DNA from: Halobaculum marinum
Lineage (GTDB): Archaea; Halobacteriota; Halobacteria; Halobacteriales; Haloferacaceae
DNA: 64,000 nucleotides
Assembly: GCF_029338555.1 (NCBI RefSeq)
Contig: NZ_CP119989.1
Coordinates: 682,001 to 746,000 of the forward strand
Direction: 5' to 3'
Below the pieces are notes generated by a model. That model was not told the DNA's origin, searched no databases, and was given only the letters and a program-made list of their open reading frames with translations. Made by a program: the position numbers and the translations under genes. This document shows, one piece after another, positions 1 through 64,000 of the stretch. How positions within the stretch are numbered: position 1 is the stretch's first letter; each line of letters begins with the position of its first letter.

Positions 1-70
1 CCACCTGTTCGATGAAGGCCGTGACCCCCTCGTCGGCTTCCGCCGGCAGGGACACGTGACGCTTGGTCAT
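1..70 (-). CDS. 5' end of an unidentified protein (cut by window edge)
   Basis: An ATG on the minus strand at 68-70 opens a frame that runs off the left edge; 23 codons are visible, beginning MTKRHVSLPAEADEGVTAFI. This is too short to assign a family. It is divergent from the GH68 gene and shares a 125-base promoter region with it, so the two may be co-regulated. Nothing more can be said of its function. Confidence 0.5.
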   Translation of the reverse strand, partial: MTKRHVSLPAEADEGVTAFIEQV

Positions 71-164
71 AACTGATTGATACTCCACCACGAGACAAAT
101 GGGTTCGGATATGCGAAGCCAGCGACGAACCGTCGGGGATCCGCCGACGCTGGCGAAGCGACAG

Positions 165-172
165 CGGTTAGG
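165..172 (+). promoter_or_regulatory. Weak TATA-like element for the GH68 gene
   Basis: A GGTTAG-type element lies about 28 bases before the ATG at 196, the usual spacing for a leaderless haloarchaeal transcript. The match to TTTAWA is poor, so this mainly supports the choice of the ATG at 196 over the GTG at 184. Confidence 0.35.
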
Positions 173-195
173 AACTCCCATCCGTGCCTCCGTCC

Positions 196-1548
196 ATGAC
201 CGACATCGACCCCGTCTCCGGGGACGACCCCGCACGGGACGCGGCGGCGATTCGTCGCCGGACGCCGGCGTGGACCCGCGAGCAGGCGAGTCGCCTCGCT
301 CGCGTCGACGACGCAGTGAAGCCCGTCATCTACCCGCCTGCCGACCCCGTCAGCGACGAGGTGTACCTGTGGGACACGTGGCTGTTGCGCGAGCGCGACG
401 GCTCCATCGCCGACGTGGGCGGCTACCGCGTCGCCTTCGCGCTCACCGCGCCGCGCGACCTCCTGCCGGGCAAGCGCCACGACGTGGCGACGATCCGCTG
501 TTTCTACTCCGCCGACGGCGAGTCGTGGGAGAACGCCGGCCCCGTCTTCGAGCACAGCGACCCGCTCGGCTCCCGCCAGTGGGCTGGGTGTGCGCTGTGG
601 GACCCCGACGGCGAGGGGCCGTCGGACCTCTACTGCTACTACACCGCCGCCGGCGAAGCCGGTGAGGAGGACCTGAGCTACACCCAGCACATCGCGCTGG
701 CGACCGGCGGGACGCTCGCCGTCGAGGGCGACGCCGACGACCCGGACGGCCTCGCCGTCGAGGGGACCTTCACCCACGAGTCGCTGCTGCGCCCCGACGG
801 CGTCCGATACGAGACGGAGGAGCAGTCGCGCGGGATGATCTACACCTTCCGCGACCCGTGGTTCTTCACCGACCCCGCGACCGGCGAGACGCACTTGCTG
901 TTCGAGGCGAACGTCCCAGTCCCCGAGGGGAGCGACGCCTGCGACGGCGACGCCGCCCTCCAGGAGTTCAACGGCGCCGTCGGCATCGCCGACTCCCCGA
1001 CGGGCGACCCGACCGACTGGGAACTGCGCGACCCGCTGCTCCACTCGACGTGCGTCAATCAGGAACTGGAACGCCCGCACGTCGTCGTCCGCGACGGTCG
1101 CTACTACCTGTTCGTCTCCAGCCACGAACACACGTTCGCGCCCGGCATCGAGGGGTTCGACGCGCTGTACGGCTTCGTCGCCGACTCCCTCCACGGCGAG
1201 TACCGCCCGCTCAACGACACCGGGCTGGTGCTCACGAACCCCGGGAATGCCCCGTTCCAGACGTACTCGTGGCTCGCGTTCCCCCACGAGGAGGAACTGC
1301 TCGTCACCTCCTTCTTCAACTACTACGACTTGGAGGGCCGGAGTCTCGACGACGTGGCCGACCTCCCGCCCGAGGAGCAGTTCCGCCGCTTCGGCGGCAC
1401 GCTGTCGCCGACGATCCGGCTCGAACTGGACGGCGATCGGACCCGCGTGCTGGGGAAACTGAAGCACGGTCACATCCCGCTGCCGCACGAGGCCCTGCCG
1501 GAGTTGCCGACGCGGAGCGTCGGGGGGCGGCGCGGCGGGTATAGCTGA
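196..1548 (+). CDS. GH68 fructosyltransferase (levansucrase/inulosucrase/invertase type)
   Basis: A 450-residue glycoside hydrolase family 68 enzyme. GH68 enzymes cleave sucrose and transfer the fructosyl group to water, sucrose or a growing levan/inulin chain. Visible motifs from the ATG at 196: WDTW with the nucleophile D60, an SRQWAGCALWD block, TFRDPW with transition-state Asp D220, and an E-L-E-R-P block (E290, with E292 as likely acid/base). These are the three catalytic carboxylates in the family order. The length matches the bare catalytic domain. No Sec or Tat signal, lipobox or membrane segment is visible, which is odd for an enzyme that normally makes extracellular polymer. The in-frame GTG at 184 is less likely as start. 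A GH32 gene lies nearby, suggesting a fructan or sucrose locus. Product specificity cannot be read from sequence. Confidence 0.9.
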   Translation: MTDIDPVSGDDPARDAAAIRRRTPAWTREQASRLARVDDAVKPVIYPPADPVSDEVYLWDTWLLRERDGSIADVGGYRVAFALTAPRDLLPGKRHDVATIRCFYSADGESWENAGPVFEHSDPLGSRQWAGCALWDPDGEGPSDLYCYYTAAGEAGEEDLSYTQHIALATGGTLAVEGDADDPDGLAVEGTFTHESLLRPDGVRYETEEQSRGMIYTFRDPWFFTDPATGETHLLFEANVPVPEGSDACDGDAALQEFNGAVGIADSPTGDPTDWELRDPLLHSTCVNQELERPHVVVRDGRYYLFVSSHEHTFAPGIEGFDALYGFVADSLHGEYRPLNDTGLVLTNPGNAPFQTYSWLAFPHEEELLVTSFFNYYDLEGRSLDDVADLPPEEQFRRFGGTLSPTIRLELDGDRTRVLGKLKHGHIPLPHEALPELPTRSVGGRRGGYS

Positions 1549-1793
1549 GACGCTTCTTCCTCTCGGTCGATTCCCTTTGCACGTCTCCGTGACCGCTGGA
1601 AAGCGGGTACTGGATCTGGCTCGCTTGGGTCGTGTGCAGAAGCCGTGTCTCTCGAACGGTTCGGACCGAACTGATTGATAGAAGGAGACTGCGTGTCGAC
1701 TGTTCTGTGTTACTCTTGAACGGGTTCCATTTCTCCTTCACAGTTGATTATCTGTGGAACTAACTATCAAGTCACAGCTCAAACAGTTCTCAA

Positions 1794-2309
1794 ATGGTTC
1801 GTTGGCTTGCAATCGGACTCATTGTCATCATCGGGCTGGTTGGATGTGCTGCTGTCCCGTTTGGAGAACCTACCGCGCAGAAGAAGCCAGCGCCAGTGAT
1901 GCTCGTGAACAACGCGAGTCAACCGGAGACATTCACGGTTGGCGTGGTTGAGGAAAGCGCTAACTTAACAGTACACCGTCAGGACGGAGACATCGCTAAC
2001 TATGCACCCGGTCCCGGTTCTACTACGATCTATACGACTAGCAATAATAAATTCGTCAAAATCGAGTTTCCTGAGTCGGCCACACTTCATGGCGAATATA
2101 CCCTCCAACCAGGCGAAGAAAAGCTGATTAACGTCAGTGGGGTCGCTCCCGATGAGGCGATCGTCGTTCTCGTGTACGACGAGGAAGACGGCACGTACCG
2201 TGCAATAAAATCGCTCAGCTGTGGCGGGGCCATCCTCGGTTACCGGATTACGTCACAAGCAGGGGGCTCCGACGACTGGACGATGTCCACACATTCGTGT
2301 TCCCACTGA
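1794..2309 (+). CDS. Small secreted lipoprotein, AT-richer than its neighbours
   Basis: A 171-residue protein with a short hydrophobic N-terminal segment ending in a lipobox-like IIGLVGC (Cys18), so probably exported and lipid-anchored to the outer face of the membrane. The mature part is Thr/Asn/Ser-rich and predicted beta-rich, with FTVGVVEESAN and LINVSGVAPDEAIVV segments. These resemble segments of the lipoprotein at 34831 (FSVVVVEESSN, LNVSSAIPADRVVV), so the two look like diverged members of one family. Codon third positions use many more A/T than neighbouring genes, suggesting transfer or weak expression. Upstream 1549-1793 is AT-richer and holds no gene. Function unknown. Confidence 0.72.
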   Translation: MVRWLAIGLIVIIGLVGCAAVPFGEPTAQKKPAPVMLVNNASQPETFTVGVVEESANLTVHRQDGDIANYAPGPGSTTIYTTSNNKFVKIEFPESATLHGEYTLQPGEEKLINVSGVAPDEAIVVLVYDEEDGTYRAIKSLSCGGAILGYRITSQAGGSDDWTMSTHSCSH

Positions 2310-2445
2310 GAACTTCTGGCCTGTCTCTGACGCTATCCGGACCGAACGCTGATCGCCAAGTTCGTGCAGCGAGCGATCCGCTGCACCACGTGAAGATATC
2401 TCGGATACGGCTCGTTCGACTGGTCGAGTTCCTCCACGTCGACAG

Positions 2446-4725
<2,280 letters not shown>

Positions 4726-4855
4726 TCACTCGGTGACGAAAAAACGTTCCCGTCGGCGGCTCCGGACACGCCGTCTCCGGGATCTGCGGCGATGTGCTGC
4801 TGAACCGCCCCGCTGCACCGTCGCCGAACCGCTCCGCCGCGATGTCACGCCGCCG

Positions 4856-6016
4856 CTACGGACCCAGGCGCAGGATGCCGGCGGCCTCGGGCGACGTGAC
4901 CGCGAAGTTGCAGACGAACAGCGGGCCGCCGCCGGGACCGCCGGGACCGCCCGGAGCGCCCGGACTCCCGCCGCCGAACGCGACGTCCGAGGGGAACACC
5001 AGTCCGTCGCCGGCGTCCGCGACGACGACGGGATCGCCGACGGGCGGGACGACCACCACCTCGTTGCGAGCGTTTGCGGCGACGTGGATGGCGCCGTCTG
5101 CGCTCGCTCCCGGCCCCGGTCCGGGTCCCGGGCGTCCATCGTCCCCGTCGGCGCCGACTCCCAGCCCGACGGCGATGCCGTCCGCGCCGAACACCGCGGG
5201 CGACTCGATCAGTACCTCGGGGTCGCCGGCGCCGCCGTCGTCGTCGACGGGGATCGAGACGAGGCGGCCTACGTCTGCTCCCTCGTCGTCGACCGCGCGC
5301 GTCACCGCGACGACGACGTCGTCGTCCCGGCGGACCACTCCGTTCGCGCCGAACTCCGGCGTGTCGAGCGAGTCGGGGGCGGCCCACTCGGTCGCCTCGA
5401 CCCCGTCGAGTGCGGCACCGCCGGGGCCCACTGGTACCTCGTACACGACGCCGTCGAACGACTCCGTGACGAGCAGTCGGTCGTCGACGCGGTCGAAGGC
5501 GATGTCGTTCACGAAGCCGCCGTCGCGTGGGATCGAGACGTACTCGACCGCCTCGTCGCCGCCGGGCGGGATGGTCCAGACCCCGTTCGTGTCGGGTGCG
5601 TTCACGGCGACGTACAGCGTCCCGCCGAGCGTCGACTGCACGCCGGCGGCGGCCGGAAGCGTCGCCACGAGGTCGGTGTCGTCGAGCGTGAGGTCGGTCG
5701 CCGTCAGCGCCGTCTCTCGGTCGACGCGGCGCACCTCGCCGGCGGTGATGCCGAAGTAGAGGTCGCCCTCGGGACCGACCGCGAGGTTCTCGGGGGTGAG
5801 GTCGCCGGGGATCGAGACGAGCGTCTCCGCGCGTATCGCGCCGCCCGCCCCGCCGCGGCGACGCCCGCCGTCGGTCCCGTCGCCGTCGGGGCCACGTCGG
5901 CGCCCGCCGTTCCCGGGACCGCCACCTTGCTGTTGTCCGTTCGCGGTTCCAGCCGCCGCGGTCCCCGCCGCGACGACGCCGACCAGTCTGCCGAACGCTC
6001 GCCTGTCAAGTCGCAT
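4856..6016 (-). CDS. Tat-exported beta-propeller (SMP-30/NHL-like) protein
   Basis: A 386-residue protein. The ATG at 6016 is chosen because it puts a Tat signal (LDRRAFGRL, hydrophobic VVAAGTAAAGTA) at the very N-terminus; an upstream in-frame start would add 20 residues before it. A Gly/Arg/Asp-rich linker follows to about residue 60. The remainder shows repeated propeller motifs of the SMP-30/gluconolactonase/NHL type (PENLAVGPEGDLYFG, FVNDIAFDRVDDRLLVTE, GANGVVRRDDDVVVAV, FPSDVAFGG), with Gly/Pro-rich low-complexity inserts. Metal ligands of true lactonases cannot be confirmed. It may bind or hydrolyse an extracellular sugar derivative; its place next to GH32 hints at carbohydrate metabolism, but this is inference. 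Confidence 0.72.
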   Translation of the reverse strand: MRLDRRAFGRLVGVVAAGTAAAGTANGQQQGGGPGNGGRRRGPDGDGTDGGRRRGGAGGAIRAETLVSIPGDLTPENLAVGPEGDLYFGITAGEVRRVDRETALTATDLTLDDTDLVATLPAAAGVQSTLGGTLYVAVNAPDTNGVWTIPPGGDEAVEYVSIPRDGGFVNDIAFDRVDDRLLVTESFDGVVYEVPVGPGGAALDGVEATEWAAPDSLDTPEFGANGVVRRDDDVVVAVTRAVDDEGADVGRLVSIPVDDDGGAGDPEVLIESPAVFGADGIAVGLGVGADGDDGRPGPGPGPGASADGAIHVAANARNEVVVVPPVGDPVVVADAGDGLVFPSDVAFGGGSPGAPGGPGGPGGGPLFVCNFAVTSPEAAGILRLGP

Positions 6017-6180
6017 CACGCGGCTGCGTACGTCGTCTGCGCGCCTGTAGTGTCCGTACGATTCCAGTACTCCCACAACTTCTACAACTTCCGCGACTCC
6101 CGCCGTCCCGCGGCTCGGATGATTCTCTGTCGCTGGGTCACACCGGGTCGGATAAGTGCCGTCCCTCCCTAGGCCGGCGC

Positions 6181-7248
6181 ATGCAGTACCGCGAACTCGG
6201 AGACTCGGGCGTGGAGGTCAGCGAGGTCGCCTTCGGCGCGTGGGTCGTCGGCACTGACTGGTGGGGTGACCGCAGCGACGAGGAGTCGATCGAGATGGTC
6301 CAGCACGCGCTCGACCGCGGCATCACGTTCTTCGACACCGGCGACGTGTACGGCCACGGCCGTTCGGAGGAACTCATCGGCGAGGCGCTCGGCGAGTTCC
6401 GCGACGAGGTCACCGTCGGCACGAAGGTCGGCTACGACTTCTACAACAACGCGCAGGCCGGCCACGGCGAGATTCCCAAGGACCTCTCCCCGGAGTACCT
6501 CCGCAACGCCGTCGAGCAGAGTCTCGACCGGCTGAACATGGAGTACCTCGACGTGCTGTTCCTCCACAACGCGAACGTCGACGAGGTGACCGACGAGGTG
6601 CTGGAGGAGCTGTACGCGATGCGCGAGGAGGGCCTGTTCGACGCGCTCGGGTGGGCGCTCGGCCCCTCCATCGGCTGGCTCGCCGAGGGCGACCGCGCGG
6701 TCGAACTCGACTTCGACGCGGTCCAGACCGTGTACAACCTGTTCGAGCAGACGCCGGGGCGCCACTTCCTGAACACCGTTCGCGAGGAGGGCGGCGACAC
6801 GAGCCTCATCGCGCGCGTCCCGCACTCCTCGGGCCTGCTCAACAAGCAGGTGCGACCCGACACCGAACTCGGGGAGGGCGACCACCGCGCCCACCGCCCG
6901 GACGCGTGGTTCGAGACGGGCTGGGAGAAGCTCGAGACCATCGAGTTCCTCGAGCGCGACGGCGAGCGCACGATGGGGCAGGCGTCTATCCAGTATCTGC
7001 TCGACGACGAGGAGACCGTGAGCGTCGTGCCGACGTTCCGCTCCGTCGACGACATCGACGAGTGGGCCGCCGCGCCGGACACGCCGCGCCTCAGCGCCGA
7101 GGAGCGCCGCCGCGTCGACGACCTGTACGCCGACAACTTCGGCATCGAGCGCGACGACGGGATGAGCCCCGAGATGTTCCGGACCTCCGTCGACGGCGAG
7201 GACCTCCGCGCCGCGGGCGTCCTCCCGCCAGAGGAGCCGGCCGACTGA
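6181..7248 (+). CDS. Aldo/keto reductase
   Basis: A 355-residue member of the aldo/keto reductase superfamily, NAD(P)H-dependent oxidoreductases with a TIM-barrel fold. The catalytic tetrad is visible in order: D52 and Y57 in FFDTGDVYGHG, K82 in VGTKVGYD and H129 in VLFLHNAN. The N-terminal MQYRELGDSGVEVSEVAFGA is the usual first strand of the family. A GGATAAGT element about 30 bases before the ATG is a plausible TATA box. The gene stands alone downstream of the carbohydrate patch and may act on a sugar, but substrate is unknown. The stop is four bases before the next small gene. Confidence 0.9.
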   Translation: MQYRELGDSGVEVSEVAFGAWVVGTDWWGDRSDEESIEMVQHALDRGITFFDTGDVYGHGRSEELIGEALGEFRDEVTVGTKVGYDFYNNAQAGHGEIPKDLSPEYLRNAVEQSLDRLNMEYLDVLFLHNANVDEVTDEVLEELYAMREEGLFDALGWALGPSIGWLAEGDRAVELDFDAVQTVYNLFEQTPGRHFLNTVREEGGDTSLIARVPHSSGLLNKQVRPDTELGEGDHRAHRPDAWFETGWEKLETIEFLERDGERTMGQASIQYLLDDEETVSVVPTFRSVDDIDEWAAAPDTPRLSAEERRRVDDLYADNFGIERDDGMSPEMFRTSVDGEDLRAAGVLPPEEPAD

Positions 7249-7252
7249 GCGG

Positions 7253-7459
7253 ATGACGACGACCGGCGCCGACGACCGGCCCGACCGATACGCGCGACGG
7301 ATCGCTCGCTTCGCCGCGGTCACACTCGTCGTCCACGCGCTGTTGGCCGCGCTCGTCTACCGCGACGCCGCCGACCGCGACGTCTCCGGGCCCCGGTGGG
7401 CGGTGATCACGCTGTTCAGCGGCCTGCTGGGCGTGGTCGGCTACCGCCGCCGACGCTGA
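7253..7459 (+). CDS. Small two-helix membrane protein
   Basis: A 68-residue protein starting four bases after the aldo/keto reductase stop, so probably co-transcribed. A charged N-terminus (about 20 residues) is followed by two hydrophobic segments (about 22-37 and 49-63) and a basic tail YRRRR. It resembles the many short haloarchaeal membrane proteins of unknown role. High GC at third positions supports coding. Confidence 0.6.
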   Translation: MTTTGADDRPDRYARRIARFAAVTLVVHALLAALVYRDAADRDVSGPRWAVITLFSGLLGVVGYRRRR

Positions 7460-7626
7460 CCGATCGAAGCCCCCTCGTTTCGCGTCGAAACCGCACGACT
7501 GCGACCTGGTGACGCGTTCGATCTTCACTTCCACTCCACACTCGTGGCGCGAGTGGTATCGCGGTCGAGTCGCTCGTCGCGCCGCTCAGCCGTTCAGAAT
7601 CGGTCGTCCACCGCCCGCTCGCCCCG

Positions 7627-9246
7627 CTACACTCGCTCGTCTTCGTTCGTCACGACCTCGAACCGCGCACCACCGCCGCTCGCCGCGCTCGCGTCGGTCG
7701 CGCGCACGTCCCAGCCGTGTGCGTCCGCGATGTCCGCGACGATGGCGAGTCCGAAGCCGGTGCCGTCTTCGGCGGTGGTGTGCCCCCGCTCGAACACCCG
7801 CCCGCGCTCGGTCGGCGGGATGCCCGGGCCGTCGTCGGCGACGAAGAAGCCGGACCTGCCGGGGTCGTCGAGGCGACCGACGGTCACGTCGACGTCGTCG
7901 CCGACGTGGTCGACGGCGTTGCGAAACAGGTTCTCCAACAGTTCCTGGAGCCGAGAGGCGTCGGCTTCCACCCGCCCGACGCCGTCGGCGACGGCGAGTG
8001 ACCCGCCGCCGTCGATGGTCCGCCACACCTCTTGGACCGACACCCCGAGCGACACCTCCTCCGTCTCGCCGACCGACCGCCCGGTCCGGGCGAGCGCGAG
8101 CAGGTCGTCGATGAGCGCCTCCATCCGCTCGTGCGCCGTCTCCATGTGGTCGAGGTGCGGGCTGTCGCAGTCGTCGCCGAGCAGTTCCAGCCGCCCCTGG
8201 GCGACGTTGAGGGGGTTCCGGAGGTCGTGGGAGACGACGCTGGCGAACTCGTCGAGGCGCTCGTTCTGTCGGGCGAGTTCGCGCTCGCGTCGCCGGACGA
8301 GCGCCTCGCGCTCGGCGCGGTCGAGGGCGGCCTCGACGGTGTCGGCGAACAACTGTGCCAGCGCCACGTCGCCGTCGTCGAACTCGCCGGCGTGCTCGCT
8401 CCCGGCGAAGAACACGCCGTGGTCGCCGAGCGGAATCGCCATCCCCGCGCGGACCGGCGTCTCGACGTCTGCGACTCGTGGTGACTGGCGAACGTCGCCG
8501 TGGCACGCCGGTTCGCTCGTCTCGTACACGTGCCAGCCGATGCTGTCGGGCGTGAGCGTCGGCACCTCGCCGTACAGTTCGCGCACCTCGCTGGTCACGC
8601 TCACCGGGACGAGGCGGGCGGCGTCGGTCGACCGCAGGTACACCGCGTTCAAGCGGAGGTCGAGCACCTCGTGTGCGGTGTTCGTCGCGGCGGCGGCGAC
8701 GGCGGCGGCGTCGCGGGCCTCCATCAGTTCGCGCGTCGTCTCGTGGAGTTCGTTCAGCCGCGCCTCGCGTTCGAGGCGGTCGAGGGCGACGGCGGTGTTC
8801 TCCGCCAACAACTCCACGAGGTCGAACGTCGTCTCCGGCGTCATCCCCGGTTCCTTCGTGCCGGCGATCAACACGCCGTGGTCCTCGATCGGGACGACGA
8901 TCCCTCGGTCGGGGTCGTCCGGCCGATCCTCCGTCGCCCCGAGCCGGAGCGACTCCTCCGTCTCGTACACGTCGTACACCCGGTCGCCGGGGGTGTACGT
9001 CGGCGGCTCGCCGTCGAACTGCTCGCGGACCGAGTCTGGGTACGCGACGGGGACCAGTCCGTCGCCGCCGTCGGCCGCACGGAGGTGGACTCCGGTCAGC
9101 GAGTAGCCGAGCACTCGCTCGCTCACGTCGACGACGACGGCTGACAGGGACTCGCGGCTCGTCGCCGTCATGAGTTCCCGTGTCGCCGCATACAGCGAGT
9201 GGAGCCGATCGTCGCCTCCGGGCCCGCCGGCCGCTCCGGTCGTCAT
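7627..9246 (-). CDS. Soluble sensor histidine kinase, GAF-GAF-HisKA-HATPase
   Basis: A 539-residue two-component kinase. Two GAF-like sensor domains occupy roughly residues 12-160 and 165-312; each opens with a similar ATRELM/TTRELM helix and holds a GIVVPIEDHGVLIAGT or GMAIPLGDHGVFFAGS strand pair, so they look like an internal duplication. A coiled linker leads to the HisKA H-box VVSHDLRNPLN with phospho-acceptor H340. The ATPase domain has the N box (LLENLFRNAVDH), G1 (VADDGPGIPP) and G2 (GTGFGLAIV). There is no membrane segment, so it senses a cytoplasmic or freely diffusing signal. No response-regulator gene lies beside it; the partner is probably encoded elsewhere. Confidence 0.9.
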   Translation of the reverse strand: MTTGAAGGPGGDDRLHSLYAATRELMTATSRESLSAVVVDVSERVLGYSLTGVHLRAADGGDGLVPVAYPDSVREQFDGEPPTYTPGDRVYDVYETEESLRLGATEDRPDDPDRGIVVPIEDHGVLIAGTKEPGMTPETTFDLVELLAENTAVALDRLEREARLNELHETTRELMEARDAAAVAAAATNTAHEVLDLRLNAVYLRSTDAARLVPVSVTSEVRELYGEVPTLTPDSIGWHVYETSEPACHGDVRQSPRVADVETPVRAGMAIPLGDHGVFFAGSEHAGEFDDGDVALAQLFADTVEAALDRAEREALVRRRERELARQNERLDEFASVVSHDLRNPLNVAQGRLELLGDDCDSPHLDHMETAHERMEALIDDLLALARTGRSVGETEEVSLGVSVQEVWRTIDGGGSLAVADGVGRVEADASRLQELLENLFRNAVDHVGDDVDVTVGRLDDPGRSGFFVADDGPGIPPTERGRVFERGHTTAEDGTGFGLAIVADIADAHGWDVRATDASAASGGGARFEVVTNEDERV

Positions 9247-9436
9247 TGGCGGGTGTATCGACCCCCCGTGTATAAACCCCGGTCCGTGGGCATCAACTCG
9301 GATATTCGGCCAACTCGCCGGAGTCTAGCGGTCTTGCCGCCGATTATCGGTTCGTCCCGAGTCGCGCCTGCGCAAGAAACGTCAGACGGGCTCCGCACGG
9401 TGCTCGCTCTGTCGCGTGTCGCCGATCCGTACTGGA
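9247..9436. other. Gene-free stretch between histidine kinase start and repeats
   Basis: No coding frame is convincing. The first 60 bases carry an AT-richer segment (GTGTATAAACC near 9267-9277) that is a likely promoter for the divergent histidine kinase. The rest grades into the extragenic repeats. Confidence 0.5.
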
Positions 9437-9723
9437 CGGCTCGGCCCTCAGACCTCGCCGCCGGTGTTCCGAGGTGCTCGCTCCGCTCGCACCTCGCTTC
9501 TACTGGGCGGAGCGGCACGAGCCCGCTCCGCCGAATTACCGAGCCCCCCTCGCTACGCTCGGTCGGGCTCGCTTCGTTCATTGGCGGCTCGGCCCTCAGA
9601 CCTCGCCGCCGGTGATCCGAGGCGCTCGCTCCGCTCGCACCTCGCTTCTACTGGGCGGAGCGGCACGAGCCCGCTCCGCCGAATTACCGAGCCCTCCCTC
9701 GCTACGCTCGGTCGGGCTCGCTT
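9437..9723. repeat. Tandem extragenic repeat, two units of 148-149 bp
   Basis: Two near-identical copies, about 9437-9574 and 9585-9723, begin CGGCTCGGCCCTCAGACCTC and differ by two substitutions and a one-base indel. Each contains small inverted repeats (GCTCGCTCCGCTCGC; a GCGGAGCGG...CCGCTCCGC hairpin; CTCGCTACGCTCGGTCGGGCTCGC). The second copy ends inside the stop codon of pitA. Both reading directions are open but have the out-of-phase feel of CG-rich repeats rather than a gene. It shares the GGCTCGG...ACCTCGCCGCCGGT core with repeats at 14.7, 42.5 and 53.8 kb. Confidence 0.85.
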
Positions 9724-11245
9724 ACGCCAGGAACACGTGCCGCGGCCGGTCGGCGAGCACGTCGCGCCCCCACGAGACCGTGTCGCGGAAGGCGTCCGAA
9801 CGGAAGAACCCCATCGCGTCGTCCTTCGAGGCCCACTGACTCGCGATGAACATGTCGTTCTCGTCCTCGCGGTTCACCATCAGGTCCGTCTCGAAGTGGC
9901 CGTCCATGTCGTCGAGTAGGCCACCGACGACGCCGAACTTCTCGACGAAGTCCTCGCGGTGCTCCGGCTTGACGGTGTAGAACATCCCCATCGTCCCGAA
10001 GCCGGATTCCTCGCCGGCGCGCTCGACGATGCCCGGGAGTTCCGAGAGGAAGCCCGCCGCCGTCTCGGCGGCGCTGGCGGTCTCCCAGATGCTCACGACC
10101 GACGCGCGGTCGGTCTCGCTCCCCTCGTACACGGCGGTCTTCACGTGGGTGCCGTAGTGGTCGAAGTTCTTGCGCAGGCCGTCGACCTCGTCGAACAACT
10201 CGTCGGCGTCGGCCTCCGAGTAGAGGACCGTCGCGTACACGTCCTCGCCGTGGGGTTTGCCCGCGTAGATGTCGAGGTCCTCCAACTCAGCTCGGATGCT
10301 CTCCTCCTCGTCGGCACCGGCGTCCTCGTCGGCGCTCCCGTGGTGGCCGTCTCCGCCGTGGTGGCCGCCGTCACCGTCGCCACCGTGGTGGTGGCCGCCC
10401 TCGCCGTGCGCGTCGCCGTGGGGGTGCCCGCCCTCCCCGTGGGGCGACTCGCCGGCGTGCTCGCTCGTCGGCACCTGCTCGCCGTCGAGGTACGCGCCCA
10501 GGTCCGTCGGCGGGAAGCGCCGGCCGACGTAGAACGGCCCGAACTCGCCGTACTCGGCGGAGGCCTCGTCGAAGCGCATCTCGTACACGATGTCCTTGAT
10601 GTCGGCGGGGTCGCCGCCGAACAGCGTGACGCCCCACTCGTAGTCGTCGAAGCCGACGGAGGAGGCGATGACCTGCTTGATCTTGCCCGCGTACTCGCGA
10701 CCGATGTCGCCGTGGGCCGACAGCAGGTCCGAGCGCTCCTCGTAGGAGAGCGAGTACCAGTTCTGCTCGGCCTCGCGCTTGCGGTTCATCGGGTAGAACG
10801 AGACGTACTCGCTGTCGGGAATCTCCGGCTTCAGTTTCCCCTCGATGTAGCGGCGGATGCCCTCGTCGACCGCCTCCTCGTCGCCGTCGAAGTAGGAGTC
10901 GGAGACGTAGTCGGAGACCTCGGTGACGGAGACGTAGGAGGTCGGCTGGTCGGTGAACTGCGCCAGCGCCGTCGACTCGAAGCGGCGCTCGGCGGCCGAC
11001 AGCGCGTCGAGCGTCGGGCGGAAGTGGACGACCATGAGGTCGGCCTTGTGACCGAGCACCGAGAACACCGCCGAGGCGCCCTCCTCGGCGTCGGCGACGC
11101 GCTCGTGCTCTTCGAGGTACGCGACGCCCTCCTCGACGGCCAACTCGCGCTCGCGCTCGGGCGCGTCGCGCCACGCGTCCCAGTCCACCGTCCGGAAGTC
11201 GTGGAGTACGTACCAACCCTCCTCAGTGCGTGGGGGTTTCGCCAT
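9722..11245 (-). CDS. pitA: PitA: chlorite-dismutase-like (HemQ-type) domain fused to monooxygenase domain
   Basis: A 507-residue fusion. Residues 1 to about 255 are a Cld/HemQ-like alpha/beta-barrel protein; this family includes coproheme decarboxylase, the last step of one haem pathway, and it has the family block YVSFYPMNRKREAEQNWYSL. About residues 260-312 are a linker with more than a dozen His among Gly/Asp (HGEGGHPHGD, GGHHHGG), likely to bind metal. About 320-507 form an ABM-like (antibiotic biosynthesis monooxygenase) ferredoxin-fold domain, probably duplicated. The same arrangement is known from Haloferax volcanii PitA, where the two families were proposed to cooperate. The stop lies within the last bases of the 148-bp repeat. 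The exact reaction of the fused protein is not established. Confidence 0.9.
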   Translation of the reverse strand: MAKPPRTEEGWYVLHDFRTVDWDAWRDAPERERELAVEEGVAYLEEHERVADAEEGASAVFSVLGHKADLMVVHFRPTLDALSAAERRFESTALAQFTDQPTSYVSVTEVSDYVSDSYFDGDEEAVDEGIRRYIEGKLKPEIPDSEYVSFYPMNRKREAEQNWYSLSYEERSDLLSAHGDIGREYAGKIKQVIASSVGFDDYEWGVTLFGGDPADIKDIVYEMRFDEASAEYGEFGPFYVGRRFPPTDLGAYLDGEQVPTSEHAGESPHGEGGHPHGDAHGEGGHHHGGDGDGGHHGGDGHHGSADEDAGADEEESIRAELEDLDIYAGKPHGEDVYATVLYSEADADELFDEVDGLRKNFDHYGTHVKTAVYEGSETDRASVVSIWETASAAETAAGFLSELPGIVERAGEESGFGTMGMFYTVKPEHREDFVEKFGVVGGLLDDMDGHFETDLMVNREDENDMFIASQWASKDDAMGFFRSDAFRDTVSWGRDVLADRPRHVFLA

Positions 11246-11346
11246 ACGCGGCGTTGGGACGCAGGGGGCTTGGGGCTTGCGTCACCGCGCCGGCGACCCC
11301 CGCCGCGACCGATCCGCTCTTGGCCGCCCTCGCCGCACCCGCGGTC

Positions 11347-11982
11347 GTGACCGACCCCGCGATCCGTGCGTCGACCACCGCCGACGCCCCCGCGCTGGCG
11401 ACGCTGTACCGCGCCGCCTACGGCGACCTCGCCGACGCCGGGTTCCCGTCGAGTGCCGCCGAGACGGACGCCGACGAGGTCCGCGAGTGGCTCGCCGAGC
11501 GCGAGTGCTGGCTGGTCGACGATGTCGGCGAGTCGACCGCGCCTCGTCCCGACGCCGAGCGGGACGCGGACGACGCGGACGACGCGGACGACGCGGACGA
11601 CGCGGACGATGCGGACGATGCGGACGATGCGGACAACACGGACGACGCGGACAACCCGGACAACCCGGACGAGGGGGATACCACCGCGTCCGGCGGGGTC
11701 GCCGCCGCGATCCAACTCCGGGAGCGCGACGACTGGCCCTGCCCCGAGGTGTGTCGCCTCGCGGTCGCCCCCGCTCGACAACGTGAGGGACTGGGCGCCG
11801 CGCTGCTCGACCACGCCGAGGGCGTCGTGGCCGAGCGGGGGTACGACCGCGTCCGCCTGCGCTCGTTCACCGACCACCCGTTCTTGCTCGACTGGTACGC
11901 CGCCCGCGGGTACGAACGGGTCGGCCTCCAGCGACTCGACACGCGACCGTTCGACGTGCCGGTGCTCGAACGCCGACTGTGA
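11347..11982 (+). CDS. GNAT-family N-acetyltransferase with an Asp/Ala repeat insert
   Basis: About 211 residues from the GTG at 11347 (VTDPAIRASTTADAPALATL, a typical GNAT first strand/helix). An in-frame GTG at 11230 would add 39 residues but overlaps the divergent pitA start and gives no family match. The acetyl-CoA-binding motif A is VCRLAVAPARQREGLGAALL, and the C-terminal strand region is FLLDWYAARGYERVG. Between them, about residues 72-108 are a Asp-Ala-Asp run encoded by a 9-bp minisatellite, probably a flexible acidic loop. Substrate unknown. The repeat number is likely to vary between strains. Confidence 0.78.
   Translation: MTDPAIRASTTADAPALATLYRAAYGDLADAGFPSSAAETDADEVREWLAERECWLVDDVGESTAPRPDAERDADDADDADDADDADDADDADDADNTDDADNPDNPDEGDTTASGGVAAAIQLRERDDWPCPEVCRLAVAPARQREGLGAALLDHAEGVVAERGYDRVRLRSFTDHPFLLDWYAARGYERVGLQRLDTRPFDVPVLERRL
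11563..11670 (+). repeat. In-frame minisatellite, 12 units of 9 bp
   Basis: Twelve tandem 9-bp units of GACGCGGAC and near variants (GATGCGGAC, AACACGGAC, AACCCGGAC) lie inside the GNAT gene and encode an Asp-Ala/Asn-Pro-Asp run. The first five units are identical and later ones drift, as expected of slippage followed by point mutation. The length is a multiple of three, so copy-number change keeps the frame. Confidence 0.9.
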
Positions 11983-12073
11983 GGGCGGGGACCGACCGCG
12001 GGCGCGTCTGCGACCGTCGGGCCCGAGTCTCCGACCCGAACCCATTTGACCGCTCGCCGACTTCCGGTGAGTA

Positions 12074-13885
12074 ATGGCTACGTCCTCGCTCCTCTCGAAC
12101 ACCCTGTTGTGGGTGCTCGTGGGGATCCTCGCGTACTCCGTCGTGATGATGGGGTTGCACTCCCGCGGACTCCTCCCGGACTCCGTCCGGGTCCAAGGGC
12201 CGTTGACGACGATTCACACCACCCGCGGTCGCGCGTTCTTGAACTGGCTGTCGCGGCCGCGGCGCCTCTGGCGGGCGTGGAGCAACCTCGGCGTCGGTAT
12301 CGCCGTCGTCGTGATGGTCGCCATGTTCGGCTTCCTCATCTTCTCGGCGCTGGCGACGCTGGAGAGCCCCACCCAGACGGCGGCGAACCAGCCGTCCAAC
12401 TTCCTCATCATCCCCGGGGTCAACGACTTCCTCCCGCTGGCGGTCGCCCCGGAGATCGTGTTCGGCCTGCTCGTCGCGCTGGTCGTCCACGAGGGCGGCC
12501 ACGGCCTGCTGTGTCGCGTCGAGGACATCGAGATCGACTCGCTGGGCGTCGTCCTGCTCGCGCTCATCCCCGTCGGCGCGTTCGTCGAACCCGACGAGGA
12601 GAGTCAGCGCAGCGCCGACCGCGGCGCCCGCTCGCGGATGTTCGCCGCGGGCGTGACCAACAACTTCGCTGTCACCGCCGTGGTGTTCGCGCTGCTGTTC
12701 GGGCCCGTGATCGCCTCCATCACGCCGGCGGCGGGGCTGGCCGTCGGCGGCGCCTACCAGGGGACGCCCGCCGCGGACGCCGGCATCGAGAGCGGCGACC
12801 GCATCACCGCAGTCGCGGGGCAGTCGGTCGCCGACCCCGCCGCCTTCGAGTCGGCGCTGGCGGCGGTCGACGACCCGACCGTCGAGATGACCCTCAACGA
12901 CGGCGAGGAGACCGTCACCGTCGAACGCCGGGTGACCGTCGTCGGCGCCGTGCGGGACAACCCGCTCGGGTTGTCGGTCGACCCGGACGCCGAACCGCCG
13001 GCGATCACCGCGATCAACGGCACCGAGGTCAGGACTGAGGCCGAGTTCCGTGAGGCCGCCGAAGCCAACGAGTTCGCCACGGTGCAGACCAGCGAGGGGA
13101 CGGTGAACGCGCCGCTGGGCGCGTACGTCGGTGCCGTCACCGAGAACGGCGCGCTCGACAACCAGACCGACCTCTCGGGACCGTTCACGATCACTCGGAT
13201 CGACGGCGAACGGATCGTCGACTACGACGACCTCACGTCGACGCTCACCGGGGACGCCTACGACCCCGGTGACGAGGTGACGCTGCGACTGTACGCCGAC
13301 GGCGAGTTCCGCGAGGTGACGGTCGCCCTCGGCGGCACCGAGGCGAACCCGCTGATCGGCGTCTCCGTCGTGCGCGGCGTCTCGGGCGTCGTCGTCGACG
13401 ACCTCGGCGTCGACCGCTACCCCGCCGAGGCGTACCTCGCGCTGTTGGGCGGCGAGGGTGAGGCACCGCCCGGCCTCGGCGGCATCACCGGCACGCCGCT
13501 GGGACTGGTGTACGCAGCGCTGTTGCTCCCGCTCGCGAGCGCCGTCTCCGCGGCGCTGCCGTACAACTTCGCCGGCTTCTACGGTCGGTGGGCGGGCTTC
13601 TACGACGTGACTGGTCCGCTCGGCGCGCTCGGCGAGGAGCCGGTGTTCCTGCTCGCGAACGTCCTGTTCTGGACCGGGTGGATCAACATCCAACTGGGCA
13701 TCTTCAACTGCATCCCCGGCTACCCGCTCGACGGCGGGCGGATCCTCCGGATGGGTGCGGAGGGCCTCGTGTCGCGGCTCCCCGTCTCCGACCGCAATCG
13801 GTTGGTGTCGACGCTCACCACCTCCGTCGGCCTCACGATGCTGGCGGCGCTGCTCGTCGTCGTGTTCGCGCCGTCTGTCCTGTAG
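12074..13885 (+). CDS. Site-2 protease (M50 metalloprotease) with PDZ domains
   Basis: A 603-residue membrane protein of the S2P/RseP intramembrane protease family. N-terminal transmembrane segment (about 8-27), a second (about 75-95), then the zinc site LVVHEGGHGLL (HExxH) in a membrane helix. Two or more PDZ-like regions follow (GGAYQGTPAADAGIESGDRITAV, then DLSGPFTITRIDGERIVDY). The second zinc/catalytic motif is FNCIPGYPLDGGRILRM near residue 555. A final hydrophobic segment ends the protein. Such enzymes cut membrane-bound regulators; the substrate here is unknown. A CCATTTGACC element about 30 bases upstream fits a leaderless promoter. A second M50 gene lies at 19014. Confidence 0.92.
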   Translation: MATSSLLSNTLLWVLVGILAYSVVMMGLHSRGLLPDSVRVQGPLTTIHTTRGRAFLNWLSRPRRLWRAWSNLGVGIAVVVMVAMFGFLIFSALATLESPTQTAANQPSNFLIIPGVNDFLPLAVAPEIVFGLLVALVVHEGGHGLLCRVEDIEIDSLGVVLLALIPVGAFVEPDEESQRSADRGARSRMFAAGVTNNFAVTAVVFALLFGPVIASITPAAGLAVGGAYQGTPAADAGIESGDRITAVAGQSVADPAAFESALAAVDDPTVEMTLNDGEETVTVERRVTVVGAVRDNPLGLSVDPDAEPPAITAINGTEVRTEAEFREAAEANEFATVQTSEGTVNAPLGAYVGAVTENGALDNQTDLSGPFTITRIDGERIVDYDDLTSTLTGDAYDPGDEVTLRLYADGEFREVTVALGGTEANPLIGVSVVRGVSGVVVDDLGVDRYPAEAYLALLGGEGEAPPGLGGITGTPLGLVYAALLLPLASAVSAALPYNFAGFYGRWAGFYDVTGPLGALGEEPVFLLANVLFWTGWINIQLGIFNCIPGYPLDGGRILRMGAEGLVSRLPVSDRNRLVSTLTTSVGLTMLAALLVVVFAPSVL

Positions 13886-13942
13886 GAAGCCGCCGTCTCG
13901 CGCTCGTCGCGTCTCCGTTTCGCGCCAGTCCCGCTTCGCTCG

Positions 13943-14557
13943 TTACTCGTTGGTGCCGCCGTCGGCGGCGGCCTCCTCCGTGCGACCGCCGTCGGCGTCG
14001 ACGCCCGCCCCGTCTTCGTCGTCGCGCTCGTCCCCGCTCGGCGCGTCCGCGTCGCCCTGCCGCGCGTGGAACTCCTCGGGCGTGTCCGGGATCCGTTCGA
14101 ACTCGCCGAAGTCGCGCTCGTGGTGGCGGATCACCTGTTCGGCGATCCATCCGGAGTACTCGTCGTCGAAGTGCCACTCGTCGGGCGCGGGGTCGACGTC
14201 GAACCGCTCGTCGGTGGCGAACGCGACGTACATGTGGTAGAAGCCCAAGATCACGTCCGCGAAGTCGCGGGCCTTCCCACCCACCTCGCGGCGCTTCTCG
14301 GCGAGGTGCTCGTGTCCCTCGTCGGTGAGCGCGAAGTACTTCCGGTCGGGTTCGTCCTCGCGCTCGATCCGTTCGGCGTACCCCTCCTCCTCGAACTTGT
14401 ACAAGATTGGGTAGACGGAGCCGTAGGAGGGTTCCCAGTGGCCGCCGCTGATCTCGGTGATCTCTTTGAGGATCTCGTAGCCGTAGCGCGGTTTCTCCTC
14501 CAAGAGTTCGAGCACGATGTACGAGATGAGGCCACGCGGCGGGCCGCTCTTCCGCAT
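13943..14557 (-). CDS. PadR-family transcriptional repressor
   Basis: A 204-residue regulator. The winged-helix domain is complete: GLISYIVLELLEEKPRYGYE, then GGHWEPSYGSVYPILYKFEEEGY (recognition helix) and the wing RKYFALTDEGHEHL. The C-terminal part (about 95-165) is the PadR dimerisation helical region, and the last 40 residues are Asp/Glu/Gly-rich and probably disordered. PadR proteins usually respond to small ligands and repress their own promoter or an efflux gene. Here a perfect 10-base inverted repeat flanks the predicted TATA box and touches the ATG, a strong hint of autoregulation. No obvious efflux partner is adjacent. Confidence 0.92.
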   Translation of the reverse strand: MRKSGPPRGLISYIVLELLEEKPRYGYEILKEITEISGGHWEPSYGSVYPILYKFEEEGYAERIEREDEPDRKYFALTDEGHEHLAEKRREVGGKARDFADVILGFYHMYVAFATDERFDVDPAPDEWHFDDEYSGWIAEQVIRHHERDFGEFERIPDTPEEFHARQGDADAPSGDERDDEDGAGVDADGGRTEEAAADGGTNE

Positions 14558-14603
14558 TACACGACCTTCCCGGTGTCGGTCACTAAGAGTTTCGGTCGTG
14601 TAA
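14557..14603. promoter_or_regulatory. Inverted repeat flanking the padR promoter (candidate operator)
   Basis: TTACACGACC at 14557-14566 and its exact complement GGTCGTGTAA at 14594-14603 are separated by 27 bases. Read toward padR, the upstream arm precedes a CTTAG TATA-like element (about 14583-14588, 27-30 bases before the ATG) and the downstream arm runs into the start codon. The two arms therefore bracket the core promoter, as expected for a repressor that blocks TBP/TFB or RNA polymerase. Confidence 0.7.
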
Positions 14604-14702
14604 ACGCCGCTGACTGACCGGCCAGTTCGTCTCGCGGGCGATCTCGGGTTTCAGTTGGTCGAAATCGAGTGAACGAAATCGGCTCGGCTGTGGGGGTCGT
14701 GC

Positions 14703-14821
14703 CCGGTCTGTCGAGGTCTCGTTCGCTTCGCTCACTCGACCTGGCGTCGTTCGTGGGCGGCTCGGCCCGAGGACCTCGCCGCCGGTCTGTCGAGGTCTCG
14801 TTCGCTTCGCTCACTCGACCT
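14703..14821. repeat. Extragenic direct repeat, 40-bp units 79 bp apart
   Basis: Two identical 40-bp copies (14703-14742 and 14782-14821) starting CCGGTCTGTCGAGGTCTCGT. Between them lies GGGCGGCTCGGCCCGAGGAC followed by CTCGCCGCCGGT, the core shared with repeats at 9.4, 42.5 and 53.8 kb. Each copy can fold on TCGAGGT...ACTCGA and on CGCTTCGC. The right copy ends 6 bases before the lysS stop codon, mirroring the 9.4-kb repeat, which ends in the pitA stop. Confidence 0.85.
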
Positions 14822-14827
14822 CGCTGA

Positions 14828-16531
14828 TCACTCCTCGCGGCGGAGGCGCGCGACGACGAAGTCGCGCTCCAACTCGCCGAGGAACTCGCCCAGCCGCGGC
14901 CCCTGCGTCTCGTCGAAGAACAGCCGGTAGCCGGCGGCGAAGAAGTCGCCAACCTCCACGTCGTGGCGGCGCGCCGCTTCGTAGATCTCGCTTTGGATCG
15001 CCTCGCCGTCGTGGCCGTCGGCGACGAAGTCGGCGAGGTCGTCGAGCGCGGCTTCCACGTCCGCGTCGAACGCGTGGTCGGGCAGATCCGACTGCAGGCG
15101 GTAGTTGTACTCGTTGTCGCAGCGCTCGGCCCACCGACGGGCGCGCTCGACGCGCTCCAGCGCGTCCTCGATGGCCCACTCCGGCGTGTCCTCGTCGAAG
15201 TGCCCCTCGTCGCGCGCCAACTGGATCCGGAACTCGCGGTCGTCGACCATCCCGAGCACCGCCGCGAACGTGTACGGGAGGCGGACGCGGCCCGCCTTCA
15301 CCTCGTCGACGACGAACGGGTACGCCCGCTCAGCGAACGCCGTGAAGCGCTCGTCGGGGTCGTCGGCGCCGAAGTACGCGCGCTCGAAGCGGTCGAACTC
15401 GTTGACCAACTGGTCGAGGCGTTCGATGTCGAAGTCCTTCGCCTTCTTCGGGTTCCGGGCGAAGAAGTAGCGCAGCACCTCCGGCTCGATGAGGTCGAGC
15501 ACTTCCTGGACGGTGACGACGTGGCCCTCCGAGGAGGACAGCGACTCGCCGTTGAGCGTGAACCACTCGTACACCATCGGGACGGGCGGTTCGTTGCCGA
15601 GCACCTCGCGCGCGATGTCGACGCCGCTGGGCCACGAGCCCTCGGCGTGGTCCTTGCCGAACGGCTCGAAGTCGACGCCGAGCACCTCCCACTGGGCGGG
15701 CCACTCGAAGCGCCACGGGAGCTTCCCCTCGCGGAAGGAGGCGACGCCCTCGTGCTCACAGCCCTCCATGAAGCGGTCGCCCGCCTCGATGCCCGAACAG
15801 CGGTAGTGGACCTCGCGAGCGTCCACGTCGACCTCGCCTACGTCCTGCGTCAGCATCCCGCACTCGGCACACTGCGGCATGAACGGGACGTAGTCCTCGT
15901 CCACCTTGTCCTGGTACTCCCCGAGTGTCTCGCGGGCGGCGTCGGCGTTGCGGAGCACGCGTTCGACCACGTCGTCGAAGTCGCCGTCGGCGTACAGCTC
16001 CGTGTTCGACACCATCTCGACGGGGATGTCGAGGGCGGCGGCGTCGGCTTCCAACAGCGCCGCGAAGTGGGCGGCGTAGGAGTCGTGGCCGTCCTCGAAC
16101 GGGTCGGGGATGTCGGTGTACGGCTTGCCGAGGTTCTGCCCGAGGGCGCCGGCGTTCACGTCGCCCAACTCCACGATGTTGCCCTCGGTGTCCGCGAGCT
16201 TCCGGGGGAGCTTCCGGAGGGCGTCCTTGTCGTCGCTGGTGAACACCTGGCGGACCTCGTGGCCGCGCTCGCGCAACACGGCGGCGACGAAGTAACCGCG
16301 AATGATCTCGTTGAAGTTGCCGATGTGGGCGATGCCGGAGGGAGAGACGCCGCCCTTGATCACGATCGGTTCGTCGGGGTCGCGCGCCTCGATTTCGTCG
16401 GCGACCTCGTCGGCCCAGAACGCGTGGTGTTCGCCGCCGTCGCCGTCGCCGCCGCGACTCCCGACCGCGTGGGGGTCGACCACGGCGTCGTCGAGGTGGT
16501 CGGCGTCGCCCTGCTCGCCGTCGGTACTCAT
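14828..16531 (-). CDS. lysS: Lysyl-tRNA synthetase, class I
   Basis: A 567-residue class I lysyl-tRNA synthetase, which charges tRNA-Lys; class I enzymes are typical of euryarchaea. The HIGH motif is SGIAHIGNF (H69) and the KMSKS equivalent is the degenerate SLSSSEGHVV. A zinc-like CAECGMLT segment lies mid-protein and the C-terminal alpha-helical anticodon-binding region is intact. The first 35 residues are an acidic Gly/Asp extension, common in halophilic versions. The start ATG overlaps the pyrH stop by four bases (ATGA), so the two genes form an operon. Confidence 0.95.
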   Translation of the reverse strand: MSTDGEQGDADHLDDAVVDPHAVGSRGGDGDGGEHHAFWADEVADEIEARDPDEPIVIKGGVSPSGIAHIGNFNEIIRGYFVAAVLRERGHEVRQVFTSDDKDALRKLPRKLADTEGNIVELGDVNAGALGQNLGKPYTDIPDPFEDGHDSYAAHFAALLEADAAALDIPVEMVSNTELYADGDFDDVVERVLRNADAARETLGEYQDKVDEDYVPFMPQCAECGMLTQDVGEVDVDAREVHYRCSGIEAGDRFMEGCEHEGVASFREGKLPWRFEWPAQWEVLGVDFEPFGKDHAEGSWPSGVDIAREVLGNEPPVPMVYEWFTLNGESLSSSEGHVVTVQEVLDLIEPEVLRYFFARNPKKAKDFDIERLDQLVNEFDRFERAYFGADDPDERFTAFAERAYPFVVDEVKAGRVRLPYTFAAVLGMVDDREFRIQLARDEGHFDEDTPEWAIEDALERVERARRWAERCDNEYNYRLQSDLPDHAFDADVEAALDDLADFVADGHDGEAIQSEIYEAARRHDVEVGDFFAAGYRLFFDETQGPRLGEFLGELERDFVVARLRREE

Positions 16532-17244
16532 CGCTGGGCCCAGTAGGACGGCGCCTCCCCGCCTGCGGGAATCACGTCGGTCCCGGTATGCTCGCCGCGC
16601 AGTACCGCGTTCTCGACTGCCACGGGGTCGTGACCGTCGAGGACGACCGCCCGCATCCCCGCGCGTTGGATCAACTTCGCCGCAAGCAGGTCGACCGGGG
16701 CGGACGCGCCCGCGTCCCGGCTCATCGGGACGATGACCTCGACCAGTTCCTCGGGCGTCATCTCGGCGAACTGCTCGGCGGTGTCGTCGACGTTCGGGTC
16801 GGCGTCGTAGATGCCGTCGGCCCCCGTCGCGTACACGAGCAGGTCCGCGTCGACGTACTCACCCAGTGCCGCCGCGACGGCGTCTGTCGTCTGGCCGGGA
16901 GTGACGCCGCCCATCACGGACACGTCGCCGCGGCGGATGGCGTCGGCGGCCTCGTCGTAGTCGTGGGCGGGCGACGGGTCCACGGACGCTCCCAGCGCCG
17001 TGATCAGTAGGCGGGCGTTCACGCGCGTCACGTCGATGCCGAGTTGGTCGAGTTGGACCTCGTTGGCGTCGAGTTCCCGAGCGGTGCCGATGTAGTCGCG
17101 GGCGACGCCGCCGCCGCCGACGACGACCCCCAACTCACAGCCTTCGCCGACAAGTCGCTCGATGGCGGCCGCGTACGCGGCGACCCGCTCCGGATCGAGT
17201 TCCGGCGCGAGCACGCTACCGCCGAGCGATAGGACTACTCTCAT
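16528..17244 (-). CDS. pyrH: UMP kinase, archaeal type
   Basis: A 238-residue amino-acid-kinase-fold protein that phosphorylates UMP to UDP in pyrimidine synthesis. Seen: the N-terminal VLSLGGSVLAP, the GVVVGGGGVARDYIG phosphate loop, RVNARLLITAL, and LLVYATGADGIYDADP; the archaeal UMP kinase pattern fits better than isopentenyl phosphate or acetylglutamate kinase. A CTTAAG element at 17271-17275 lies 28 bases before the ATG, giving a leaderless transcript. Translationally coupled to lysS. Confidence 0.93.
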   Translation of the reverse strand: MRVVLSLGGSVLAPELDPERVAAYAAAIERLVGEGCELGVVVGGGGVARDYIGTARELDANEVQLDQLGIDVTRVNARLLITALGASVDPSPAHDYDEAADAIRRGDVSVMGGVTPGQTTDAVAAALGEYVDADLLVYATGADGIYDADPNVDDTAEQFAEMTPEELVEVIVPMSRDAGASAPVDLLAAKLIQRAGMRAVVLDGHDPVAVENAVLRGEHTGTDVIPAGGEAPSYWAQR

Positions 17245-17270
17245 TGCACCGGGCTACCGCCGTTTCGGTC

Positions 17271-17275
17271 TTAAG
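17271..17275 (-). promoter_or_regulatory. TATA element of pyrH-lysS
   Basis: CTTAA on the minus strand, centred about 28 bases before the pyrH ATG at 17244, in otherwise GC-rich sequence. Spacing fits a leaderless haloarchaeal promoter. Confidence 0.6.
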
Positions 17276-17384
17276 GCTCCCGGAGCGTCACCGTCTCGCG
17301 CCGTTCAACGGCCCTGTCACGGGCTATCGCGGTGGTGTGTCACGTGGCCCCACGACCGCGGTACGGAGGTGGGGGAGCCGAAGG

Positions 17385-17390
17385 CCTAAG
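17385..17390 (+). promoter_or_regulatory. TATA element of moaE
   Basis: CCTAAG lies 28 bases before the ATG at 17415, the leaderless spacing; this supports that ATG over upstream in-frame starts. Confidence 0.5.
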
Positions 17391-17414
17391 CCGGTCGCTC
17401 GCCCTCTCGCACAC

Positions 17415-18206
17415 ATGCACACGCTCTCGCTCGTCGGCCCGGGAACGGCCGACCTCCTCGACCCGCTCGCCGAACGGCTCGACGGTCGCGTGGCGACGGT
17501 TCGACGCGACGACACGGTCGCGTCGGCAGCCGCCGACGGCCCGACCGCAGCCGACTACCGCCTGGGCGAGGACGGGACGTGGTCGGGCTCCGGTACCGAC
17601 GACTCGTTCCCGGCGCTGCTCGACAGACTCGCGCCCGACTTCGACTACGCGCTCGTCGCGGGCTTCTCGCACCTGCGACTGCCGACCGTCGTGGTCGGCG
17701 AGGAGGCCGTCCCCGGCGACGTGGTCGCCCGCGTCGACGACGCCGCCGACCTCGTGCTCGCGGACCTCGTCGACCACGTCGAGACGGCGGACCCACACGT
17801 GACGCTGGAGACGCTTATCGACGAGGCGAAAGCCAGCGAGGGCGCCGACAGGTCGGGCGCCATCGCGACGTTCACCGGACGCGTCCGCGCGAAAGACAGC
17901 GCGGACGACGACCGGACGGAGGTGCTGGAGTTCGAGAAGTACGAGGGCGTCGCCGCCGACCGGATGGCGACCATCGAACGCGAGTTGACCGAGCGCGAGG
18001 GCGTCTTCGACGTGCGGATGCACCACCGTGTCGGCGTCGTCGCCGACGGCGAGGACATCGTGTTCGTCGTCGTGCTCGCCGGCCACCGCACCGAGGCGTT
18101 CCGCACCGTCGAGGACGGCATCAACCGCCTCAAAGACGAGGTACCCATCTTCAAGAAGGAGACCACTGAGTCAGCCGAGTTCTGGGTCCACGAGCGGTCC
18201 CAGTAG
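17415..18206 (+). CDS. moaE: Molybdopterin synthase large subunit with MobB-like N-terminal domain
   Basis: A 263-residue fusion. Residues 1 to about 125 resemble the MobB family (HTLSLVGPGTADLLDPLAER, then DYALVAGFSHLRLPTVVVG) but lack a Walker A loop, so nucleotide binding is doubtful. Residues about 128-263 are MoaE, which with a ThiS/MoaD-like sulphur carrier converts precursor Z to molybdopterin; it has GAIATFTGRVR, LEFEKYEGVA, the HHRVG segment, HRTEAFR and the active-site region PIFKKE. K240 and K247 match by number and context the two lysines of Haloferax volcanii MoaE reported to be conjugated to SAMP1. Stand-alone gene with its own promoter. Confidence 0.93.
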   Translation: MHTLSLVGPGTADLLDPLAERLDGRVATVRRDDTVASAAADGPTAADYRLGEDGTWSGSGTDDSFPALLDRLAPDFDYALVAGFSHLRLPTVVVGEEAVPGDVVARVDDAADLVLADLVDHVETADPHVTLETLIDEAKASEGADRSGAIATFTGRVRAKDSADDDRTEVLEFEKYEGVAADRMATIERELTEREGVFDVRMHHRVGVVADGEDIVFVVVLAGHRTEAFRTVEDGINRLKDEVPIFKKETTESAEFWVHERSQ

Positions 18207-18449
18207 GACGGAACGGCCGCGGCCGACGGACGACGCGCGAGGCCGGATGACGTTGAATCCACGACTCGACCCGTAGAATCAACGTCTGACAGTCCGATCT
18301 CGGCACGGCGGTCCGCGACTGACTAGGCGGCCTGAGAAACGGTTGTAAATGGTCTAACTGTCTCTCGAAGCGTCGTGAACGGTTCGATAGTGGGCGTTTC
18401 ACGGGAGAAATCTCCTGAACGGAGCCGAATCACCCCCAACGGACGCCGC

Positions 18450-18489
18450 TTTATATGCCCCCCTGGTTCCGTAGGGAGAATCGAGGTGA
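18450..18489 (+). promoter_or_regulatory. TATA box and strong Shine-Dalgarno of the DUF7123 gene
   Basis: A clear TTTATAT at 18450-18456 predicts a transcript start near 18480, followed by GAGGTGA at 18483-18489, four bases before the ATG at 18494. This is a near-perfect complement to the 16S rRNA tail. Most genes here appear leaderless, so the leader plus strong ribosome site stands out and fixes the start codon. Confidence 0.8.
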
Positions 18490-18493
18490 CACA

Positions 18494-18760
18494 ATGAGCG
18501 CAACCGTGCAACCCTCCGACACCGACCGCGCCTCGACCGACAGCCCCTCCAAGGAGGAGCGCCTCGCGGCGTTCCTGCGCGAGAAGGCCGCGGACGGCGA
18601 GCTCTACTTCAAGAGCAAGTTCATCGCCGACGAGGTCGGCCTGTCCCCGAAGGAAATCGGCGCCCTGATGGTGAAGCTGAAGGACTCCGCCTGCGGGCTC
18701 TCCATCGAGAAGTGGTCGTACACGTCCGCGACCACCTGGCGTATCGAACCGGCGAACTGA
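18494..18760 (+). CDS. Small winged-helix-like conserved haloarchaeal protein (DUF7123 type)
   Basis: An 88-residue protein. After a disordered Ser/Thr/Asp head (1-20), it has a helix-turn-helix-like core: KEERLAAFLREKAADGELYF, FIADEVGLSPKEIGALMVKL and the strand LSIEKWSYTSATTWRIEP. The pattern matches a small family found across haloarchaea (I recall it as DUF7123). A DNA-binding role is plausible but unproven. It has a strong promoter and ribosome site, suggesting high expression, and is a single gene. The bases 18207-18493 before it hold no other gene. Confidence 0.85.
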   Translation: MSATVQPSDTDRASTDSPSKEERLAAFLREKAADGELYFKSKFIADEVGLSPKEIGALMVKLKDSACGLSIEKWSYTSATTWRIEPAN

Positions 18761-19013
18761 CGAGGACGTACGCACCGACGCGCACCGAACGCGAACGACA
18801 CGGGTCCCTACCCACACGCGCACGGACGGTCCCCGTCTGCGCGACCCGACGCACCACACGGTCCCCCGACTCGGCTACGCGGCACACCCGGGGTGCGGCT
18901 CCCCGCCCGCCACCGGCTCCCGTTCTACTCTCCCAGAGCCCCACACCACTCAATCGACTCCTCCGGCGACCGCGCGGCGAGGACTTATCCCGGTTCGCTC
19001 CGAACTTCCGTCG

Positions 19014-20150
19014 ATGAGTGAGGCGGTTCCCGACGACTATCCCCGTCCTCCGGAACTCGACGCCGTCTTCCACTGTTCGGAGATCCGAACGGACGGCGAC
19101 CGGGTCCTCTATTACGGGATCAGCGACGTCGACGAGCAGGAACTCGTCAGACGGATCTGGCCCGCCTTTCGCGAGGCCGGCTACGAGGTACAGGTGGTGA
19201 ACACCGACACCGGACTCGACGTGGTCGTCGCACGACCGTACGCGGGCGTAGACGGCGGGGTCCCGTGGCTCAACGTCGGGTTGTTCGTCGCGACGGTGCT
19301 GTCGACGCTGCTCGTCGGGGCGACCGCGTGGTACTACATCCCCTTCTCCGAGATTGCCGCGAACCCCGCGACGGCGCTGCGGGCCTGGCCGTTCACGGCA
19401 GCCGTGTTGGGCGTCCTGATGACCCACGAACTGGGCCACTACGCGCTGGGCCGCTACCACGGCGTCGACGTGTCGCTCCCGTACGTGATTCCGTTCATCC
19501 TCCCGTTCGGGACGATGGGCGCGATCATCCGGATGCGCGGGCAGATGCCCGACCGCGAGGCGTTGTTCGACATCGGCGTCGCCGGCCCGCTCGCGGGACT
19601 CGCGGCGACGGTCGTCGTCACCATCGTCGGGCTCTTGCTCGGCCCGTTCTCGGTCCCCGCGTCGGTGGTGGGCGGCAGCGGCCAGGTGATCGTGTTCAAC
19701 AACCCACCGCTGCTCGACTTGATCGCCGCCGCGCTGAACCAGCCGACGGGCTACAGTGACCCGACGAAGACGGCTCACCCGGTGATCATGGGCGCGTGGG
19801 TGGGGATGTTCTTCACCGTCCTCAACCTCCTCCCGGTCGGCCAACTCGACGGTGGCCACATCGTGCGCGCGATGGTCGGCGAGCGTCAGGAGACGGTCGC
19901 GGCGCTGGTGCCGGTCGCGCTGTTCGGGATCGCGGCGTACCTCTACTTCGTCCGCAACCTCGCGGTCAACGAGTCCGTCGGGCTGTGGGCGTTCTGGGGG
20001 CTGTTCTCGGCGTTCATCGCCTACCGCGGCCCCGCGAACCCCATCGACGACTCCGCCATCGACGCGAAGCGGCTCGCGGTCGGGGTGCTCACCTTCGCGC
20101 TCGGCCTCCTGTGTTTCATGCTCGTGCCGATCCAGGTGGCGACCATCTGA
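19014..20150 (+). CDS. Site-2 protease family membrane protein (M50, EGY-like)
   Basis: A 378-residue polytopic protein. About 75 soluble N-terminal residues are followed by several membrane segments. Zinc motif MTHELGHYALGRYHGVDVSL (HExxH), a conserved FILPFGTMGAIIRMRGQMPDR block typical of plant EGY and cyanobacterial homologues, and the second motif NLLPVGQLDGGHI. It probably cleaves membrane proteins within the bilayer. A GGACTTATCC element about 30 bases upstream is a probable TATA box. It differs from the PDZ-containing M50 at 12074, so the two are not recent duplicates. Confidence 0.93.
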   Translation: MSEAVPDDYPRPPELDAVFHCSEIRTDGDRVLYYGISDVDEQELVRRIWPAFREAGYEVQVVNTDTGLDVVVARPYAGVDGGVPWLNVGLFVATVLSTLLVGATAWYYIPFSEIAANPATALRAWPFTAAVLGVLMTHELGHYALGRYHGVDVSLPYVIPFILPFGTMGAIIRMRGQMPDREALFDIGVAGPLAGLAATVVVTIVGLLLGPFSVPASVVGGSGQVIVFNNPPLLDLIAAALNQPTGYSDPTKTAHPVIMGAWVGMFFTVLNLLPVGQLDGGHIVRAMVGERQETVAALVPVALFGIAAYLYFVRNLAVNESVGLWAFWGLFSAFIAYRGPANPIDDSAIDAKRLAVGVLTFALGLLCFMLVPIQVATI

Positions 20151-20195
20151 GCCAGGCACGGTCGCACGGATTCGTGTCCACTCGTCGGTCGCCGC

Positions 20196-21092
20196 TCACG
20201 CCTCGCCGTCACTGGCGTGGCCGTACCCCCGGTCTGGGAGCGGGTCGCCGTCCATCCGAACGCCGTCCCAGGTGACGTTCCCGATCACCGAGAACGGCGT
20301 CGGCGACGCCTCGTGGGCGGCCTCGACGGCGTCGCTCGGGAGCGTGAACACCAACTCGAAGTCCTCGCCGAAGAACAGCGCGGCGGCGCGACGCGCCTCG
20401 GGGTCGGCGAACAGGTCGTCGACCGCGGCGTCGACGGGGACGTACGACTCGGTGATGTCCATCCCCAGATCCGACGTGTTGCTCGCCTCGACCAACTGGT
20501 GGAGCGAGCGCGCGAGTCCGTCGCTGGAGTCCATCATCGCCGTCGCGTACGGGCGCAGAGCGACGCCCGCGGCGACGCGCGGGGTGAACCGGAACAGGTC
20601 GTTACCGCGGTCGACGTCGCCGTCCTCGAACGCCTCGATTGCGGCGGCGCTTCGCCCGACCGTCCCTGTGACGCAGACGGCATCGCCGCGCTCGGCCCCG
20701 CCGCGGCGGACGGGGTCGTCGGTCGCGCCGAGGGCGGTCGTCGCGACCGTGAACTCGTCGTGGTGGTCGAGGTCGCCGCCGACGTACTCGGCGTTGACCG
20801 CCTCGCACACGTCGCGAGCGCCGCGTACGAACGCCTCCACCTCCTCGGGGTCGAACCGCGGGGCGCCGTAGGCGGCGACGGCGGCCTCGGCGTCTGCTCC
20901 CATCGCCGCCACGTCCGACAGCGAGGCGCCGACCGACCGCCACCCCGCAGTGTAGCGGTCGACGCCGGCGGGGAAGTCCGTCGTCTCGTGGAGCATGTCC
21001 GTCGTGAGCACGCGGTCGCCCACGACCGCGCAGTCGTCGCCGGCGCTCGGGAGGGTGTCGGCCAGTCGCGCGAGCGCCTCGCGTTCGTCCAT
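20196..21092 (-). CDS. thiL: Thiamine-monophosphate kinase
   Basis: A 298-residue ThiL, which phosphorylates thiamine monophosphate to the active diphosphate cofactor. Visible landmarks: SAGDDCAVV metal-binding region, TTDMLHETTDFPAG, SLSDVAAMGADAEA, the GGDLDHHDEFTVATTALG strand, MMDSSDGLARSLHQL and FFGEDFELVFTLP. Length and order match the family. It converges with the M50 gene (45-base gap) and faces away from the flippase-like gene. Confidence 0.95.
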   Translation of the reverse strand: MDEREALARLADTLPSAGDDCAVVGDRVLTTDMLHETTDFPAGVDRYTAGWRSVGASLSDVAAMGADAEAAVAAYGAPRFDPEEVEAFVRGARDVCEAVNAEYVGGDLDHHDEFTVATTALGATDDPVRRGGAERGDAVCVTGTVGRSAAAIEAFEDGDVDRGNDLFRFTPRVAAGVALRPYATAMMDSSDGLARSLHQLVEASNTSDLGMDITESYVPVDAAVDDLFADPEARRAAALFFGEDFELVFTLPSDAVEAAHEASPTPFSVIGNVTWDGVRMDGDPLPDRGYGHASDGEA

Positions 21093-21273
21093 CGGGCCGT
21101 GGTTGTGCCCCCGGTGTCAACGGTGTTTTCATTCGCCACGTCGCTCCCGATGCCGGGGAGTTCCTGTGTGCCGCCGCGACGCTCCTGCGAGCCACACGCC
21201 CGACGATTCTCGCGCCGCTGTAGCGTCTCCCGGTTTCGGAGGGTTGAAGCGGTCGCCGACCGACGCTGGCCGC

Positions 21274-22302
21274 ATGAACGCGGACCAGCTACGCGCCACG
21301 GTCGTGGGGTTCCTCGGCGCGTTCGCGGTCCTCGGCGTCCTCCTGTACCTCGTCGGCGTGAACGACCTGATTGGAGTGTTGCAGAGCGCCTCACTGGAGG
21401 TGGTCGCGCTCGTCGTCCTCGTCACGCTCGGCTGGCTGGCGGCGTGGTCCGTCGCCCTCCGGACCGTCCTCGGGGTGCTCGGCGTGTCGCTGTCGGTGCC
21501 TCGTTCGTTCTTTGTGCTCAACGGGGCAATGTTCTCCAACAACGTCACGCCGTTCGGACAGGCCGGCGGCGAACCGGTGACCGCCCTCCTCATCTCGAAG
21601 GTGGCCGACACGGAGTACGAGCGCGGCCTCGCCGCCATCGCGAGCGTGGACACCCTCAACTTCGTGCCATCGATCACGCTCGCGCTCGTCGGCGCGGCGT
21701 ACTTCGCGACCGAGACGACGTTCGGCACCCGCCTCCGCTTCGCCACCGGTGTCGTCGCGGCGCTCGCGCTGGTCATCCCCGGCGCGGTGTACCTCGGCTG
21801 GCGCAACCGCTACGAACTGGAGGAGCGCGTGGTCGGCGTGTTCGTCCCGCTGATCCGCCGAGTCGCGACCGCGCTCCCGATCTTCTCGGCGCCCAGCGAG
21901 GAGAGCGTCGAGTCGCGCATCGGCCACTTCTTCGGCGCCATCGAGCGCGTCGCCACCGACCGCACGGGCATCGCCGTCTCGCTTGCGGCCTCGACGCTCG
22001 GGTGGACGTTCCAGATGATCGGGCTGTACCTCGCGTTCATCGCCATCGACCAGCCGGTGCCGTTCTCGGCGATGCTGTTCGTTGTCCCGATGGGCGCCAT
22101 CGCGGGCGTGACGCCGCTCCCCGGCGGCGCCGGCGGTATCGAGGCAGTCCTCGTGGCGGTGCTGGCGGCGTTGCCCTCGGTGTCGGTGTCGGCGACGGCG
22201 GCGCTGGGCGCTGTCGTCATCTACCGCGGCGCCGTCTACTGGGTGCCAGTGATCATCGGCGGCGTCGTGGTGAGCGTCGTCGGCGCCGACAGCGTCGGCT
22301 GA
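21274..22302 (+). CDS. Lysylphosphatidylglycerol-synthase-like transmembrane protein (UPF0104/flippase-like)
   Basis: A 342-residue protein with eight or so membrane segments. The ATG at 21274 (MNADQLRATVVGFLGAFAVL) is preferred; a longer frame back to 20995 overlaps thiL antisense and has no membrane pattern. Family marks: the FFVLNGAMFSNNVTPFGQAGGEP block and MGAIAGVTPLPGGAGGIEA near the end. Haloarchaeal members include AglD-like and predicted lipid-linked-sugar flippases, but the fused synthase domain of MprF is absent. Transport of a lipid-linked glycan is possible, not shown. Confidence 0.85.
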   Translation: MNADQLRATVVGFLGAFAVLGVLLYLVGVNDLIGVLQSASLEVVALVVLVTLGWLAAWSVALRTVLGVLGVSLSVPRSFFVLNGAMFSNNVTPFGQAGGEPVTALLISKVADTEYERGLAAIASVDTLNFVPSITLALVGAAYFATETTFGTRLRFATGVVAALALVIPGAVYLGWRNRYELEERVVGVFVPLIRRVATALPIFSAPSEESVESRIGHFFGAIERVATDRTGIAVSLAASTLGWTFQMIGLYLAFIAIDQPVPFSAMLFVVPMGAIAGVTPLPGGAGGIEAVLVAVLAALPSVSVSATAALGAVVIYRGAVYWVPVIIGGVVVSVVGADSVG

Positions 22303-22377
22303 CCGTCGCCGTCGGACCCGTCGATTGCCGGTTTACCCCCGCGTGGACGCCTCACACGGGGGCGGTGATACGACGGC

Positions 22378-22383
22378 TTTAAA
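22378..22383 (+). promoter_or_regulatory. TATA box of rps19e
   Basis: A perfect TTTAAA lies 25-30 bases before the ATG at 22408 in GC-rich surroundings; the transcript should be leaderless. One of the best promoter matches in the window, as expected for a ribosomal gene. Confidence 0.8.
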
Positions 22384-22407
22384 CCGAACGACGCTGAAAT
22401 CGCCCGT

Positions 22408-22863
22408 ATGGTTACCCTCTACGACGTCCCGGCGGCGGACCTCATCGACGAGGTCGCCGCTCGACTGGAGGATCGCATCGAGCAGCCGGAGTGGGTGCAG
22501 TTCACCAAGTCCGGACAGGACCGCGAGCTCCCGCCTCAGCAGGAGGACTTCTGGTTCCGCCGGGCGGCTTCGCTGCTGCGCAAGGTCGCCGACCGCGGCC
22601 CCGTCGGCGTCGAGCGCCTCGCCACCGAGTACGGTGGCGCCAAGCGCGGCTCGAACCGCTACATCGTCCAGCCCCCGAACCACGAGGGCGGCTCGCGGAA
22701 GATCATCCGCGTCGCGCTCCAGCAGCTCGAAGAGGAGGGCTTCGTCGAGACGGCACAGGGTGAGGGCCGCCGCATCACCGACGAGGGACGTTCGTTCCTC
22801 GACGAGGCTGCCGGCGACGTGCTGAGCGAGCTCGACCGGCCCGAGCTCGAGCGCTACGCGTAA
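22408..22863 (+). CDS. rps19e: Small-subunit ribosomal protein S19e
   Basis: A 151-residue S19e, an archaeal/eukaryotic small-subunit protein needed for late 30S maturation. Characteristic blocks: VTLYDVPAADLIDEVAARL, EDFWFRRAASLLRKV, LATEYGGAKRGSNRYIVQPP and IIRVALQQLEEEGFVET. It precedes the PDCD5-type gene, a gene pair often seen together in archaea. Confidence 0.97.
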   Translation: MVTLYDVPAADLIDEVAARLEDRIEQPEWVQFTKSGQDRELPPQQEDFWFRRAASLLRKVADRGPVGVERLATEYGGAKRGSNRYIVQPPNHEGGSRKIIRVALQQLEEEGFVETAQGEGRRITDEGRSFLDEAAGDVLSELDRPELERYA

Positions 22864-23040
22864 GCTCGCCACCGATCGACCGTTCTTCACACCCGACCCG
22901 CCAGCGGCAGCGCTCGTCCGGCACCGGGACCCCGGGGCCCGCGTGCCATCCGTCGAACCCGGCCGCCGTCGGCACCCCGTAACCGCGCAGTACACGCACC
23001 CACAACCGTTTTGACCGCTCGCCGGCAACTTCGATCCGAC

Positions 23041-23394
23041 ATGAGCGAGACTCCCGACGACGACCGACTGGAGAAGCTCCGCGAGCAGAAGATGCAGGAG
23101 CTCCAGGAGCAGGCGCAGGGCCAGCAGGCCGACGAGGAGGCACAGCAGGCCGCCCAAGAGCAGGCCGAGCGCCAGCAGGAGGCGCTACTCAAGCAGTACC
23201 TCACCGACGGCGCGCGCCAGCGGCTCAACGCCGTCGAGATGAGCAAGCCCGACTTCGCCGCGCAGGTGAAACAGCAGGTGACGGCGCTGGCGCGCAGCGG
23301 TCGCGTGAACGGTCGCATCGACGAGGACCAGATGAAGGAGCTGCTGCGCGAGCTCCAGCCGGACCAGAAGAGTTTCGACATCCGCCGCCGCTGA
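23041..23394 (+). CDS. PDCD5-family DNA-binding protein
   Basis: A 117-residue helical protein of the PDCD5/TFAR19 family. The first half is a long Gln/Glu-rich helix ([19 protein letters not shown]), followed by the conserved three-helix bundle [20 protein letters not shown]...[32 protein letters not shown]. Archaeal members are annotated as DNA-binding, but their role is unclear. The ATG at 23041 fits the family N-terminus and a GTTTTGAC element lies about 30 bases upstream. The next gene starts seven bases after its stop, so they are co-transcribed. Confidence 0.93.
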
Positions 23395-23401
23395 CGGACG
23401 C

Positions 23402-23992
23402 GTGGACCTCGCGCTCTGCTACAGCGGCGGGAAAGACTCCTCGCTCGCCGCACTCGTCCTCGATCGCTTCTACGACGTGACGCTGGTCACCGCCACCTTC
23501 GGGCTCACCGACGACCACGAGCACGCCCAAGCGGCCGCCGAGTCGCTCGGGTTCCCGTTCGACACCATCGAACTCGACCGCGTGGTCGCCGAGGAGGCGG
23601 TCGAGACGATGCGTGCGGACGGCTTCCCCCGCAACGGGATCCAGCGCGTCCACGAGCACGCGCTGGAGTCGATGGCCGAGCGAGACGTGGACGCCGTCGC
23701 CGACGGCACCCGCCGCGACGACCGCGTGCCGACCATCTCGCGTGCGTTCGCCCAGAGCCTCGAAGACCGCCACGGCGTCGACTACCTCTCGCCGCTGTCG
23801 GGATTCGGCCGCGGCGCCGTCGACCGCCTCGTGGACGAGACGCTGGAGGTGGAGTCGGGCCCCTCTGAGGAGGTGCCGAAGGCCGACTACGAGGGTGAAC
23901 TCCGCGCCCTGTTGCGCGAGCAGGGCGGGGAGGCGGCGGTCGGGGAGGTGTTCCCCGCCCACGAGCAGACGTACGTGCGCGGGCGGCGCTGA
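23402..23992 (+). CDS. PP-loop ATP pyrophosphatase-like protein
   Basis: A 196-residue protein of the N-type ATP pyrophosphatase (adenine nucleotide alpha hydrolase) superfamily. The PP-loop LCYSGGKDSSLAAL is intact at the N-terminus, with VADGTRRDDRVPTIS and YLSPLSGFGRGAVDRL further on. Such enzymes adenylate a substrate, often a tRNA base or protein residue. It starts with GTG seven bases after the PDCD5 stop, in the S19e/PDCD5 translation neighbourhood, which hints at an RNA-modification role; the substrate is unknown. Confidence 0.85.
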   Translation: MDLALCYSGGKDSSLAALVLDRFYDVTLVTATFGLTDDHEHAQAAAESLGFPFDTIELDRVVAEEAVETMRADGFPRNGIQRVHEHALESMAERDVDAVADGTRRDDRVPTISRAFAQSLEDRHGVDYLSPLSGFGRGAVDRLVDETLEVESGPSEEVPKADYEGELRALLREQGGEAAVGEVFPAHEQTYVRGRR

Positions 23993-24073
23993 GGCAGCCG
24001 CCCGACACCCCACCACCGACTCGCGCGCCGCCACATCCGGGCGGTTTTCTCCCTCCACCGCACACCGTCGTGT

Positions 24074-24958
24074 GTGTCGTCGTTCGTCTCCCCGGGCATC
24101 GCCGTCGCGCTCGCCGCCGCGGTGCTGTGGGGCGTCTACCTCTTCTCGATCAAGCGCTACCTCGCGGGCGTCCCCGCGACCGTCCTCACCGTCGCGGTGA
24201 ACGCCTGTGCGCTGGCGTGGTACGCGCCGGTCGCCGTGACCCAGTTGTCGGCGGCCGACGTCCCCGACCCCGCCGGCCTCGGCGTCGGTGGCGTGCTCGC
24301 GCTCGTCGGGAGCGTCCTCGGCGTCGCCGCGGGGTACGTGTTCGTCGTGAACGCGCTCGCGCTCGGCGAGGTGTCGTACGTCACGCCGATCAACAAGGTG
24401 GTCCCCGTGTTCGTCCTCCCGCTGGAGGTCGCACTCCTCGGGGCTGACATCCCAGTGTTGGCGGTCGCCGGCATCGCGGTCGTCACCGTCGCGGTGTACG
24501 CGGCGAACTACCGCGGCGGCGACCCGGTCGAACCGCTCCGCAGAGCCGTGACTGCGCGACCCGCCCAACTCGCACTCGTGTCGGCGGTCGCGTACGCCGT
24601 CGGCGACGTGTCGAAGCGCGCGGCGCTGGACCGGGTCGGCCTCCCACCGGAGGCGCTCGTGGTGCTCGTCCTCGCGGGCGTCCTCCTCGTCCTCCTGCCG
24701 CTGGCGGTCCGCGACTGGCCCGCCGAGGTGCCGCCGGCGACGACGTTTCTCGCGCTGGGGCTGGTCGTCGCGGGCGCCGAACACCTCACGAGCGTCGCAT
24801 TCGCGGCGCTGCCCGCCAGCATCGCGTCGCCGGTCGTCAACACGCAGGCTATCGTCGCGGTCCTCCTCGGCGGGGTGGTCCTCGGGGAAGAGCGACTGGG
24901 TGCGCGCCTCGTCGCCGCGGGACTGGCGGTCGTCGGAGTCGGACTGTTGGCGGTGTGA
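24074..24958 (+). CDS. EamA/DMT-superfamily transporter
   Basis: A 294-residue protein with about ten hydrophobic segments in two EamA-like halves. The first half holds VLWGVYLFSIKRYLAGVPAT and GEVSYVTPINKVVPVFVLPL; the second has ALVSAVAYAVGDVSKRAAL and ASIASPVVNTQAIVAVLLGG with GEERLG near the end. The DMT family exports or imports small metabolites; the substrate cannot be predicted. GTG start at 24074. Confidence 0.88.
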   Translation: MSSFVSPGIAVALAAAVLWGVYLFSIKRYLAGVPATVLTVAVNACALAWYAPVAVTQLSAADVPDPAGLGVGGVLALVGSVLGVAAGYVFVVNALALGEVSYVTPINKVVPVFVLPLEVALLGADIPVLAVAGIAVVTVAVYAANYRGGDPVEPLRRAVTARPAQLALVSAVAYAVGDVSKRAALDRVGLPPEALVVLVLAGVLLVLLPLAVRDWPAEVPPATTFLALGLVVAGAEHLTSVAFAALPASIASPVVNTQAIVAVLLGGVVLGEERLGARLVAAGLAVVGVGLLAV

Positions 24959-25017
24959 GCCGGCGCCCAGCCGGGTCCGGGTGGTCGTCGCCGTCGCCGC
25001 GACCGCGAACCACGGGG

Positions 25018-25023
25018 TTAAAC
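25018..25023 (+). promoter_or_regulatory. TATA box of hisS-truA
   Basis: TTAAAC lies 26-31 bases before the hisS ATG at 25049; a leaderless promoter for the hisS-truA pair. Confidence 0.7.
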
Positions 25024-25048
25024 TCCCGGACCCGCGAGGTACCCGGTA

Positions 25049-26365
25049 ATGCCCACCTACGAGCGCCTGAAGGGGTTCCGCGACTTCTACCCCCCCGAGA
25101 TGGCCGTCCGCCGCGAGGTGGCCGACACGCTGGAGTCGGCCGCGCGCGGCTACGGCTTCCGCGAAATCGACACGCCGCGACTGGAGCCCGCGGAGATGTG
25201 GACCGACAAGTCCGGCGACGACATCGTCGACGAACTGTACGCCTTCGAGGACCACGGCGGTCGCCACGTCACGCTGTCGCCGGAGCTGACGCCGACGGTC
25301 GCGCGGATGTACGCCGCGAAGGCCCAGGAGCTGTCCAAGCCCGTCAAGTGGTTCTCGACGCGCCCGTTCTGGCGCTACGAGGCCGTCCAGCAGGGGCGCT
25401 TCCGGGAGTTCTACCAGACGAACATCGACATCTTCGGCTCGTCTGAGCCCGCCGCCGACGCCGAGGTGCTCGCGACCGCCGCCGACGCGCTCACCGACCT
25501 CGGACTCACGGCGGACGACTTCGAGTTCCGCGTCAGCCACCGCGACATCCTCGGGTCGCTGCTGCGCTCGTTCGACGCGGAAGTGGACGTGCGCGCCGCC
25601 ATCCGGGCGGTCGACAAATCCGAGAAGGTCGACGAGACGGAGTACCTCGACCTGCTCAACGACGCCGGCCTCGGCTTCGACCAGGCCCGCCAGTTCGACG
25701 ACCTGCTGGGCGTCACCGACCCCGCCGACCTCGACGAACTCACGGCGTTCGCGCCCGACTCGGACGACCTCGCAGCGGCGGTCGACAACCTCCGTGCGGT
25801 GCTCGCCGCCGCCGACGACTTCGGGGTCGGCGACTACTGCGACCTCTCCTTGCGCACCGCTCGCGGCCTCGACTACTACACCGGCGCCGTGTTCGAGTGC
25901 TTCGACGCGACCGGTGAGATCGGTCGCTCCGTCTTCGGCGGCGGTCGCTACGACGACCTCATTGAGGAGTTCGGCGGCCAGCCCACCCCCGCCGTCGGCG
26001 TCGCCCCCGGCCACGCCCCGCTCGGTCTCCTCTTGGAGCGCGCGGGCGTCGCCCCCGACGCCGCCATCGAGACGGACTACTACGTCCTCCGCGTCGGCGA
26101 CACGCGCGACGTCGCCGCTCGCGTCGCCCGCGACCTCCGGGCGAAGGGACACGTCGTGGAGACGGACGTGGCCGGGCGGAGCTTCGGCGCCCAACTCGGC
26201 TACGCCGACTCGATCAACGCCGAGACGGTCGTGATCGTCGGCGAGCAGGACCTCGCGAACGGCGAGGTGACGGTGAAGGACATGGCGAGCGGCGACGAGA
26301 CGACCGCGCCGGTCGAGGAGTTCCCCGGCGAGCGCGACCGTCCGACGTACGGCGACTTCGCGTAG
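25049..26365 (+). CDS. hisS: Histidyl-tRNA synthetase
   Basis: A 438-residue class II synthetase for tRNA-His. Family blocks in order: LKGFRDFYPPEM at the N-terminus, RHVTLSPELTPTVARMY, motif 2 as KWFSTRPFWRYEAVQQGRFREFYQ, the histidine-A loop ARGLDYYTGAVFEC, and motif 3 in FGGGRYDDLIEEFGG with PAVGVAPGHAPLG. The C-terminal anticodon-binding domain (about 335-438) is present. truA follows five bases later, so a two-gene tRNA operon. Confidence 0.97.
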   Translation: MPTYERLKGFRDFYPPEMAVRREVADTLESAARGYGFREIDTPRLEPAEMWTDKSGDDIVDELYAFEDHGGRHVTLSPELTPTVARMYAAKAQELSKPVKWFSTRPFWRYEAVQQGRFREFYQTNIDIFGSSEPAADAEVLATAADALTDLGLTADDFEFRVSHRDILGSLLRSFDAEVDVRAAIRAVDKSEKVDETEYLDLLNDAGLGFDQARQFDDLLGVTDPADLDELTAFAPDSDDLAAAVDNLRAVLAAADDFGVGDYCDLSLRTARGLDYYTGAVFECFDATGEIGRSVFGGGRYDDLIEEFGGQPTPAVGVAPGHAPLGLLLERAGVAPDAAIETDYYVLRVGDTRDVAARVARDLRAKGHVVETDVAGRSFGAQLGYADSINAETVVIVGEQDLANGEVTVKDMASGDETTAPVEEFPGERDRPTYGDFA

Positions 26366-26370
26366 GCCGG

Positions 26371-27273
26371 ATGCCCACTCGCCGCGCCTTCCGCGTCGCC
26401 TACGACGGCCGCCCGTTCTACGGCTTTCAGCGCCAGCCCGACGTGTCGACCGTCGAGGGGACGCTCCTCGACGCGCTCGCGGCGCTCGGCGTGCTCGACC
26501 GCGACGGGCGCGGCGGCGACGGAGACGACGGTGACTCTGGCGGCGATAGCGACCGAACTCCGCCCGGCTACGCCGCCGCCGGGCGCACCGACCGCGGCGT
26601 GTCGGCGCTGGCCCAGACCGTCGCGTTCGACGCCCCCGACTGGCTGACGCCGCGGGCGTTCTCCAGCGAGTTGCCAGGGGGTGTCCGTGTGTGGGCGGCT
26701 GCGGACGCGCCCGCCGACTTCCACGCGACCCACGACGCCGCCCGACGGACGTACCGCTATCACCTCCACGCACCGGACGCCGACGCCGAGCGTGCCCGGG
26801 CGGCGGCCCGACGGCTCTCCGGCACTCACGACTTCCACAACCTCACCAGCGACCCGCGCGGGCCGCGGACTCGACGCGACCTCTCGGTGCGCGTCGGTGA
26901 CGACACCGACGGCGACGGCGACGCCGCTCCAGCGAGCGAGGAGTTCCTCCGCCTCACGGTCGCGGCAGACGGGTTCCCGCGGGAGTTCGTCCGCCGACTC
27001 GCGAGCGTCGTCCGCGGCGTCGCCGTCGGCGACACCGGCCTCGACCGGGTCGACGAGGTGCTCGGTGACGACCCGCTGTCGGGCCCGCGCGGAGTCGCGC
27101 CCGCGGCGCCCGGGCCGCTCGTGCTGGCGGACGTGACGTACCCCGGCGTCGACTTCGACCCGGACCCCGAGGCCGTCGCGACGCTCCGGGAGGTGTTCCA
27201 GGGGCGTCGCGTCGACGCGCTCGCCCGCGGTCGCGTCCTCGGCGACGTGGTCGACGGGGTCTCGACCGACTAG
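26371..27273 (+). CDS. truA: tRNA pseudouridine synthase A
   Basis: A 300-residue TruA, which makes pseudouridine at positions 38-40 in the anticodon stem-loop. The catalytic Asp is in AAAGRTDRGVSALAQ; other marks are AYDGRPFYGFQRQP at the N-terminus, YRYHLHAP, GTHDFHNLTS and FPREFVRRLASVVRGVAVG. Two Asp/Gly-rich inserts (about 46-62 and 175-190) are likely halophilic surface loops. Starts five bases after hisS. Confidence 0.95.
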   Translation: MPTRRAFRVAYDGRPFYGFQRQPDVSTVEGTLLDALAALGVLDRDGRGGDGDDGDSGGDSDRTPPGYAAAGRTDRGVSALAQTVAFDAPDWLTPRAFSSELPGGVRVWAAADAPADFHATHDAARRTYRYHLHAPDADAERARAAARRLSGTHDFHNLTSDPRGPRTRRDLSVRVGDDTDGDGDAAPASEEFLRLTVAADGFPREFVRRLASVVRGVAVGDTGLDRVDEVLGDDPLSGPRGVAPAAPGPLVLADVTYPGVDFDPDPEAVATLREVFQGRRVDALARGRVLGDVVDGVSTD

Positions 27274-27277
27274 CCCG

Positions 27278-28612
27278 TCACTCCCAGTCGGCGGGCCACA
27301 GCCCAGCCGCCTTCATCCCCGGCTCGAAGTCGGCGTCGCGGAACGTCCGTTCCAGTTCGTACGGGTCGAGCACCGGCACCTCCGTTCGCTCGGCGGCCAA
27401 CTCGCGGGCCATCAGCGCCGTCAACACGCCGTGTTCGCGGATGCAGCGGTCGTCGACCTTGTCGCGCGTGTCGGCGTGGGTGTGTCCCCAGCCTCGCCCC
27501 CGCTCGCCGCTGTCGGAGTGGAGTTGCAGCGCGGCCACGCCCCGGCGGACGAACGGCCACTGGTCGGAGAACGGGTGGGGATCCTCGCGCACGTGCACCG
27601 GCTGGCGGGTGGTCTCGCCGACGCGCTCGGCGACGTCGGCGGTCGCCGCGGAGGTGTGCGTCATCGCCACGAGGTCGCGGAACCGCCCCGCCCCGTCGAC
27701 GTTGACGACGGCCTTCACCATGTCCAGATCCGTCGTCTCGGCGAGGTGCTCCGACCCCAGGAGGCCGGTCTCCTCACAGCCGACGGCGGCGAACCGGACG
27801 CCGATGTCGAGGTCGGCGGCCGCGAGCACGTGCGCGGCGACGACCAGCGTCGCGATGCCACAGCCGTTGTCGAGGGCGCCCTCGCTGATGTCGTGGGCGT
27901 CGTAGTGGGCCGTCGCGAGCACGTACTCGTCGGTTCGGGGGCCGACGTGGCCGAGCACGTTCTGTGACTCCCCGGGCACCGTCTCGGCGTCGACCGACAG
28001 TTCGACGGTGCCGGTGCCGCCCTCTTGGGCGTACTCGGTGAGCCACGCGCCCGTCTCCTTGCTGACGCCGACCGCGGGGATGGACGCCTCCTCGCCGAAG
28101 GTGAGCGACCCCGTCGGCGGCAGTTGGCCCGGGACGTGGTTGACGAAGACGAACGCCTCGGCTCCCGCTTCCGCGGCGGCGCCGAACTTCTCCATCCGGT
28201 GGACGAACCGCGAGTCGTCGGGCGTGGTGGTCGAGGCGACCGCGACCTTCCCGTCCACGTCGACCTCGTCGATTTCCGCGGGCGTGCCGTAGCCCACGTC
28301 GACCAACTCGCCGGCGGCCTCACCGCTCGGACAGTAGGGCAACGCGATCGCGTCGAACGGCCGGTCCCCGGGCGACGTGAGTCGCAGCGTCGTCTCGCCG
28401 CGGCGCCACTCGGGCGCGTCGAACGGCTCCTGTCGGACGCGGTCGAGGCCGGCGTCGCGGAACGCGTCGGCGACGAGGTCGGCTGCCCGGGCCTCGCCCT
28501 CGCTGGCGGCCATCCGGCTCCCCAGCGCGGTGAGGTCGGTGACGAACTCCCACGGGTCGGTGTCGGTCCACGCCCGGCCGATCGCCGCGGCGAGGTCGTC
28601 GTCGAGGTGCAT
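27278..28612 (-). CDS. M28-family zinc peptidase
   Basis: A 444-residue metallopeptidase (aminopeptidase-type M28) starting at the ATG at 28612. Zinc and catalytic residues: TAHYDAHDISEGALDNGCGI (His, Asp), CEETGLLGSEHL (Glu pair), VVNVDGAGR (Asp) and the final ligand in HTHADTRDK. A PA-domain-like insert precedes the catalytic part. No signal peptide, so it probably trims peptides in the cytoplasm. It is clearly paralogous to the gene at 56510, with shared blocks such as CPSGEA.G.LVDVG and RGWGHTHADT. It converges with truA with only four bases between stops. Confidence 0.9.
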   Translation of the reverse strand: MHLDDDLAAAIGRAWTDTDPWEFVTDLTALGSRMAASEGEARAADLVADAFRDAGLDRVRQEPFDAPEWRRGETTLRLTSPGDRPFDAIALPYCPSGEAAGELVDVGYGTPAEIDEVDVDGKVAVASTTTPDDSRFVHRMEKFGAAAEAGAEAFVFVNHVPGQLPPTGSLTFGEEASIPAVGVSKETGAWLTEYAQEGGTGTVELSVDAETVPGESQNVLGHVGPRTDEYVLATAHYDAHDISEGALDNGCGIATLVVAAHVLAAADLDIGVRFAAVGCEETGLLGSEHLAETTDLDMVKAVVNVDGAGRFRDLVAMTHTSAATADVAERVGETTRQPVHVREDPHPFSDQWPFVRRGVAALQLHSDSGERGRGWGHTHADTRDKVDDRCIREHGVLTALMARELAAERTEVPVLDPYELERTFRDADFEPGMKAAGLWPADWE

Positions 28613-29049
28613 GGCACGTGAGATCGCCGAGCGACGGCAAAAGTCCGTGGGTGCATCGGTGTGGGCGGCGTGTTGCCGCGCCATGGGCGCTCTTGTGATC
28701 CTCGCGATCTGCCACGCAGCCCACCACCAGTCCACGCGGTGACCCGCCACCAATCATCGCTGGGGCCGATTTGCTATCGCACTATGTGGTTTATGGCTGT
28801 GTTCGGCGCCTCGACACGGCTGACTCGCAGTGGGTGACTGACCGGTCGCGGCGTCGAACCGTGGGGCCCCGGCTCCGACTCTCTCGCAGGCGCTGACCGT
28901 GTGCGACGGTCGGGCCGACCGGTCGCTCGACGGCCACTGTGCAGTCACACGGTCCTCCCTGTTTGGGCACGGCGACCAGCCACTCGCACCGCTTGTCGTC
29001 GTTGCGTCGGGCAGTGCGTTCCGGGAGGGCAGCGCGGTCGCGCGGGTCG
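28613..29049. other. 437-base stretch without a supported gene
   Basis: No frame on either strand shows a recognisable protein. There is a TTTATGG element near 28790-28796 without a convincing gene behind it, and a short perfect inverted repeat CGGTCG-GGC-CGACCG at 28907-28921 that might be a transcript-end hairpin for the transducer gene. Otherwise nothing is seen. Confidence 0.5.
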
Positions 29050-31365
29050 CTACCGCGCGTCGTCGCCGCCGTCGGTCGCGGCGGCGAGGTCGTCCGATTC
29101 GAGAGTCGGCTGTGGGGCAGCCGCAGCGTCGACGGTCCGCGTCTCGAAGCGGTCGGTGAGGCGGCGAAGCCCCTCGGCACGCTCGGCGAGTTGTCCGACC
29201 TCCGCGCTCACCTGATCGAGGGAGGCAGACTGCTCCTCGGCGGCGGCGGAGACGGTGCTCGCCTCCGCGGCGGTCTGCTCGCCCACCGCCGCGACCTCCT
29301 CGGCCATCGAGACGACCTCCTCGGTGGAGGTGGCCTGGTCGTCGGCGGCGGTCGAGATTGACTGCATCCCGTCGTTGGCCTCTTCGACGGCGTCGACCAC
29401 GTCTCGGAGGGCGTTCAGCCCGGCTGCGACGGTCTCGCTCCCGTCGTCGACGCGGGTACGCATCTCCTCGATGTCTGCCACCGCGTCGTCGGTCGACGAC
29501 TGCACGCCGTCGATGAGCGAGTCGATCCGCTTGGTGGCGTCGCGCGTCTCCGTCGCGAGCTGTTTCACCTCGTCGGCGACCACGGCGAATCCGTCGCCCT
29601 CGGCGCCCGCTCTGGCGGCCTCGATGGAGGCGTTCAGGGCCAGCGTGTTCGTCTGCTCTGCGATCCCGTCGATTAGGTCGACGACCGCACCGATCTCTTC
29701 GACCTCGCGTTTCAGTCCACGGACGACCGCGGCGGTCTCCTCGCTGTGTGATTCGATCGTGCCCATCTCGGTGATGGCGTCGTCGGCGAGTGTGCTCCCG
29801 CGCTCGCCGCGCTCGGCGGCAGTCTCCGAGCGGTCGGCGACCTGCTCGGCGGTGGCCGCGACCTCTTCGACGGTCGCCGACAGCGTCGCCATCTCGTCGG
29901 TCACGTCGGTGAGGTGGTCGGCCTGCTCGTCGGCGCCGGCGGAGATCTCCTCGACGGACGCCGCGACCTCCGTCGCCGCTCGCTCGGCCTCCTCGACGCC
30001 GTGGCTGGCGGTCTCGCTGACGCGGGCGACCTCGTCGGCGACGGCGTCGACGCGACCGAGCGCACGTTCGAGGTCGTCCATCATCTCGTTGAACGCCTCG
30101 CCGATCTCGCGCATCGCGCGGTCGTCGGTGTCGACGGCCATCCGGGCCGTCAGGTCGCCGTCGGCACACTCGGCCATCACGGCGCTGTAGTCGTCGGCGC
30201 GGTCGCGCATGCGCGCGGACATCGCCTGCGCCTGCTCACGCTGGCGCGCCGCCTCCTCGGCGGCCGCCGACGCCTCTGCGATCTGAGTCTTCAGCGAGTC
30301 GCGCATCCCGGCGAACGCCTCGTACAGTTGGCCGATCTCGTCGCTGCGGTCACTCTCGACGGCCACGTCGAGGTCGCCGTCCTCCAGCGCGTTCGCCTTG
30401 CGCTTGAGGTCGGTCAGCGAGCGGACCGTACTCCGACCGATAGTCACGCCGAGCGCGACCAGGCCAACGAGCGCGCCGCCGACGAGCAGGAGGATGTACT
30501 GCTCGACGGAGTCGCTGATGGCGTAGGCCTCGCTCGCTGGCACGTGGGTGACGACGACCCAGTCGGTCCCGGCGACCGGAGAGTAGCCGAGCAGGAAGCG
30601 CTCGTCGACGAGTCCGTCTACGGGGTCCATCGACACCACGTCGGTGTTGCCCGCCGCGCCGTCTCGGACGACGGCGGTGTCGGTGCCGAGTTCGTAGGTC
30701 GTGTCGAGATTGTCGCCGGTCTCGTCCATCATCACCTCGCCGTCGCCGGTGTCGACGACCATGGAGAAGCCGCCGGTGAACGTCGACTCGATGCTCGCAG
30801 ACATGTTGGTCACGTCGGCTTTCACGACGACGATGCGGTCGTCGTCGTTGGCCACCTGCGAGACGAACGCGATAGTCGGCGTCCCCCCGGCGTCGTACTG
30901 GTCCGACCGATACACGTCGTCCGACTCGTCGAAGGACCGATCCTCGGTCGCCCACGCGGCCTCCTCGGCCGTGAAGACGTGCTCGTCACTGTCGTCGCCG
31001 GTGCTCGCGAGGACCTCGTTGGTCGTCTCGTTGACGTAGTACACGTCGTAGACGTCCGCCGGCAACGCGTCCGTCTCGGCGTCGAGGAACGCGTCGATCA
31101 GCACGTCGTTCCCGGTGCTCATCACGTCGTACCGCGAGACCATCTGTGCCGTCTGTCGCCGTTGACTCACCCACAGCGCCACCTTGTCGGACTGCGTCGC
31201 CGTCGACGTCGTCAACTCCGTGTCGACTTGGTGTTCGATCTCTGCCTTCGTCTGGGTGTACGAGTAGGCGCCGACCGAACCGGTGAAGACGACGATGGCG
31301 ACGACGACGATAGTAAACTTGGCCGCGTAGCTCCCGCGAAGTCGGCCGGGTAGTATCTGCCTCAT
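29050..31365 (-). CDS. Methyl-accepting taxis transducer (Htr) with extracellular sensor
   Basis: A 771-residue transducer. TM1 at about 15-35; an extracellular Cache-like domain at about 40-285 ([16 protein letters not shown], then [15 protein letters not shown]); TM2 at about 290-312. A HAMP domain follows ([20 protein letters not shown]), then a second HAMP-like unit, and the MA signalling coiled coil with the hairpin tip [27 protein letters not shown] region (E-Q-T-N[17 protein letters not shown] pattern). It relays a chemical signal to CheA/CheW; ligand unknown. No che genes lie nearby. Divergent from pepF across 170 bases. Confidence 0.95.
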
Positions 31366-31536
31366 TTCACGAGATCCGCTTCGCGAAAACGGAGTTAACC
31401 TCGTGGGTCAAATTTTCCACTCTGATAGGGTTCACGGGGTGACACGTCGGATCAGTGATCCGACCGTCGTCGTCGGCAGCCAGATCGCCCGCGTCGCTTG
31501 ACAAGACTTACCAGCGCCCACGGGCAGGTCCGAACA

Positions 31537-33339
31537 ATGAGTTCGGTACCCGAACGATCGGAGATCGACGCGGAGTACAAGTGGAGCGTCGACTCCATCT
31601 ACGCCGACGACGAGGAGTGGGAGGCCGCCTACGATGCGTGCGAGGAGCGTCTCGACGACGTCCGCGCGTACGAGGGGCGCGTCACCGAGAGTGCCGCGAC
31701 GCTGCTGGAGTTGCTGGAGACGTACGAGGACGTGTTCCGCGACGTGGCGAAGGTCAGTTCCTACGCGCAGTTGCGCTCCAGCGAGGACACCCGCGACCAG
31801 GAGTACCAGGCGATGTCGTCGAAGGCGCAGGCGCTGTCGGCGGAGGCGTCGAGCGCGTCGAGCTACCTCGAACCGGAACTGCAGGAACTGGACGAGGCCG
31901 ACTTCCAGGCGTTCGTCGAGGAGGAACCCGCGCTCGCCGAGTACGAGCACTTCGTCGACGACGTGCTCCGAATGAAGCCCCACACGCGCTCGGCGGAGGT
32001 GGAGGAACTGCTCGCGGACCTGAGCGAGGTCACCGGCGGCGCCGGCGAGGCGTACTCGATGCTCGCGAACGCGGACATGACGTTCCCGACCGTCGAGGAC
32101 CCCGACGGCGAGGACGTGGAGATCTCGCAGGGTAACTTCACCACCCTCCTCCAGAAGCCCGACCGCGAGTTCCGCCAGCGCGTCCACGAGGAGTTCTACG
32201 GCGAGTGGAAGGAGGTGCGCAACACGGTCGGCACGACGCTCGCCAAGAGCGTGAAGAAGGACGTGAAGCTCGCGGAGGCGCGCAACTACGACACCGCCCG
32301 CGAAGCCGCCCTCGACGGGCCGAACGTCCCGGTCGAGGTGTACGACACGCTCGTCGACACCGTCCGCGACAACCTCGACTCGCTGGGTCGCCACGCCGAC
32401 CTCAAGCGGAAGGCGCTCGGCGTCGACACCCTGGAGATGTGGGACCTGTACATGTCGCTGACGGGCGACGAGGGCCCCGACATCAGCTACGAGGAGGCCA
32501 AAGAGCACGTGATCGCGGCGGTCGAACCGCTCGGTGAGGAGTATCAGCAGCGCATGGCCGAGGGCCTGGAGTCGCGCTGGGTCGACGTGTACGAGAACCG
32601 CGGGAAGCGCTCGGGTGCGTTCTCCTCGGGGACGTACGACACCCAGCCGTTCATCCTGATGAACTACCAGGACGACGCCGCCTCGATGTACACGCTGGCC
32701 CACGAGTTGGGCCACTCGATGCACTCGGAGTTGGCGAAGGAGGCGCAGCCGTGGCAGGACGCCGACTACGAGATTTTCGTCGCCGAGGTCGCCTCGACGG
32801 TCAACGAGACGCTGCTCACGAAGCACCTGCTGGAGAACGTCGACGACGACGAACTCCGGATCCACGCGCTCGACCAGTACCTCGAACGCTTCCGCTCGAC
32901 GCTGTTCCGCCAGACGATGTTCGCGGCGTTCGAGCAGGCGATCCACGAGCACGACGAGGCGGGCAAGCCGCTCACGCCCGACGTGTTCGACGAGTTGTAC
33001 GGCGACCTGAAGGCGGAGTTCTACGGCCACGCCGACGCGAACGTCGACGACCACATCCGCCGCGAGTGGATGCGCATCCCGCACTTCTACTACAACTACT
33101 ACGTCTACCAGTACTCGACGGGCATCTCCGCGGCCGCGGCCATCGTCGACCGCATCGAGCGCGAGGGCGAGGTCGCCGCCGAGGAGTACCGCGAGGCGCT
33201 CCGCGCGGGCGGCTCCGAGTACCCCATCGACGTGCTCGACATCGCCGGCATCGACATGACCGACAGCGGATCCATCGAGTCGGCCATCGCGGTGTACGAC
33301 GACTACCTCGACGAGGCCGCGGCGCTGCTCGACCTGTAA
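31537..33339 (+). CDS. pepF: Oligoendopeptidase F (M3B)
   Basis: A 600-residue M3-family zinc oligopeptidase, which cuts short peptides in the cytoplasm. Start at the ATG at 31537 (MSSVPERSEIDAEYKWSVDS); the zinc motif is LAHELGHSMHSELA, followed by E in FVAEVASTVNETLL. The C-terminal block HFYYNYYVYQYSTGISAA is typical of PepF. An ACTTACC element about 30 bases upstream is a likely TATA box. Located just before PAN, so two protein-turnover genes lie together, each with its own promoter. Confidence 0.95.
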   Translation: MSSVPERSEIDAEYKWSVDSIYADDEEWEAAYDACEERLDDVRAYEGRVTESAATLLELLETYEDVFRDVAKVSSYAQLRSSEDTRDQEYQAMSSKAQALSAEASSASSYLEPELQELDEADFQAFVEEEPALAEYEHFVDDVLRMKPHTRSAEVEELLADLSEVTGGAGEAYSMLANADMTFPTVEDPDGEDVEISQGNFTTLLQKPDREFRQRVHEEFYGEWKEVRNTVGTTLAKSVKKDVKLAEARNYDTAREAALDGPNVPVEVYDTLVDTVRDNLDSLGRHADLKRKALGVDTLEMWDLYMSLTGDEGPDISYEEAKEHVIAAVEPLGEEYQQRMAEGLESRWVDVYENRGKRSGAFSSGTYDTQPFILMNYQDDAASMYTLAHELGHSMHSELAKEAQPWQDADYEIFVAEVASTVNETLLTKHLLENVDDDELRIHALDQYLERFRSTLFRQTMFAAFEQAIHEHDEAGKPLTPDVFDELYGDLKAEFYGHADANVDDHIRREWMRIPHFYYNYYVYQYSTGISAAAAIVDRIEREGEVAAEEYREALRAGGSEYPIDVLDIAGIDMTDSGSIESAIAVYDDYLDEAAALLDL

Positions 33340-33403
33340 GCAGGAGCGCCCGCGACGACGCGCGAACGGGGCGGAGGCGAACCCTCCCGCCACCCAAAGC
33401 CCC

Positions 33404-33409
33404 TTTACC
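33404..33409 (+). promoter_or_regulatory. TATA box of pan
   Basis: TTTACC lies 26-31 bases before the ATG at 33435; this marks an independent leaderless promoter in the 95-base gap after pepF. Confidence 0.65.
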
Positions 33410-33434
33410 GGCGCTACCCAAGCACGCACGAGAA

Positions 33435-34670
33435 ATGTCTCGGAGTCCGTCCCTCCCCGACCGGCCCCGCCTCGATCTGGATCCCGACATGAGCGAGGCC
33501 GAGCGGCTGGAGGCACTTCGCAAGCACTTCGCGCGGATCGTCCAGGTGAACGATGAGTTGGACGACCGACTCGAAGAGGCAGAGGGTCGCCGGAACGACC
33601 TCCGCGAGGAGGTTGACGAGCTCAAGCGGCGCAACGAGACGCTGAAGACGTCCTCGCTGTACATCGCCACCGTCGAAGAGCTCACCGAAGACGGCGCCGT
33701 GATCAAACAGCACGGCAACAACCAGGAGGTGCTCACCGACCTCTCGCCGCGGCTGGACGACGAACTGGAGGCGGGCGACCGCGTCGCCATCAACGACTCG
33801 TTCAGTGTCCAGACCGTCCTCGACGACGAGACGGACGCCCGGGCGCAGGCGATGGAGGTCGACGCCTCGCCCGAGGTCACCTACGCCGACATCGGCGGCA
33901 TCGACGAGCAGGTGCGCGAGGTGCGCGAGGCCGTCGAGGCGCCGCTGGTGAACGCCGACCAGTTCCGCGAGGTCGGCATCACGCCGCCCAGCGGCGTGCT
34001 CCTCCACGGCCCGCCGGGGACGGGGAAGACGATGCTCGCGAAGGCCGTCGCCAACGAGACCGACGCGACGTTCATCAAGATGGCCGGCTCCGAGTTGGTC
34101 CGGAAGTTCATCGGTGAGGGTGCCCGCCTCGTGCGCGACCTGTTCAAACTGGCCGCCGAGCGCGAACCCGCCGTCATCTTCATCGACGAAATCGATGCCG
34201 TCGCAGCCAAGCGGACGGACTCGAAGACCTCCGGCGACGCGGAGGTCCAGCGCACGATGATGCAGTTGCTCTCGGAGATGGACGGCTTCGACGACCGTGG
34301 TGAGATCCGCATCATCGCGGCGACGAACCGCTTCGACATGCTCGACGACGCCATCCTCCGTCCGGGCCGGTTCGACCGCCTCATCGAGGTGCCCAAGCCC
34401 GGTCCCGAGGGCCGCGAGCGCATTCTCGAAATCCACACGGCGGACATGAGCGTCGCCGACGACGTCGACTTCGCCGACCTCGCGCTCGAACTCGACGACT
34501 ACTCCGGTGCCGACATCGCCGCCCTCACAACCGAGGCGGGGATGTTCGCCATCCGCGACGAGCGCACGACCGTCCACCGCGAGGACTTCGAGAACGCCCG
34601 CGAGAAGGTCGAGACCGACTCCGAGGGCCCCGTGTTCAACGACGGCGAGTTCGGGCGCTACCAGTACTGA
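33435..34670 (+). CDS. panB: Proteasome-activating nucleotidase, PanB type
   Basis: A 411-residue AAA ATPase that unfolds substrates for the 20S proteasome. N-terminal coiled coil at about 20-72, OB-like domain (SLYIATVEELTEDGAVIKQH) at about 74-130, AAA module with Walker A GPPGTGKT (192-199) and Walker B VIFIDEID (247-254), the second region of homology in AATNRFDMLDDAILRPGRFDR, and a C-terminal Y-Q-Y matching the HbYX motif that docks into the proteasome alpha ring. Its start MSRSPSLPDRP resembles Haloferax PanB more than PanA, so a PanA gene is expected elsewhere. Confidence 0.95.
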   Translation: MSRSPSLPDRPRLDLDPDMSEAERLEALRKHFARIVQVNDELDDRLEEAEGRRNDLREEVDELKRRNETLKTSSLYIATVEELTEDGAVIKQHGNNQEVLTDLSPRLDDELEAGDRVAINDSFSVQTVLDDETDARAQAMEVDASPEVTYADIGGIDEQVREVREAVEAPLVNADQFREVGITPPSGVLLHGPPGTGKTMLAKAVANETDATFIKMAGSELVRKFIGEGARLVRDLFKLAAEREPAVIFIDEIDAVAAKRTDSKTSGDAEVQRTMMQLLSEMDGFDDRGEIRIIAATNRFDMLDDAILRPGRFDRLIEVPKPGPEGRERILEIHTADMSVADDVDFADLALELDDYSGADIAALTTEAGMFAIRDERTTVHREDFENAREKVETDSEGPVFNDGEFGRYQY

Positions 34671-34797
34671 ACGGGCTCCGATTCGCGGCGCAGTCGTGTG
34701 GTTTTCCGCTCGTCCGGATCTGTTGAATTCATAGTCGTTCGACAACTGTTTTCGGTAACAGTCGCACGGCCTCGGCCTCTAATTCACAATACAGAGA

Positions 34798-34805
34798 CTT
34801 AATTA
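34798..34805 (+). promoter_or_regulatory. TATA element of the second lipoprotein gene
   Basis: CTTAATTA, 26-33 bases before the ATG at 34831, within an AT-richer gap; a small ACTGTT...AACAGT hairpin at about 34745-34762 precedes it and could end the pan transcript. Confidence 0.55.
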
Positions 34806-34830
34806 CACCATCACCAGTGATTTTCTGCCC

Positions 34831-35211
34831 ATGGAGCAGCAGCGAACGTGCCTCGTCGTCGTTTGCTGTGTCATCGTCATCAGCGGCTGTGCGGGAGTCG
34901 GTGGCCAAGATCCAACGACGACTGCGCACTCCGCCGACTGGCGGTTGACCATCGAGGACAACTATCCGAATGCGTTCAGTGTCGTCGTTGTCGAGGAGTC
35001 TTCGAACAAGGAACTCTCCACCAAGACGTTCGATTCGACTGACCACGGCACTCTGAATGTCAGCTCTGCCATTCCAGCCGACCGTGTGGTCGTCGTCGAG
35101 ATCCACAGCGGTAATCAGACGCTGTGGGAAGAGCGGATGGCACCATCAGTCTCGTACGAGTTGACCATCCGAGAAGACGGTGAGGTGGAAGCACTTCTCT
35201 ATGAGGTGTGA
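34831..35211 (+). CDS. Small secreted lipoprotein related to the one at 1794
   Basis: A 126-residue protein. Hydrophobic segment (about 7-19) and lipobox-like VISGCAG (Cys20) predict lipid anchoring outside the membrane. The mature part has FSVVVVEESSNKEL and LNVSSAIPADRVVVVEI, echoing the lipoprotein at 1794, and ends in Glu-rich strands (YELTIREDGEVEALLYE). A/T at third positions is much more frequent than in neighbouring genes. It lies between pan and the arginine decarboxylase with no functional link visible. Function unknown. Confidence 0.72.
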   Translation: MEQQRTCLVVVCCVIVISGCAGVGGQDPTTTAHSADWRLTIEDNYPNAFSVVVVEESSNKELSTKTFDSTDHGTLNVSSAIPADRVVVVEIHSGNQTLWEERMAPSVSYELTIREDGEVEALLYEV

Positions 35212-35405
35212 GGCGGCTATAGACTCGCACAGGTAATCGGCAGCGGCACCATCTGCTGTGACTTCGGGAGAGCCTGCATCCGATCGAACTATCCGATGAA
35301 CCTGTAACTCCCTGAGGGGTTCAACAAGACCACTCGTCTCCGACGCCCCAGAGCGCGGCGGCCGCGATCCGACACCCACTTTCCGCCCGCCGCCGCTCCT
35401 CAGAT

Positions 35406-35888
35406 ATGGACATCCTCGTCGCGGACGGCGTCGGCCACGGCCCCACCGAGTTGGCCGCCTACGACGCCGCGCTCGCCGACGCCGGCGTGGGCGACTTCAA
35501 CCTCGTGACCGTCTCCTCGGTCGTGCCCGCGGATGCGACCGTCGAGGCCGTCGGCACCGCCCCCGACCTCGGTCCCGCGGGCGACCGCCTCACCGTCGTG
35601 CAGGCGCACGCCGCCGCCTCGCCCGCGGACGCCACCGACACCGACAGCGTCACTGCCTGCCTCGGGTGGGCGACCGGCCCCGGGCCGGGCCTGTTCTACG
35701 AGGCCGACGGCAGCGACGCCACCGCCGTCCGCGAGACGGTGCTGGAGGGACTCGACGCCGGGCGCGACCTCCGCGACTGGACGTTCGACCACGAGGAGAC
35801 GTGCTGTGCGACCGTCGACACCGACGAGTCGGCGTACGCCGCCGCGGTCGTCGTCGCCGCCTACGGCGACAGCGAGCCGATCGCCTGA
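35406..35888 (+). CDS. pdaD: Pyruvoyl-dependent arginine decarboxylase
   Basis: A 160-residue PvlArgDC, which converts arginine to agmatine. The self-cleavage site that makes the pyruvoyl group is in NLVTVSSVVP (Ser-Ser, beta chain before, alpha chain after), and the downstream GDRLTVVQAHAAA, ACLGWATGPGPGLFYEADG and the C-terminal TCCATVDTDESAYAAAVVVA fit the family. Agmatine feeds polyamine synthesis and, in archaea, agmatidine at the tRNA-Ile2 wobble base. Stand-alone gene; the 194 bases before it hold no other gene. Confidence 0.92.
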   Translation: MDILVADGVGHGPTELAAYDAALADAGVGDFNLVTVSSVVPADATVEAVGTAPDLGPAGDRLTVVQAHAAASPADATDTDSVTACLGWATGPGPGLFYEADGSDATAVRETVLEGLDAGRDLRDWTFDHEETCCATVDTDESAYAAAVVVAAYGDSEPIA

Positions 35889-35950
35889 CCGGCGCGTTCT
35901 GGCGGCTTCCGGGGTCGAAACAGTAAAATCGGCAGACAGGTCGCCGACGA

Positions 35951-35957
35951 TTTTATA
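35951..35957 (+). promoter_or_regulatory. TATA box deciding the DUF5811 start
   Basis: TTTTATA predicts a transcript start near 35980. The in-frame ATG at 35976 would lie upstream of it, so the ATG at 35988 is preferred. Confidence 0.7.
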
Positions 35958-35987
35958 CCTCGACCACCCATATGGATGGTGTACCTG

Positions 35988-36368
35988 ATGAACGGTAACA
36001 ACCCCTATGCGGGGGCTCCCGGCGTCGTCGAGGCGGGTCGTCCCGAGGAAATCGACCTCACCGCCGATCAGAAGGACGCGCTCCGCCGGGCGGTCGCCAC
36101 CATCGTCACACGGACCGAGTCGTATCTCCCCGACGGCTACGCCGTCGGCTCCGAACTCTCCTACGGCGCCAACGGTCCGCAGGCGACCGTCGCCGTCCAA
36201 CCGCCCGTCGGCCACGCCGTCTCGGCGGGCTTCTCGCCCGACATCGACGACATCGAGGCCGGCCTCGACACCGAGGACCGCGAGGAGGTCGCCCGTGGCC
36301 TCGCCGCCAGCGCCGCAGTGCAGGTGATGTCCGCCGTCGGCGACGACCTCGAACCGACCGCGCGATAA
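35988..36368 (+). CDS. Conserved haloarchaeal protein (DUF5811 type)
   Basis: A 126-residue soluble protein beginning MNGNNPYAG, with ELSYGANGPQATVAVQPPVG and HAVSAGFSPDIDD in the middle and a C-terminal AAVQVMSAVGDDLEPTAR. I recognise the pattern of a small family restricted to haloarchaea (DUF5811); no function is known. No membrane segment or metal motif is visible. Single gene with a clear TATA box. Confidence 0.8.
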   Translation: MNGNNPYAGAPGVVEAGRPEEIDLTADQKDALRRAVATIVTRTESYLPDGYAVGSELSYGANGPQATVAVQPPVGHAVSAGFSPDIDDIEAGLDTEDREEVARGLAASAAVQVMSAVGDDLEPTAR

Positions 36369-36526
36369 CCGACGCCGCCCGCTGCCGTTCTGCCGTTCCG
36401 TTCGACGCCGACCGCGAAGCCACGGCTCTGGATCGAACTGTCGAGTTCGGTTCTCACGACCAGGAGGGTATCGAGCGACAATCGCCATACGGCGGTACAG
36501 ATCGGAGCCTCACACGACGACTGCTG

Positions 36527-36769
36527 TCAGCGGGCCCGCCGGCTCCCACCGGGCGGTGAGACGAACAGGCCGTACGCGACGACGAGCGCCGCCAGCGCCG
36601 ACCCGACGCCCGCGGCGGTCGGCGTCGGCAGCGACAGTCGCGTGCCGCCGACCGCGCCGGCGAACAGCAGCGCCGGCACGGCGGCCAACACGAGGTCGTA
36701 CTTCGACGGCGATCCGGCCCCCGGCGGAACCGGGGTGGTGTTGCGACTGGATGGTTCGCGCACGCTCAT
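36527..36769 (-). CDS. Small two-helix membrane protein
   Basis: An 80-residue protein: a polar 20-residue head, hydrophobic segments at about 27-41 and 54-70, and a basic tail GGSRRAR. An ATTTTACGG element about 36 bases upstream on the minus strand is a plausible promoter. High third-position GC supports coding. Function unknown. Confidence 0.6.
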   Translation of the reverse strand: MSVREPSSRNTTPVPPGAGSPSKYDLVLAAVPALLFAGAVGGTRLSLPTPTAAGVGSALAALVVAYGLFVSPPGGSRRAR

Positions 36770-36948
36770 CGTCTCTCACCACCGTAGAGATTCTGTTCGG
36801 TCCGTAAAATCCGTTACGGTCGAAATAATCGAGCGATGTGATACGTTGGATTCGCGTGCGACCGACGAGGGTGATTCGTGGCCACGAGGTCACGCACGCT
36901 GACGTCGCGATCGAGAAAAACCTCTGGAGGGCGCCGCGATCCGGAGCG

Positions 36949-38763
36949 CTACTTCCCCCAGAAGGGGTCGGTCTTGCGCCGCTTCTCGAGGTACGCTTTC
37001 AGCGCCTCGATCTCGTCGGCGCGGATCTCCGAGGCGAGTTCCTGTTCGAGGATCTTCGCGTGCTTCTCGGGGAGTTCGATCCACAGTTCGTCGCCCTCCT
37101 CGATCTGTCGACCCACCGTTGGGCCGTCGATGGCGACGGAGACGCGCTCGCCGGCCTGCGCTTTGTCCACGTCGTCGCCCTGGTGCTGGATGCCCGAGAG
37201 GGAGCCGACGCGCTTCGGTTCGCTCCCCTCGAACTTCGCCACGGGGCGGTTGTTCTGGACGGTGCCGGAGACGACCTCGACGCCGACGACGGCGGGGTCG
37301 TTCTGGCGGAACGTGTGGTCCTGGAGGATGCGGAAGCGCGCGGGCTTGGTGATCTTGTCGAGCACCGTCTCCTGCTGGGCGCGCTCCAACTCCTCGACGT
37401 ACTCGTCGTACTCCTCGACGAGTTGGTAGATCACGTCGTCGTCGAACAGTTTCACGCCGGTGCGGTCGAGCGCGTCCTCGGCGTCGGGGAGCACGTCGAC
37501 GTTGAACCCGAGGATCACCTGGTGTTTCTCCTCGTTGGCGGTCTGAGCGACGGTCACGTCGCGCGGGGCGATGTCGCCCACCTCCGCGCGGAGGATGGGC
37601 ACCTCGGCCTCCTCCAGCGCGTTCGCCATCGCCTCCAGCGATCCGAGGGTGTCGGCCTTGACGACGACGCCGTCCTCGGCGGTGTCGACTTCGATCTTGG
37701 CGAGTTCCTTGCGGACCTCCTCTTTCACCGCGTCCACGTCGTCGCCGCGGACGACGCGGACGGGCGCGCCGGACATCGCCTCGTCGAGGTCCGGCGCTGC
37801 GATCTTCACACCCGCCGCGGCGCGGACCTCGTCGACGCGCTCGAAGCGCTTCTCCGTCCGGATCTCGGCGTTGGGTCGCGGTTGGAGCAGCGCGCGCACC
37901 TCCGTGACGATGGGGTCGTCGCGACCGCCGACGACGATGGTGTCGCCCTCGCGAACGACGCCGTCGTACAGCACCACGTCCAGCGTCGCGCCGAAGCCGC
38001 GCTCGTCTTTCACTTCAAGCACCGTGCCGACGCCCGGGCCGGACACGTCGATGGACATCTCCTCCTTCATGTAGCGCTGGGAGAGGCCCATCAGGACGGT
38101 GAGGAGGTCCGGGATGCCCTCCATCGTCATCGCGGAGACGGGGACGACGCCGATGTTGGACTGGAAGTCCTGGACGCGCCAGTAGAAGTCCGCCGAGAAG
38201 CCCGCCGACGACAGGTCGCCGATCAGTTCGTACAGGTTCTCGTTGAGTCGGGAGGTCGCGCGCTCGGACTGCTTCTCCAGCGACTTCTGGATCGGCTCGC
38301 CTTCTTGCGGATTCCAGCCGGGCGTCGTGTCGATCTTGTTGGCGGCGACGACGAACGGCGTGCCGGTGCGCTTGAGGATGCTGATCGCCTCCTCGGTCTG
38401 GGGCTGGAAGCCGTCGTTCACGTCGACGACGAGCACCGCGATGTCGGCGAGCGCGCCGCCGCGCGAGCGCAGCGTCGAGAACGAGTGGTGGCCGGGCGTG
38501 TCGATGAACAGTAGGCCGGGGAGGTCGAAGTCGGTGGGGTCGACGAGCGCGCCCGCCATCTCGGAGATGGTCTCCAGCGGGACTGCCGTCGCGCCGATGT
38601 GCTGGGTGATGGCGCCGGCCTCGCCCTCTTGGACCGCAGAGCCGCGGATCCGGTCGAGCAGCGTCGTCTTCCCGTGGTCGACGTGGCCGAGCACCGCCAC
38701 GATGGGCGTGCGGAGGGCGCCGGGGTCGGCGGCGGACTCGGGGTCTGTGTTGGTGTCGGACAT
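36949..38763 (-). CDS. infB: Translation initiation factor IF-2 (aIF5B)
   Basis: A 604-residue GTPase that helps join ribosomal subunits and place initiator tRNA. G1 GHVDHGKT (26-33), G2 ITQHIGATAVP, G3 FIDTPGHHSFS, G4 VVAANKID; then the domain II/III core (LLQPRPNAEIRTEKRF) and the C-terminal IF2/5B barrel (ILQDHTFRQNDPAVVGVEV). Short N-terminus as in archaeal forms. A GGTGA ribosome-site match lies about eight bases before the ATG. Divergent from the PRC-barrel/nob1 pair. Confidence 0.97.
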   Translation of the reverse strand: MSDTNTDPESAADPGALRTPIVAVLGHVDHGKTTLLDRIRGSAVQEGEAGAITQHIGATAVPLETISEMAGALVDPTDFDLPGLLFIDTPGHHSFSTLRSRGGALADIAVLVVDVNDGFQPQTEEAISILKRTGTPFVVAANKIDTTPGWNPQEGEPIQKSLEKQSERATSRLNENLYELIGDLSSAGFSADFYWRVQDFQSNIGVVPVSAMTMEGIPDLLTVLMGLSQRYMKEEMSIDVSGPGVGTVLEVKDERGFGATLDVVLYDGVVREGDTIVVGGRDDPIVTEVRALLQPRPNAEIRTEKRFERVDEVRAAAGVKIAAPDLDEAMSGAPVRVVRGDDVDAVKEEVRKELAKIEVDTAEDGVVVKADTLGSLEAMANALEEAEVPILRAEVGDIAPRDVTVAQTANEEKHQVILGFNVDVLPDAEDALDRTGVKLFDDDVIYQLVEEYDEYVEELERAQQETVLDKITKPARFRILQDHTFRQNDPAVVGVEVVSGTVQNNRPVAKFEGSEPKRVGSLSGIQHQGDDVDKAQAGERVSVAIDGPTVGRQIEEGDELWIELPEKHAKILEQELASEIRADEIEALKAYLEKRRKTDPFWGK

Positions 38764-38910
38764 GGAATATTCACCGAGAGAAGGTCTCTTGTCCGAGTTG
38801 AACCGGGGGCCGAAGTTACCTGTTTCGACTCACCGAGACAGACAGCGGACGGCGCCCGTCACCCGTGCCGGCCCCGCCGGCGTGTGCCCCGCGTCCGACG
38901 CAGCGTGGCG

Positions 38911-38916
38911 TTTATA
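38911..38916 (+). promoter_or_regulatory. TATA box of the PRC-barrel/nob1 pair
   Basis: TTTATA, 25-30 bases before the ATG at 38941; leaderless spacing and a near-consensus match. Confidence 0.8.
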
Positions 38917-38940
38917 GCCGTCGCGTCAGTGAGCGACGGT

Positions 38941-39186
38941 ATGGCAGACATCCTCGCCGAGAACCTCTCGGGCAAGGCCGTCATGGGCTCCGACGGCACC
39001 GAGTTGGGTATGCTGTACAACATCACGATGGACCTGAAGACGGGCTCGCTGTCGGACCTGCTCGTCACGCCGAACGAGGAACTCGCACCGGCGCAGGTGC
39101 CGTTCGACCGCGACGAGTCCGGGCGCTTCCACGTGCCGGTCTCGAGCGTGCAGGCCGTGAAGGACTACATCGTCGTCCGCACGTAA
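38941..39186 (+). CDS. PRC-barrel domain protein
   Basis: An 81-residue protein made of one PRC-barrel-like beta domain: ILAENLSGKAVMGSDGTELGMLYNITMDL, then LLVTPNEELAPAQVPF and VPVSSVQAVKDYIVV. The same family includes the C-terminal domain of the ribosome-maturation factor RimM. Its stop overlaps the nob1 start (TAATG), so the two are translationally coupled; together with infB opposite, this suggests a ribosome-related role, which is inference. Confidence 0.9.
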   Translation: MADILAENLSGKAVMGSDGTELGMLYNITMDLKTGSLSDLLVTPNEELAPAQVPFDRDESGRFHVPVSSVQAVKDYIVVRT

Positions 39187-39644
39187 TGGAAGTCCTCGAC
39201 TCATCGGCGTTCATCCACGGCTACGACAGCGACGAGCAGACGGCCTCCATCCCCGCGGTGCAGGCGGAACTCACCGGCGAGACCGCCCTCCGCTTCGACG
39301 CCGAGGAGGGTGCCGGGATGCACATCCACGTCCCCGGCGAGGGCGCACTCGGGCGCGTCCGTCGCGCCGCCGAGGAGACGGGTGACGCCGCGGAGCTGTC
39401 GGACACCGACCTCCGCCTGCTGGCGGCGGCGTTCGAACTCGACGCGACGCTCGTCACCGACGACTACGCCATGCAGAACGTCGCCGAGCGCATGGACGTG
39501 CGGGTGCGCGTCATCGCGCGCGACGGGATCAGCGAAGAGATCGAGTGGCGCTTCCAGTGTTCTGGCTGCGGGCGCACGTTCGACGAGAACCGCGACCGCT
39601 GCCCCATCTGCGGCAGCGACCTCTCGCGCAAGAACCCGACGTAA
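39186..39644 (+). CDS. nob1: NOB1-family rRNA maturation endonuclease
   Basis: A 152-residue protein: PIN nuclease domain (EVLDSSAFIHGY with the first acidic residue; LSDTDLRLLAAAFEL; LVTDDYAMQNVA) and a C-terminal zinc ribbon with Cys pairs in FQCSGCGRTF and RCPICGSDL. NOB1 trims the 3' end of 16S-type rRNA precursor. The ATG overlaps the PRC-barrel stop by one base. Confidence 0.93.
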   Translation: MEVLDSSAFIHGYDSDEQTASIPAVQAELTGETALRFDAEEGAGMHIHVPGEGALGRVRRAAEETGDAAELSDTDLRLLAAAFELDATLVTDDYAMQNVAERMDVRVRVIARDGISEEIEWRFQCSGCGRTFDENRDRCPICGSDLSRKNPT

Positions 39645-39740
39645 CCGGCGTCGACCTGGCTCCGGTTCGCATCGCAGTCACGCGGTTTTCTCCACCTCGA
39701 TCCGTACGCGGCGCCACGGGAGGCACCCGCCGACCGCCGC

Positions 39741-40484
39741 TCAGACCGCGCCGGTCGCCGAGAGGTACTGGACGGCGAACTGGGTCGCGTTGTACGCGCC
39801 GTGGACGACGACGGGGACGACGAGGTTGTCGGTGTACTCGTACATCGCGCCCAACCCCACGCCCAGCAGCGCGGCGACCGCGACGTACACGAGCCGCTGG
39901 GTCGGCGTCCCGGCGCCGGCGAGGTAGTGCAACAACCCGAACAGTAGCGACGCGCCGGCGATCGCACCGGCGGGCCCCAGTGCCCGGCGCAACTCCCCCT
40001 GGACGACGCCGCGAAAGAGGATCTCCTCGCCGACCGCGACGGTGAGGAACGACAGCGGGATCATCAACAGGAAGTAGCTCGGCGGATTCTCCAGCGCCCG
40101 GTTCGTGCTCGGCGTCAGTCCAGCCGTCGCGAACGCGTAGAGGATCGCGTAGCCGGCGGCGATCAGTCCGACGGAGCCGACGAGGACCACGACCGCGTCG
40201 CGGGCGGTCGGCCGGCGAACCCGCAGGATGTCGAGGTCGCCGGCGTAAAACAGGAACGCCAGCCCCGCCACGGCGAAGCCGGCGACGTTGCCGACGGTGA
40301 CGAACGCGGCCCCTACCGCCGAGTTCGCGCCGAATCCCAACGCCTGCGCGAGCCACTCGAACGCCGGCACCAGCGCCGACGCGGCGACGAGGCCGGCGAC
40401 GATGGCGAGGACGGCCTGCGCGACACGGATCGCGACCTCGCGCCCCTCGACGGTCCCCTCGGGGGGACCGAGTTCGACGTTCAC
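39741..40484 (-). CDS. CPBP-family intramembrane metalloprotease
   Basis: A 247-residue protein with about seven membrane segments. The CPBP (CAAX/bacteriocin-processing) motifs are present: VGEEILFRGVVQGEL (Glu-Glu...Arg), LLFGLLHYLAG (His) and VVPVVVHGAYNATQ (His/Asn). Related enzymes cut membrane or prenylated proteins. It starts with GTG at 40484, one base from the pgi stop, so it is the second gene of a pgi operon; a functional link is not apparent. Confidence 0.87.
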   Translation of the reverse strand: MNVELGPPEGTVEGREVAIRVAQAVLAIVAGLVAASALVPAFEWLAQALGFGANSAVGAAFVTVGNVAGFAVAGLAFLFYAGDLDILRVRRPTARDAVVVLVGSVGLIAAGYAILYAFATAGLTPSTNRALENPPSYFLLMIPLSFLTVAVGEEILFRGVVQGELRRALGPAGAIAGASLLFGLLHYLAGAGTPTQRLVYVAVAALLGVGLGAMYEYTDNLVVPVVVHGAYNATQFAVQYLSATGAV

Positions 40485-40485
40485 T

Positions 40486-41769
40486 TCACTCCACCTCCAG
40501 CCGTCGCTTGTCGCTCACGGCGTCGGCCTCGGCGAAGTCGCCGCCGCCGAGCAGGCCGCGGGCGGCCTTCTTCCCCCACTCGACCGCCGGTTGCGTGAAC
40601 GTCGAGACCCCCGCGAGCTCCCCGTAGAGGACGCACGCCGCCTCCATGCCGTACAGCAACTCGCCGACTCCGTGCTCGTCGACGCGGTCGAGTTCGATCC
40701 GGACGTTCTCGCGCCCGGCGGCCGCGAGACTCGCCTCCGTCGCGCGGAACTCGGCGTCGAGCAGGTCGCCGAGCGACGAGCCACCGAGGTACGACAGTCC
40801 TTCCAAGTCGGTCTCGGGGATGGCGAGATCGTCGGCCTCGCGGGGGCGGACGAGCGTGACGAGTTTGTCGGCGGGCCCGGCGCGGTACAACTGCAACTGA
40901 CTGTGCTGGTCCGTCGCGCCGAGCGCCCGGGCCGGCGTCTGCCCCTGTCCCTCCTTGCCGAGCGACTCCGCCCACAGTTGGGCGAACCACTCCGCGAACC
41001 GGTCGAGCGACTCGGCGTACGGCATCATCGCGTTCGTCGTCGCGCCACGTTCTGCGAGCGCGTAGGTCGTCGCGCCGTAAGCGTAGGCGGGCGACTCGAA
41101 CAGCGACCCCGCGAGGCGGTCGGCTTCCGCCGCCGCGCCCGAGAGCAGCGCGTCGAGGTCGACGCCCGCCAACTCCGCGGCGAACAGCCCAACGGTCGAC
41201 AGTGCCGAGAAGCGCCCGGGGACGCCGTCGGGCACGTCCAGCGCGGGCAGGTCGTGCTGGTCGGCCATTGCCCGGAGGTTGCCCGCCTCGCCGGTCGTGA
41301 CGACGGTGCGCTCGGTCCAGTCGACGCCCGCGCGCTCCATCGCCTCGCGGACGACGAGGAAGTTCGACAGCGTCTCGGCGGTCGTGCCCGACCGCGAGAC
41401 GACGTTCACCACGGTGGAGGAGAGGTCCACGTCCGCGAGGATCCGGTCGACCCAGACGGGGTCGACGTTGTCGAGGTAGCGACAGTCGACGCCGCTCCCG
41501 AGCGCGTCCGTGAGCGTCGCCGCGCCCAACGCGCTGCCGCCGATGCCGACGGTGAGGAGGTGGTCGGGGTCGAAGCCGGCGGCGGCCGCGCGGATCGGTT
41601 CGGGGTCGCACGTCTCGGGGAGGTTCAACGCGGCGTAGCCGTGCTCGCTGTCGGCGCGCCCGCGTTCGATCCGGTCGTGGGCGTCGGCGACGCGGTCGTC
41701 GAGGGCGTCGAGGTCCTCGCGCGTGAGTCCCAAGTCGCCGTCGAGTGCGTTGCCGATGTCGACGTTCAT
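40486..41769 (-). CDS. pgi: Glucose-6-phosphate isomerase
   Basis: A 427-residue phosphoglucose isomerase linking glucose-6-phosphate and fructose-6-phosphate. Blocks: TVGIGGSALGAATL, the phosphosugar loop VVSRSGTTAETLSNFL, AYAYGATTYAL, GQTPARALGATDQHSQLQLY (His), and VSTFTQPAVEWGKKAARGLL (Lys). Start at the ATG at 41769, where the family N-terminus begins; the longer frame upstream is not similar. Operon with the CPBP gene. It would connect fructose released by the GH68/GH32 patch to central metabolism, though it is not part of that patch. Confidence 0.95.
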   Translation of the reverse strand: MNVDIGNALDGDLGLTREDLDALDDRVADAHDRIERGRADSEHGYAALNLPETCDPEPIRAAAAGFDPDHLLTVGIGGSALGAATLTDALGSGVDCRYLDNVDPVWVDRILADVDLSSTVVNVVSRSGTTAETLSNFLVVREAMERAGVDWTERTVVTTGEAGNLRAMADQHDLPALDVPDGVPGRFSALSTVGLFAAELAGVDLDALLSGAAAEADRLAGSLFESPAYAYGATTYALAERGATTNAMMPYAESLDRFAEWFAQLWAESLGKEGQGQTPARALGATDQHSQLQLYRAGPADKLVTLVRPREADDLAIPETDLEGLSYLGGSSLGDLLDAEFRATEASLAAAGRENVRIELDRVDEHGVGELLYGMEAACVLYGELAGVSTFTQPAVEWGKKAARGLLGGGDFAEADAVSDKRRLEVE

Positions 41770-41881
41770 GTGGGAATCCCCGGCCCCCGCCGGCAAAACC
41801 CTGCCGTCCGTTCCGGCGGCGCGTCCCCGCGGCGCGTTCCCGCGGCGCCGTCGTCCGCCGCGCTGGTCGGCGGACGGGGCG

Positions 41882-41887
41882 CTTAAC
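41882..41887 (+). promoter_or_regulatory. TATA element of the gene at 41912
   Basis: CTTAAC, 25-30 bases before the ATG at 41912, leaderless spacing. Confidence 0.55.
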
Positions 41888-41911
41888 ACCGCCGCGTCCC
41901 AACCACGGTCG

Positions 41912-42421
41912 ATGACCGACGGCGAGGCGCCGCCCGACGCGGCGGCCGCGACCGGACCGGGTGCGTCGACGGACGACGAGGGGTACCGCGGGGTGTTCGG
42001 CGCGTTCCCGTACGCCTTCCGAGCGACCGACTCGCTGGCGTTCAAGTCGTACGTCGTCCTCGGCGGGCTTTCGGCGCTCCTGCTCACGGTCCTGTTCGGC
42101 CTCGCGCTCGTGACGCTGTTCGGCGCGACCGCACAGGCGCGCTTCTCCATCGTCCGGGCGTTCTACGTGTTGGTCGGCCTCGGCGCCGTCGGCCCGACCA
42201 TCGTCCCCGTGCTGTTGGTCGCGCGCTCGCGCCGCCGCGGGGAGACGCGCCGCCGTGGCTACGACCTCGGCCTCGCGCTCGCGGGCTACCTGTTCCTCGC
42301 GTCGCTGTACGTCGGCGCGGCGGTCGGCGCCGAGGCGACGCCGCTCCCGCCGGTCGCCGGCCTCGCCTTCCCCGCCGCGGGCGGACTTCTGATCGCCGCC
42401 GCGCACTACCTCCGTCGCTGA
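41912..42421 (+). CDS. Membrane protein of unknown function, about four helices
   Basis: A 169-residue protein. A disordered acidic head (1-25) is followed by four hydrophobic segments (about 45-68, 80-102, 115-137, 143-165) separated by a basic RSRRRGETRRRG loop, which should face the cytoplasm. The segment GVFGAFPYAFRATDSLAFKSY before helix 1 may be amphipathic. No family is recognised. Divergent from pgi. Confidence 0.7.
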   Translation: MTDGEAPPDAAAATGPGASTDDEGYRGVFGAFPYAFRATDSLAFKSYVVLGGLSALLLTVLFGLALVTLFGATAQARFSIVRAFYVLVGLGAVGPTIVPVLLVARSRRRGETRRRGYDLGLALAGYLFLASLYVGAAVGAEATPLPPVAGLAFPAAGGLLIAAAHYLRR

Positions 42422-42437
42422 CGCGTCGGGCCGTCGT

Positions 42438-42618
42438 TCGGTCGCTCACTTCGTTCGTCCGGCAGCTACACCGCGATTGGCGGCTGGTCGAGCCGCTCGG
42501 TCGCTCACTTCGTTCCTCCTCGTCATCTGTTGGCGGCTCGGGCGACGCTCCCTCGCGTCGCTCGGTCGCGTCCACCTCGCCGCCGGTGGGTCGAGCCGCT
42601 CGGTCGCTCACTTCGTTC
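42438..42618. repeat. Extragenic repeat cluster with shared core
   Basis: TCGGTCGCTCACTTCGTTC occurs three times (42438-42456, 42497-42515, 42600-42618). A longer 30-bp version starting GGTCGAGCCGCTCGG is exact at 42486-42515 and 42589-42618. Between them are GGCGGCTCGG (about 42532-42541) and ACCTCGCCGCCGGT (about 42574-42587), the core also found at 9.4, 14.7 and 53.8 kb. Located between two genes in the same direction; no protein is supported. Confidence 0.8.
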
Positions 42619-42678
42619 GCTCCCTCGCGGCTCGCACGTCACGAAACCCGGAAAAGCCCAGACTACCTACCGGGGGGC

Positions 42679-43239
42679 ATGACCGACCGAGACCCCGACG
42701 ACTCCGAACTCGACGCCATCCGCGACGCGCTGGCGTCAGCGACCGACGACGCCGGCCCCGCCGACGCCGCCGACGGCGAGAAAGACGCGGCGTTCCTCGT
42801 CACGCACGCCGACGACGACTCCGCCGTCCTGCGCGACGTCACCTCCGGACAGGTCCACGCGCTCTCCTCGAACCCCGGCGTCGAGGAGGGTGAAGCCGTC
42901 GAGGGTGTCGTTGCGCCCGACCCGCCGATGAACGTCTCGTGGCAGCTCGTCGAGGTCCACGAGCGCCGCTTCATCGCCGTCGAGGAGAGCGACGAGTCGC
43001 CGACACAGCAGTCGCTCGACATCGCGGCCGACCAACCGGTCGGCGACCTCACGCGCGTCGAACGCGCCGGCACCGGCGAACTCCACGTCGTCTCGGTTCC
43101 AGAGGCCGACACCGCCGACGCCGTCGCTGACGTGCTCGCCGACGCCGAGACTGCCCGGGCACGCGCGACTCGCCTCGGCGTGAACCGCATCGAGGTCCGC
43201 TCGGCGCCGGGCGTGGTCGTGATCCGGTACATGCCCTGA
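42679..43239 (+). CDS. Conserved haloarchaeal protein (DUF5812 type)
   Basis: A 186-residue soluble protein. After a 35-residue acidic head it has FLVTHADDDSAVLRDVTSGQ, VHALSSNPGVEEGEAVEG, PPMNVSWQLVEVHERR, DIAADQPVGDLTRVERAGTG and a C-terminal NRIEVRSAPGVVVIRYMP. I recognise the haloarchaeal family DUF5812; the first half resembles a small OB/beta-barrel. Function unknown. Start at the ATG at 42679. Confidence 0.85.
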   Translation: MTDRDPDDSELDAIRDALASATDDAGPADAADGEKDAAFLVTHADDDSAVLRDVTSGQVHALSSNPGVEEGEAVEGVVAPDPPMNVSWQLVEVHERRFIAVEESDESPTQQSLDIAADQPVGDLTRVERAGTGELHVVSVPEADTADAVADVLADAETARARATRLGVNRIEVRSAPGVVVIRYMP

Positions 43240-43669
43240 CCCCGAATCTGTCGAATTCCACACTTTCGTCTCTTCTCGGAGCCGTCTACCCGATTTACGC
43301 TGTCGAGGCGTATTCCACTCATAAACCCTCTACTGCGATACGAAAACGCGCGAGCACAGCGATTCAGCGGTTCCCTCGTTCCAGTCTGAACGGCGTGCTC
43401 GTGGCCGCTCACTGCCGATCTCACAGGATATCCAGAATCGAGCCGACGCGACGCTCCTCCACCGGTGCACTGCCACGATTCGTCGTCTGGGCGACCGACC
43501 CGATTTCCTCGCCGCTCAACAGTCGGCGTCGCTGGTGGTTCGGTTCTCGACCCGCTACTATGCTGCTAATCACGTCCTCACGTGCGCGCGAAATTGGAAG
43601 AAACGGCCCCGACTCAAGACCACTCACCTCCCGACGCATCCGGTCGGCTGGGGGCGGGCCGTTTCCAGA
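43240..43669. other. 430-base AT-richer stretch without a supported gene
   Basis: Third-position and overall GC drop here compared with the flanks. A 72-codon frame on the minus strand (43421-43639) ends with GSAPVEERRVGSILDIL and could be a gene remnant, but it matches nothing I know. Short AT tracts (CACTCATAAACC near 43318, GCTACTATGCTGCTAATC near 43555) look promoter-like. Possible degraded transferred DNA. Confidence 0.4.
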
Positions 43670-43981
43670 CTACTCGGTGGGACCGCCGGCGGACTGGACG
43701 CGCCACCCGCCTTCGACCCGGCCGGAGCGCTCGACGAGTTCGATCGCGGTGTCGTCGCCGACCCGACTGCCGCCCTCGACGACCTCGACCCGGAAGGTGA
43801 GGTCCAGCGAGTCCCCACAACAGCCCACGTCGACGAACTCCTCGCGCTCGTCGCCGACGTGTGGTTCGTCGAGCATCCGCCGCAGGTAGTTCCGGTAGCG
43901 ATCGGTATCGATCTGGTCGCGGCCCCACTCGCTCAGGCCGTCCGGGAACGACAACACCACACGCGACGCGTCACGGCTCAT
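43670..43981 (-). CDS. Small conserved haloarchaeal protein of unknown function
   Basis: A 103-residue acidic protein from the ATG at 43981: RVVLSFPDGLSEWGRDQIDT, RNYLRRMLDEPHVG, FVDVGCCGDSLDLTFRVEVV and VGDDTAIELVERSGR. The CCGDS segment carries the only two cysteines and could bind metal or iron-sulphur. The frame extends upstream but that part looks non-coding. I recall similar haloarchaeal proteins without known function. Confidence 0.72.
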   Translation of the reverse strand: MSRDASRVVLSFPDGLSEWGRDQIDTDRYRNYLRRMLDEPHVGDEREEFVDVGCCGDSLDLTFRVEVVEGGSRVGDDTAIELVERSGRVEGGWRVQSAGGPTE

Positions 43982-44335
43982 GTGCGGTCGTACGGGACGA
44001 GGCACCATCGGCCTGTCGCCGCCGTGTCCAGCGCTCGCACGAACGATGCGAGCCGAGTGCGCCGACTCGTCGGAGGAGTGTGATCGCCCGATTGGGCGGA
44101 TTCTATATAGCGGCCTGGCATTTATTGTCGTCTGGATCCGCAGGTCGTGGAGTCCGTGCGCGCCCCGCGGCGATCCGGCTGTGGTCGCCGAGTCCTCGTC
44201 TCTGGGGCTGCCAATCTGCACGTGGCTCTCGACCGAGACGACGGCCGGCTCCGCCGTCTTCAGTGCGGAGAGTGGCTGAAACGGCGATAGTCGTGAAGAA
44301 GAAGGCTTATTCGGCGCGCGGGGGGAGCGGCACGC
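43982..44335. other. 354-base divergent intergenic region with promoter-like elements
   Basis: No gene is supported. A self-complementary CTATATAG at 44103-44110 could serve the minus-strand gene ending at 43670, with the inverted repeat CGCCC-GATT-GGGCG (44085-44098) lying between it and the predicted transcript start, an operator-like place. The right end holds the secF promoter. Confidence 0.45.
44306..44311 (+). promoter_or_regulatory. TATA element of secF-secD
   Basis: CTTATT, 25-30 bases before the secF ATG at 44336. Confidence 0.55.
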
Positions 44336-45214
44336 ATGGTTCGATTCGAGGTACCGGAAGTCGATTACACCCGGTACAGCAACCGGCAACTCGCGGCGGT
44401 TCCGCTCGCGGTGTTGGCCGTGGCCCTCCTCGTCATCGGCGGGTTCTACGCGGCGACCGGCGCGCCGGTCGACCCGGGACTGGACTTCACCGGCGGGACG
44501 GAGCTCCGACTCGGCGTCGACGCGCCGAGTGACGCACAGGCACGCGACCAGATCGATTCGGCGTTCGCCTCGACGCCGGACTCGATCCAGCGTATCCAGG
44601 GAGAGAACGTGTACGTCGTCACCTTCGAGGCGTCGGAGGCGACCGCCGGCGACCTGGAGGCGCAGGCCGACGACGCCGGCTTCACCGTCCGGTCGGTCGA
44701 CTCGGTGTCCGCGTCGTTCGGCTCGGGCACCCAGACGCAGGCGCTGTTAGGCGTCGCTGCGGCGTTCGTCGGGATGGCGGCGCTGGTGTTCGCGATGTTC
44801 CGGACGTTCGTGCCGAGCATCGCCGTCGTCGTCTCTGCGTTCTCCGACATCGTGATCCCGGTGGCGCTGATGAACCTGCTCGGGATCGAACTCACGCTCG
44901 GGACGGTCGCGGCGCTGTTGATGCTCATCGGGTACTCCGTGGACTCGGACATCCTGCTGAACAACCACATCCTCCGTCGGTCGGGTGACTTCTACGAGTC
45001 CACCCACCGCGCGATGCGCACCGGCGTGACGATGACGCTCACGTCGCTGGCGGCGATGGCCGTGATGGCCTTGGTCGCCACGCTGTTCGGCATCGGCCTC
45101 CTGTCGAGCATCGGGATCATCCTGGTGTTCGGGCTGGCGGCGGACCTGATGAACACGTACCTGCTGAACGTGTCGCTGCTTCGCTGGTACAAGTACGAGG
45201 GGGTGGCCCGATGA
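44336..45214 (+). CDS. secF: Protein-export membrane protein SecF
   Basis: A 292-residue SecF with six membrane segments (one near residues 20-42, five in the C-terminal half). The external loop starts with the family motif GLDFTGGTELRLGV; the later GYSVDSDILLNNHILRR and FGLAADLMNTYLLNVSLLRWY are standard. SecDF uses ion gradients to help SecYEG export. As in archaea, secF precedes secD, with a four-base overlap. Confidence 0.96.
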   Translation: MVRFEVPEVDYTRYSNRQLAAVPLAVLAVALLVIGGFYAATGAPVDPGLDFTGGTELRLGVDAPSDAQARDQIDSAFASTPDSIQRIQGENVYVVTFEASEATAGDLEAQADDAGFTVRSVDSVSASFGSGTQTQALLGVAAAFVGMAALVFAMFRTFVPSIAVVVSAFSDIVIPVALMNLLGIELTLGTVAALLMLIGYSVDSDILLNNHILRRSGDFYESTHRAMRTGVTMTLTSLAAMAVMALVATLFGIGLLSSIGIILVFGLAADLMNTYLLNVSLLRWYKYEGVAR

Positions 45215-46836
45215 GCGCGTGGGGCTCCGCCAAGGAGAACTGGCGCGTCGTCCTCCTCGTCGCGATGCTCGTGCTGTCGACGGTGTTCCTGTTCGCCCCC
45301 GGCATCGGCGCCGGGTCGGGCGGCGGGACGACGAACGGCACGACCGGCGGCCCAGTCGCCGAGTCGAGCGGGGTCACCAACCTCCAGTACGGCCTCGAAC
45401 TCTCCGGCGGCACGCGCATCCGCGCGCCGCTGGCCGGTGTCCACGCGACCGACGTCGACTTCGGCGGGCAGAACGCCTCGACCGTCGAGTCGCGCGTGGC
45501 CGCCGAGTTGTCCGGCGTCGACGTGACCGACGTGACCGCGCGACCGCCGGGCACCTACACCCAGCAGGACGTCACCCAGCAGACCGCGACCGTGGAGTTG
45601 ACGACTGAGGATGCGACCACCGACGAACTCGCGGGTGCGCTCGACGCGGCCGGCTACGGCTACGAAGCGGTGCAGGAGGGCGTCACCGACGTGACGATCC
45701 AACAGGCGGTCGTCGTCTTACGGTCGAAGGTGAACGAGGCAGGGCTCTCCGGCGGGTCCGTCCGAACCGTCGAGAGCGGCGGGGAGAACTTCGTCCTCAT
45801 CGAGGTGCCCAACGAGGACCGCTCGGAGGTCGTCGACCTCGTCGACTCGCGCGGGACCGTCCGCATCGTCGTCTACCACCCGGTCCAGCAGAACAACACC
45901 ACGACGTACGTGAACACGACTGCGATCACCCAAGAGCAGTTCCAGAGCGTCGGGACGGCACGCCAGGACGACTCCGGCGGTGCGTTCGTCTCGGTCGCAG
46001 TCCGCGAGGAGGCGGCTCCGTCGGTCCAGCGCACGTTCGTCGACACGAACGTCGCTCAGCCCGGCGGCAGCGACTGTCGCTACGAGTCGAACCCGCAGTC
46101 GACCGAGCCGTGTATCCTCGTCGTCCGCGACGGCGCAGTGGTCTCCTCGTTCGGCATGGACGGCGGCCTCGCGAACTCCATGCAGTCGGGCGAGTGGGCG
46201 AACAACCCGACGTTCATCTTGACGACCGGCTCCGGCCAGGCCGCGTTCGAGCGCGCCCAGGAGGTATCGGTCGACCTGCGCGCCGGTGCGCTGCCGGCGC
46301 CGCTCGCGCTCGACGAGGGGACGACCACCACCGTCACCGCCTCGCAGGGTGAGTCGTTCCGCACGGACTCGCTGATCATCGGCCTGCTCGCGGTGCTCAC
46401 CGTCGCGGGCGTCGTGTTCCTCCGGTACGGGCGCCCACAGGTGGCCGCGCCGATGGTCGTCACGGCGCTGTCTGAGGTCGTCGTGCTCCTCGGATTCGCG
46501 GCGTTCATCCGCTACCCGCTCGACCTCTCGGTCATCGCCGGCTTCATCGCCGTCATCGGGACCGGGGTCGACGACCTCGTGATCATCGCCGACGAGGTGA
46601 TGAGCGAGGGCGACGTGAACTCCCGACGCGTCTTCGAGTCGCGCTTCCGCAAGGCGTTCTGGGTCATCGGCGCTGCCGCCGCGACGACCATCATCGCGAT
46701 GTCGCCGCTGGCGGTGCTGTCGCTGGGCGACCTGCAGGGCTTCGCCATCTTCACCATCCTCGGCGTGCTCGTCGGGGTGTTGATCACCCGGCCTGCGTAC
46801 GGTGACATCCTCCGTGCGCTGTTGACCGACCGCTGA
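45211..46836 (+). CDS. secD: Protein-export membrane protein SecD
   Basis: A 541-residue SecD: an N-terminal helix (about 11-31), a large external part with YGLELSGGTRIRAPL, and the C-terminal five-helix module (RTDSLIIGLLAVLTVAGVVF; FIAVIGTGVDDLVIIADEV; FWVIGAAAATTIIAMSPLAV). Partner of SecF; ATG overlaps the secF stop (ATGA). Confidence 0.96.
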   Translation: MSAWGSAKENWRVVLLVAMLVLSTVFLFAPGIGAGSGGGTTNGTTGGPVAESSGVTNLQYGLELSGGTRIRAPLAGVHATDVDFGGQNASTVESRVAAELSGVDVTDVTARPPGTYTQQDVTQQTATVELTTEDATTDELAGALDAAGYGYEAVQEGVTDVTIQQAVVVLRSKVNEAGLSGGSVRTVESGGENFVLIEVPNEDRSEVVDLVDSRGTVRIVVYHPVQQNNTTTYVNTTAITQEQFQSVGTARQDDSGGAFVSVAVREEAAPSVQRTFVDTNVAQPGGSDCRYESNPQSTEPCILVVRDGAVVSSFGMDGGLANSMQSGEWANNPTFILTTGSGQAAFERAQEVSVDLRAGALPAPLALDEGTTTTVTASQGESFRTDSLIIGLLAVLTVAGVVFLRYGRPQVAAPMVVTALSEVVVLLGFAAFIRYPLDLSVIAGFIAVIGTGVDDLVIIADEVMSEGDVNSRRVFESRFRKAFWVIGAAAATTIIAMSPLAVLSLGDLQGFAIFTILGVLVGVLITRPAYGDILRALLTDR

Positions 46837-46903
46837 CGGTCGCCGAGCTACCAGCGGTCACCGACCGCGAACGCTTTTCTCGCTCCCCCGCCTCGCCGCG
46901 AGC

Positions 46904-47248
46904 GTGCCCTCCACGGACGACCGCGACGCGGCTGAGGTGACAGCGACTCCCGACGAACAGTCCGCCGACGACGGCGACGCTGCCGACCTGACCGCCGCGG
47001 ACGTCGAACGGATCGCCCGCCGCGTCGCCCGCGAGGAGCTGGACCGCGCCGACCGCTCCAGAGACTCGTCGCTGTGGACGGTGCTCGCCGGCGTGTTCGT
47101 CGGCTTCGCCGTGCTCCTCCCGCTGTCGGCGCTCGTGCTCTCGTCGCTGCTCGACCTCGGGCTCCCCGTCGAGGCCGTCGGCGCGCTCGGCCTGCTCGCG
47201 TTCCTCGCGCTCGTCGCCTACGGCTGGCGGTTCCCGCCGTTCCAGTGA
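46904..47248 (+). CDS. Small membrane protein with acidic helical head
   Basis: A 114-residue protein with a GTG start. The first 60 residues are charged and helical (LTAADVERIARRVAREELDR); two hydrophobic helices follow at about 58-80 and 88-108. It lies 67 bases after secD and may be part of the same transcript. Similar small proteins near secDF are not known to me. Function unknown. Confidence 0.65.
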   Translation: MPSTDDRDAAEVTATPDEQSADDGDAADLTAADVERIARRVAREELDRADRSRDSSLWTVLAGVFVGFAVLLPLSALVLSSLLDLGLPVEAVGALGLLAFLALVAYGWRFPPFQ

Positions 47249-47330
47249 TCGCCTGCTCCGATTCGCCGCTCCTGCTTGCGATTGTCGGGTGAGGATGGCC
47301 GAGAGGAGATCCCCAATACGGGGCTTCGAT

Positions 47331-48008
47331 TCAGAATTCGTCGAGCGCCGACTGCTCGTTCGCCGCGAGCACGTCGTCGCAGGTGGACCACGACCGGCGG
47401 GCGCAGTCCGGAAGCGTCCCCTCGCGGGCGACGTACTCGCTGAGGAACTGGCGCGTGTTCGGATCCGATGGGTAGCCGCTGCCGACGCCGTCGTAGCCGC
47501 GGTCGCGGTACGCCTCGTCCAGTTCGGCCACCACGCGGTCGCGCTCTACCTTCGCGACCACGCTCGCGGCAGCGACGACCGGGTACGACTCGTCGGCGCC
47601 GTGTTCGGCGGTCACGTCGACGGCGACGCCGTTGGCCCCCTCGCCGGCCCCCGCCGCCACCGCGTCGGCGACGCGGCGGGCGAACCGAGACTCACTCACG
47701 TCGCCGGCGTCGACGACCGCGCGGTCGCCGTCGCGGGCGACCTGCGCGAGCGCCTCGGCCTGCCCCGCGACGGTGAGGGTGTTCATGTCCGTGTCTGGCG
47801 CGTCGATGCGGTCGACGCCGACGTGGGCGACCGCGACGGCGACGCGGTCGTCCTCGCGGAGGACCGCGTCGAGTTCTTGCCTGCGCTCCGGCGTGAGGCG
47901 CTTGGAGTCGTCCACGTCGTCGGGGATGGCGTCGGGGTCGGCCCGTACCGCGCCCGCGACCATCGGACCGAGGACGGGTCCCTTCCCCGCCTCGTCTGCG
48001 CCGAGCAT
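47331..48008 (-). CDS. rnhB: Ribonuclease HII
   Basis: A 225-residue RNase HII, removing RNA from RNA-DNA hybrids and single ribonucleotides in DNA. Catalytic residues in GADEAGKGPVLGP (Asp, Glu), AVVDAGDV (Asp) and the VVAAASVVAKVERD block with the last acidic residue nearby. GSGYPSDPNTRQFL is typical of archaeal enzymes. A GCTTTTGCC element about 28 bases upstream is a probable promoter; pus10 lies 60 bases upstream in the same direction. Confidence 0.95.
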   Translation of the reverse strand: MLGADEAGKGPVLGPMVAGAVRADPDAIPDDVDDSKRLTPERRQELDAVLREDDRVAVAVAHVGVDRIDAPDTDMNTLTVAGQAEALAQVARDGDRAVVDAGDVSESRFARRVADAVAAGAGEGANGVAVDVTAEHGADESYPVVAAASVVAKVERDRVVAELDEAYRDRGYDGVGSGYPSDPNTRQFLSEYVAREGTLPDCARRSWSTCDDVLAANEQSALDEF

Positions 48009-48068
48009 GGCTGAGGGTCACCGAGAGGCGGCAAAAGCGTGCGGTTCGCGGTCGCGTCGGCGGGTCGG

Positions 48069-49463
48069 TTACGCCTCGTCGTGCTCGGTGCCGTCGTCGT
48101 CCGCGTCGTCACCGTCGCCGCGACCGTCTTCCAAGAAAAACTCGGGCTGCTCGAACGCCTCGTCTTCGCCCTCGACGGCGAGCACGTCCAGTTCCGTCAC
48201 CACCGCGTCGACGCCGAGCAGGCCGGCGAGGCTCGGCTCCGTGCGCCCCTCGTCGCCGCTGATCAACTCCTTGATGTAGAGGCCGCCGTCGCCGTGCACG
48301 TCGACGGTCGCGTGGCGGGGGTCCTCCAACTCGCCCGTGACCTCGCGAGCAACGCGGGTCCGCGTCATCGACGCCCGGCGGTGGTCGACGCGGTTCGGGG
48401 TGTACTGCTCGATGGTCGCGCCGTCCAACTCGGCGACCGCCGCCGCGAGGTCGTCTTCGCTCACGTCGGCGCCGAACTCGACCGCCGCGCGGTAGCGCTT
48501 CGTCGCGTCGAGTTCCTTCACGCGGGCGACCATCTCGTGGGAGCACAGGCGCAAGCCCTCCACCTCGACTTTCCCGTCGGCGAAGGCGTTGATGTCCGAT
48601 TCGAGCCGCCGTACGTTGATTTCCCTCCGCCGTGGCTCGTCGACCTCGATCACGAACGGGCGGCCAGTGCCGAGCATCAGCGCGTCCACGTCCTCGCGAC
48701 CGGCGCCGTGGAACGTCGAGTCGACGCCCTCCATCACGTCCTCGACGACGGGCGCGGTCAGTTGCTGGACGCTCTCCGGGTACAGGTAGCCGGAGCCGTC
48801 GCAGGTGTCGCACGGCTCTCGACCCTGCCGCCCGGAGCCGCGGCAGTCCGAGCAGGGCCACTCGGTCTGCGGGATGTCGCGCTCCAGCTTCCGGTAGCGA
48901 CCGTACACGTGCGCGGAGTTGACCGTCGCCTCCACGGCGTCGGCGTCGACGTCGAGGAGGAACTGCACGTGCGGGCGGTCGAAGTCGACGGCGGTGCCGG
49001 TGACCTGCCCGACGCGCTTGCCCACCTCGCGGTTCAGTTCCTTGCGCAGCGGCTCGCCCGCGTCGGGGTCCATCCCGGCGTCCTCGCGGAGCAGGCGGTC
49101 GTTCTCCTCCGCGAGCGGCGGGACGCGGGTGCCGACCTGGTAGGTGGCGTACTCGTAGTCGGCGACGGCGTCGGCGGCGCGCTCGGCGAACTCGTCGACG
49201 CGCTCGAACACGCCCTCGCACACCCAGCAGTCGCCCGCGGCGCCCGGTTCGTAGTCGGCGTCGTCTTCGAGGGCGACGGCGACCCGGAGGCCGTGGCCGC
49301 GCTCGTGGTTACCCAACCCGAAGGAGCGCTCTGCGAACGGGCGGCCCAGACAGTGGTCACACAGCGGGCCGCTCGCGAGCAGTCCGCGAGCGGCCTCCAG
49401 CACGTCGTCGAAGTCGCCGCCGTCGCGTTCGTCGGCGGCGGCCTCGGCGTCTGCGTCGGTCAT
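48069..49463 (-). CDS. pus10: tRNA pseudouridine synthase Pus10
   Basis: A 464-residue archaeal Pus10, forming pseudouridine at tRNA positions 54 and 55. The N-terminal THUMP-containing part has zinc Cys pairs (CDHCLGRPFAERSFG; CWVCEGVF). The catalytic Asp lies in GREDVDALMLGTGRPFVIE; RYRAAVEFGADV and HRRASMTRTRVAREV follow. A segment CSDCRGSGRQGREPC then DTCDGSGYLYP before the catalytic domain looks like a DnaJ-type CxxCxGxG zinc finger, apparently an added module. The last 30 residues are an acidic tail. Confidence 0.93.
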   Translation of the reverse strand: MTDADAEAAADERDGGDFDDVLEAARGLLASGPLCDHCLGRPFAERSFGLGNHERGHGLRVAVALEDDADYEPGAAGDCWVCEGVFERVDEFAERAADAVADYEYATYQVGTRVPPLAEENDRLLREDAGMDPDAGEPLRKELNREVGKRVGQVTGTAVDFDRPHVQFLLDVDADAVEATVNSAHVYGRYRKLERDIPQTEWPCSDCRGSGRQGREPCDTCDGSGYLYPESVQQLTAPVVEDVMEGVDSTFHGAGREDVDALMLGTGRPFVIEVDEPRRREINVRRLESDINAFADGKVEVEGLRLCSHEMVARVKELDATKRYRAAVEFGADVSEDDLAAAVAELDGATIEQYTPNRVDHRRASMTRTRVAREVTGELEDPRHATVDVHGDGGLYIKELISGDEGRTEPSLAGLLGVDAVVTELDVLAVEGEDEAFEQPEFFLEDGRGDGDDADDDGTEHDEA

Positions 49464-49557
49464 ACCCGCTCTCGTCGCGGCGGGCGGTAGGCCCTTTCGG
49501 TCGCGTGTGGTCGCGTCGCTCGCGAGGTGGTGGTCGGAGAAGTGGATGGTCGCGCCG

Positions 49558-49860
49558 CTACTCGCCGGCGACGGCGGCGCCGTCGGCGCTATCGGGCGGG
49601 ACCGCCCGTACGGCCGTCACGGCGACGTCGTTGACGCCGAACGTCTCGGCGAGCGCCGTGGCGACGGCGTCGGGCGTGTCGCCCGCACCCGCCGCGAGCG
49701 TGACGGTCGCGTCGGCCTCGACCGTGAGGTCGTTGAGGCCGGGCTGGAGGCCGCGGATGTCGAGCGACTCCACCGCGGCGACGGCGTCGGCGCGGCGGAG
49801 TTTCGTCTCGGCGCCCTCGGCGAGGTCGCCGGGGGCCGATCGGGACACTGCGATGGTCAT
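49558..49860 (-). CDS. Small uncharacterised protein, beta-alpha pattern
   Basis: A 100-residue protein from the ATG at 49860 (MTIAVSRSAPGD): VAAVESLDIRGLQPGLNDLT, VEADATVTLAAGAG, DAVATALAETFGVNDVAVTAV. It looks like an alternating beta-alpha small domain of the kind seen in haloarchaeal hypotheticals. High third-position GC and a clean frame support coding; no family or function recognised. 12 codons of upstream frame are possible. Confidence 0.55.
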   Translation of the reverse strand: MTIAVSRSAPGDLAEGAETKLRRADAVAAVESLDIRGLQPGLNDLTVEADATVTLAAGAGDTPDAVATALAETFGVNDVAVTAVRAVPPDSADGAAVAGE

Positions 49861-50046
49861 GCTGGCGTCGGCCAGTCTGTGTCGGTGAACCGACATACAC
49901 TCCCTGCGCGACTCGAACGCGCTGCGGGCCTTCCCGGGGAGCGGGTCGGCCGCGCGACTGCGAGACGGCTCAGGGGAACCTGAACGGTAGGTGGAGCAAG
50001 GGTGTGTCCGCCTCCGCTCGGGTCGACCCCGAGAACCGTCGCCGCG

Positions 50047-50256
50047 TCACGCGGCGATGGAGGCGGACGGTACGTATGCCGGAGCGGCGGCCCCGTTGCC
50101 CGCGCCGATGGTCCCGGTGGCATTCGCCTTCCCATTGAAGGCGGCCGACCGGGCGGCGACGGATGCGACGGGGGCGACGGGGGCGACGACCGACCACGAC
50201 ACGCACGCCTCGCTGCCGAGTGGCAGGCGAGTGGCGAGGGATGCGTGGTCGGTCAT
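50047..50256 (-). CDS. Possible 69-residue small protein
   Basis: From the ATG at 50256: MTDHASLATRLPLGSEACVS, a Val/Pro/Ala hydrophobic stretch and an Ala/Gly/Asn-rich tail. Nearly all codons end in G or C. An AAGTTAAGCG element lies about 52 bases upstream, further than usual. A GCCGCG-TCA-CGCGGC hairpin spans the stop. The opposite strand is also open, so coding is uncertain. Confidence 0.4.
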   Translation of the reverse strand: MTDHASLATRLPLGSEACVSWSVVAPVAPVASVAARSAAFNGKANATGTIGAGNGAAAPAYVPSASIAA

Positions 50257-50382
50257 TGGGTGGCCTCCGACTCTCGTCGTACTCCCGACCAGAGTGGCAC
50301 AGCGCTTAACTTTTCCCCACCGGTGTGAACGAATCGCACGCCGTTCGACGAGCCGTTTCGCCCCCCTTCGATTCGGCGACAC

Positions 50383-50389
50383 TTTTATA
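50383..50389 (+). promoter_or_regulatory. TATA box of the upstream ORF and tfb
   Basis: TTTTATA predicts a transcript start near 50412, a few bases before the upstream ORF ATG at 50417 and 130 bases before the tfb start. No other promoter-like element lies between, so the mRNA should carry both frames. Confidence 0.7.
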
Positions 50390-50416
50390 CCAAATACTTG
50401 TGTGTACGCTATCGGG

Positions 50417-50542
50417 ATGCCGGATACGTATCGCGGGCCCGAGACTGGTGACTCTCGGCGGCCCGCACCAGACCACAGTGGTACGACACTGTCGAACACG
50501 AGCGGCGCTCCGCCGGACGGGCGCACGAAGCGAGCCCGCTAG
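50417..50542 (+). CDS. 41-codon upstream ORF coupled to tfb
   Basis: A short frame (MPDTYRGPETGDSRRPAPDH and 21 more, ending RTKRAR) whose stop TAG at 50540-50542 overlaps the GTG start of tfb by one base. Its ATG sits at the predicted 5' end of the mRNA. In the tfb frame the nearest upstream stop is at 50449-50451 with no ATG or GTG in between, so tfb must start at 50542 and is likely translated by reinitiation after this ORF. The peptide is Pro/Arg/Gly-rich and resembles nothing known; its role may be regulatory. Confidence 0.55.
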   Translation: MPDTYRGPETGDSRRPAPDHSGTTLSNTSGAPPDGRTKRAR

Positions 50543-51489
50543 TGACCACGACGAGACGCGAGCGCGACCGGTCAGCGAAGCAGGAGGCGGACACAGTCGA
50601 CCCCGACGAGGTCGACGAGGCCGACCTCGTCCGCACCGACGACGGTGAGTTGATCCACGAGCCCACGGGGCTCATCATCGAGGAGGACAACGTCGACCGT
50701 GGTCCCGAGTGGCGCGCGTTCAACGCCACCGAGCGCGACCGGAAGAGCCGCGTCGGCTCGCCGATGACCCAGACGATGCACGACAAGGGTCTCACCACCA
50801 GCATCGACTGGCGCAACCGTGACGCGAGCGGTCGACAGCTGTCGGCGGAGAAGCGCTCCCGGATGGAGCGCCTTCGCACGTGGCAAGAGCGTATCCGCAC
50901 ACAAGACGCCGGCGAGCGCAACCTCCAGTTCGCGCTCTCGGAGATCGAACGGATGTCCTCGGCGCAGGGCGTCCCCAAGTCTGTCCGCGAAGTCGCGTCG
51001 ATGATCTACCGGCGCGCCCTCGACGAAGACCTCATCCGCGGCCGGTCTATCGAGGCGATGGCGACGGCGAGCCTCTACGCTGGCTGTCGCCAGGAGGGGA
51101 TCCCGCGCTCGCTCGACGACTTCGTCGGCGTCGCTCGCGTCGAGCGCCGTGAGATCGCCCGCGCGTACCGCTACATCTCGGGCGAACTCAAACTGGCGCT
51201 GAAGCCGGTCGACCCCGCCGAGCACGTCCCCCGCTTCTGCTCGAAACTCGGGCTCCCGGAGGACGTGAAGCGGCGTGCGACCCGGATCGTCGACGAGACG
51301 ACCGTCGACGGCCTCCACGCCGGCAAGTCGCCGACGGGGTATGCCGCCGCGGCGATCTACCTCGCGTCGATGCTGTCCGACGACAAGCGGACCCAGTCGG
51401 AGATCGCAGACGTGGCCGACGTGACGGTCGTCACGGTGCGCAACCGCTACAAAGAGCAGATGGAAGCGATCGACCCCGGCTCGCTGTAG
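50542..51489 (+). CDS. tfb: Transcription factor B (TFB) paralogue lacking zinc-ribbon cysteines
   Basis: A 315-residue TFB, the archaeal TFIIB that bridges TBP-bound promoters and RNA polymerase. The B-finger/linker DRGPEWRAF, the KGLTTSIDW region and both cyclin repeats (AGERNLQFALSEIERMSSAQ; VRRATRIV-type second repeat ending VVTVRNRYKEQMEAI) are complete. The zinc-ribbon place (about residues 20-48: PDEVDEADLVRTDDGELIHE, then PTGLII) keeps the spacing but all four Cys are replaced (around D/E, then H39 and T42). GTG start overlapping an upstream ORF. Haloarchaea carry several TFBs; this looks like a specialised one. Confidence 0.93.
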   Translation: MTTTRRERDRSAKQEADTVDPDEVDEADLVRTDDGELIHEPTGLIIEEDNVDRGPEWRAFNATERDRKSRVGSPMTQTMHDKGLTTSIDWRNRDASGRQLSAEKRSRMERLRTWQERIRTQDAGERNLQFALSEIERMSSAQGVPKSVREVASMIYRRALDEDLIRGRSIEAMATASLYAGCRQEGIPRSLDDFVGVARVERREIARAYRYISGELKLALKPVDPAEHVPRFCSKLGLPEDVKRRATRIVDETTVDGLHAGKSPTGYAAAAIYLASMLSDDKRTQSEIADVADVTVVTVRNRYKEQMEAIDPGSL

Positions 51490-51556
51490 CGGTCTCACGG
51501 CTGATTCTCGGGCGCGCGGCTTTATCCGCGGCGACACGCTCTGACGACGTATCTCG

Positions 51557-52342
51557 ATGGTGCTGGACGCCCAGTTTCGGACGCTCGCGTCCGCGGTTCC
51601 CTCGGACCGCCGCCTCGCGGTGGTTCGACGCGACGGCGGCACGCCGCTCGACTCGATGTTGCGCCGACTGTTCGCCGACCAACCGGTGTCTGTCAGCACC
51701 GACGCCACCGCCGGCACGACGACCGGCGACGACGACGTGGCTGTGCTCGTCGAGGACGGCGAGGTGCTCGCGACCTCGCCGCTGGCGGCGCTGGAACGTG
51801 CGATCCTCCTCGTCAACTCCGACCTCTACAAGACGGGAACGCTTCGGCTCGCCGACGCCGACCTCCCGTCGGTGTTGACCGGGCTGGCGGACGTGCCGTT
51901 CCGGCTCCGCGGCTATCCGCTCGCACACAAGGAGAAACTGCTCCTCATCGCGATGAGCCGCCAGATCGAACTCCGAGCGGCACGCGCCGACGCCGGCGAA
52001 CTCCACGCCTCCTTCCAACAGCTCTCGCGGATCGACGACGAGGTCGGCACTCGACGCACGTACGAACACCTCGCCGCCACCGACGTCGACGTCCACGTGT
52101 ACGGCGAACCCGACTGGAACCCCGAGCGCCCTCTCGACGTGACCGCCCACGCCGGCTACGGCGCCGGCTACAGCGACTCGTGGTTCGTCGTGTTCGACCC
52201 GCCCGCCGACGCGGTGGGGCCGCACACGACGCCCGTCGGACTACTCGCGCTGGAGGCGGAGCCGCGCGTGTGGGAGGGGATCTGGACGTTCCGCCCCGAC
52301 GCGGTCGCGGAGTTGGCGTCGGTCATCCGACGGAAGCTGTAG
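51557..52342 (+). CDS. DICT-domain sensory protein
   Basis: A 261-residue soluble protein. The N-terminal half has LAVVRRDGGTPLDSMLRRLF and a YKTGTLRLADADLPSVL helix region; the C-terminal half matches the DICT sensory domain (LLLIAMSRQIELRA; DVDVHVYGEPDW; DSWFVVFDP; EGIWTFRPDAV). DICT domains often accompany bacteriophytochrome or nucleotide-cyclase signalling; here it stands alone, as usual in haloarchaea. It begins 67 bases after tfb. Signal unknown. Confidence 0.8.
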   Translation: MVLDAQFRTLASAVPSDRRLAVVRRDGGTPLDSMLRRLFADQPVSVSTDATAGTTTGDDDVAVLVEDGEVLATSPLAALERAILLVNSDLYKTGTLRLADADLPSVLTGLADVPFRLRGYPLAHKEKLLLIAMSRQIELRAARADAGELHASFQQLSRIDDEVGTRRTYEHLAATDVDVHVYGEPDWNPERPLDVTAHAGYGAGYSDSWFVVFDPPADAVGPHTTPVGLLALEAEPRVWEGIWTFRPDAVAELASVIRRKL

Positions 52343-52398
52343 GCGTCGGTCGGTTTCGAACCGAAACGCTTTGGACCGGATCGGCCAACCCGGTGGCA

Positions 52399-53616
52399 AT
52401 GAGCGACACGACAGGCGAGGGCGGGAGCGTCGTCGTCCGCGGCGGGACAGTCCACACGCAGACCGAGCGCGGAACGGTCGAGGGCGACGTGCTCGTCGTC
52501 GACGGTGAGGTCGCCGCCGTCGGCGAGGTCGACGCACCGGCGGACGCGACCGAGGTCGACGCGACCGGGATGCAGGTGACGCCCGGGTTGATCGACGCCC
52601 ACAGCCACGCCGGGATGGCCGAGTGGGGCGAACCGGAGGACGGCGACTTCAACGAGGGGACGAGCGCGACGACGCCGCACGTGAACGCCTTAGACGGCTT
52701 CCACCCGCGCGACGAAGAGCTGAAGGGCGCGTTCCAGAACGGCGTCACCACCGTCTCCGCGCGGATGGGGTCGGGCAACGTCATCGGCGGCATCATCTGC
52801 TCGATGAAGACGTACGGGAGGGTCGCCGACCGGATGCTCATCGCCGAGGACGGCATGAAGGCCGCGATGGGCGAGAACCCCAAGCGCTTCCACGGCGAAC
52901 GCGAGGGTCGCCAGCCGTCCACCCGCCCGGGCGTCGCCGCCACGCTCCGGCAGGAGTTCATGGCGACGGAGGACTACATCGAGGCCCGCGACCACGCCGC
53001 CGAGAACGGCGAGCCGTTCGAGCGCGACCTCGGGCGGGAGAACCTCGCCCGCGTCATCGAGGGCGACCTCCCGCTGCGCGTCCACGCTCACCGCTCTGAC
53101 GACATCGTCACCGTGTTCCGCATCGCCGAGGAGTTCGGCATCGACGCACTCTCCATCGAACACGCGACGGAGGGGCACGTCGTCGCCGAGGAGTTCGCCG
53201 CCCGGGACGTGCCCGCCATCGTCGGGCCGTCGTTCTCGTCGGCCTCGAAGTACGAACTCCGCAACATCACCTTCGAGACGCCGGCCATCCTCCACGAGGC
53301 GGGCGTCACGGTCGCCATCCAGACGGACGCTCCGGTGATCCCCCAGCAGCACCTCGACGTCTGTGTCGGCCTCGCGGTCCGCGAGGGGTTCCCCGAGGAG
53401 GCGGCACTCGACGCCGTGACGACGAACCCTGCGGAGATTCTCGGCATCCGCGACCGCGTCGGCGACCTCGCAGAGGGCACCGACGGCGACCTCGTCGTGT
53501 GGGACGGCCCGTTCCACGAGGTCGGCACGCGGAGCCAGCACGTCGTCGTCGACGGCGAGGTCGTGTTCGACCGCGAGCGCGACGACGTGGACCCGCGCGA
53601 GGAGTACGAGTGGTGA
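52399..53616 (+). CDS. Amidohydrolase-superfamily protein (imidazolonepropionase-like)
   Basis: A 405-residue metal-dependent hydrolase from the ATG at 52399. The beta-sandwich at both ends (VVVRGGTVHTQTERG; GDLVVWDGPFHEVGT) encloses a TIM barrel with metal motif PGLIDAHSHAGM (HxH), RVHAHRSDD (His), SIEHATEG (His) and AIQTDAPVI (Asp). Substrate is unknown; homologues are annotated as imidazolonepropionase-like or prolidase-like. No signal peptide. Followed by a 376-base repeat-rich gap. Confidence 0.88.
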   Translation: MSDTTGEGGSVVVRGGTVHTQTERGTVEGDVLVVDGEVAAVGEVDAPADATEVDATGMQVTPGLIDAHSHAGMAEWGEPEDGDFNEGTSATTPHVNALDGFHPRDEELKGAFQNGVTTVSARMGSGNVIGGIICSMKTYGRVADRMLIAEDGMKAAMGENPKRFHGEREGRQPSTRPGVAATLRQEFMATEDYIEARDHAAENGEPFERDLGRENLARVIEGDLPLRVHAHRSDDIVTVFRIAEEFGIDALSIEHATEGHVVAEEFAARDVPAIVGPSFSSASKYELRNITFETPAILHEAGVTVAIQTDAPVIPQQHLDVCVGLAVREGFPEEAALDAVTTNPAEILGIRDRVGDLAEGTDGDLVVWDGPFHEVGTRSQHVVVDGEVVFDRERDDVDPREEYEW

Positions 53617-53992
53617 GCGCGGTCGACCGAAGGGAGACCGCGGTGAGCGAGCGGGGAGTGAAACGACCCGCGAGCAGGAGCGAGGGCGAGTGAGCCCTCA
53701 GACCAACGGCGTTCACAAATCGCGTCGCGATTTGTGAGCTCACGAGACCACCGGTCTCGTGAACGGCGAGGTGGTCGCGGCAGAGCGAAGCGAGGCCGCG
53801 TGGCCCGAGCCGCCCAGTAAGAACGGACGACACGAGCGAGGCTGCGTGACCCGAGCCGCCCAGTAGCCCCCGCAGAATCCGAGTTCGTGCGGCCCGAACT
53901 GCCGGCGCCGCCCGCGCCGCCTGGCCCACACGCCGCCGCCCCGTCTGACACGCGATCGCACACCCCCCGAGTTCGACTCCAGACCGCCCGAC
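53617..53992. repeat. Repeat-rich intergenic region with two adjacent hairpins
   Basis: A 12-base-stem hairpin TCACAAATCGCG-T-CGCGATTTGTGA (53713-53737) is followed by TCACGAGACC-ACC-GGTCTCGTGA (53740-53762). Downstream, CCCGAGCCGCCCAGTA occurs twice (53804-53819 and 53850-53865). This is the reverse complement of TACTGG(G/A)CGGCTCGG seen at 9429, and GGCGAGGTGG near 53765 is the reverse of the CCACCTCGCC core. The sequence is thus an inverted copy of the extragenic repeat family. No gene is supported; the hairpins may end the amidohydrolase transcript. Confidence 0.8.
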
Positions 53993-55270
53993 GTGACCGA
54001 CACGAACACCCCACCCGATGCGGACCCCGACGACGCGTACTCGGAGCGGCAGGTGCGGACGGTCGTGCTCAGCCTCGTGGCCGGCGTGTTCTTCGGCGGG
54101 ATGGGCGGCGGCGTCGCGTTCCCGACCATCCCGGCGCTCGGGAGCGTGCTCGGCATCGCGCCGTTCCTCGTCGGCGCCATCCTCTCGATCAACCGCTTCA
54201 CGCGCCTGCTCATGTCGACGCCGGCGGGCGACGTGCTCGACCGGCTGGGCACGCGCCGCCCGATGATCGCGGGGTTCGTCGTCCAGGGGCTCGTCCCGTT
54301 CGGCTACCTCGTGGGGCTCAACCCCCCGTTGGGGCTGTCGTCGGCGACGGTGTTCCTCGTCTCCAGAGCGGCGTGGGGCGTCGGCTCGGCGTTCGTGTTC
54401 GTCGGCGCGTTCTCGACGGTGACGCACGTGACGACGCCGGCGAACCGGGGGCGGTGGGTCGGCTACATGCGCGGCGGGCAGAGCCTCGGCTTCCCCACGG
54501 GGCTGGTGCTCGGCGGCATCGTCACGGAACTGTACGGCTACGGCGAGGCGTTCGCCGTCGCCGGCGCCGCGGGGTTGTTCGCCGCGGCGGTCGCCTACCG
54601 CGTGCTCCCGAACGTCTCCCCCGACGCCGGCGGCGGGAGTCGCCTGCGCGACGTGCCGGCGCTCGTGCGCGCGGACCCCCGAATCGGCGCCGTCGGCACG
54701 GTCAACTTCACGATCCGCTTCCTGTACGCGGGCGTCCTGCTGTCGACGATCGTGTTGTACACCGACGCCAACGACATCTCGCTGGGCGGCCTCGCGGGCA
54801 CGGGCACCAGCGGCGTCGTGATGGCCGTCTCCGTGCTCGCGCTGTCGGCGTCGAACCTCGCGGTCGGGCGCCTCTCCGACAGCCTCGGGCGGACCACGAC
54901 CGTCGTGCCCGGCCTCGCCGTCTTCGGCGCCGGCTTCGCGCTGGCGGCGCTGGTGCCCACCGCACCGGGGGTGCTCGGCGGCGTCGCGCTCGTCGGCGCG
55001 GGTGCGGGGCTCACCGGGCCGCCGCTGCTCGCGTACCTCGGCGACATCGCCCCCGGCGGCGACGTGGGGAAACTCGGGGGCGTGTACAACGTGTTCGGCG
55101 ACCTCGGCTCGACGCTCGGGCCGCTGGTCGCGCTCCCGCTGGCCGCTGAGATCGGACTGTCCGGCGAGTACCTCGCGTGCGCTGGGCTGGTGGTGGTGGC
55201 GGGGGTGATCGCCGCGACGACGCTGCGCGACGACTCGGCGACTGACGCGGCGGCGGTGCCCGACGACTGA
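53993..55270 (+). CDS. MFS-family transporter
   Basis: A 425-residue protein with twelve predicted membrane helices. Between helices 2 and 3 is the family loop DVLDRLGTRRPMIAGF, and the repeat half has GRLSDSLGRTTTVVPGL. The GGVAFPTIPALGSVLGIAPF and NRGRWVGYMRGGQSLGFPTG segments are usual for drug-exporter-like MFS members. GTG start at 53993. Substrate unknown; it precedes Pcp by 93 bases. Confidence 0.9.
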   Translation: MTDTNTPPDADPDDAYSERQVRTVVLSLVAGVFFGGMGGGVAFPTIPALGSVLGIAPFLVGAILSINRFTRLLMSTPAGDVLDRLGTRRPMIAGFVVQGLVPFGYLVGLNPPLGLSSATVFLVSRAAWGVGSAFVFVGAFSTVTHVTTPANRGRWVGYMRGGQSLGFPTGLVLGGIVTELYGYGEAFAVAGAAGLFAAAVAYRVLPNVSPDAGGGSRLRDVPALVRADPRIGAVGTVNFTIRFLYAGVLLSTIVLYTDANDISLGGLAGTGTSGVVMAVSVLALSASNLAVGRLSDSLGRTTTVVPGLAVFGAGFALAALVPTAPGVLGGVALVGAGAGLTGPPLLAYLGDIAPGGDVGKLGGVYNVFGDLGSTLGPLVALPLAAEIGLSGEYLACAGLVVVAGVIAATTLRDDSATDAAAVPDD

Positions 55271-55363
55271 GTCGCTCCCGTCTCCGACGGCGATTCTCGT
55301 TCGCGAACCGGCGACGGCGTCGGCAACGCGAACGCTTACGCACCGTCACTCACGACGCGGAGT

Positions 55364-56008
55364 ATGACACTGTTGTGCACGGGATACGAGCCGTTCGGCG
55401 ACCACGAGACGAACCCCTCCCAGGAGACCGCCGCGGCGCTGGACGGGCGGACGGTCGCGGGTCACGAGGTCGTCGGGGAGACGCTCCCGGTCGCGTTCGA
55501 CCGCGCGGGCGAGGAGTTGGCCGCACTGGTCGACGAGCACGACCCCGCCGCCGTGGTCGCCACCGGCCTCGCCGCGGGGCGGTCGGCGGTGTGCGTCGAA
55601 CGGGTCGCGATCAACGTCGCCGACACGGTCGGCGTCCCCGACAACGACGGCGCGGACCCGGTCGACGAAGCGCTCGACCCTGACGGTGCAGACGCGCGCC
55701 TCTCGACGCTCCCCGTCCGCGAGACGGTCGAGGCGTGCCTCGACGCCGGCGTGCCTGCGCGCGTGTCGAACACCGCGGGCACCCACCTCTGCAACGGGAT
55801 CCTCTACCGGGCGCTCGCGCTCCTCGAAGGGACCGACACGCCGGCGGGGTTCCTCCACCTGCCTGCGACGCCGGCGCAGGCGGCCGCGGCGGCGCGCGAC
55901 GGCGAGGCCGCTCGCGGCGGGAGCGTACGGGCGAGTCTCCCCCGGGAACTGGACGAGCGAGCGGTCGAACTCGCCTTCGAGACGGCGCTCGGCGTCACCG
56001 ACGACTGA
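55364..56008 (+). CDS. pcp: Pyroglutamyl-peptidase I
   Basis: A 214-residue C15 cysteine peptidase removing N-terminal pyroglutamate. The triad is visible: E79 in VCVERVAINV, C143 in SNTAGTHLCNGILYRAL and H165 in AGFLHLPATP; the N-terminal CTGYEPFGDHETNPS is the family signature. Cytoplasmic. Together with the M28 and GGT-like genes it suggests peptide recycling. Confidence 0.94.
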   Translation: MTLLCTGYEPFGDHETNPSQETAAALDGRTVAGHEVVGETLPVAFDRAGEELAALVDEHDPAAVVATGLAAGRSAVCVERVAINVADTVGVPDNDGADPVDEALDPDGADARLSTLPVRETVEACLDAGVPARVSNTAGTHLCNGILYRALALLEGTDTPAGFLHLPATPAQAAAAARDGEAARGGSVRASLPRELDERAVELAFETALGVTDD

Positions 56009-56056
56009 CGGTAGCCGAACGAGAGTGGTCGAGGTCGCCCCCGGCGGGCGCGTGCG

Positions 56057-56377
56057 TTACTCCTCTTCGACCGACGCGGTGCCGCCGTCGGCGACGGTCT
56101 CGCCCGCCCCGTCGGTGTCGACGCCGGTCGTTCCGACCGCCTCCCCCTCCAGCGCCCGGCGGCCGGCCTCGGTGATCCGGTAGATACGCTCGCCGGTCGC
56201 CGCCTCGACGAAGCCGCGCTCCTCCAGCGCCGCGATCCGCCGTTCGACGAGCGGGATGTGGAGCCCCGTGTTGGCGGCGACGAGCGCGGGATAGTCCGCG
56301 CCCGCATCTCGGAGGTGGCGCAGAACGCGCTGGTCGGCGTCAGAGAGGTCGATGGGTCGGGGCATCTTTTGCGTCAT
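56057..56377 (-). CDS. Small winged-helix regulator
   Basis: A 106-residue protein: LSDADQRVLRHLRDAGADYP, LVAANTGLHIPLVERRIAAL (recognition helix) and EERGFVEAATGERIYRITEA (wing), then an acidic disordered tail. It resembles the PhiH1-repressor-like/MarR-type HTH proteins common in haloarchaea. Divergent from the M28 gene at 56510 and possibly its regulator. An alternative start is the ATG 12 bases inside. Confidence 0.8.
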   Translation of the reverse strand: MTQKMPRPIDLSDADQRVLRHLRDAGADYPALVAANTGLHIPLVERRIAALEERGFVEAATGERIYRITEAGRRALEGEAVGTTGVDTDGAGETVADGGTASVEEE

Positions 56378-56509
56378 TCGTTAGCATGATACAAGAAGTT
56401 GGCGGGTGTCCCCGGCTCGCTCCCGAATTCGCGGCCCGTCGAGGCGGCGCCGTCGTGCGGGTTCGACCGGGACCCGGACAGTCAAGGTCGTCGCCCCGAA
56501 CCCCGACGC

Positions 56510-57859
56510 ATGCGACTGCCGAACGCGGCCGTGGGCGACGCACAGACCAGCGGGTTCGGGTGGGACGTGCTCACCGACCTCGTCGACGTGGGCAACCGGA
56601 TGGCCGGGCAGACGGGCGAGCGGCGCGGCGCGGAGGTGGTCCGCGACGCCTTCGAGCGCGCCGGCGCCCGCGACGCACGCATCGAGGAGTTCGACATCCC
56701 CGGCTGGTGGCGCGGAGAGTCGTCGCTGACGATCCACGAGCCACACGAACGCGTCCACGGCGGCCAACAGGACGTGCTCGCGCTCCCGGGCTGTCCGTCG
56801 GGCGAGGCGACGGGTCGCGTCGTCGACGTAGGCGACGGCACCTACGAGGAGTTCGAGGCGAAGGCGGACGAACTCGACGGCGCCATCGCCGTGGCCTCCT
56901 CGGACACGCCCGAGGAGGTCGACCGCTGGATCCACCGGATGGAGAAGTACGTGAACGCCGCCGACCACGGCGCGGTCGCGTTCGTGTTCCGCAACCACCT
57001 CGACGGCTCGCTCCCGCCGACGGGCGAGGTGGGCTACCACGAGCGCCCGGGACCGATTCCGGCGGTCGGCGTCTCCTGTGAGGTCGGCAAGCGACTGGCC
57101 CGCTACGCCGAGGCGGGCTGTGAGGCGACCGTCGCGGTCGACTGCCGCAACGAGCCGACGACCTCGGTGAACGTCGAGGCGGAGGTCGGCCCCGACACCG
57201 ACGAGGCGGTGCTGCTCACGGCCCACGTCGACGCCCACGACATCGCCGACGGCGCCAACGACAACGGCGCCGGCACGGCGCTCGTCGCCGAAGTCGGGCG
57301 GATCCTCGCGCGCGACGACGTGGACCTGGACACCCGCGTCCGACTGGTCACGTTCGGCTCCGAGGAGATCGGGCTGTGGGGGGCGTACCACTGCGCCGAG
57401 ACGAGCGACCTGGACGACGTGAAGTGCGTCGTGAACCTCGACGGCGCGTGTAGCTCTCGGAACCTCCGCGTCGGCACCAACGGCTTCGAGGCGATGGGGT
57501 CGGTGTTCCGGGCGGTGACGACCGACCTCGATACGAGTGTCGCGACCGACGACACCATCGCACCCCACGGCGACCAGTGGGCGTTCGTCCAGGAGGGCGT
57601 CCCCGCGGTGATGGCGTCGACGACCTCGTCGCAGTCGGGCCGCGGCTGGGGCCACACGCACGCCGACACGCTCGACAAACTCGACTCGCGTGACTTCCGG
57701 GACGTGGCGGTGCAGGTCGCCGAGGCGGTCGCTCGCTTCGCCTCCGAAGCGGTCGAGACGCCGCACCGCTCGCGCTCGCAGATGCGGGCGGCCATCGACG
57801 ACGGCTACGAACAGGAGTTGCGGATGGGCGGTCGCTGGCCGTACGACGACGCGGCGTGA
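56510..57859 (+). CDS. M28-family zinc peptidase, paralogue of the gene at 27278
   Basis: A 449-residue peptidase from the ATG at 56510. Zinc ligands: TAHVDAHDIADGANDNGAGT (His, Asp), FGSEEIGLWGAYH (Glu pair), VVNLDGAC (Asp) and HTHADTLDK (His). It aligns along its length with the gene at 27278 but is clearly diverged. No signal peptide. Part of the peptide-metabolism neighbourhood with pcp and the GGT-like gene. Confidence 0.9.
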   Translation: MRLPNAAVGDAQTSGFGWDVLTDLVDVGNRMAGQTGERRGAEVVRDAFERAGARDARIEEFDIPGWWRGESSLTIHEPHERVHGGQQDVLALPGCPSGEATGRVVDVGDGTYEEFEAKADELDGAIAVASSDTPEEVDRWIHRMEKYVNAADHGAVAFVFRNHLDGSLPPTGEVGYHERPGPIPAVGVSCEVGKRLARYAEAGCEATVAVDCRNEPTTSVNVEAEVGPDTDEAVLLTAHVDAHDIADGANDNGAGTALVAEVGRILARDDVDLDTRVRLVTFGSEEIGLWGAYHCAETSDLDDVKCVVNLDGACSSRNLRVGTNGFEAMGSVFRAVTTDLDTSVATDDTIAPHGDQWAFVQEGVPAVMASTTSSQSGRGWGHTHADTLDKLDSRDFRDVAVQVAEAVARFASEAVETPHRSRSQMRAAIDDGYEQELRMGGRWPYDDAA

Positions 57860-57869
57860 GTCGCCGGGG

Positions 57870-58601
57870 TCAGGTGTCGCCGCCGAGGAAGTCGGCGAGG
57901 TCGTTCATCACCTTCCCCTCCGCTCGCGCGAGGTGCTCCCACGCGGTCGTGGTGCCGATGCCGAGTTCCTCGGCGACGTCCTCGACGCCCGCCGTCTTCT
58001 CGTGACCGTAGTAGCCGGCGCGGATCGCGACGCCGAGCGCCTCGCGCTGGCGCGGCGTGAGGTCGTGGAGGGCGCCGGCGCTCTCGAAGCGCGTCGTCGG
58101 CGTCACCTCGTGCATCTCCAGTTGCCGGACGAGTTCGACCTCGTTGCCGCGGGCTTCGATCTCGTCGATCACCGCCGAGAGGTCGTCGTCCGCGTCGAGG
58201 TACAGCGTCCACCGCTCGTAGCCGCCGGTGATGACGGTCCCCGTCCGGTAGTGCACCCCCTGGCCGGCGAGCAGTTCCGCGATGCTGTCCCACTCGGGGA
58301 CGTTGACGGTGACCGCGACGAACACCGTTGGCTCGCCGAACGGCGTGAGTGGTTCGGCAGACACCACTGGCTCTCCAGCGGCGAACGTCTCGACGAACCC
58401 GCGAACGTCGTCGGGTTCGCCGGTCAACTCGACGATTCGTTTGCGCTCGTTCCCTCGGCCGGTCATCGATGACACCGACCGCATCGTCACGTCGGGGTAC
58501 TGCTCCGACGCCGCGGTCTCTGGCTGTCCGACGTGCTTGATCTTCAGCGCCACCTCTCGCATCGGCCGGACCGGCGAGTGGTCGCCGCGTTCGGCTCCCA
58601 T
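57870..58601 (-). CDS. Bat-type HTH transcriptional regulator
   Basis: A 243-residue protein with the bacterio-opsin-activator HTH_10 domain at the C-terminus (LTPRQREALGVAIRAGYYGH, then VEDVAEELGIGTTTAWEHLA RAEGK). The N-terminal 170 residues are a probable ligand or partner domain. The ATG at 58601 is chosen because a GATAAC element lies about 26 bases upstream; the ATG at 58562 is possible. A CATAC-TGG-GTATG inverted repeat covers the start codon. Divergent from the GGT-like gene, which it may regulate. Confidence 0.85.
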   Translation of the reverse strand: MGAERGDHSPVRPMREVALKIKHVGQPETAASEQYPDVTMRSVSSMTGRGNERKRIVELTGEPDDVRGFVETFAAGEPVVSAEPLTPFGEPTVFVAVTVNVPEWDSIAELLAGQGVHYRTGTVITGGYERWTLYLDADDDLSAVIDEIEARGNEVELVRQLEMHEVTPTTRFESAGALHDLTPRQREALGVAIRAGYYGHEKTAGVEDVAEELGIGTTTAWEHLARAEGKVMNDLADFLGGDT

Positions 58602-58748
58602 ACTGGGTATGTGTGGAGCCACGTTATCAGTCTTCGCTCACATTCGGTCAGTCTTCGGTGGGTGAAACGGGACCGCGACCGGCGATCAGGTGGATCGCTC
58701 CGAGAGCGCACCAGCGAACGAACAGGAAGGTGGCGGCCCGATGTTCCC

Positions 58749-58790
58749 AAATATATTCGCCTTCAGGCTTTCGCCGCTCCGTCGGTGAGC
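58749..58790 (+). promoter_or_regulatory. TATA box and ribosome site of the GGT-like gene
   Basis: AAATATATT at 58749-58757 predicts a transcript start near 58780; GGTGAGC at 58784-58790 is a Shine-Dalgarno match six bases before the ATG at 58797. This supports the ATG over upstream in-frame starts. Confidence 0.7.
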
Positions 58791-58796
58791 GTTCCC

Positions 58797-60434
58797 ATGG
58801 ACGACCCAGATATCGATCGATTCGCGTCACGTCGGTCGACCGTGTACGGGCAGCGCGGCGTCGTGGCGACGAGCCAGCCGCTCGCCTCACAGGCCGGTAT
58901 CTCCGTGTTGGAGGACGGCGGCAACGCCTTCGACGCCGCCGTCGCGACCGCGGCGGCGTTGAACGTCGTCGAACCGACCTCGACGGGCCTCGGCGGCGAC
59001 GTGTTCGCGCTGTACCGCACTGCCGACGGCGAGGTCGGCGCGATGCGCTCGTGCGGCCCGGCGCCGGCGGACGCCACCATCGAGAACGTCCGTGAAGCCG
59101 TCGCCGCGGAGGAGGACGTCGACCCCGCGGACGCGGAGATGCCCGACACGGGCGCTCACGCGGTGACGGTGCCGGGCACCGCCCGCGGCTGGGAGGCGAC
59201 CGCCGAACGCTTCGGTCGCAAGTCCCTCGCCGACCTGCTCCAGCCGGCGATCCGCTACGCGACGGAGGGCTACCCCGTCTCGGAGGTCGTCTCCGCCCAG
59301 TGGCAGCACGGCGAGGAACTGTTCGAGACGGAGAACGCTCGCGACGCCTTCCTGTTCGACGGCGAGGCACCCGACGTGGGCCAGCACGTCACGCTCCCGA
59401 AGCTCGGCGCGTCGCTGGAGCTGATCGCCGAGGAGGGCGCCGACGTAGTGTACGAGGGCGAGATCGCCGAACAGATCGCCGCCGAGGTGCAGGAGCAGGG
59501 CGGCTTCATGACCGTCGACGACCTCGCGGCGTTCGAGCCGGAGTTCCCCGAGCCCGTCTCGACCACGTACAACGGCACCGAGGTGTACGAACTCCCGCCG
59601 AACAACCAGGGGCTCATCGCGCTTGAGGCGCTCAACATCGCCGAGGAACTGGGCGCCGCCGAGTACGACTACGACTCGCCCGAGCGCGTCCACTACTTCT
59701 CAGAGGCGCTGAAGCTGGCGTTCCACGACGGCCACCGCTACATCACCGACCCCGAGTTCGAGGACCACCCGCCGCTCGCGAGCAAGGATTGGGCCGCCAC
59801 GCGCGCCCAGGAGGTCGGCGAGGAGTGCAACGACGACGTGACGTTCGGCGTCCCCGACGCGAACGCCGAGGACGCCGACACGGTCCTGCTGTGCGTCGCC
59901 GACGACGAGGGCAACGTCGTCTCGTACATCAACTCCCGGTTCGCCGGCTTCGGCTCCGGCGTCGTCGCCGGCGACACCGGCATCGCGCTCCAGAACCGCG
60001 GGTCGTCGTTCTCGCTCGACCCCGACCACCCGAACTCGCTGCAGCCAGGCAAGCGTCCGTTCCACACGCTCATCCCCGCGCTGGCGGACTTCGCGCCCGA
60101 CGACGACGCGACGGACGACTGGGCCGCCTTCGGCGTCATGGGCGGCTACATGCAGCCGCAGGGGCACGTGCAGCTGATCTCCAACATCGTGGACTACGAC
60201 CAGCCGCTCCAGACGGCGCTCGACAGCGCCCGCTGGCGCTACCGTGAGGAGGGGAGTCTGGCGTTGGAGCCGCAGTTCGACGGCAACGTCGCGTCGAAAC
60301 TGGTGCGCAAGGGCCACGACGTGAAGACGCTCCCGCCGGCGCTGTTCGGCGGCGCCCAGATCGTCCGCAACGAAGACGGCGTCCTCTCGGGGGCGACCGA
60401 ACCCCGCAAGGACGGCAACGCGCAGGGGTACTGA
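58797..60434 (+). CDS. ggt: Gamma-glutamyltransferase-family protein
   Basis: A 545-residue Ntn-hydrolase precursor of the GGT superfamily. Large-subunit marks: GQRGVVATSQPLASQAGISV, PTSTGLGGDVFALY and HAVTVPGTARGWE. Self-cleavage should free T362 as the nucleophile in AEDADTVLLCVADDEGNVVS, then GFGSGVVAGDTGIALQNRG and KRPFHTLIPAL follow. The Thr-Val-Leu at the cleavage site is typical of the YwrD-like soluble branch rather than E. coli GGT. No signal peptide. The substrate may be gamma-glutamyl compounds (halophiles use gamma-glutamylcysteine as thiol) or acyl amides. Confidence 0.92.
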   Translation: MDDPDIDRFASRRSTVYGQRGVVATSQPLASQAGISVLEDGGNAFDAAVATAAALNVVEPTSTGLGGDVFALYRTADGEVGAMRSCGPAPADATIENVREAVAAEEDVDPADAEMPDTGAHAVTVPGTARGWEATAERFGRKSLADLLQPAIRYATEGYPVSEVVSAQWQHGEELFETENARDAFLFDGEAPDVGQHVTLPKLGASLELIAEEGADVVYEGEIAEQIAAEVQEQGGFMTVDDLAAFEPEFPEPVSTTYNGTEVYELPPNNQGLIALEALNIAEELGAAEYDYDSPERVHYFSEALKLAFHDGHRYITDPEFEDHPPLASKDWAATRAQEVGEECNDDVTFGVPDANAEDADTVLLCVADDEGNVVSYINSRFAGFGSGVVAGDTGIALQNRGSSFSLDPDHPNSLQPGKRPFHTLIPALADFAPDDDATDDWAAFGVMGGYMQPQGHVQLISNIVDYDQPLQTALDSARWRYREEGSLALEPQFDGNVASKLVRKGHDVKTLPPALFGGAQIVRNEDGVLSGATEPRKDGNAQGY

Positions 60435-60532
60435 GTCGCGGTCAGACGCGCCCGACCCATCACTCGATAGCGGACCCCGGCCCGACACCGACAATCGACA
60501 CGCTCATTCGACCGTCGGCCCTTCTCGCGCCC

Positions 60533-61024
60533 GTGCCACAGTCCCCGCGCAGTCACGAGGACCGCGACCGCTTCGGCTTCGACGAGACGCGGGACTACCT
60601 CGGCGCGGCGGTCGCCGCCCTCTTGCCGGCGCCGCTGGTCGCCCGCGGACTGTCGATAGCCGTCGAGACCGACCGTGAGGTGTACGCGCCCGGCGACCCC
60701 GTCTCCGTGCGGGTCGTCATGCGAAACCGCTTCCCCGTCCCGATCGCGGTGTCGACGCCGTCGCGCCGCCTGTGGGGGTGGGAGGTCGACGGCGCGCTGG
60801 AGGCCAGCGAGGAACCGCGGCGCGACCCCGGCGGCTCGGGGGCGCTGTCGTTTCGCGCCCGCGAGCGCAAGACCCGCGAGTGGACGTGGGACGGGCGCGT
60901 GACGCGCCGCGACGACCGCGGGACGCGCTCGTCGCCGCTGGAGCGCGGCGACCACGAGATCCGTGCGTTCGTCGCGACCGCTCGCGAGCGGCCGGAGGCA
61001 CGGACGACGTTCCGCGTGGAGTGA
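60533..61024 (+). CDS. Uncharacterised beta-sandwich protein
   Basis: A 163-residue soluble protein with GTG start. The core resembles an Ig-like/BsuPI-type fold: VETDREVYAPGDPVSVRVVM, RNRFPVPIAVSTPSRRLWGW, then FRARERKTREWTWDGRV and DHEIRAFVATARERPEARTT. Similar proteins are common in haloarchaea; function unknown. It stands alone between GGT and the ABC operon. Confidence 0.72.
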   Translation: MPQSPRSHEDRDRFGFDETRDYLGAAVAALLPAPLVARGLSIAVETDREVYAPGDPVSVRVVMRNRFPVPIAVSTPSRRLWGWEVDGALEASEEPRRDPGGSGALSFRARERKTREWTWDGRVTRRDDRGTRSSPLERGDHEIRAFVATARERPEARTTFRVE

Positions 61025-61106
61025 CACCTCGCGTCGCCACGACGGCGCGGCTGGTCGCCTGACGACGTGTCGTCCTCGAAAACGAATCTCGCCCGGAGCG
61101 ACGGCC

Positions 61107-62405
61107 TCAGTCGTCGGCGGGCGCGGGCGCCTCGATGTCCTCGCGGTGGAGGTGGCAGGCCGCGAAGTGCTCGCCGTCGCCGACCGTCGGCTCGACTGCG
61201 TACGACGGCTTCTCGGTCGCACAGATGCTCGCGTCCGCGAACGTGGAGACGAGTCGCTCGCTGGCGGCGTCCCACTCGTCGTCGGCGATCTCTTCGATGG
61301 CTGTCTCGACGGTCGAGCCCGCGCTCCCCGAGGGCGTCCCGTCGGGGAAGAACTGTGCGCGGACGCTCTGGCCGTCGGCCGCCTCGAACGTGCGGCGTTT
61401 CACTGCGCGGGCGAACTCGCGGACCGCCGCCCACTCGTCGTCGCTCATCGAGAACTCGTCGGGCTGGATGAGCTTCGGACAGCGCGTCCGGAACCGGCAG
61501 CCCGACGGCGGTTCGATGGGCGAGGGCACGTCGCCTTCGAGCACGCTCCGGGTGCCCGTGGCGCGCGGGTCCGGCACCGGGATGGAGTCGAGCAGCGCCT
61601 CGGTGTACGGGTGTTTGGGGTGCTCGAACAGCTCCTCGGTCTCGGCGAGTTCGACCATCTGCCCGAGGTACATCACGGCGACGCGGTCGGAGATGTGCCG
61701 GATGACGCTCAGGTCGTGTGCGATGAACAGGTAGGTGAGCCCGAACTCGTCTTGGAGCTCCTGCATCGTGTTGAGCACCTGCGCCTGGATCGACACGTCG
61801 AGCGCCGACACCGGCTCGTCACAGACGATGAAGTCGGGGTTGACCGACAGCGCGCGGGCGAGGTTGATGCGCTGGCGCTGGCCGCCGGAGAACTGGTGCG
61901 GGTAGCGGTTGTAGTGGTGCGGGTCGAGCCCCACCTTCTCCAGCAGTTCGCGGGCGCGCTCCTCGCGCTCGCCCTCGTACAGCCCGTGGGCCTTCATCGG
62001 CTCCTCGACGATGGGGCCGACCTTCATCCGCGGGTCCAGGCTCGACTGCGGGTCCTGGAAGATCATCTGCATGTCGCGGCGGCACTCCCGGAGGTCCGAA
62101 CCGGACAGCTCCGCGAGGTTGTCGCCGTTGAAGTACACCGCCCCGTCCGTCGGGTCGACGAGTCGGAGGATCGTTCGCGCGAGCGTCGACTTCCCACAGC
62201 CGGACTCGCCGACGAGGCCGAGCGTCTCCCCGCGCTTCACGTCGAAGCTCACGTCCTCGACGGCGCGCACGGGCGGTTCGTCCCACAGCCCCGACAGCAT
62301 CCCGTCGGACTGGCTGAAGTGCTTCGTCAGCCCCTGGACGCTGAGGATCGTGTCCTCGTCTTCGACCGCGGCGGCGCCGTTGCCGAGGACGTCGCCGTCA
62401 CTCAT
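61107..62405 (-). CDS. dppF: Peptide ABC transporter ATP-binding protein (DppF/OppF type)
   Basis: A 432-residue ATPase from the ATG at 62405. Walker [17 protein letters not shown], signature [17 protein letters not shown], Walker [14 protein letters not shown] and H-loop [10 protein letters not shown]. The oligopeptide-type C-terminal region has [10 protein letters not shown], then an insert of about 80 residues before ICATEKPS and ACHL; the four Cys could hold the iron-sulphur cluster known in this family. Last gene of the operon; overlaps dppD by eight bases. Confidence 0.93.
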
Positions 62406-63549
62406 CGGTCTCACCTCCGGCGTCGGCCGCTTCGGCAGCGTCGGCGCCGCGCATCTCCGCGAGGCCGCCGGCGAAGGCGCCGGTCGCCTCCGTCTCCAGC
62501 GGCTCGCTGTGCTCGTAGCCCACGTCCTCGTACTTGATGCACGAGACGGAGTGTGGCTGCTCGACGGACTCACTCACGTCGTGGAACTGCGGGTGGAACT
62601 CCTTGCACGCCTCCCGGGCCTCCGGGCAGCGCGTGTGGAACCGACAGCCCGACGGCGGGTTGATCGCCTCGGGCATCACGCCCTTGATCGGGTCGAGCGC
62701 CTCGACCGACCGGTCGGGGCGCGGCATCGACCGCAGCAGCGCCTCGGTGTAGGGGTGTTTCGTGTCGTGGAACATGTCGTCGACCTCGGCCTCCTCGACG
62801 ACCTCGCCGAGGTACATCACGTTCACGCGGTCGCAGATCTCCGCGACCACGCCCATGTCGTGGGTGACCCACAGGAACGCGGTGTTGTACCGCTCCTGGA
62901 GGTCGCTGACCAGATCGAGGATCTGCCCCTCGACGGTCACGTCGAGCGCGGTCGTCGGCTCGTCGGCGATGATGAGCCGCGGCTCACACGCCAGCGCCAT
63001 CGCGATGAGGACGCGCTGGCGCATCCCACCGGAGAACTCGTGGGGGTAGTCGTCGTAGCGGATCTCCGGCTCCGGGATACCGACCTCGCGGAGCATGTCG
63101 ACGGCGATCGTTTTCGCCTCCTTGGCGCCGACGTCGCGGTTCAACTCGATGAACTCCCGAAGCTGGTCGCCCACCTTGAATACGGGGTTGAGCGACTCCA
63201 TCGGGTCCTGGAACACGATCGCGATCTCGCGACCGCGGACCTGCTCGCGCATCTCCCGGTTGGTGAGCATCTCGTCGGACGGCTCCATCCGTCCGTCGGG
63301 CGTCTCTTGGATGTCGACCAGCTTCTTCCCGTCGAACGTGACGGTCCCGTCGACGATCCGTCCGGGCTCTTCGACGAGGCGCATGATCGACTGCGCGGCG
63401 ACGGACTTCCCGGCGCCTGACTCGCCGACCAGTCCGACGAGTTCGCCCTCGCCGACCTCGAAGTTCACGCCGTCGACCGCGCGCACGGTGCCTTCTTCGG
63501 TGAAGAACTGGGTCTTCAGGTTCTCGACTTTGAGTAGTGGTTCGGACAT
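62398..63549 (-). CDS. dppD: Peptide ABC transporter ATP-binding protein (DppD/OppD type)
   Basis: A 383-residue ATPase. Walker [17 protein letters not shown], signature [17 protein letters not shown], Walker [15 protein letters not shown]-loop VTHDMGVV. The C-terminal Cys set is [17 protein letters not shown] and SVSCIKY without the insert of its partner. Energises import of di- or oligopeptides together with the downstream ATPase and upstream permeases. Confidence 0.94.
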
Positions 63550-64000
63550 CAGTTGTTGATACGGGGGTCAAGCGCGTCGCGCAGACCGTCGCCGAGGAGG
63601 TTGAAGCCCACCACGGTCACGAGGATGGCCACCCCGGGCCAGATACTGAACCACGGGTCCGGCAGCATGTAGTCACGTGACTGTGAGAGCATCTGCCCCC
63701 ACGACGGCGTGGGAGGCTGTGCGCCGTACCCGAGGAACGACAGCCCGGCGACGATTAAGATTGCGACGCCGATCTGCAGGGTCGCCTGGACGAGCACGGG
63801 GGCGAAGCTGTTCGGGATGACGTGCCGGAAGATGATGTTCCGGTCGCGCACGCCGGCCGCGCGGGCGGCCTCGATGTAGTCCTCTTCACGCACCGACAGC
63901 ACCCGCGACCGGATGAGTCGGGCGAACGTCGGGATGTTCGCGATCCCGACGCCGATCATCGCGAACGTGAGGTTGCGACCGAACGCGACCATGAACACGA
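63549..64000 (-). CDS. dppC: Peptide ABC transporter permease (DppC/OppC type), cut by window edge
   Basis: The visible 150 C-terminal residues contain the permease EAA loop (EEDYIEAARAAGVRDRNIIF), RHVIPNSFAPVLVQATLQIG, FLGYGAQPPTPSWGQML and the final FNLLGDGLRDALDPR, the standard DppC ending. The N-terminus lies beyond the right edge. Its stop overlaps the dppD start (ATGA), so the genes form one operon with more genes presumably upstream. Confidence 0.93.
   Translation of the reverse strand, partial: VFMVAFGRNLTFAMIGVGIANIPTFARLIRSRVLSVREEDYIEAARAAGVRDRNIIFRHVIPNSFAPVLVQATLQIGVAILIVAGLSFLGYGAQPPTPSWGQMLSQSRDYMLPDPWFSIWPGVAILVTVVGFNLLGDGLRDALDPRINN

Follow-up and report, generated by a model that had tools for sequence, protein, structure and literature searches.

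The 64,000-nucleotide stretch of Halobaculum marinum DNA that we analyzed (hereafter, the window) contains on its forward strand a gene (positions 50542–51489; GTG start, TAG stop) that encodes a TFB of 315 amino acids. Genes for Pus10 and RNase HII lie upstream on the opposite strand, and a gene for a DICT sensory-domain protein follows directly downstream (51557–52342, forward strand). The TFB matches the TFIIB cyclin repeats in two stretches (Pfam PF00382, E-value 2e-45) and scores 394 bits against the NCBIfam model NF001658, above the curated cut-off of 384; its two cyclin-fold TFIIB repeats and its match to the TFB model place it within the archaeal TFB/TFIIB line of descent. The repeats (residues 121–309; 50902–51468), which bind TBP, BRE, and DNA, align end to end with chain B of 1d3u, the TFB core of P. 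woesei. Ahead of them, the B-reader and B-linker (residues 53–112; approximately 50698–50877) align without gaps to those of paralogues with a cysteine-bearing ribbon and are under strong purifying selection. The protein outside the ribbon is thus intact, as a reading of the sequence alone had proposed. Five further TFBs are encoded in the genome, each with an ordinary CxxC...CxxC ribbon (Cys+), and Cys+ and Cys-free paralogues therefore occur together in this genome, as in systems with zinc-independent paralogues.

The distinguishing part of the protein is the remnant of its N-terminal zinc ribbon (residues 19–49; 50596–50688), which was delimited by alignment to the Cys+ paralogues, reads DPDEVDEADLVRTDDGELIHEPTGLIIEED, and contains no cysteine. 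The canonical ribbon with two CxxC pairs is absent: the match to PF08271 (Zn_Ribbon_TF) scores 17.6 bits (cut-off, 29) over no more than the last 18 model positions, and no cysteine precedes residue 182. In this alignment, the third and fourth ligand positions are occupied by His39 and Thr42, in agreement with the sequence-only reading, and the first ligand pair falls on residues 21–25 (PDEVD), where the alignment is ambiguous by one residue and no cysteine is found. The motif GELxHExTGLI of Cys-free TFBs retains the spacing of GExxCxxCGLV. A residual metal site centered on His39 was considered, but this idea is weakened by the aspartate found at that position in three of the five Cys-free TFBs from outside the Haloferacaceae.

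The missing cysteines are not restored by a different gene start or reading frame. An in-frame upstream extension carrying a CxxC pair had been named as a possible objection; the thirty open codons upstream of the GTG in the TFB frame include neither a start codon nor a cysteine, and the complete 315-residue product is confirmed as a TFB paralogue with a Cys-free ribbon remnant. We found no frameshift that would bring a cysteine back, and the only other notable upstream frame, a leader open reading frame (ORF) of 41 codons on the same strand (50417–50542), also lacks cysteine. The stop codon of this ORF overlaps the TFB start (TAGTG in the window, GTGA in relatives, where the ORF has 41–43 codons), and both the frame and the overlap are kept in all six orthologues. 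Mismatches among these six are spread equally over the three codon positions, so the leader is not constrained at the protein level; the retention of its frame but not of its amino acids suggests translational coupling to the TFB. Additionally, a putative TATA-like element (TTTATA, 50384–50389, forward strand) lies 28–33 nt upstream of the leader ATG, and orthologues have a TTATA- or TTATG-like block in its place. Sequencing error is excluded, because 55 further distinct TFBs have the same kind of ribbon.

Although the sequence-only reading treated the gene as one divergent paralogue, the Cys-free ribbon is shared by almost the entire Haloferacaceae family and sits at a syntenic locus. A search with a profile of the Cys-free ribbon detected it in 153 of 170 Haloferacaceae genomes, representing 25 of 28 genera. 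Named carriers include Halohasta salina, Halogeometricum limi, and four Halobellus species. This family-wide loss, together with orthologues of the window gene in five other Halobaculum genomes (87–95 per cent identity), disposes of the concern that cysteines were lost at random in a single strain. A second, standard Cys-free TFB, approximately 69 per cent identical to the one in the window, is present in nine of eleven Halobaculum genomes.

Outside the Haloferacaceae, the same profile, applied to a 392-genome draw of the order, yielded Cys-free ribbons in only five genomes (G158, G196, G373, G415, and G402). True cases in this draw had E-values no higher than 1e-12 and were clearly separated from the remaining matches, of which the best lay at approximately 4e-7; those of the latter class that we examined were ordinary Cys+ ribbons. 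Outside-family genes (L176 and L185) occupy other genomic places and stand beside Cys+ TFBs, which suggests that these cases were probably acquired by transfer. At the third ligand position, three of the five outside-family proteins (loci L249–L253) have Asp instead of His. Genome G196 also has a Cys+ type TFB (L075; G196:C1:217600–219500) whose ribbon is apparently out of frame with its core and which is perhaps a pseudogene. The five lower-ranked plasmid TFBs that we examined are all Cys+. A viral origin of the Cys-free TFB was considered and rejected, as no relatives were found on viral contigs and matches in a phage collection are just 23–29 per cent identical. TFB-like proteins of Halorubrum tailed viruses OP630574–OP630576, two of them annotated only as hypothetical, are approximately 29 per cent identical to the window's protein.

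In most genera examined, the standard Cys-free TFB gene lies between the RNase HI gene (rnhA) and nreA, with genes for an inorganic pyrophosphatase and a PadR-like protein upstream. In genomes of three other families (L180 in f4, L181 in f7, and L184 in f12), these pyrophosphatase, PadR-like, and rnhA genes are followed downstream by a Cys+ TFB. These Cys+ TFBs are positional orthologues, and the metal site was therefore lost at that locus, probably once and most simply near the base of the Haloferacaceae. In an unconstrained tree of the core, from which the ribbon was left out, Cys-free TFBs do not form one clade and nine changes are needed; this tree is weakly resolved, probably because of gene conversion in the core (see below). 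A single Cys-free clade is not rejected (approximately unbiased [AU] test; P-value = 0.115, or 0.355 without three long rows), and the shared locus and shared new motif favor one origin. In H. volcanii, RNase H1 and NreA are encoded by HVO_0732 and HVO_0734, respectively (PMC7776575), and by synteny HVO_0733 should therefore be the Cys-free TFB.

To characterize selection on the remnant, we compared 56 distinct Cys-free and 84 distinct Cys+ TFB sequences. None of the 56 has a ribbon cysteine, whereas the zinc site is intact in all 84. Four residues (in window numbering, Thr32, Glu40, Thr42, and Gly43) are the same in every sequence of the Cys-free set, with Asp25, Arg31, His39, and Glu47 nearly invariant. 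Since the columns of Thr32 and Glu40 are variable in Cys+ TFBs, old constraints have been replaced by new ones. The share of acidic residues rises from 26 per cent to 39 per cent. Pairwise dN/dS (NG86) of the remnant is 0.17 in the window type, 0.09 in the standard type of Halobaculum, and 0.17 across the family, compared to 0.03 for the more slowly evolving Cys+ ribbon. In the reader and linker, the ratio is 0.03–0.07 in all groups (0.04–0.07 in Cys-free groups and 0.04 in the window type). The Cys-free remnant is under purifying selection that is weaker than that on the zinc ribbon; its dN/dS values and new invariant residues support the earlier view that this is not simple decay.

Fold predictions are compatible with a metal-free ribbon. 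Specifically, AlphaFold2, run with eight sequences, places three short strands in the ribbon, with low confidence in the full-length model (pLDDT of 44–53); modeled as a fragment, the ribbon reaches a pLDDT of approximately 82 for fragment residues 11–30. Among PDB structures, the fragment model is closest to 1pft, the N-terminal zinc ribbon of P. furiosus TFB, but the E-value of 0.77 is not significant.

These observations are best explained, in our view, by a functional TFB whose ribbon is metal-free, with a probability of roughly 0.5. Among the functions that the sequence-only reading had entertained, work without zinc thus becomes the leading one. Under this explanation, the zinc ribbon would have turned metal-free, probably in the ancestor of Haloferacaceae; its three-stranded fold would probably be held by ordinary side-chain contacts rather than by zinc; the ribbon may still touch the polymerase dock; and the factor would deliver RNA polymerase to TBP-bound promoters through its intact reader, linker, and cyclin domains, allowing transcription to start. 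The presence of the trait in 153 of 170 genomes, the emergence of invariant residues in 56 sequences without ribbon cysteines, the low dN/dS, the retained ribbon spacing, and the three modeled strands with 1pft as their best match all point in this direction. So does a precedent: TFE-alpha/beta of H. volcanii, which belongs to the same archaeal family, is likewise a basal initiation factor that has lost metal-binding cysteines, and it continues to function although its Fe-S cluster is gone and its zinc site is degraded (PMC5861453). On the other hand, recruitment of polymerase is normally the task of the ribbon, which acts through the dock domain (PMC7289017), and every Cys+ TFB examined has kept its zinc site; the ribbon of the full-length model is of low confidence and the match to 1pft is not significant; and the remnant evolves faster than its Cys+ counterpart.

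The parallel with TFE has its limits, as TFE-alpha is another factor and keeps one cysteine and weak zinc binding (PMC5861453). With a typed, consensus-like TFE sequence as the search query, we found that the TFE-alpha zinc ribbon (loci L206–L233) has four cysteines in most genera, three in several, Halobaculum among them, and one in genera g3, g7, and g13, a patchy loss of metal ligands in a further initiation factor. A degenerate TFE-alpha ribbon as a co-evolving partner of the Cys-free TFB was considered and set aside, because the two are not co-extensive: strong loss is limited to g3, g7, and g13 and does not extend to Halobaculum.

The Cys-free TFB shares its reader, linker, two cyclin repeats, overall length, and spacing with the canonical haloarchaeal TFB, represented in H. 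marinum by the Cys+ paralogue L002. In eight Halobaculum genomes, we compared the standard Cys-free gene to its L002-type Cys+ paralogue (loci L012–L019 versus L020–L029). Within a genome, the two differ at 0.17–0.39 of four-fold sites, which in all eight genomes is less than the median between Cys-free orthologues of different species; random re-pairing of genomes reached as low a value in 1 of 20000 trials. Along the genes (three genomes), DNA identity is approximately 0.5 across the ribbon, rises to 0.92–0.99 from GPEW, falls to 0.74–0.87 in the mid-core, and then returns to 0.90–1.0. The window-type gene of these genomes is not comparably close to the Cys+ copy (0.51–0.59 of sites differ, although 0.37 in G004). 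A codon bias shared within each genome does not fit this mosaic, nor the lack of similarity in the window-type gene. The cores of the standard Cys-free and Cys+ TFBs have thus been repeatedly homogenized by patchy gene conversion, which spares a mid-core stretch, while the ribbon difference was maintained.

The conversion ends at the ribbon boundary, which, along with the new invariant residues and the increased acidity, would also fit an acidic tail that is no longer a ribbon and instead binds another partner controlling when the TFB acts. However, the second half of the ribbon keeps its hydrophobic and glycine framework, and we found no conserved partner gene that adjoins the TFB at the rnhA–nreA locus as well as at the locus in the window; we regard such repurposing as improbable.

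In the compared twins, the BRE-reading helix of the standard Cys-free TFB is identical to that of the Cys+ TFB (L038 differs by one residue before the helix). With the same helix and converted cores, the twins are expected to encounter each other at shared promoters. The Cys-free protein could then be a competitor that binds TBP and BRE as its Cys+ twin does, docks polymerase poorly because the metal site of the recruiting ribbon is gone, and represses or tunes shared promoters. A competitor was also among the proposals of the sequence-only reading, and the identical helices lend it some support. We nevertheless find this unlikely: strong selection acts on the reader and linker, which function solely within polymerase and would be of no use to a protein that merely blocks promoters, and the remnant, far from drifting, has acquired invariant residues. 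The tightly kept reader and linker, the retained ribbon framework, and the new invariants favor a working initiation factor over both the competitor and the repurposed tail.

The copy in the window departs from the standard type in position, rate, and promoter-reading helix. It shows no gene conversion, and its core is only approximately 70 per cent identical to those of its paralogues. Its C-terminal BRE-reading helix-turn-helix (51391–51468, forward strand) is changed throughout the window-type clade (TQSEIADVADVTVVTVRNRYKEQMEA in the window versus TQREVADVAQVTEVTIRNRYQEQIEA in the standard Cys-free and Cys+ twins), with the helix VADVTVVTVRNRYKEQ in place of VAQVTEVTIRNRYQEQ. At the rnhA–nreA interval, two Halobaculum genomes have no standard copy: H. 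marinum (G000:C1:99173–99220) and H. litoreum (G004:C1:1999504–1999528), in which the matches flanking the empty site are 46 bp and 23 bp apart, respectively, where the reference has a TFB. The moved copy is therefore the only Cys-free TFB of H. marinum. It is a relocated, fast-evolving Halobaculum version with an altered BRE helix, and that helix probably directs it to promoters of its own; it would thus not compete with the Cys+ TFB at exactly the same sites. The fast evolution of this copy and the loss of the ancestral one from two genomes could be taken to indicate slow decay of a dispensable TFB. Yet dN/dS is far below 1 in every part of the protein, the gene is retained in 90 per cent of Haloferacaceae, and the Halobaculum orthologues are 87–95 per cent conserved, all of which makes such decay, already disfavored above, very improbable.

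A special case of the metal-free TFB would be a twin that sustains transcription under zinc scarcity or thiol oxidation. Cys+ and Cys-free copies with near-identical cores in one genome resemble the paralogue pairs described for bacterial ribosomal proteins (PMC5912738, PMC9825181), and haloarchaeal proteomes trend toward fewer cysteines (PMC5861453). The bacterial zinc-independent paralogues are repressed by a zinc-sensing regulator; the Cys-free TFB is not known to be under zinc control, and our search turned up nothing on its regulation. In the neighborhoods examined, we saw no zinc-uptake or redox gene beside a Cys-free TFB, and we hold this special role to be doubtful.

Expansion of TFBs in haloarchaea has been described (PMC2121645, PMC4230888), and the passages searched in these two papers do not mention a Cys-free ribbon. 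Our literature search by topic, with most subscription papers outside its reach, returned no description of a Cys-free TFB. In Sulfolobus TFB3, the N-terminal ribbon is kept and C-terminal parts are missing, which is the reverse of the Cys-free TFB. TFB3 is likewise a TFB paralogue of unusual build and not a simple replacement of the main TFB (PMC7289017). Relative to the canonical L002-type TFB, with which the standard Cys-free genes share the BRE helix and exchange core sequence, the Cys-free TFBs lack the metal ligands and have invariant residues of their own, and the copy in the window has a changed BRE helix as well.

Taken as a whole, the genomic patterns tentatively suggest a possible two-ribbon mode of initiation in Haloferacaceae, in which zinc and metal-free TFBs would read the same promoters, their cores being converted and their ribbons kept apart by selection; output would be set by which ribbon, the zinc-dependent one or the one independent of zinc and thiols, can engage polymerase, and the moved Halobaculum copy would add a new BRE preference. 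A Cys-free TFB beside a Cys+ twin with a near-identical core amounts to a natural ribbon swap, through which the contribution of the zinc site to initiation can be tested directly. If HVO_0733 is the Cys-free TFB, this test would be possible in the model archaeon H. volcanii.
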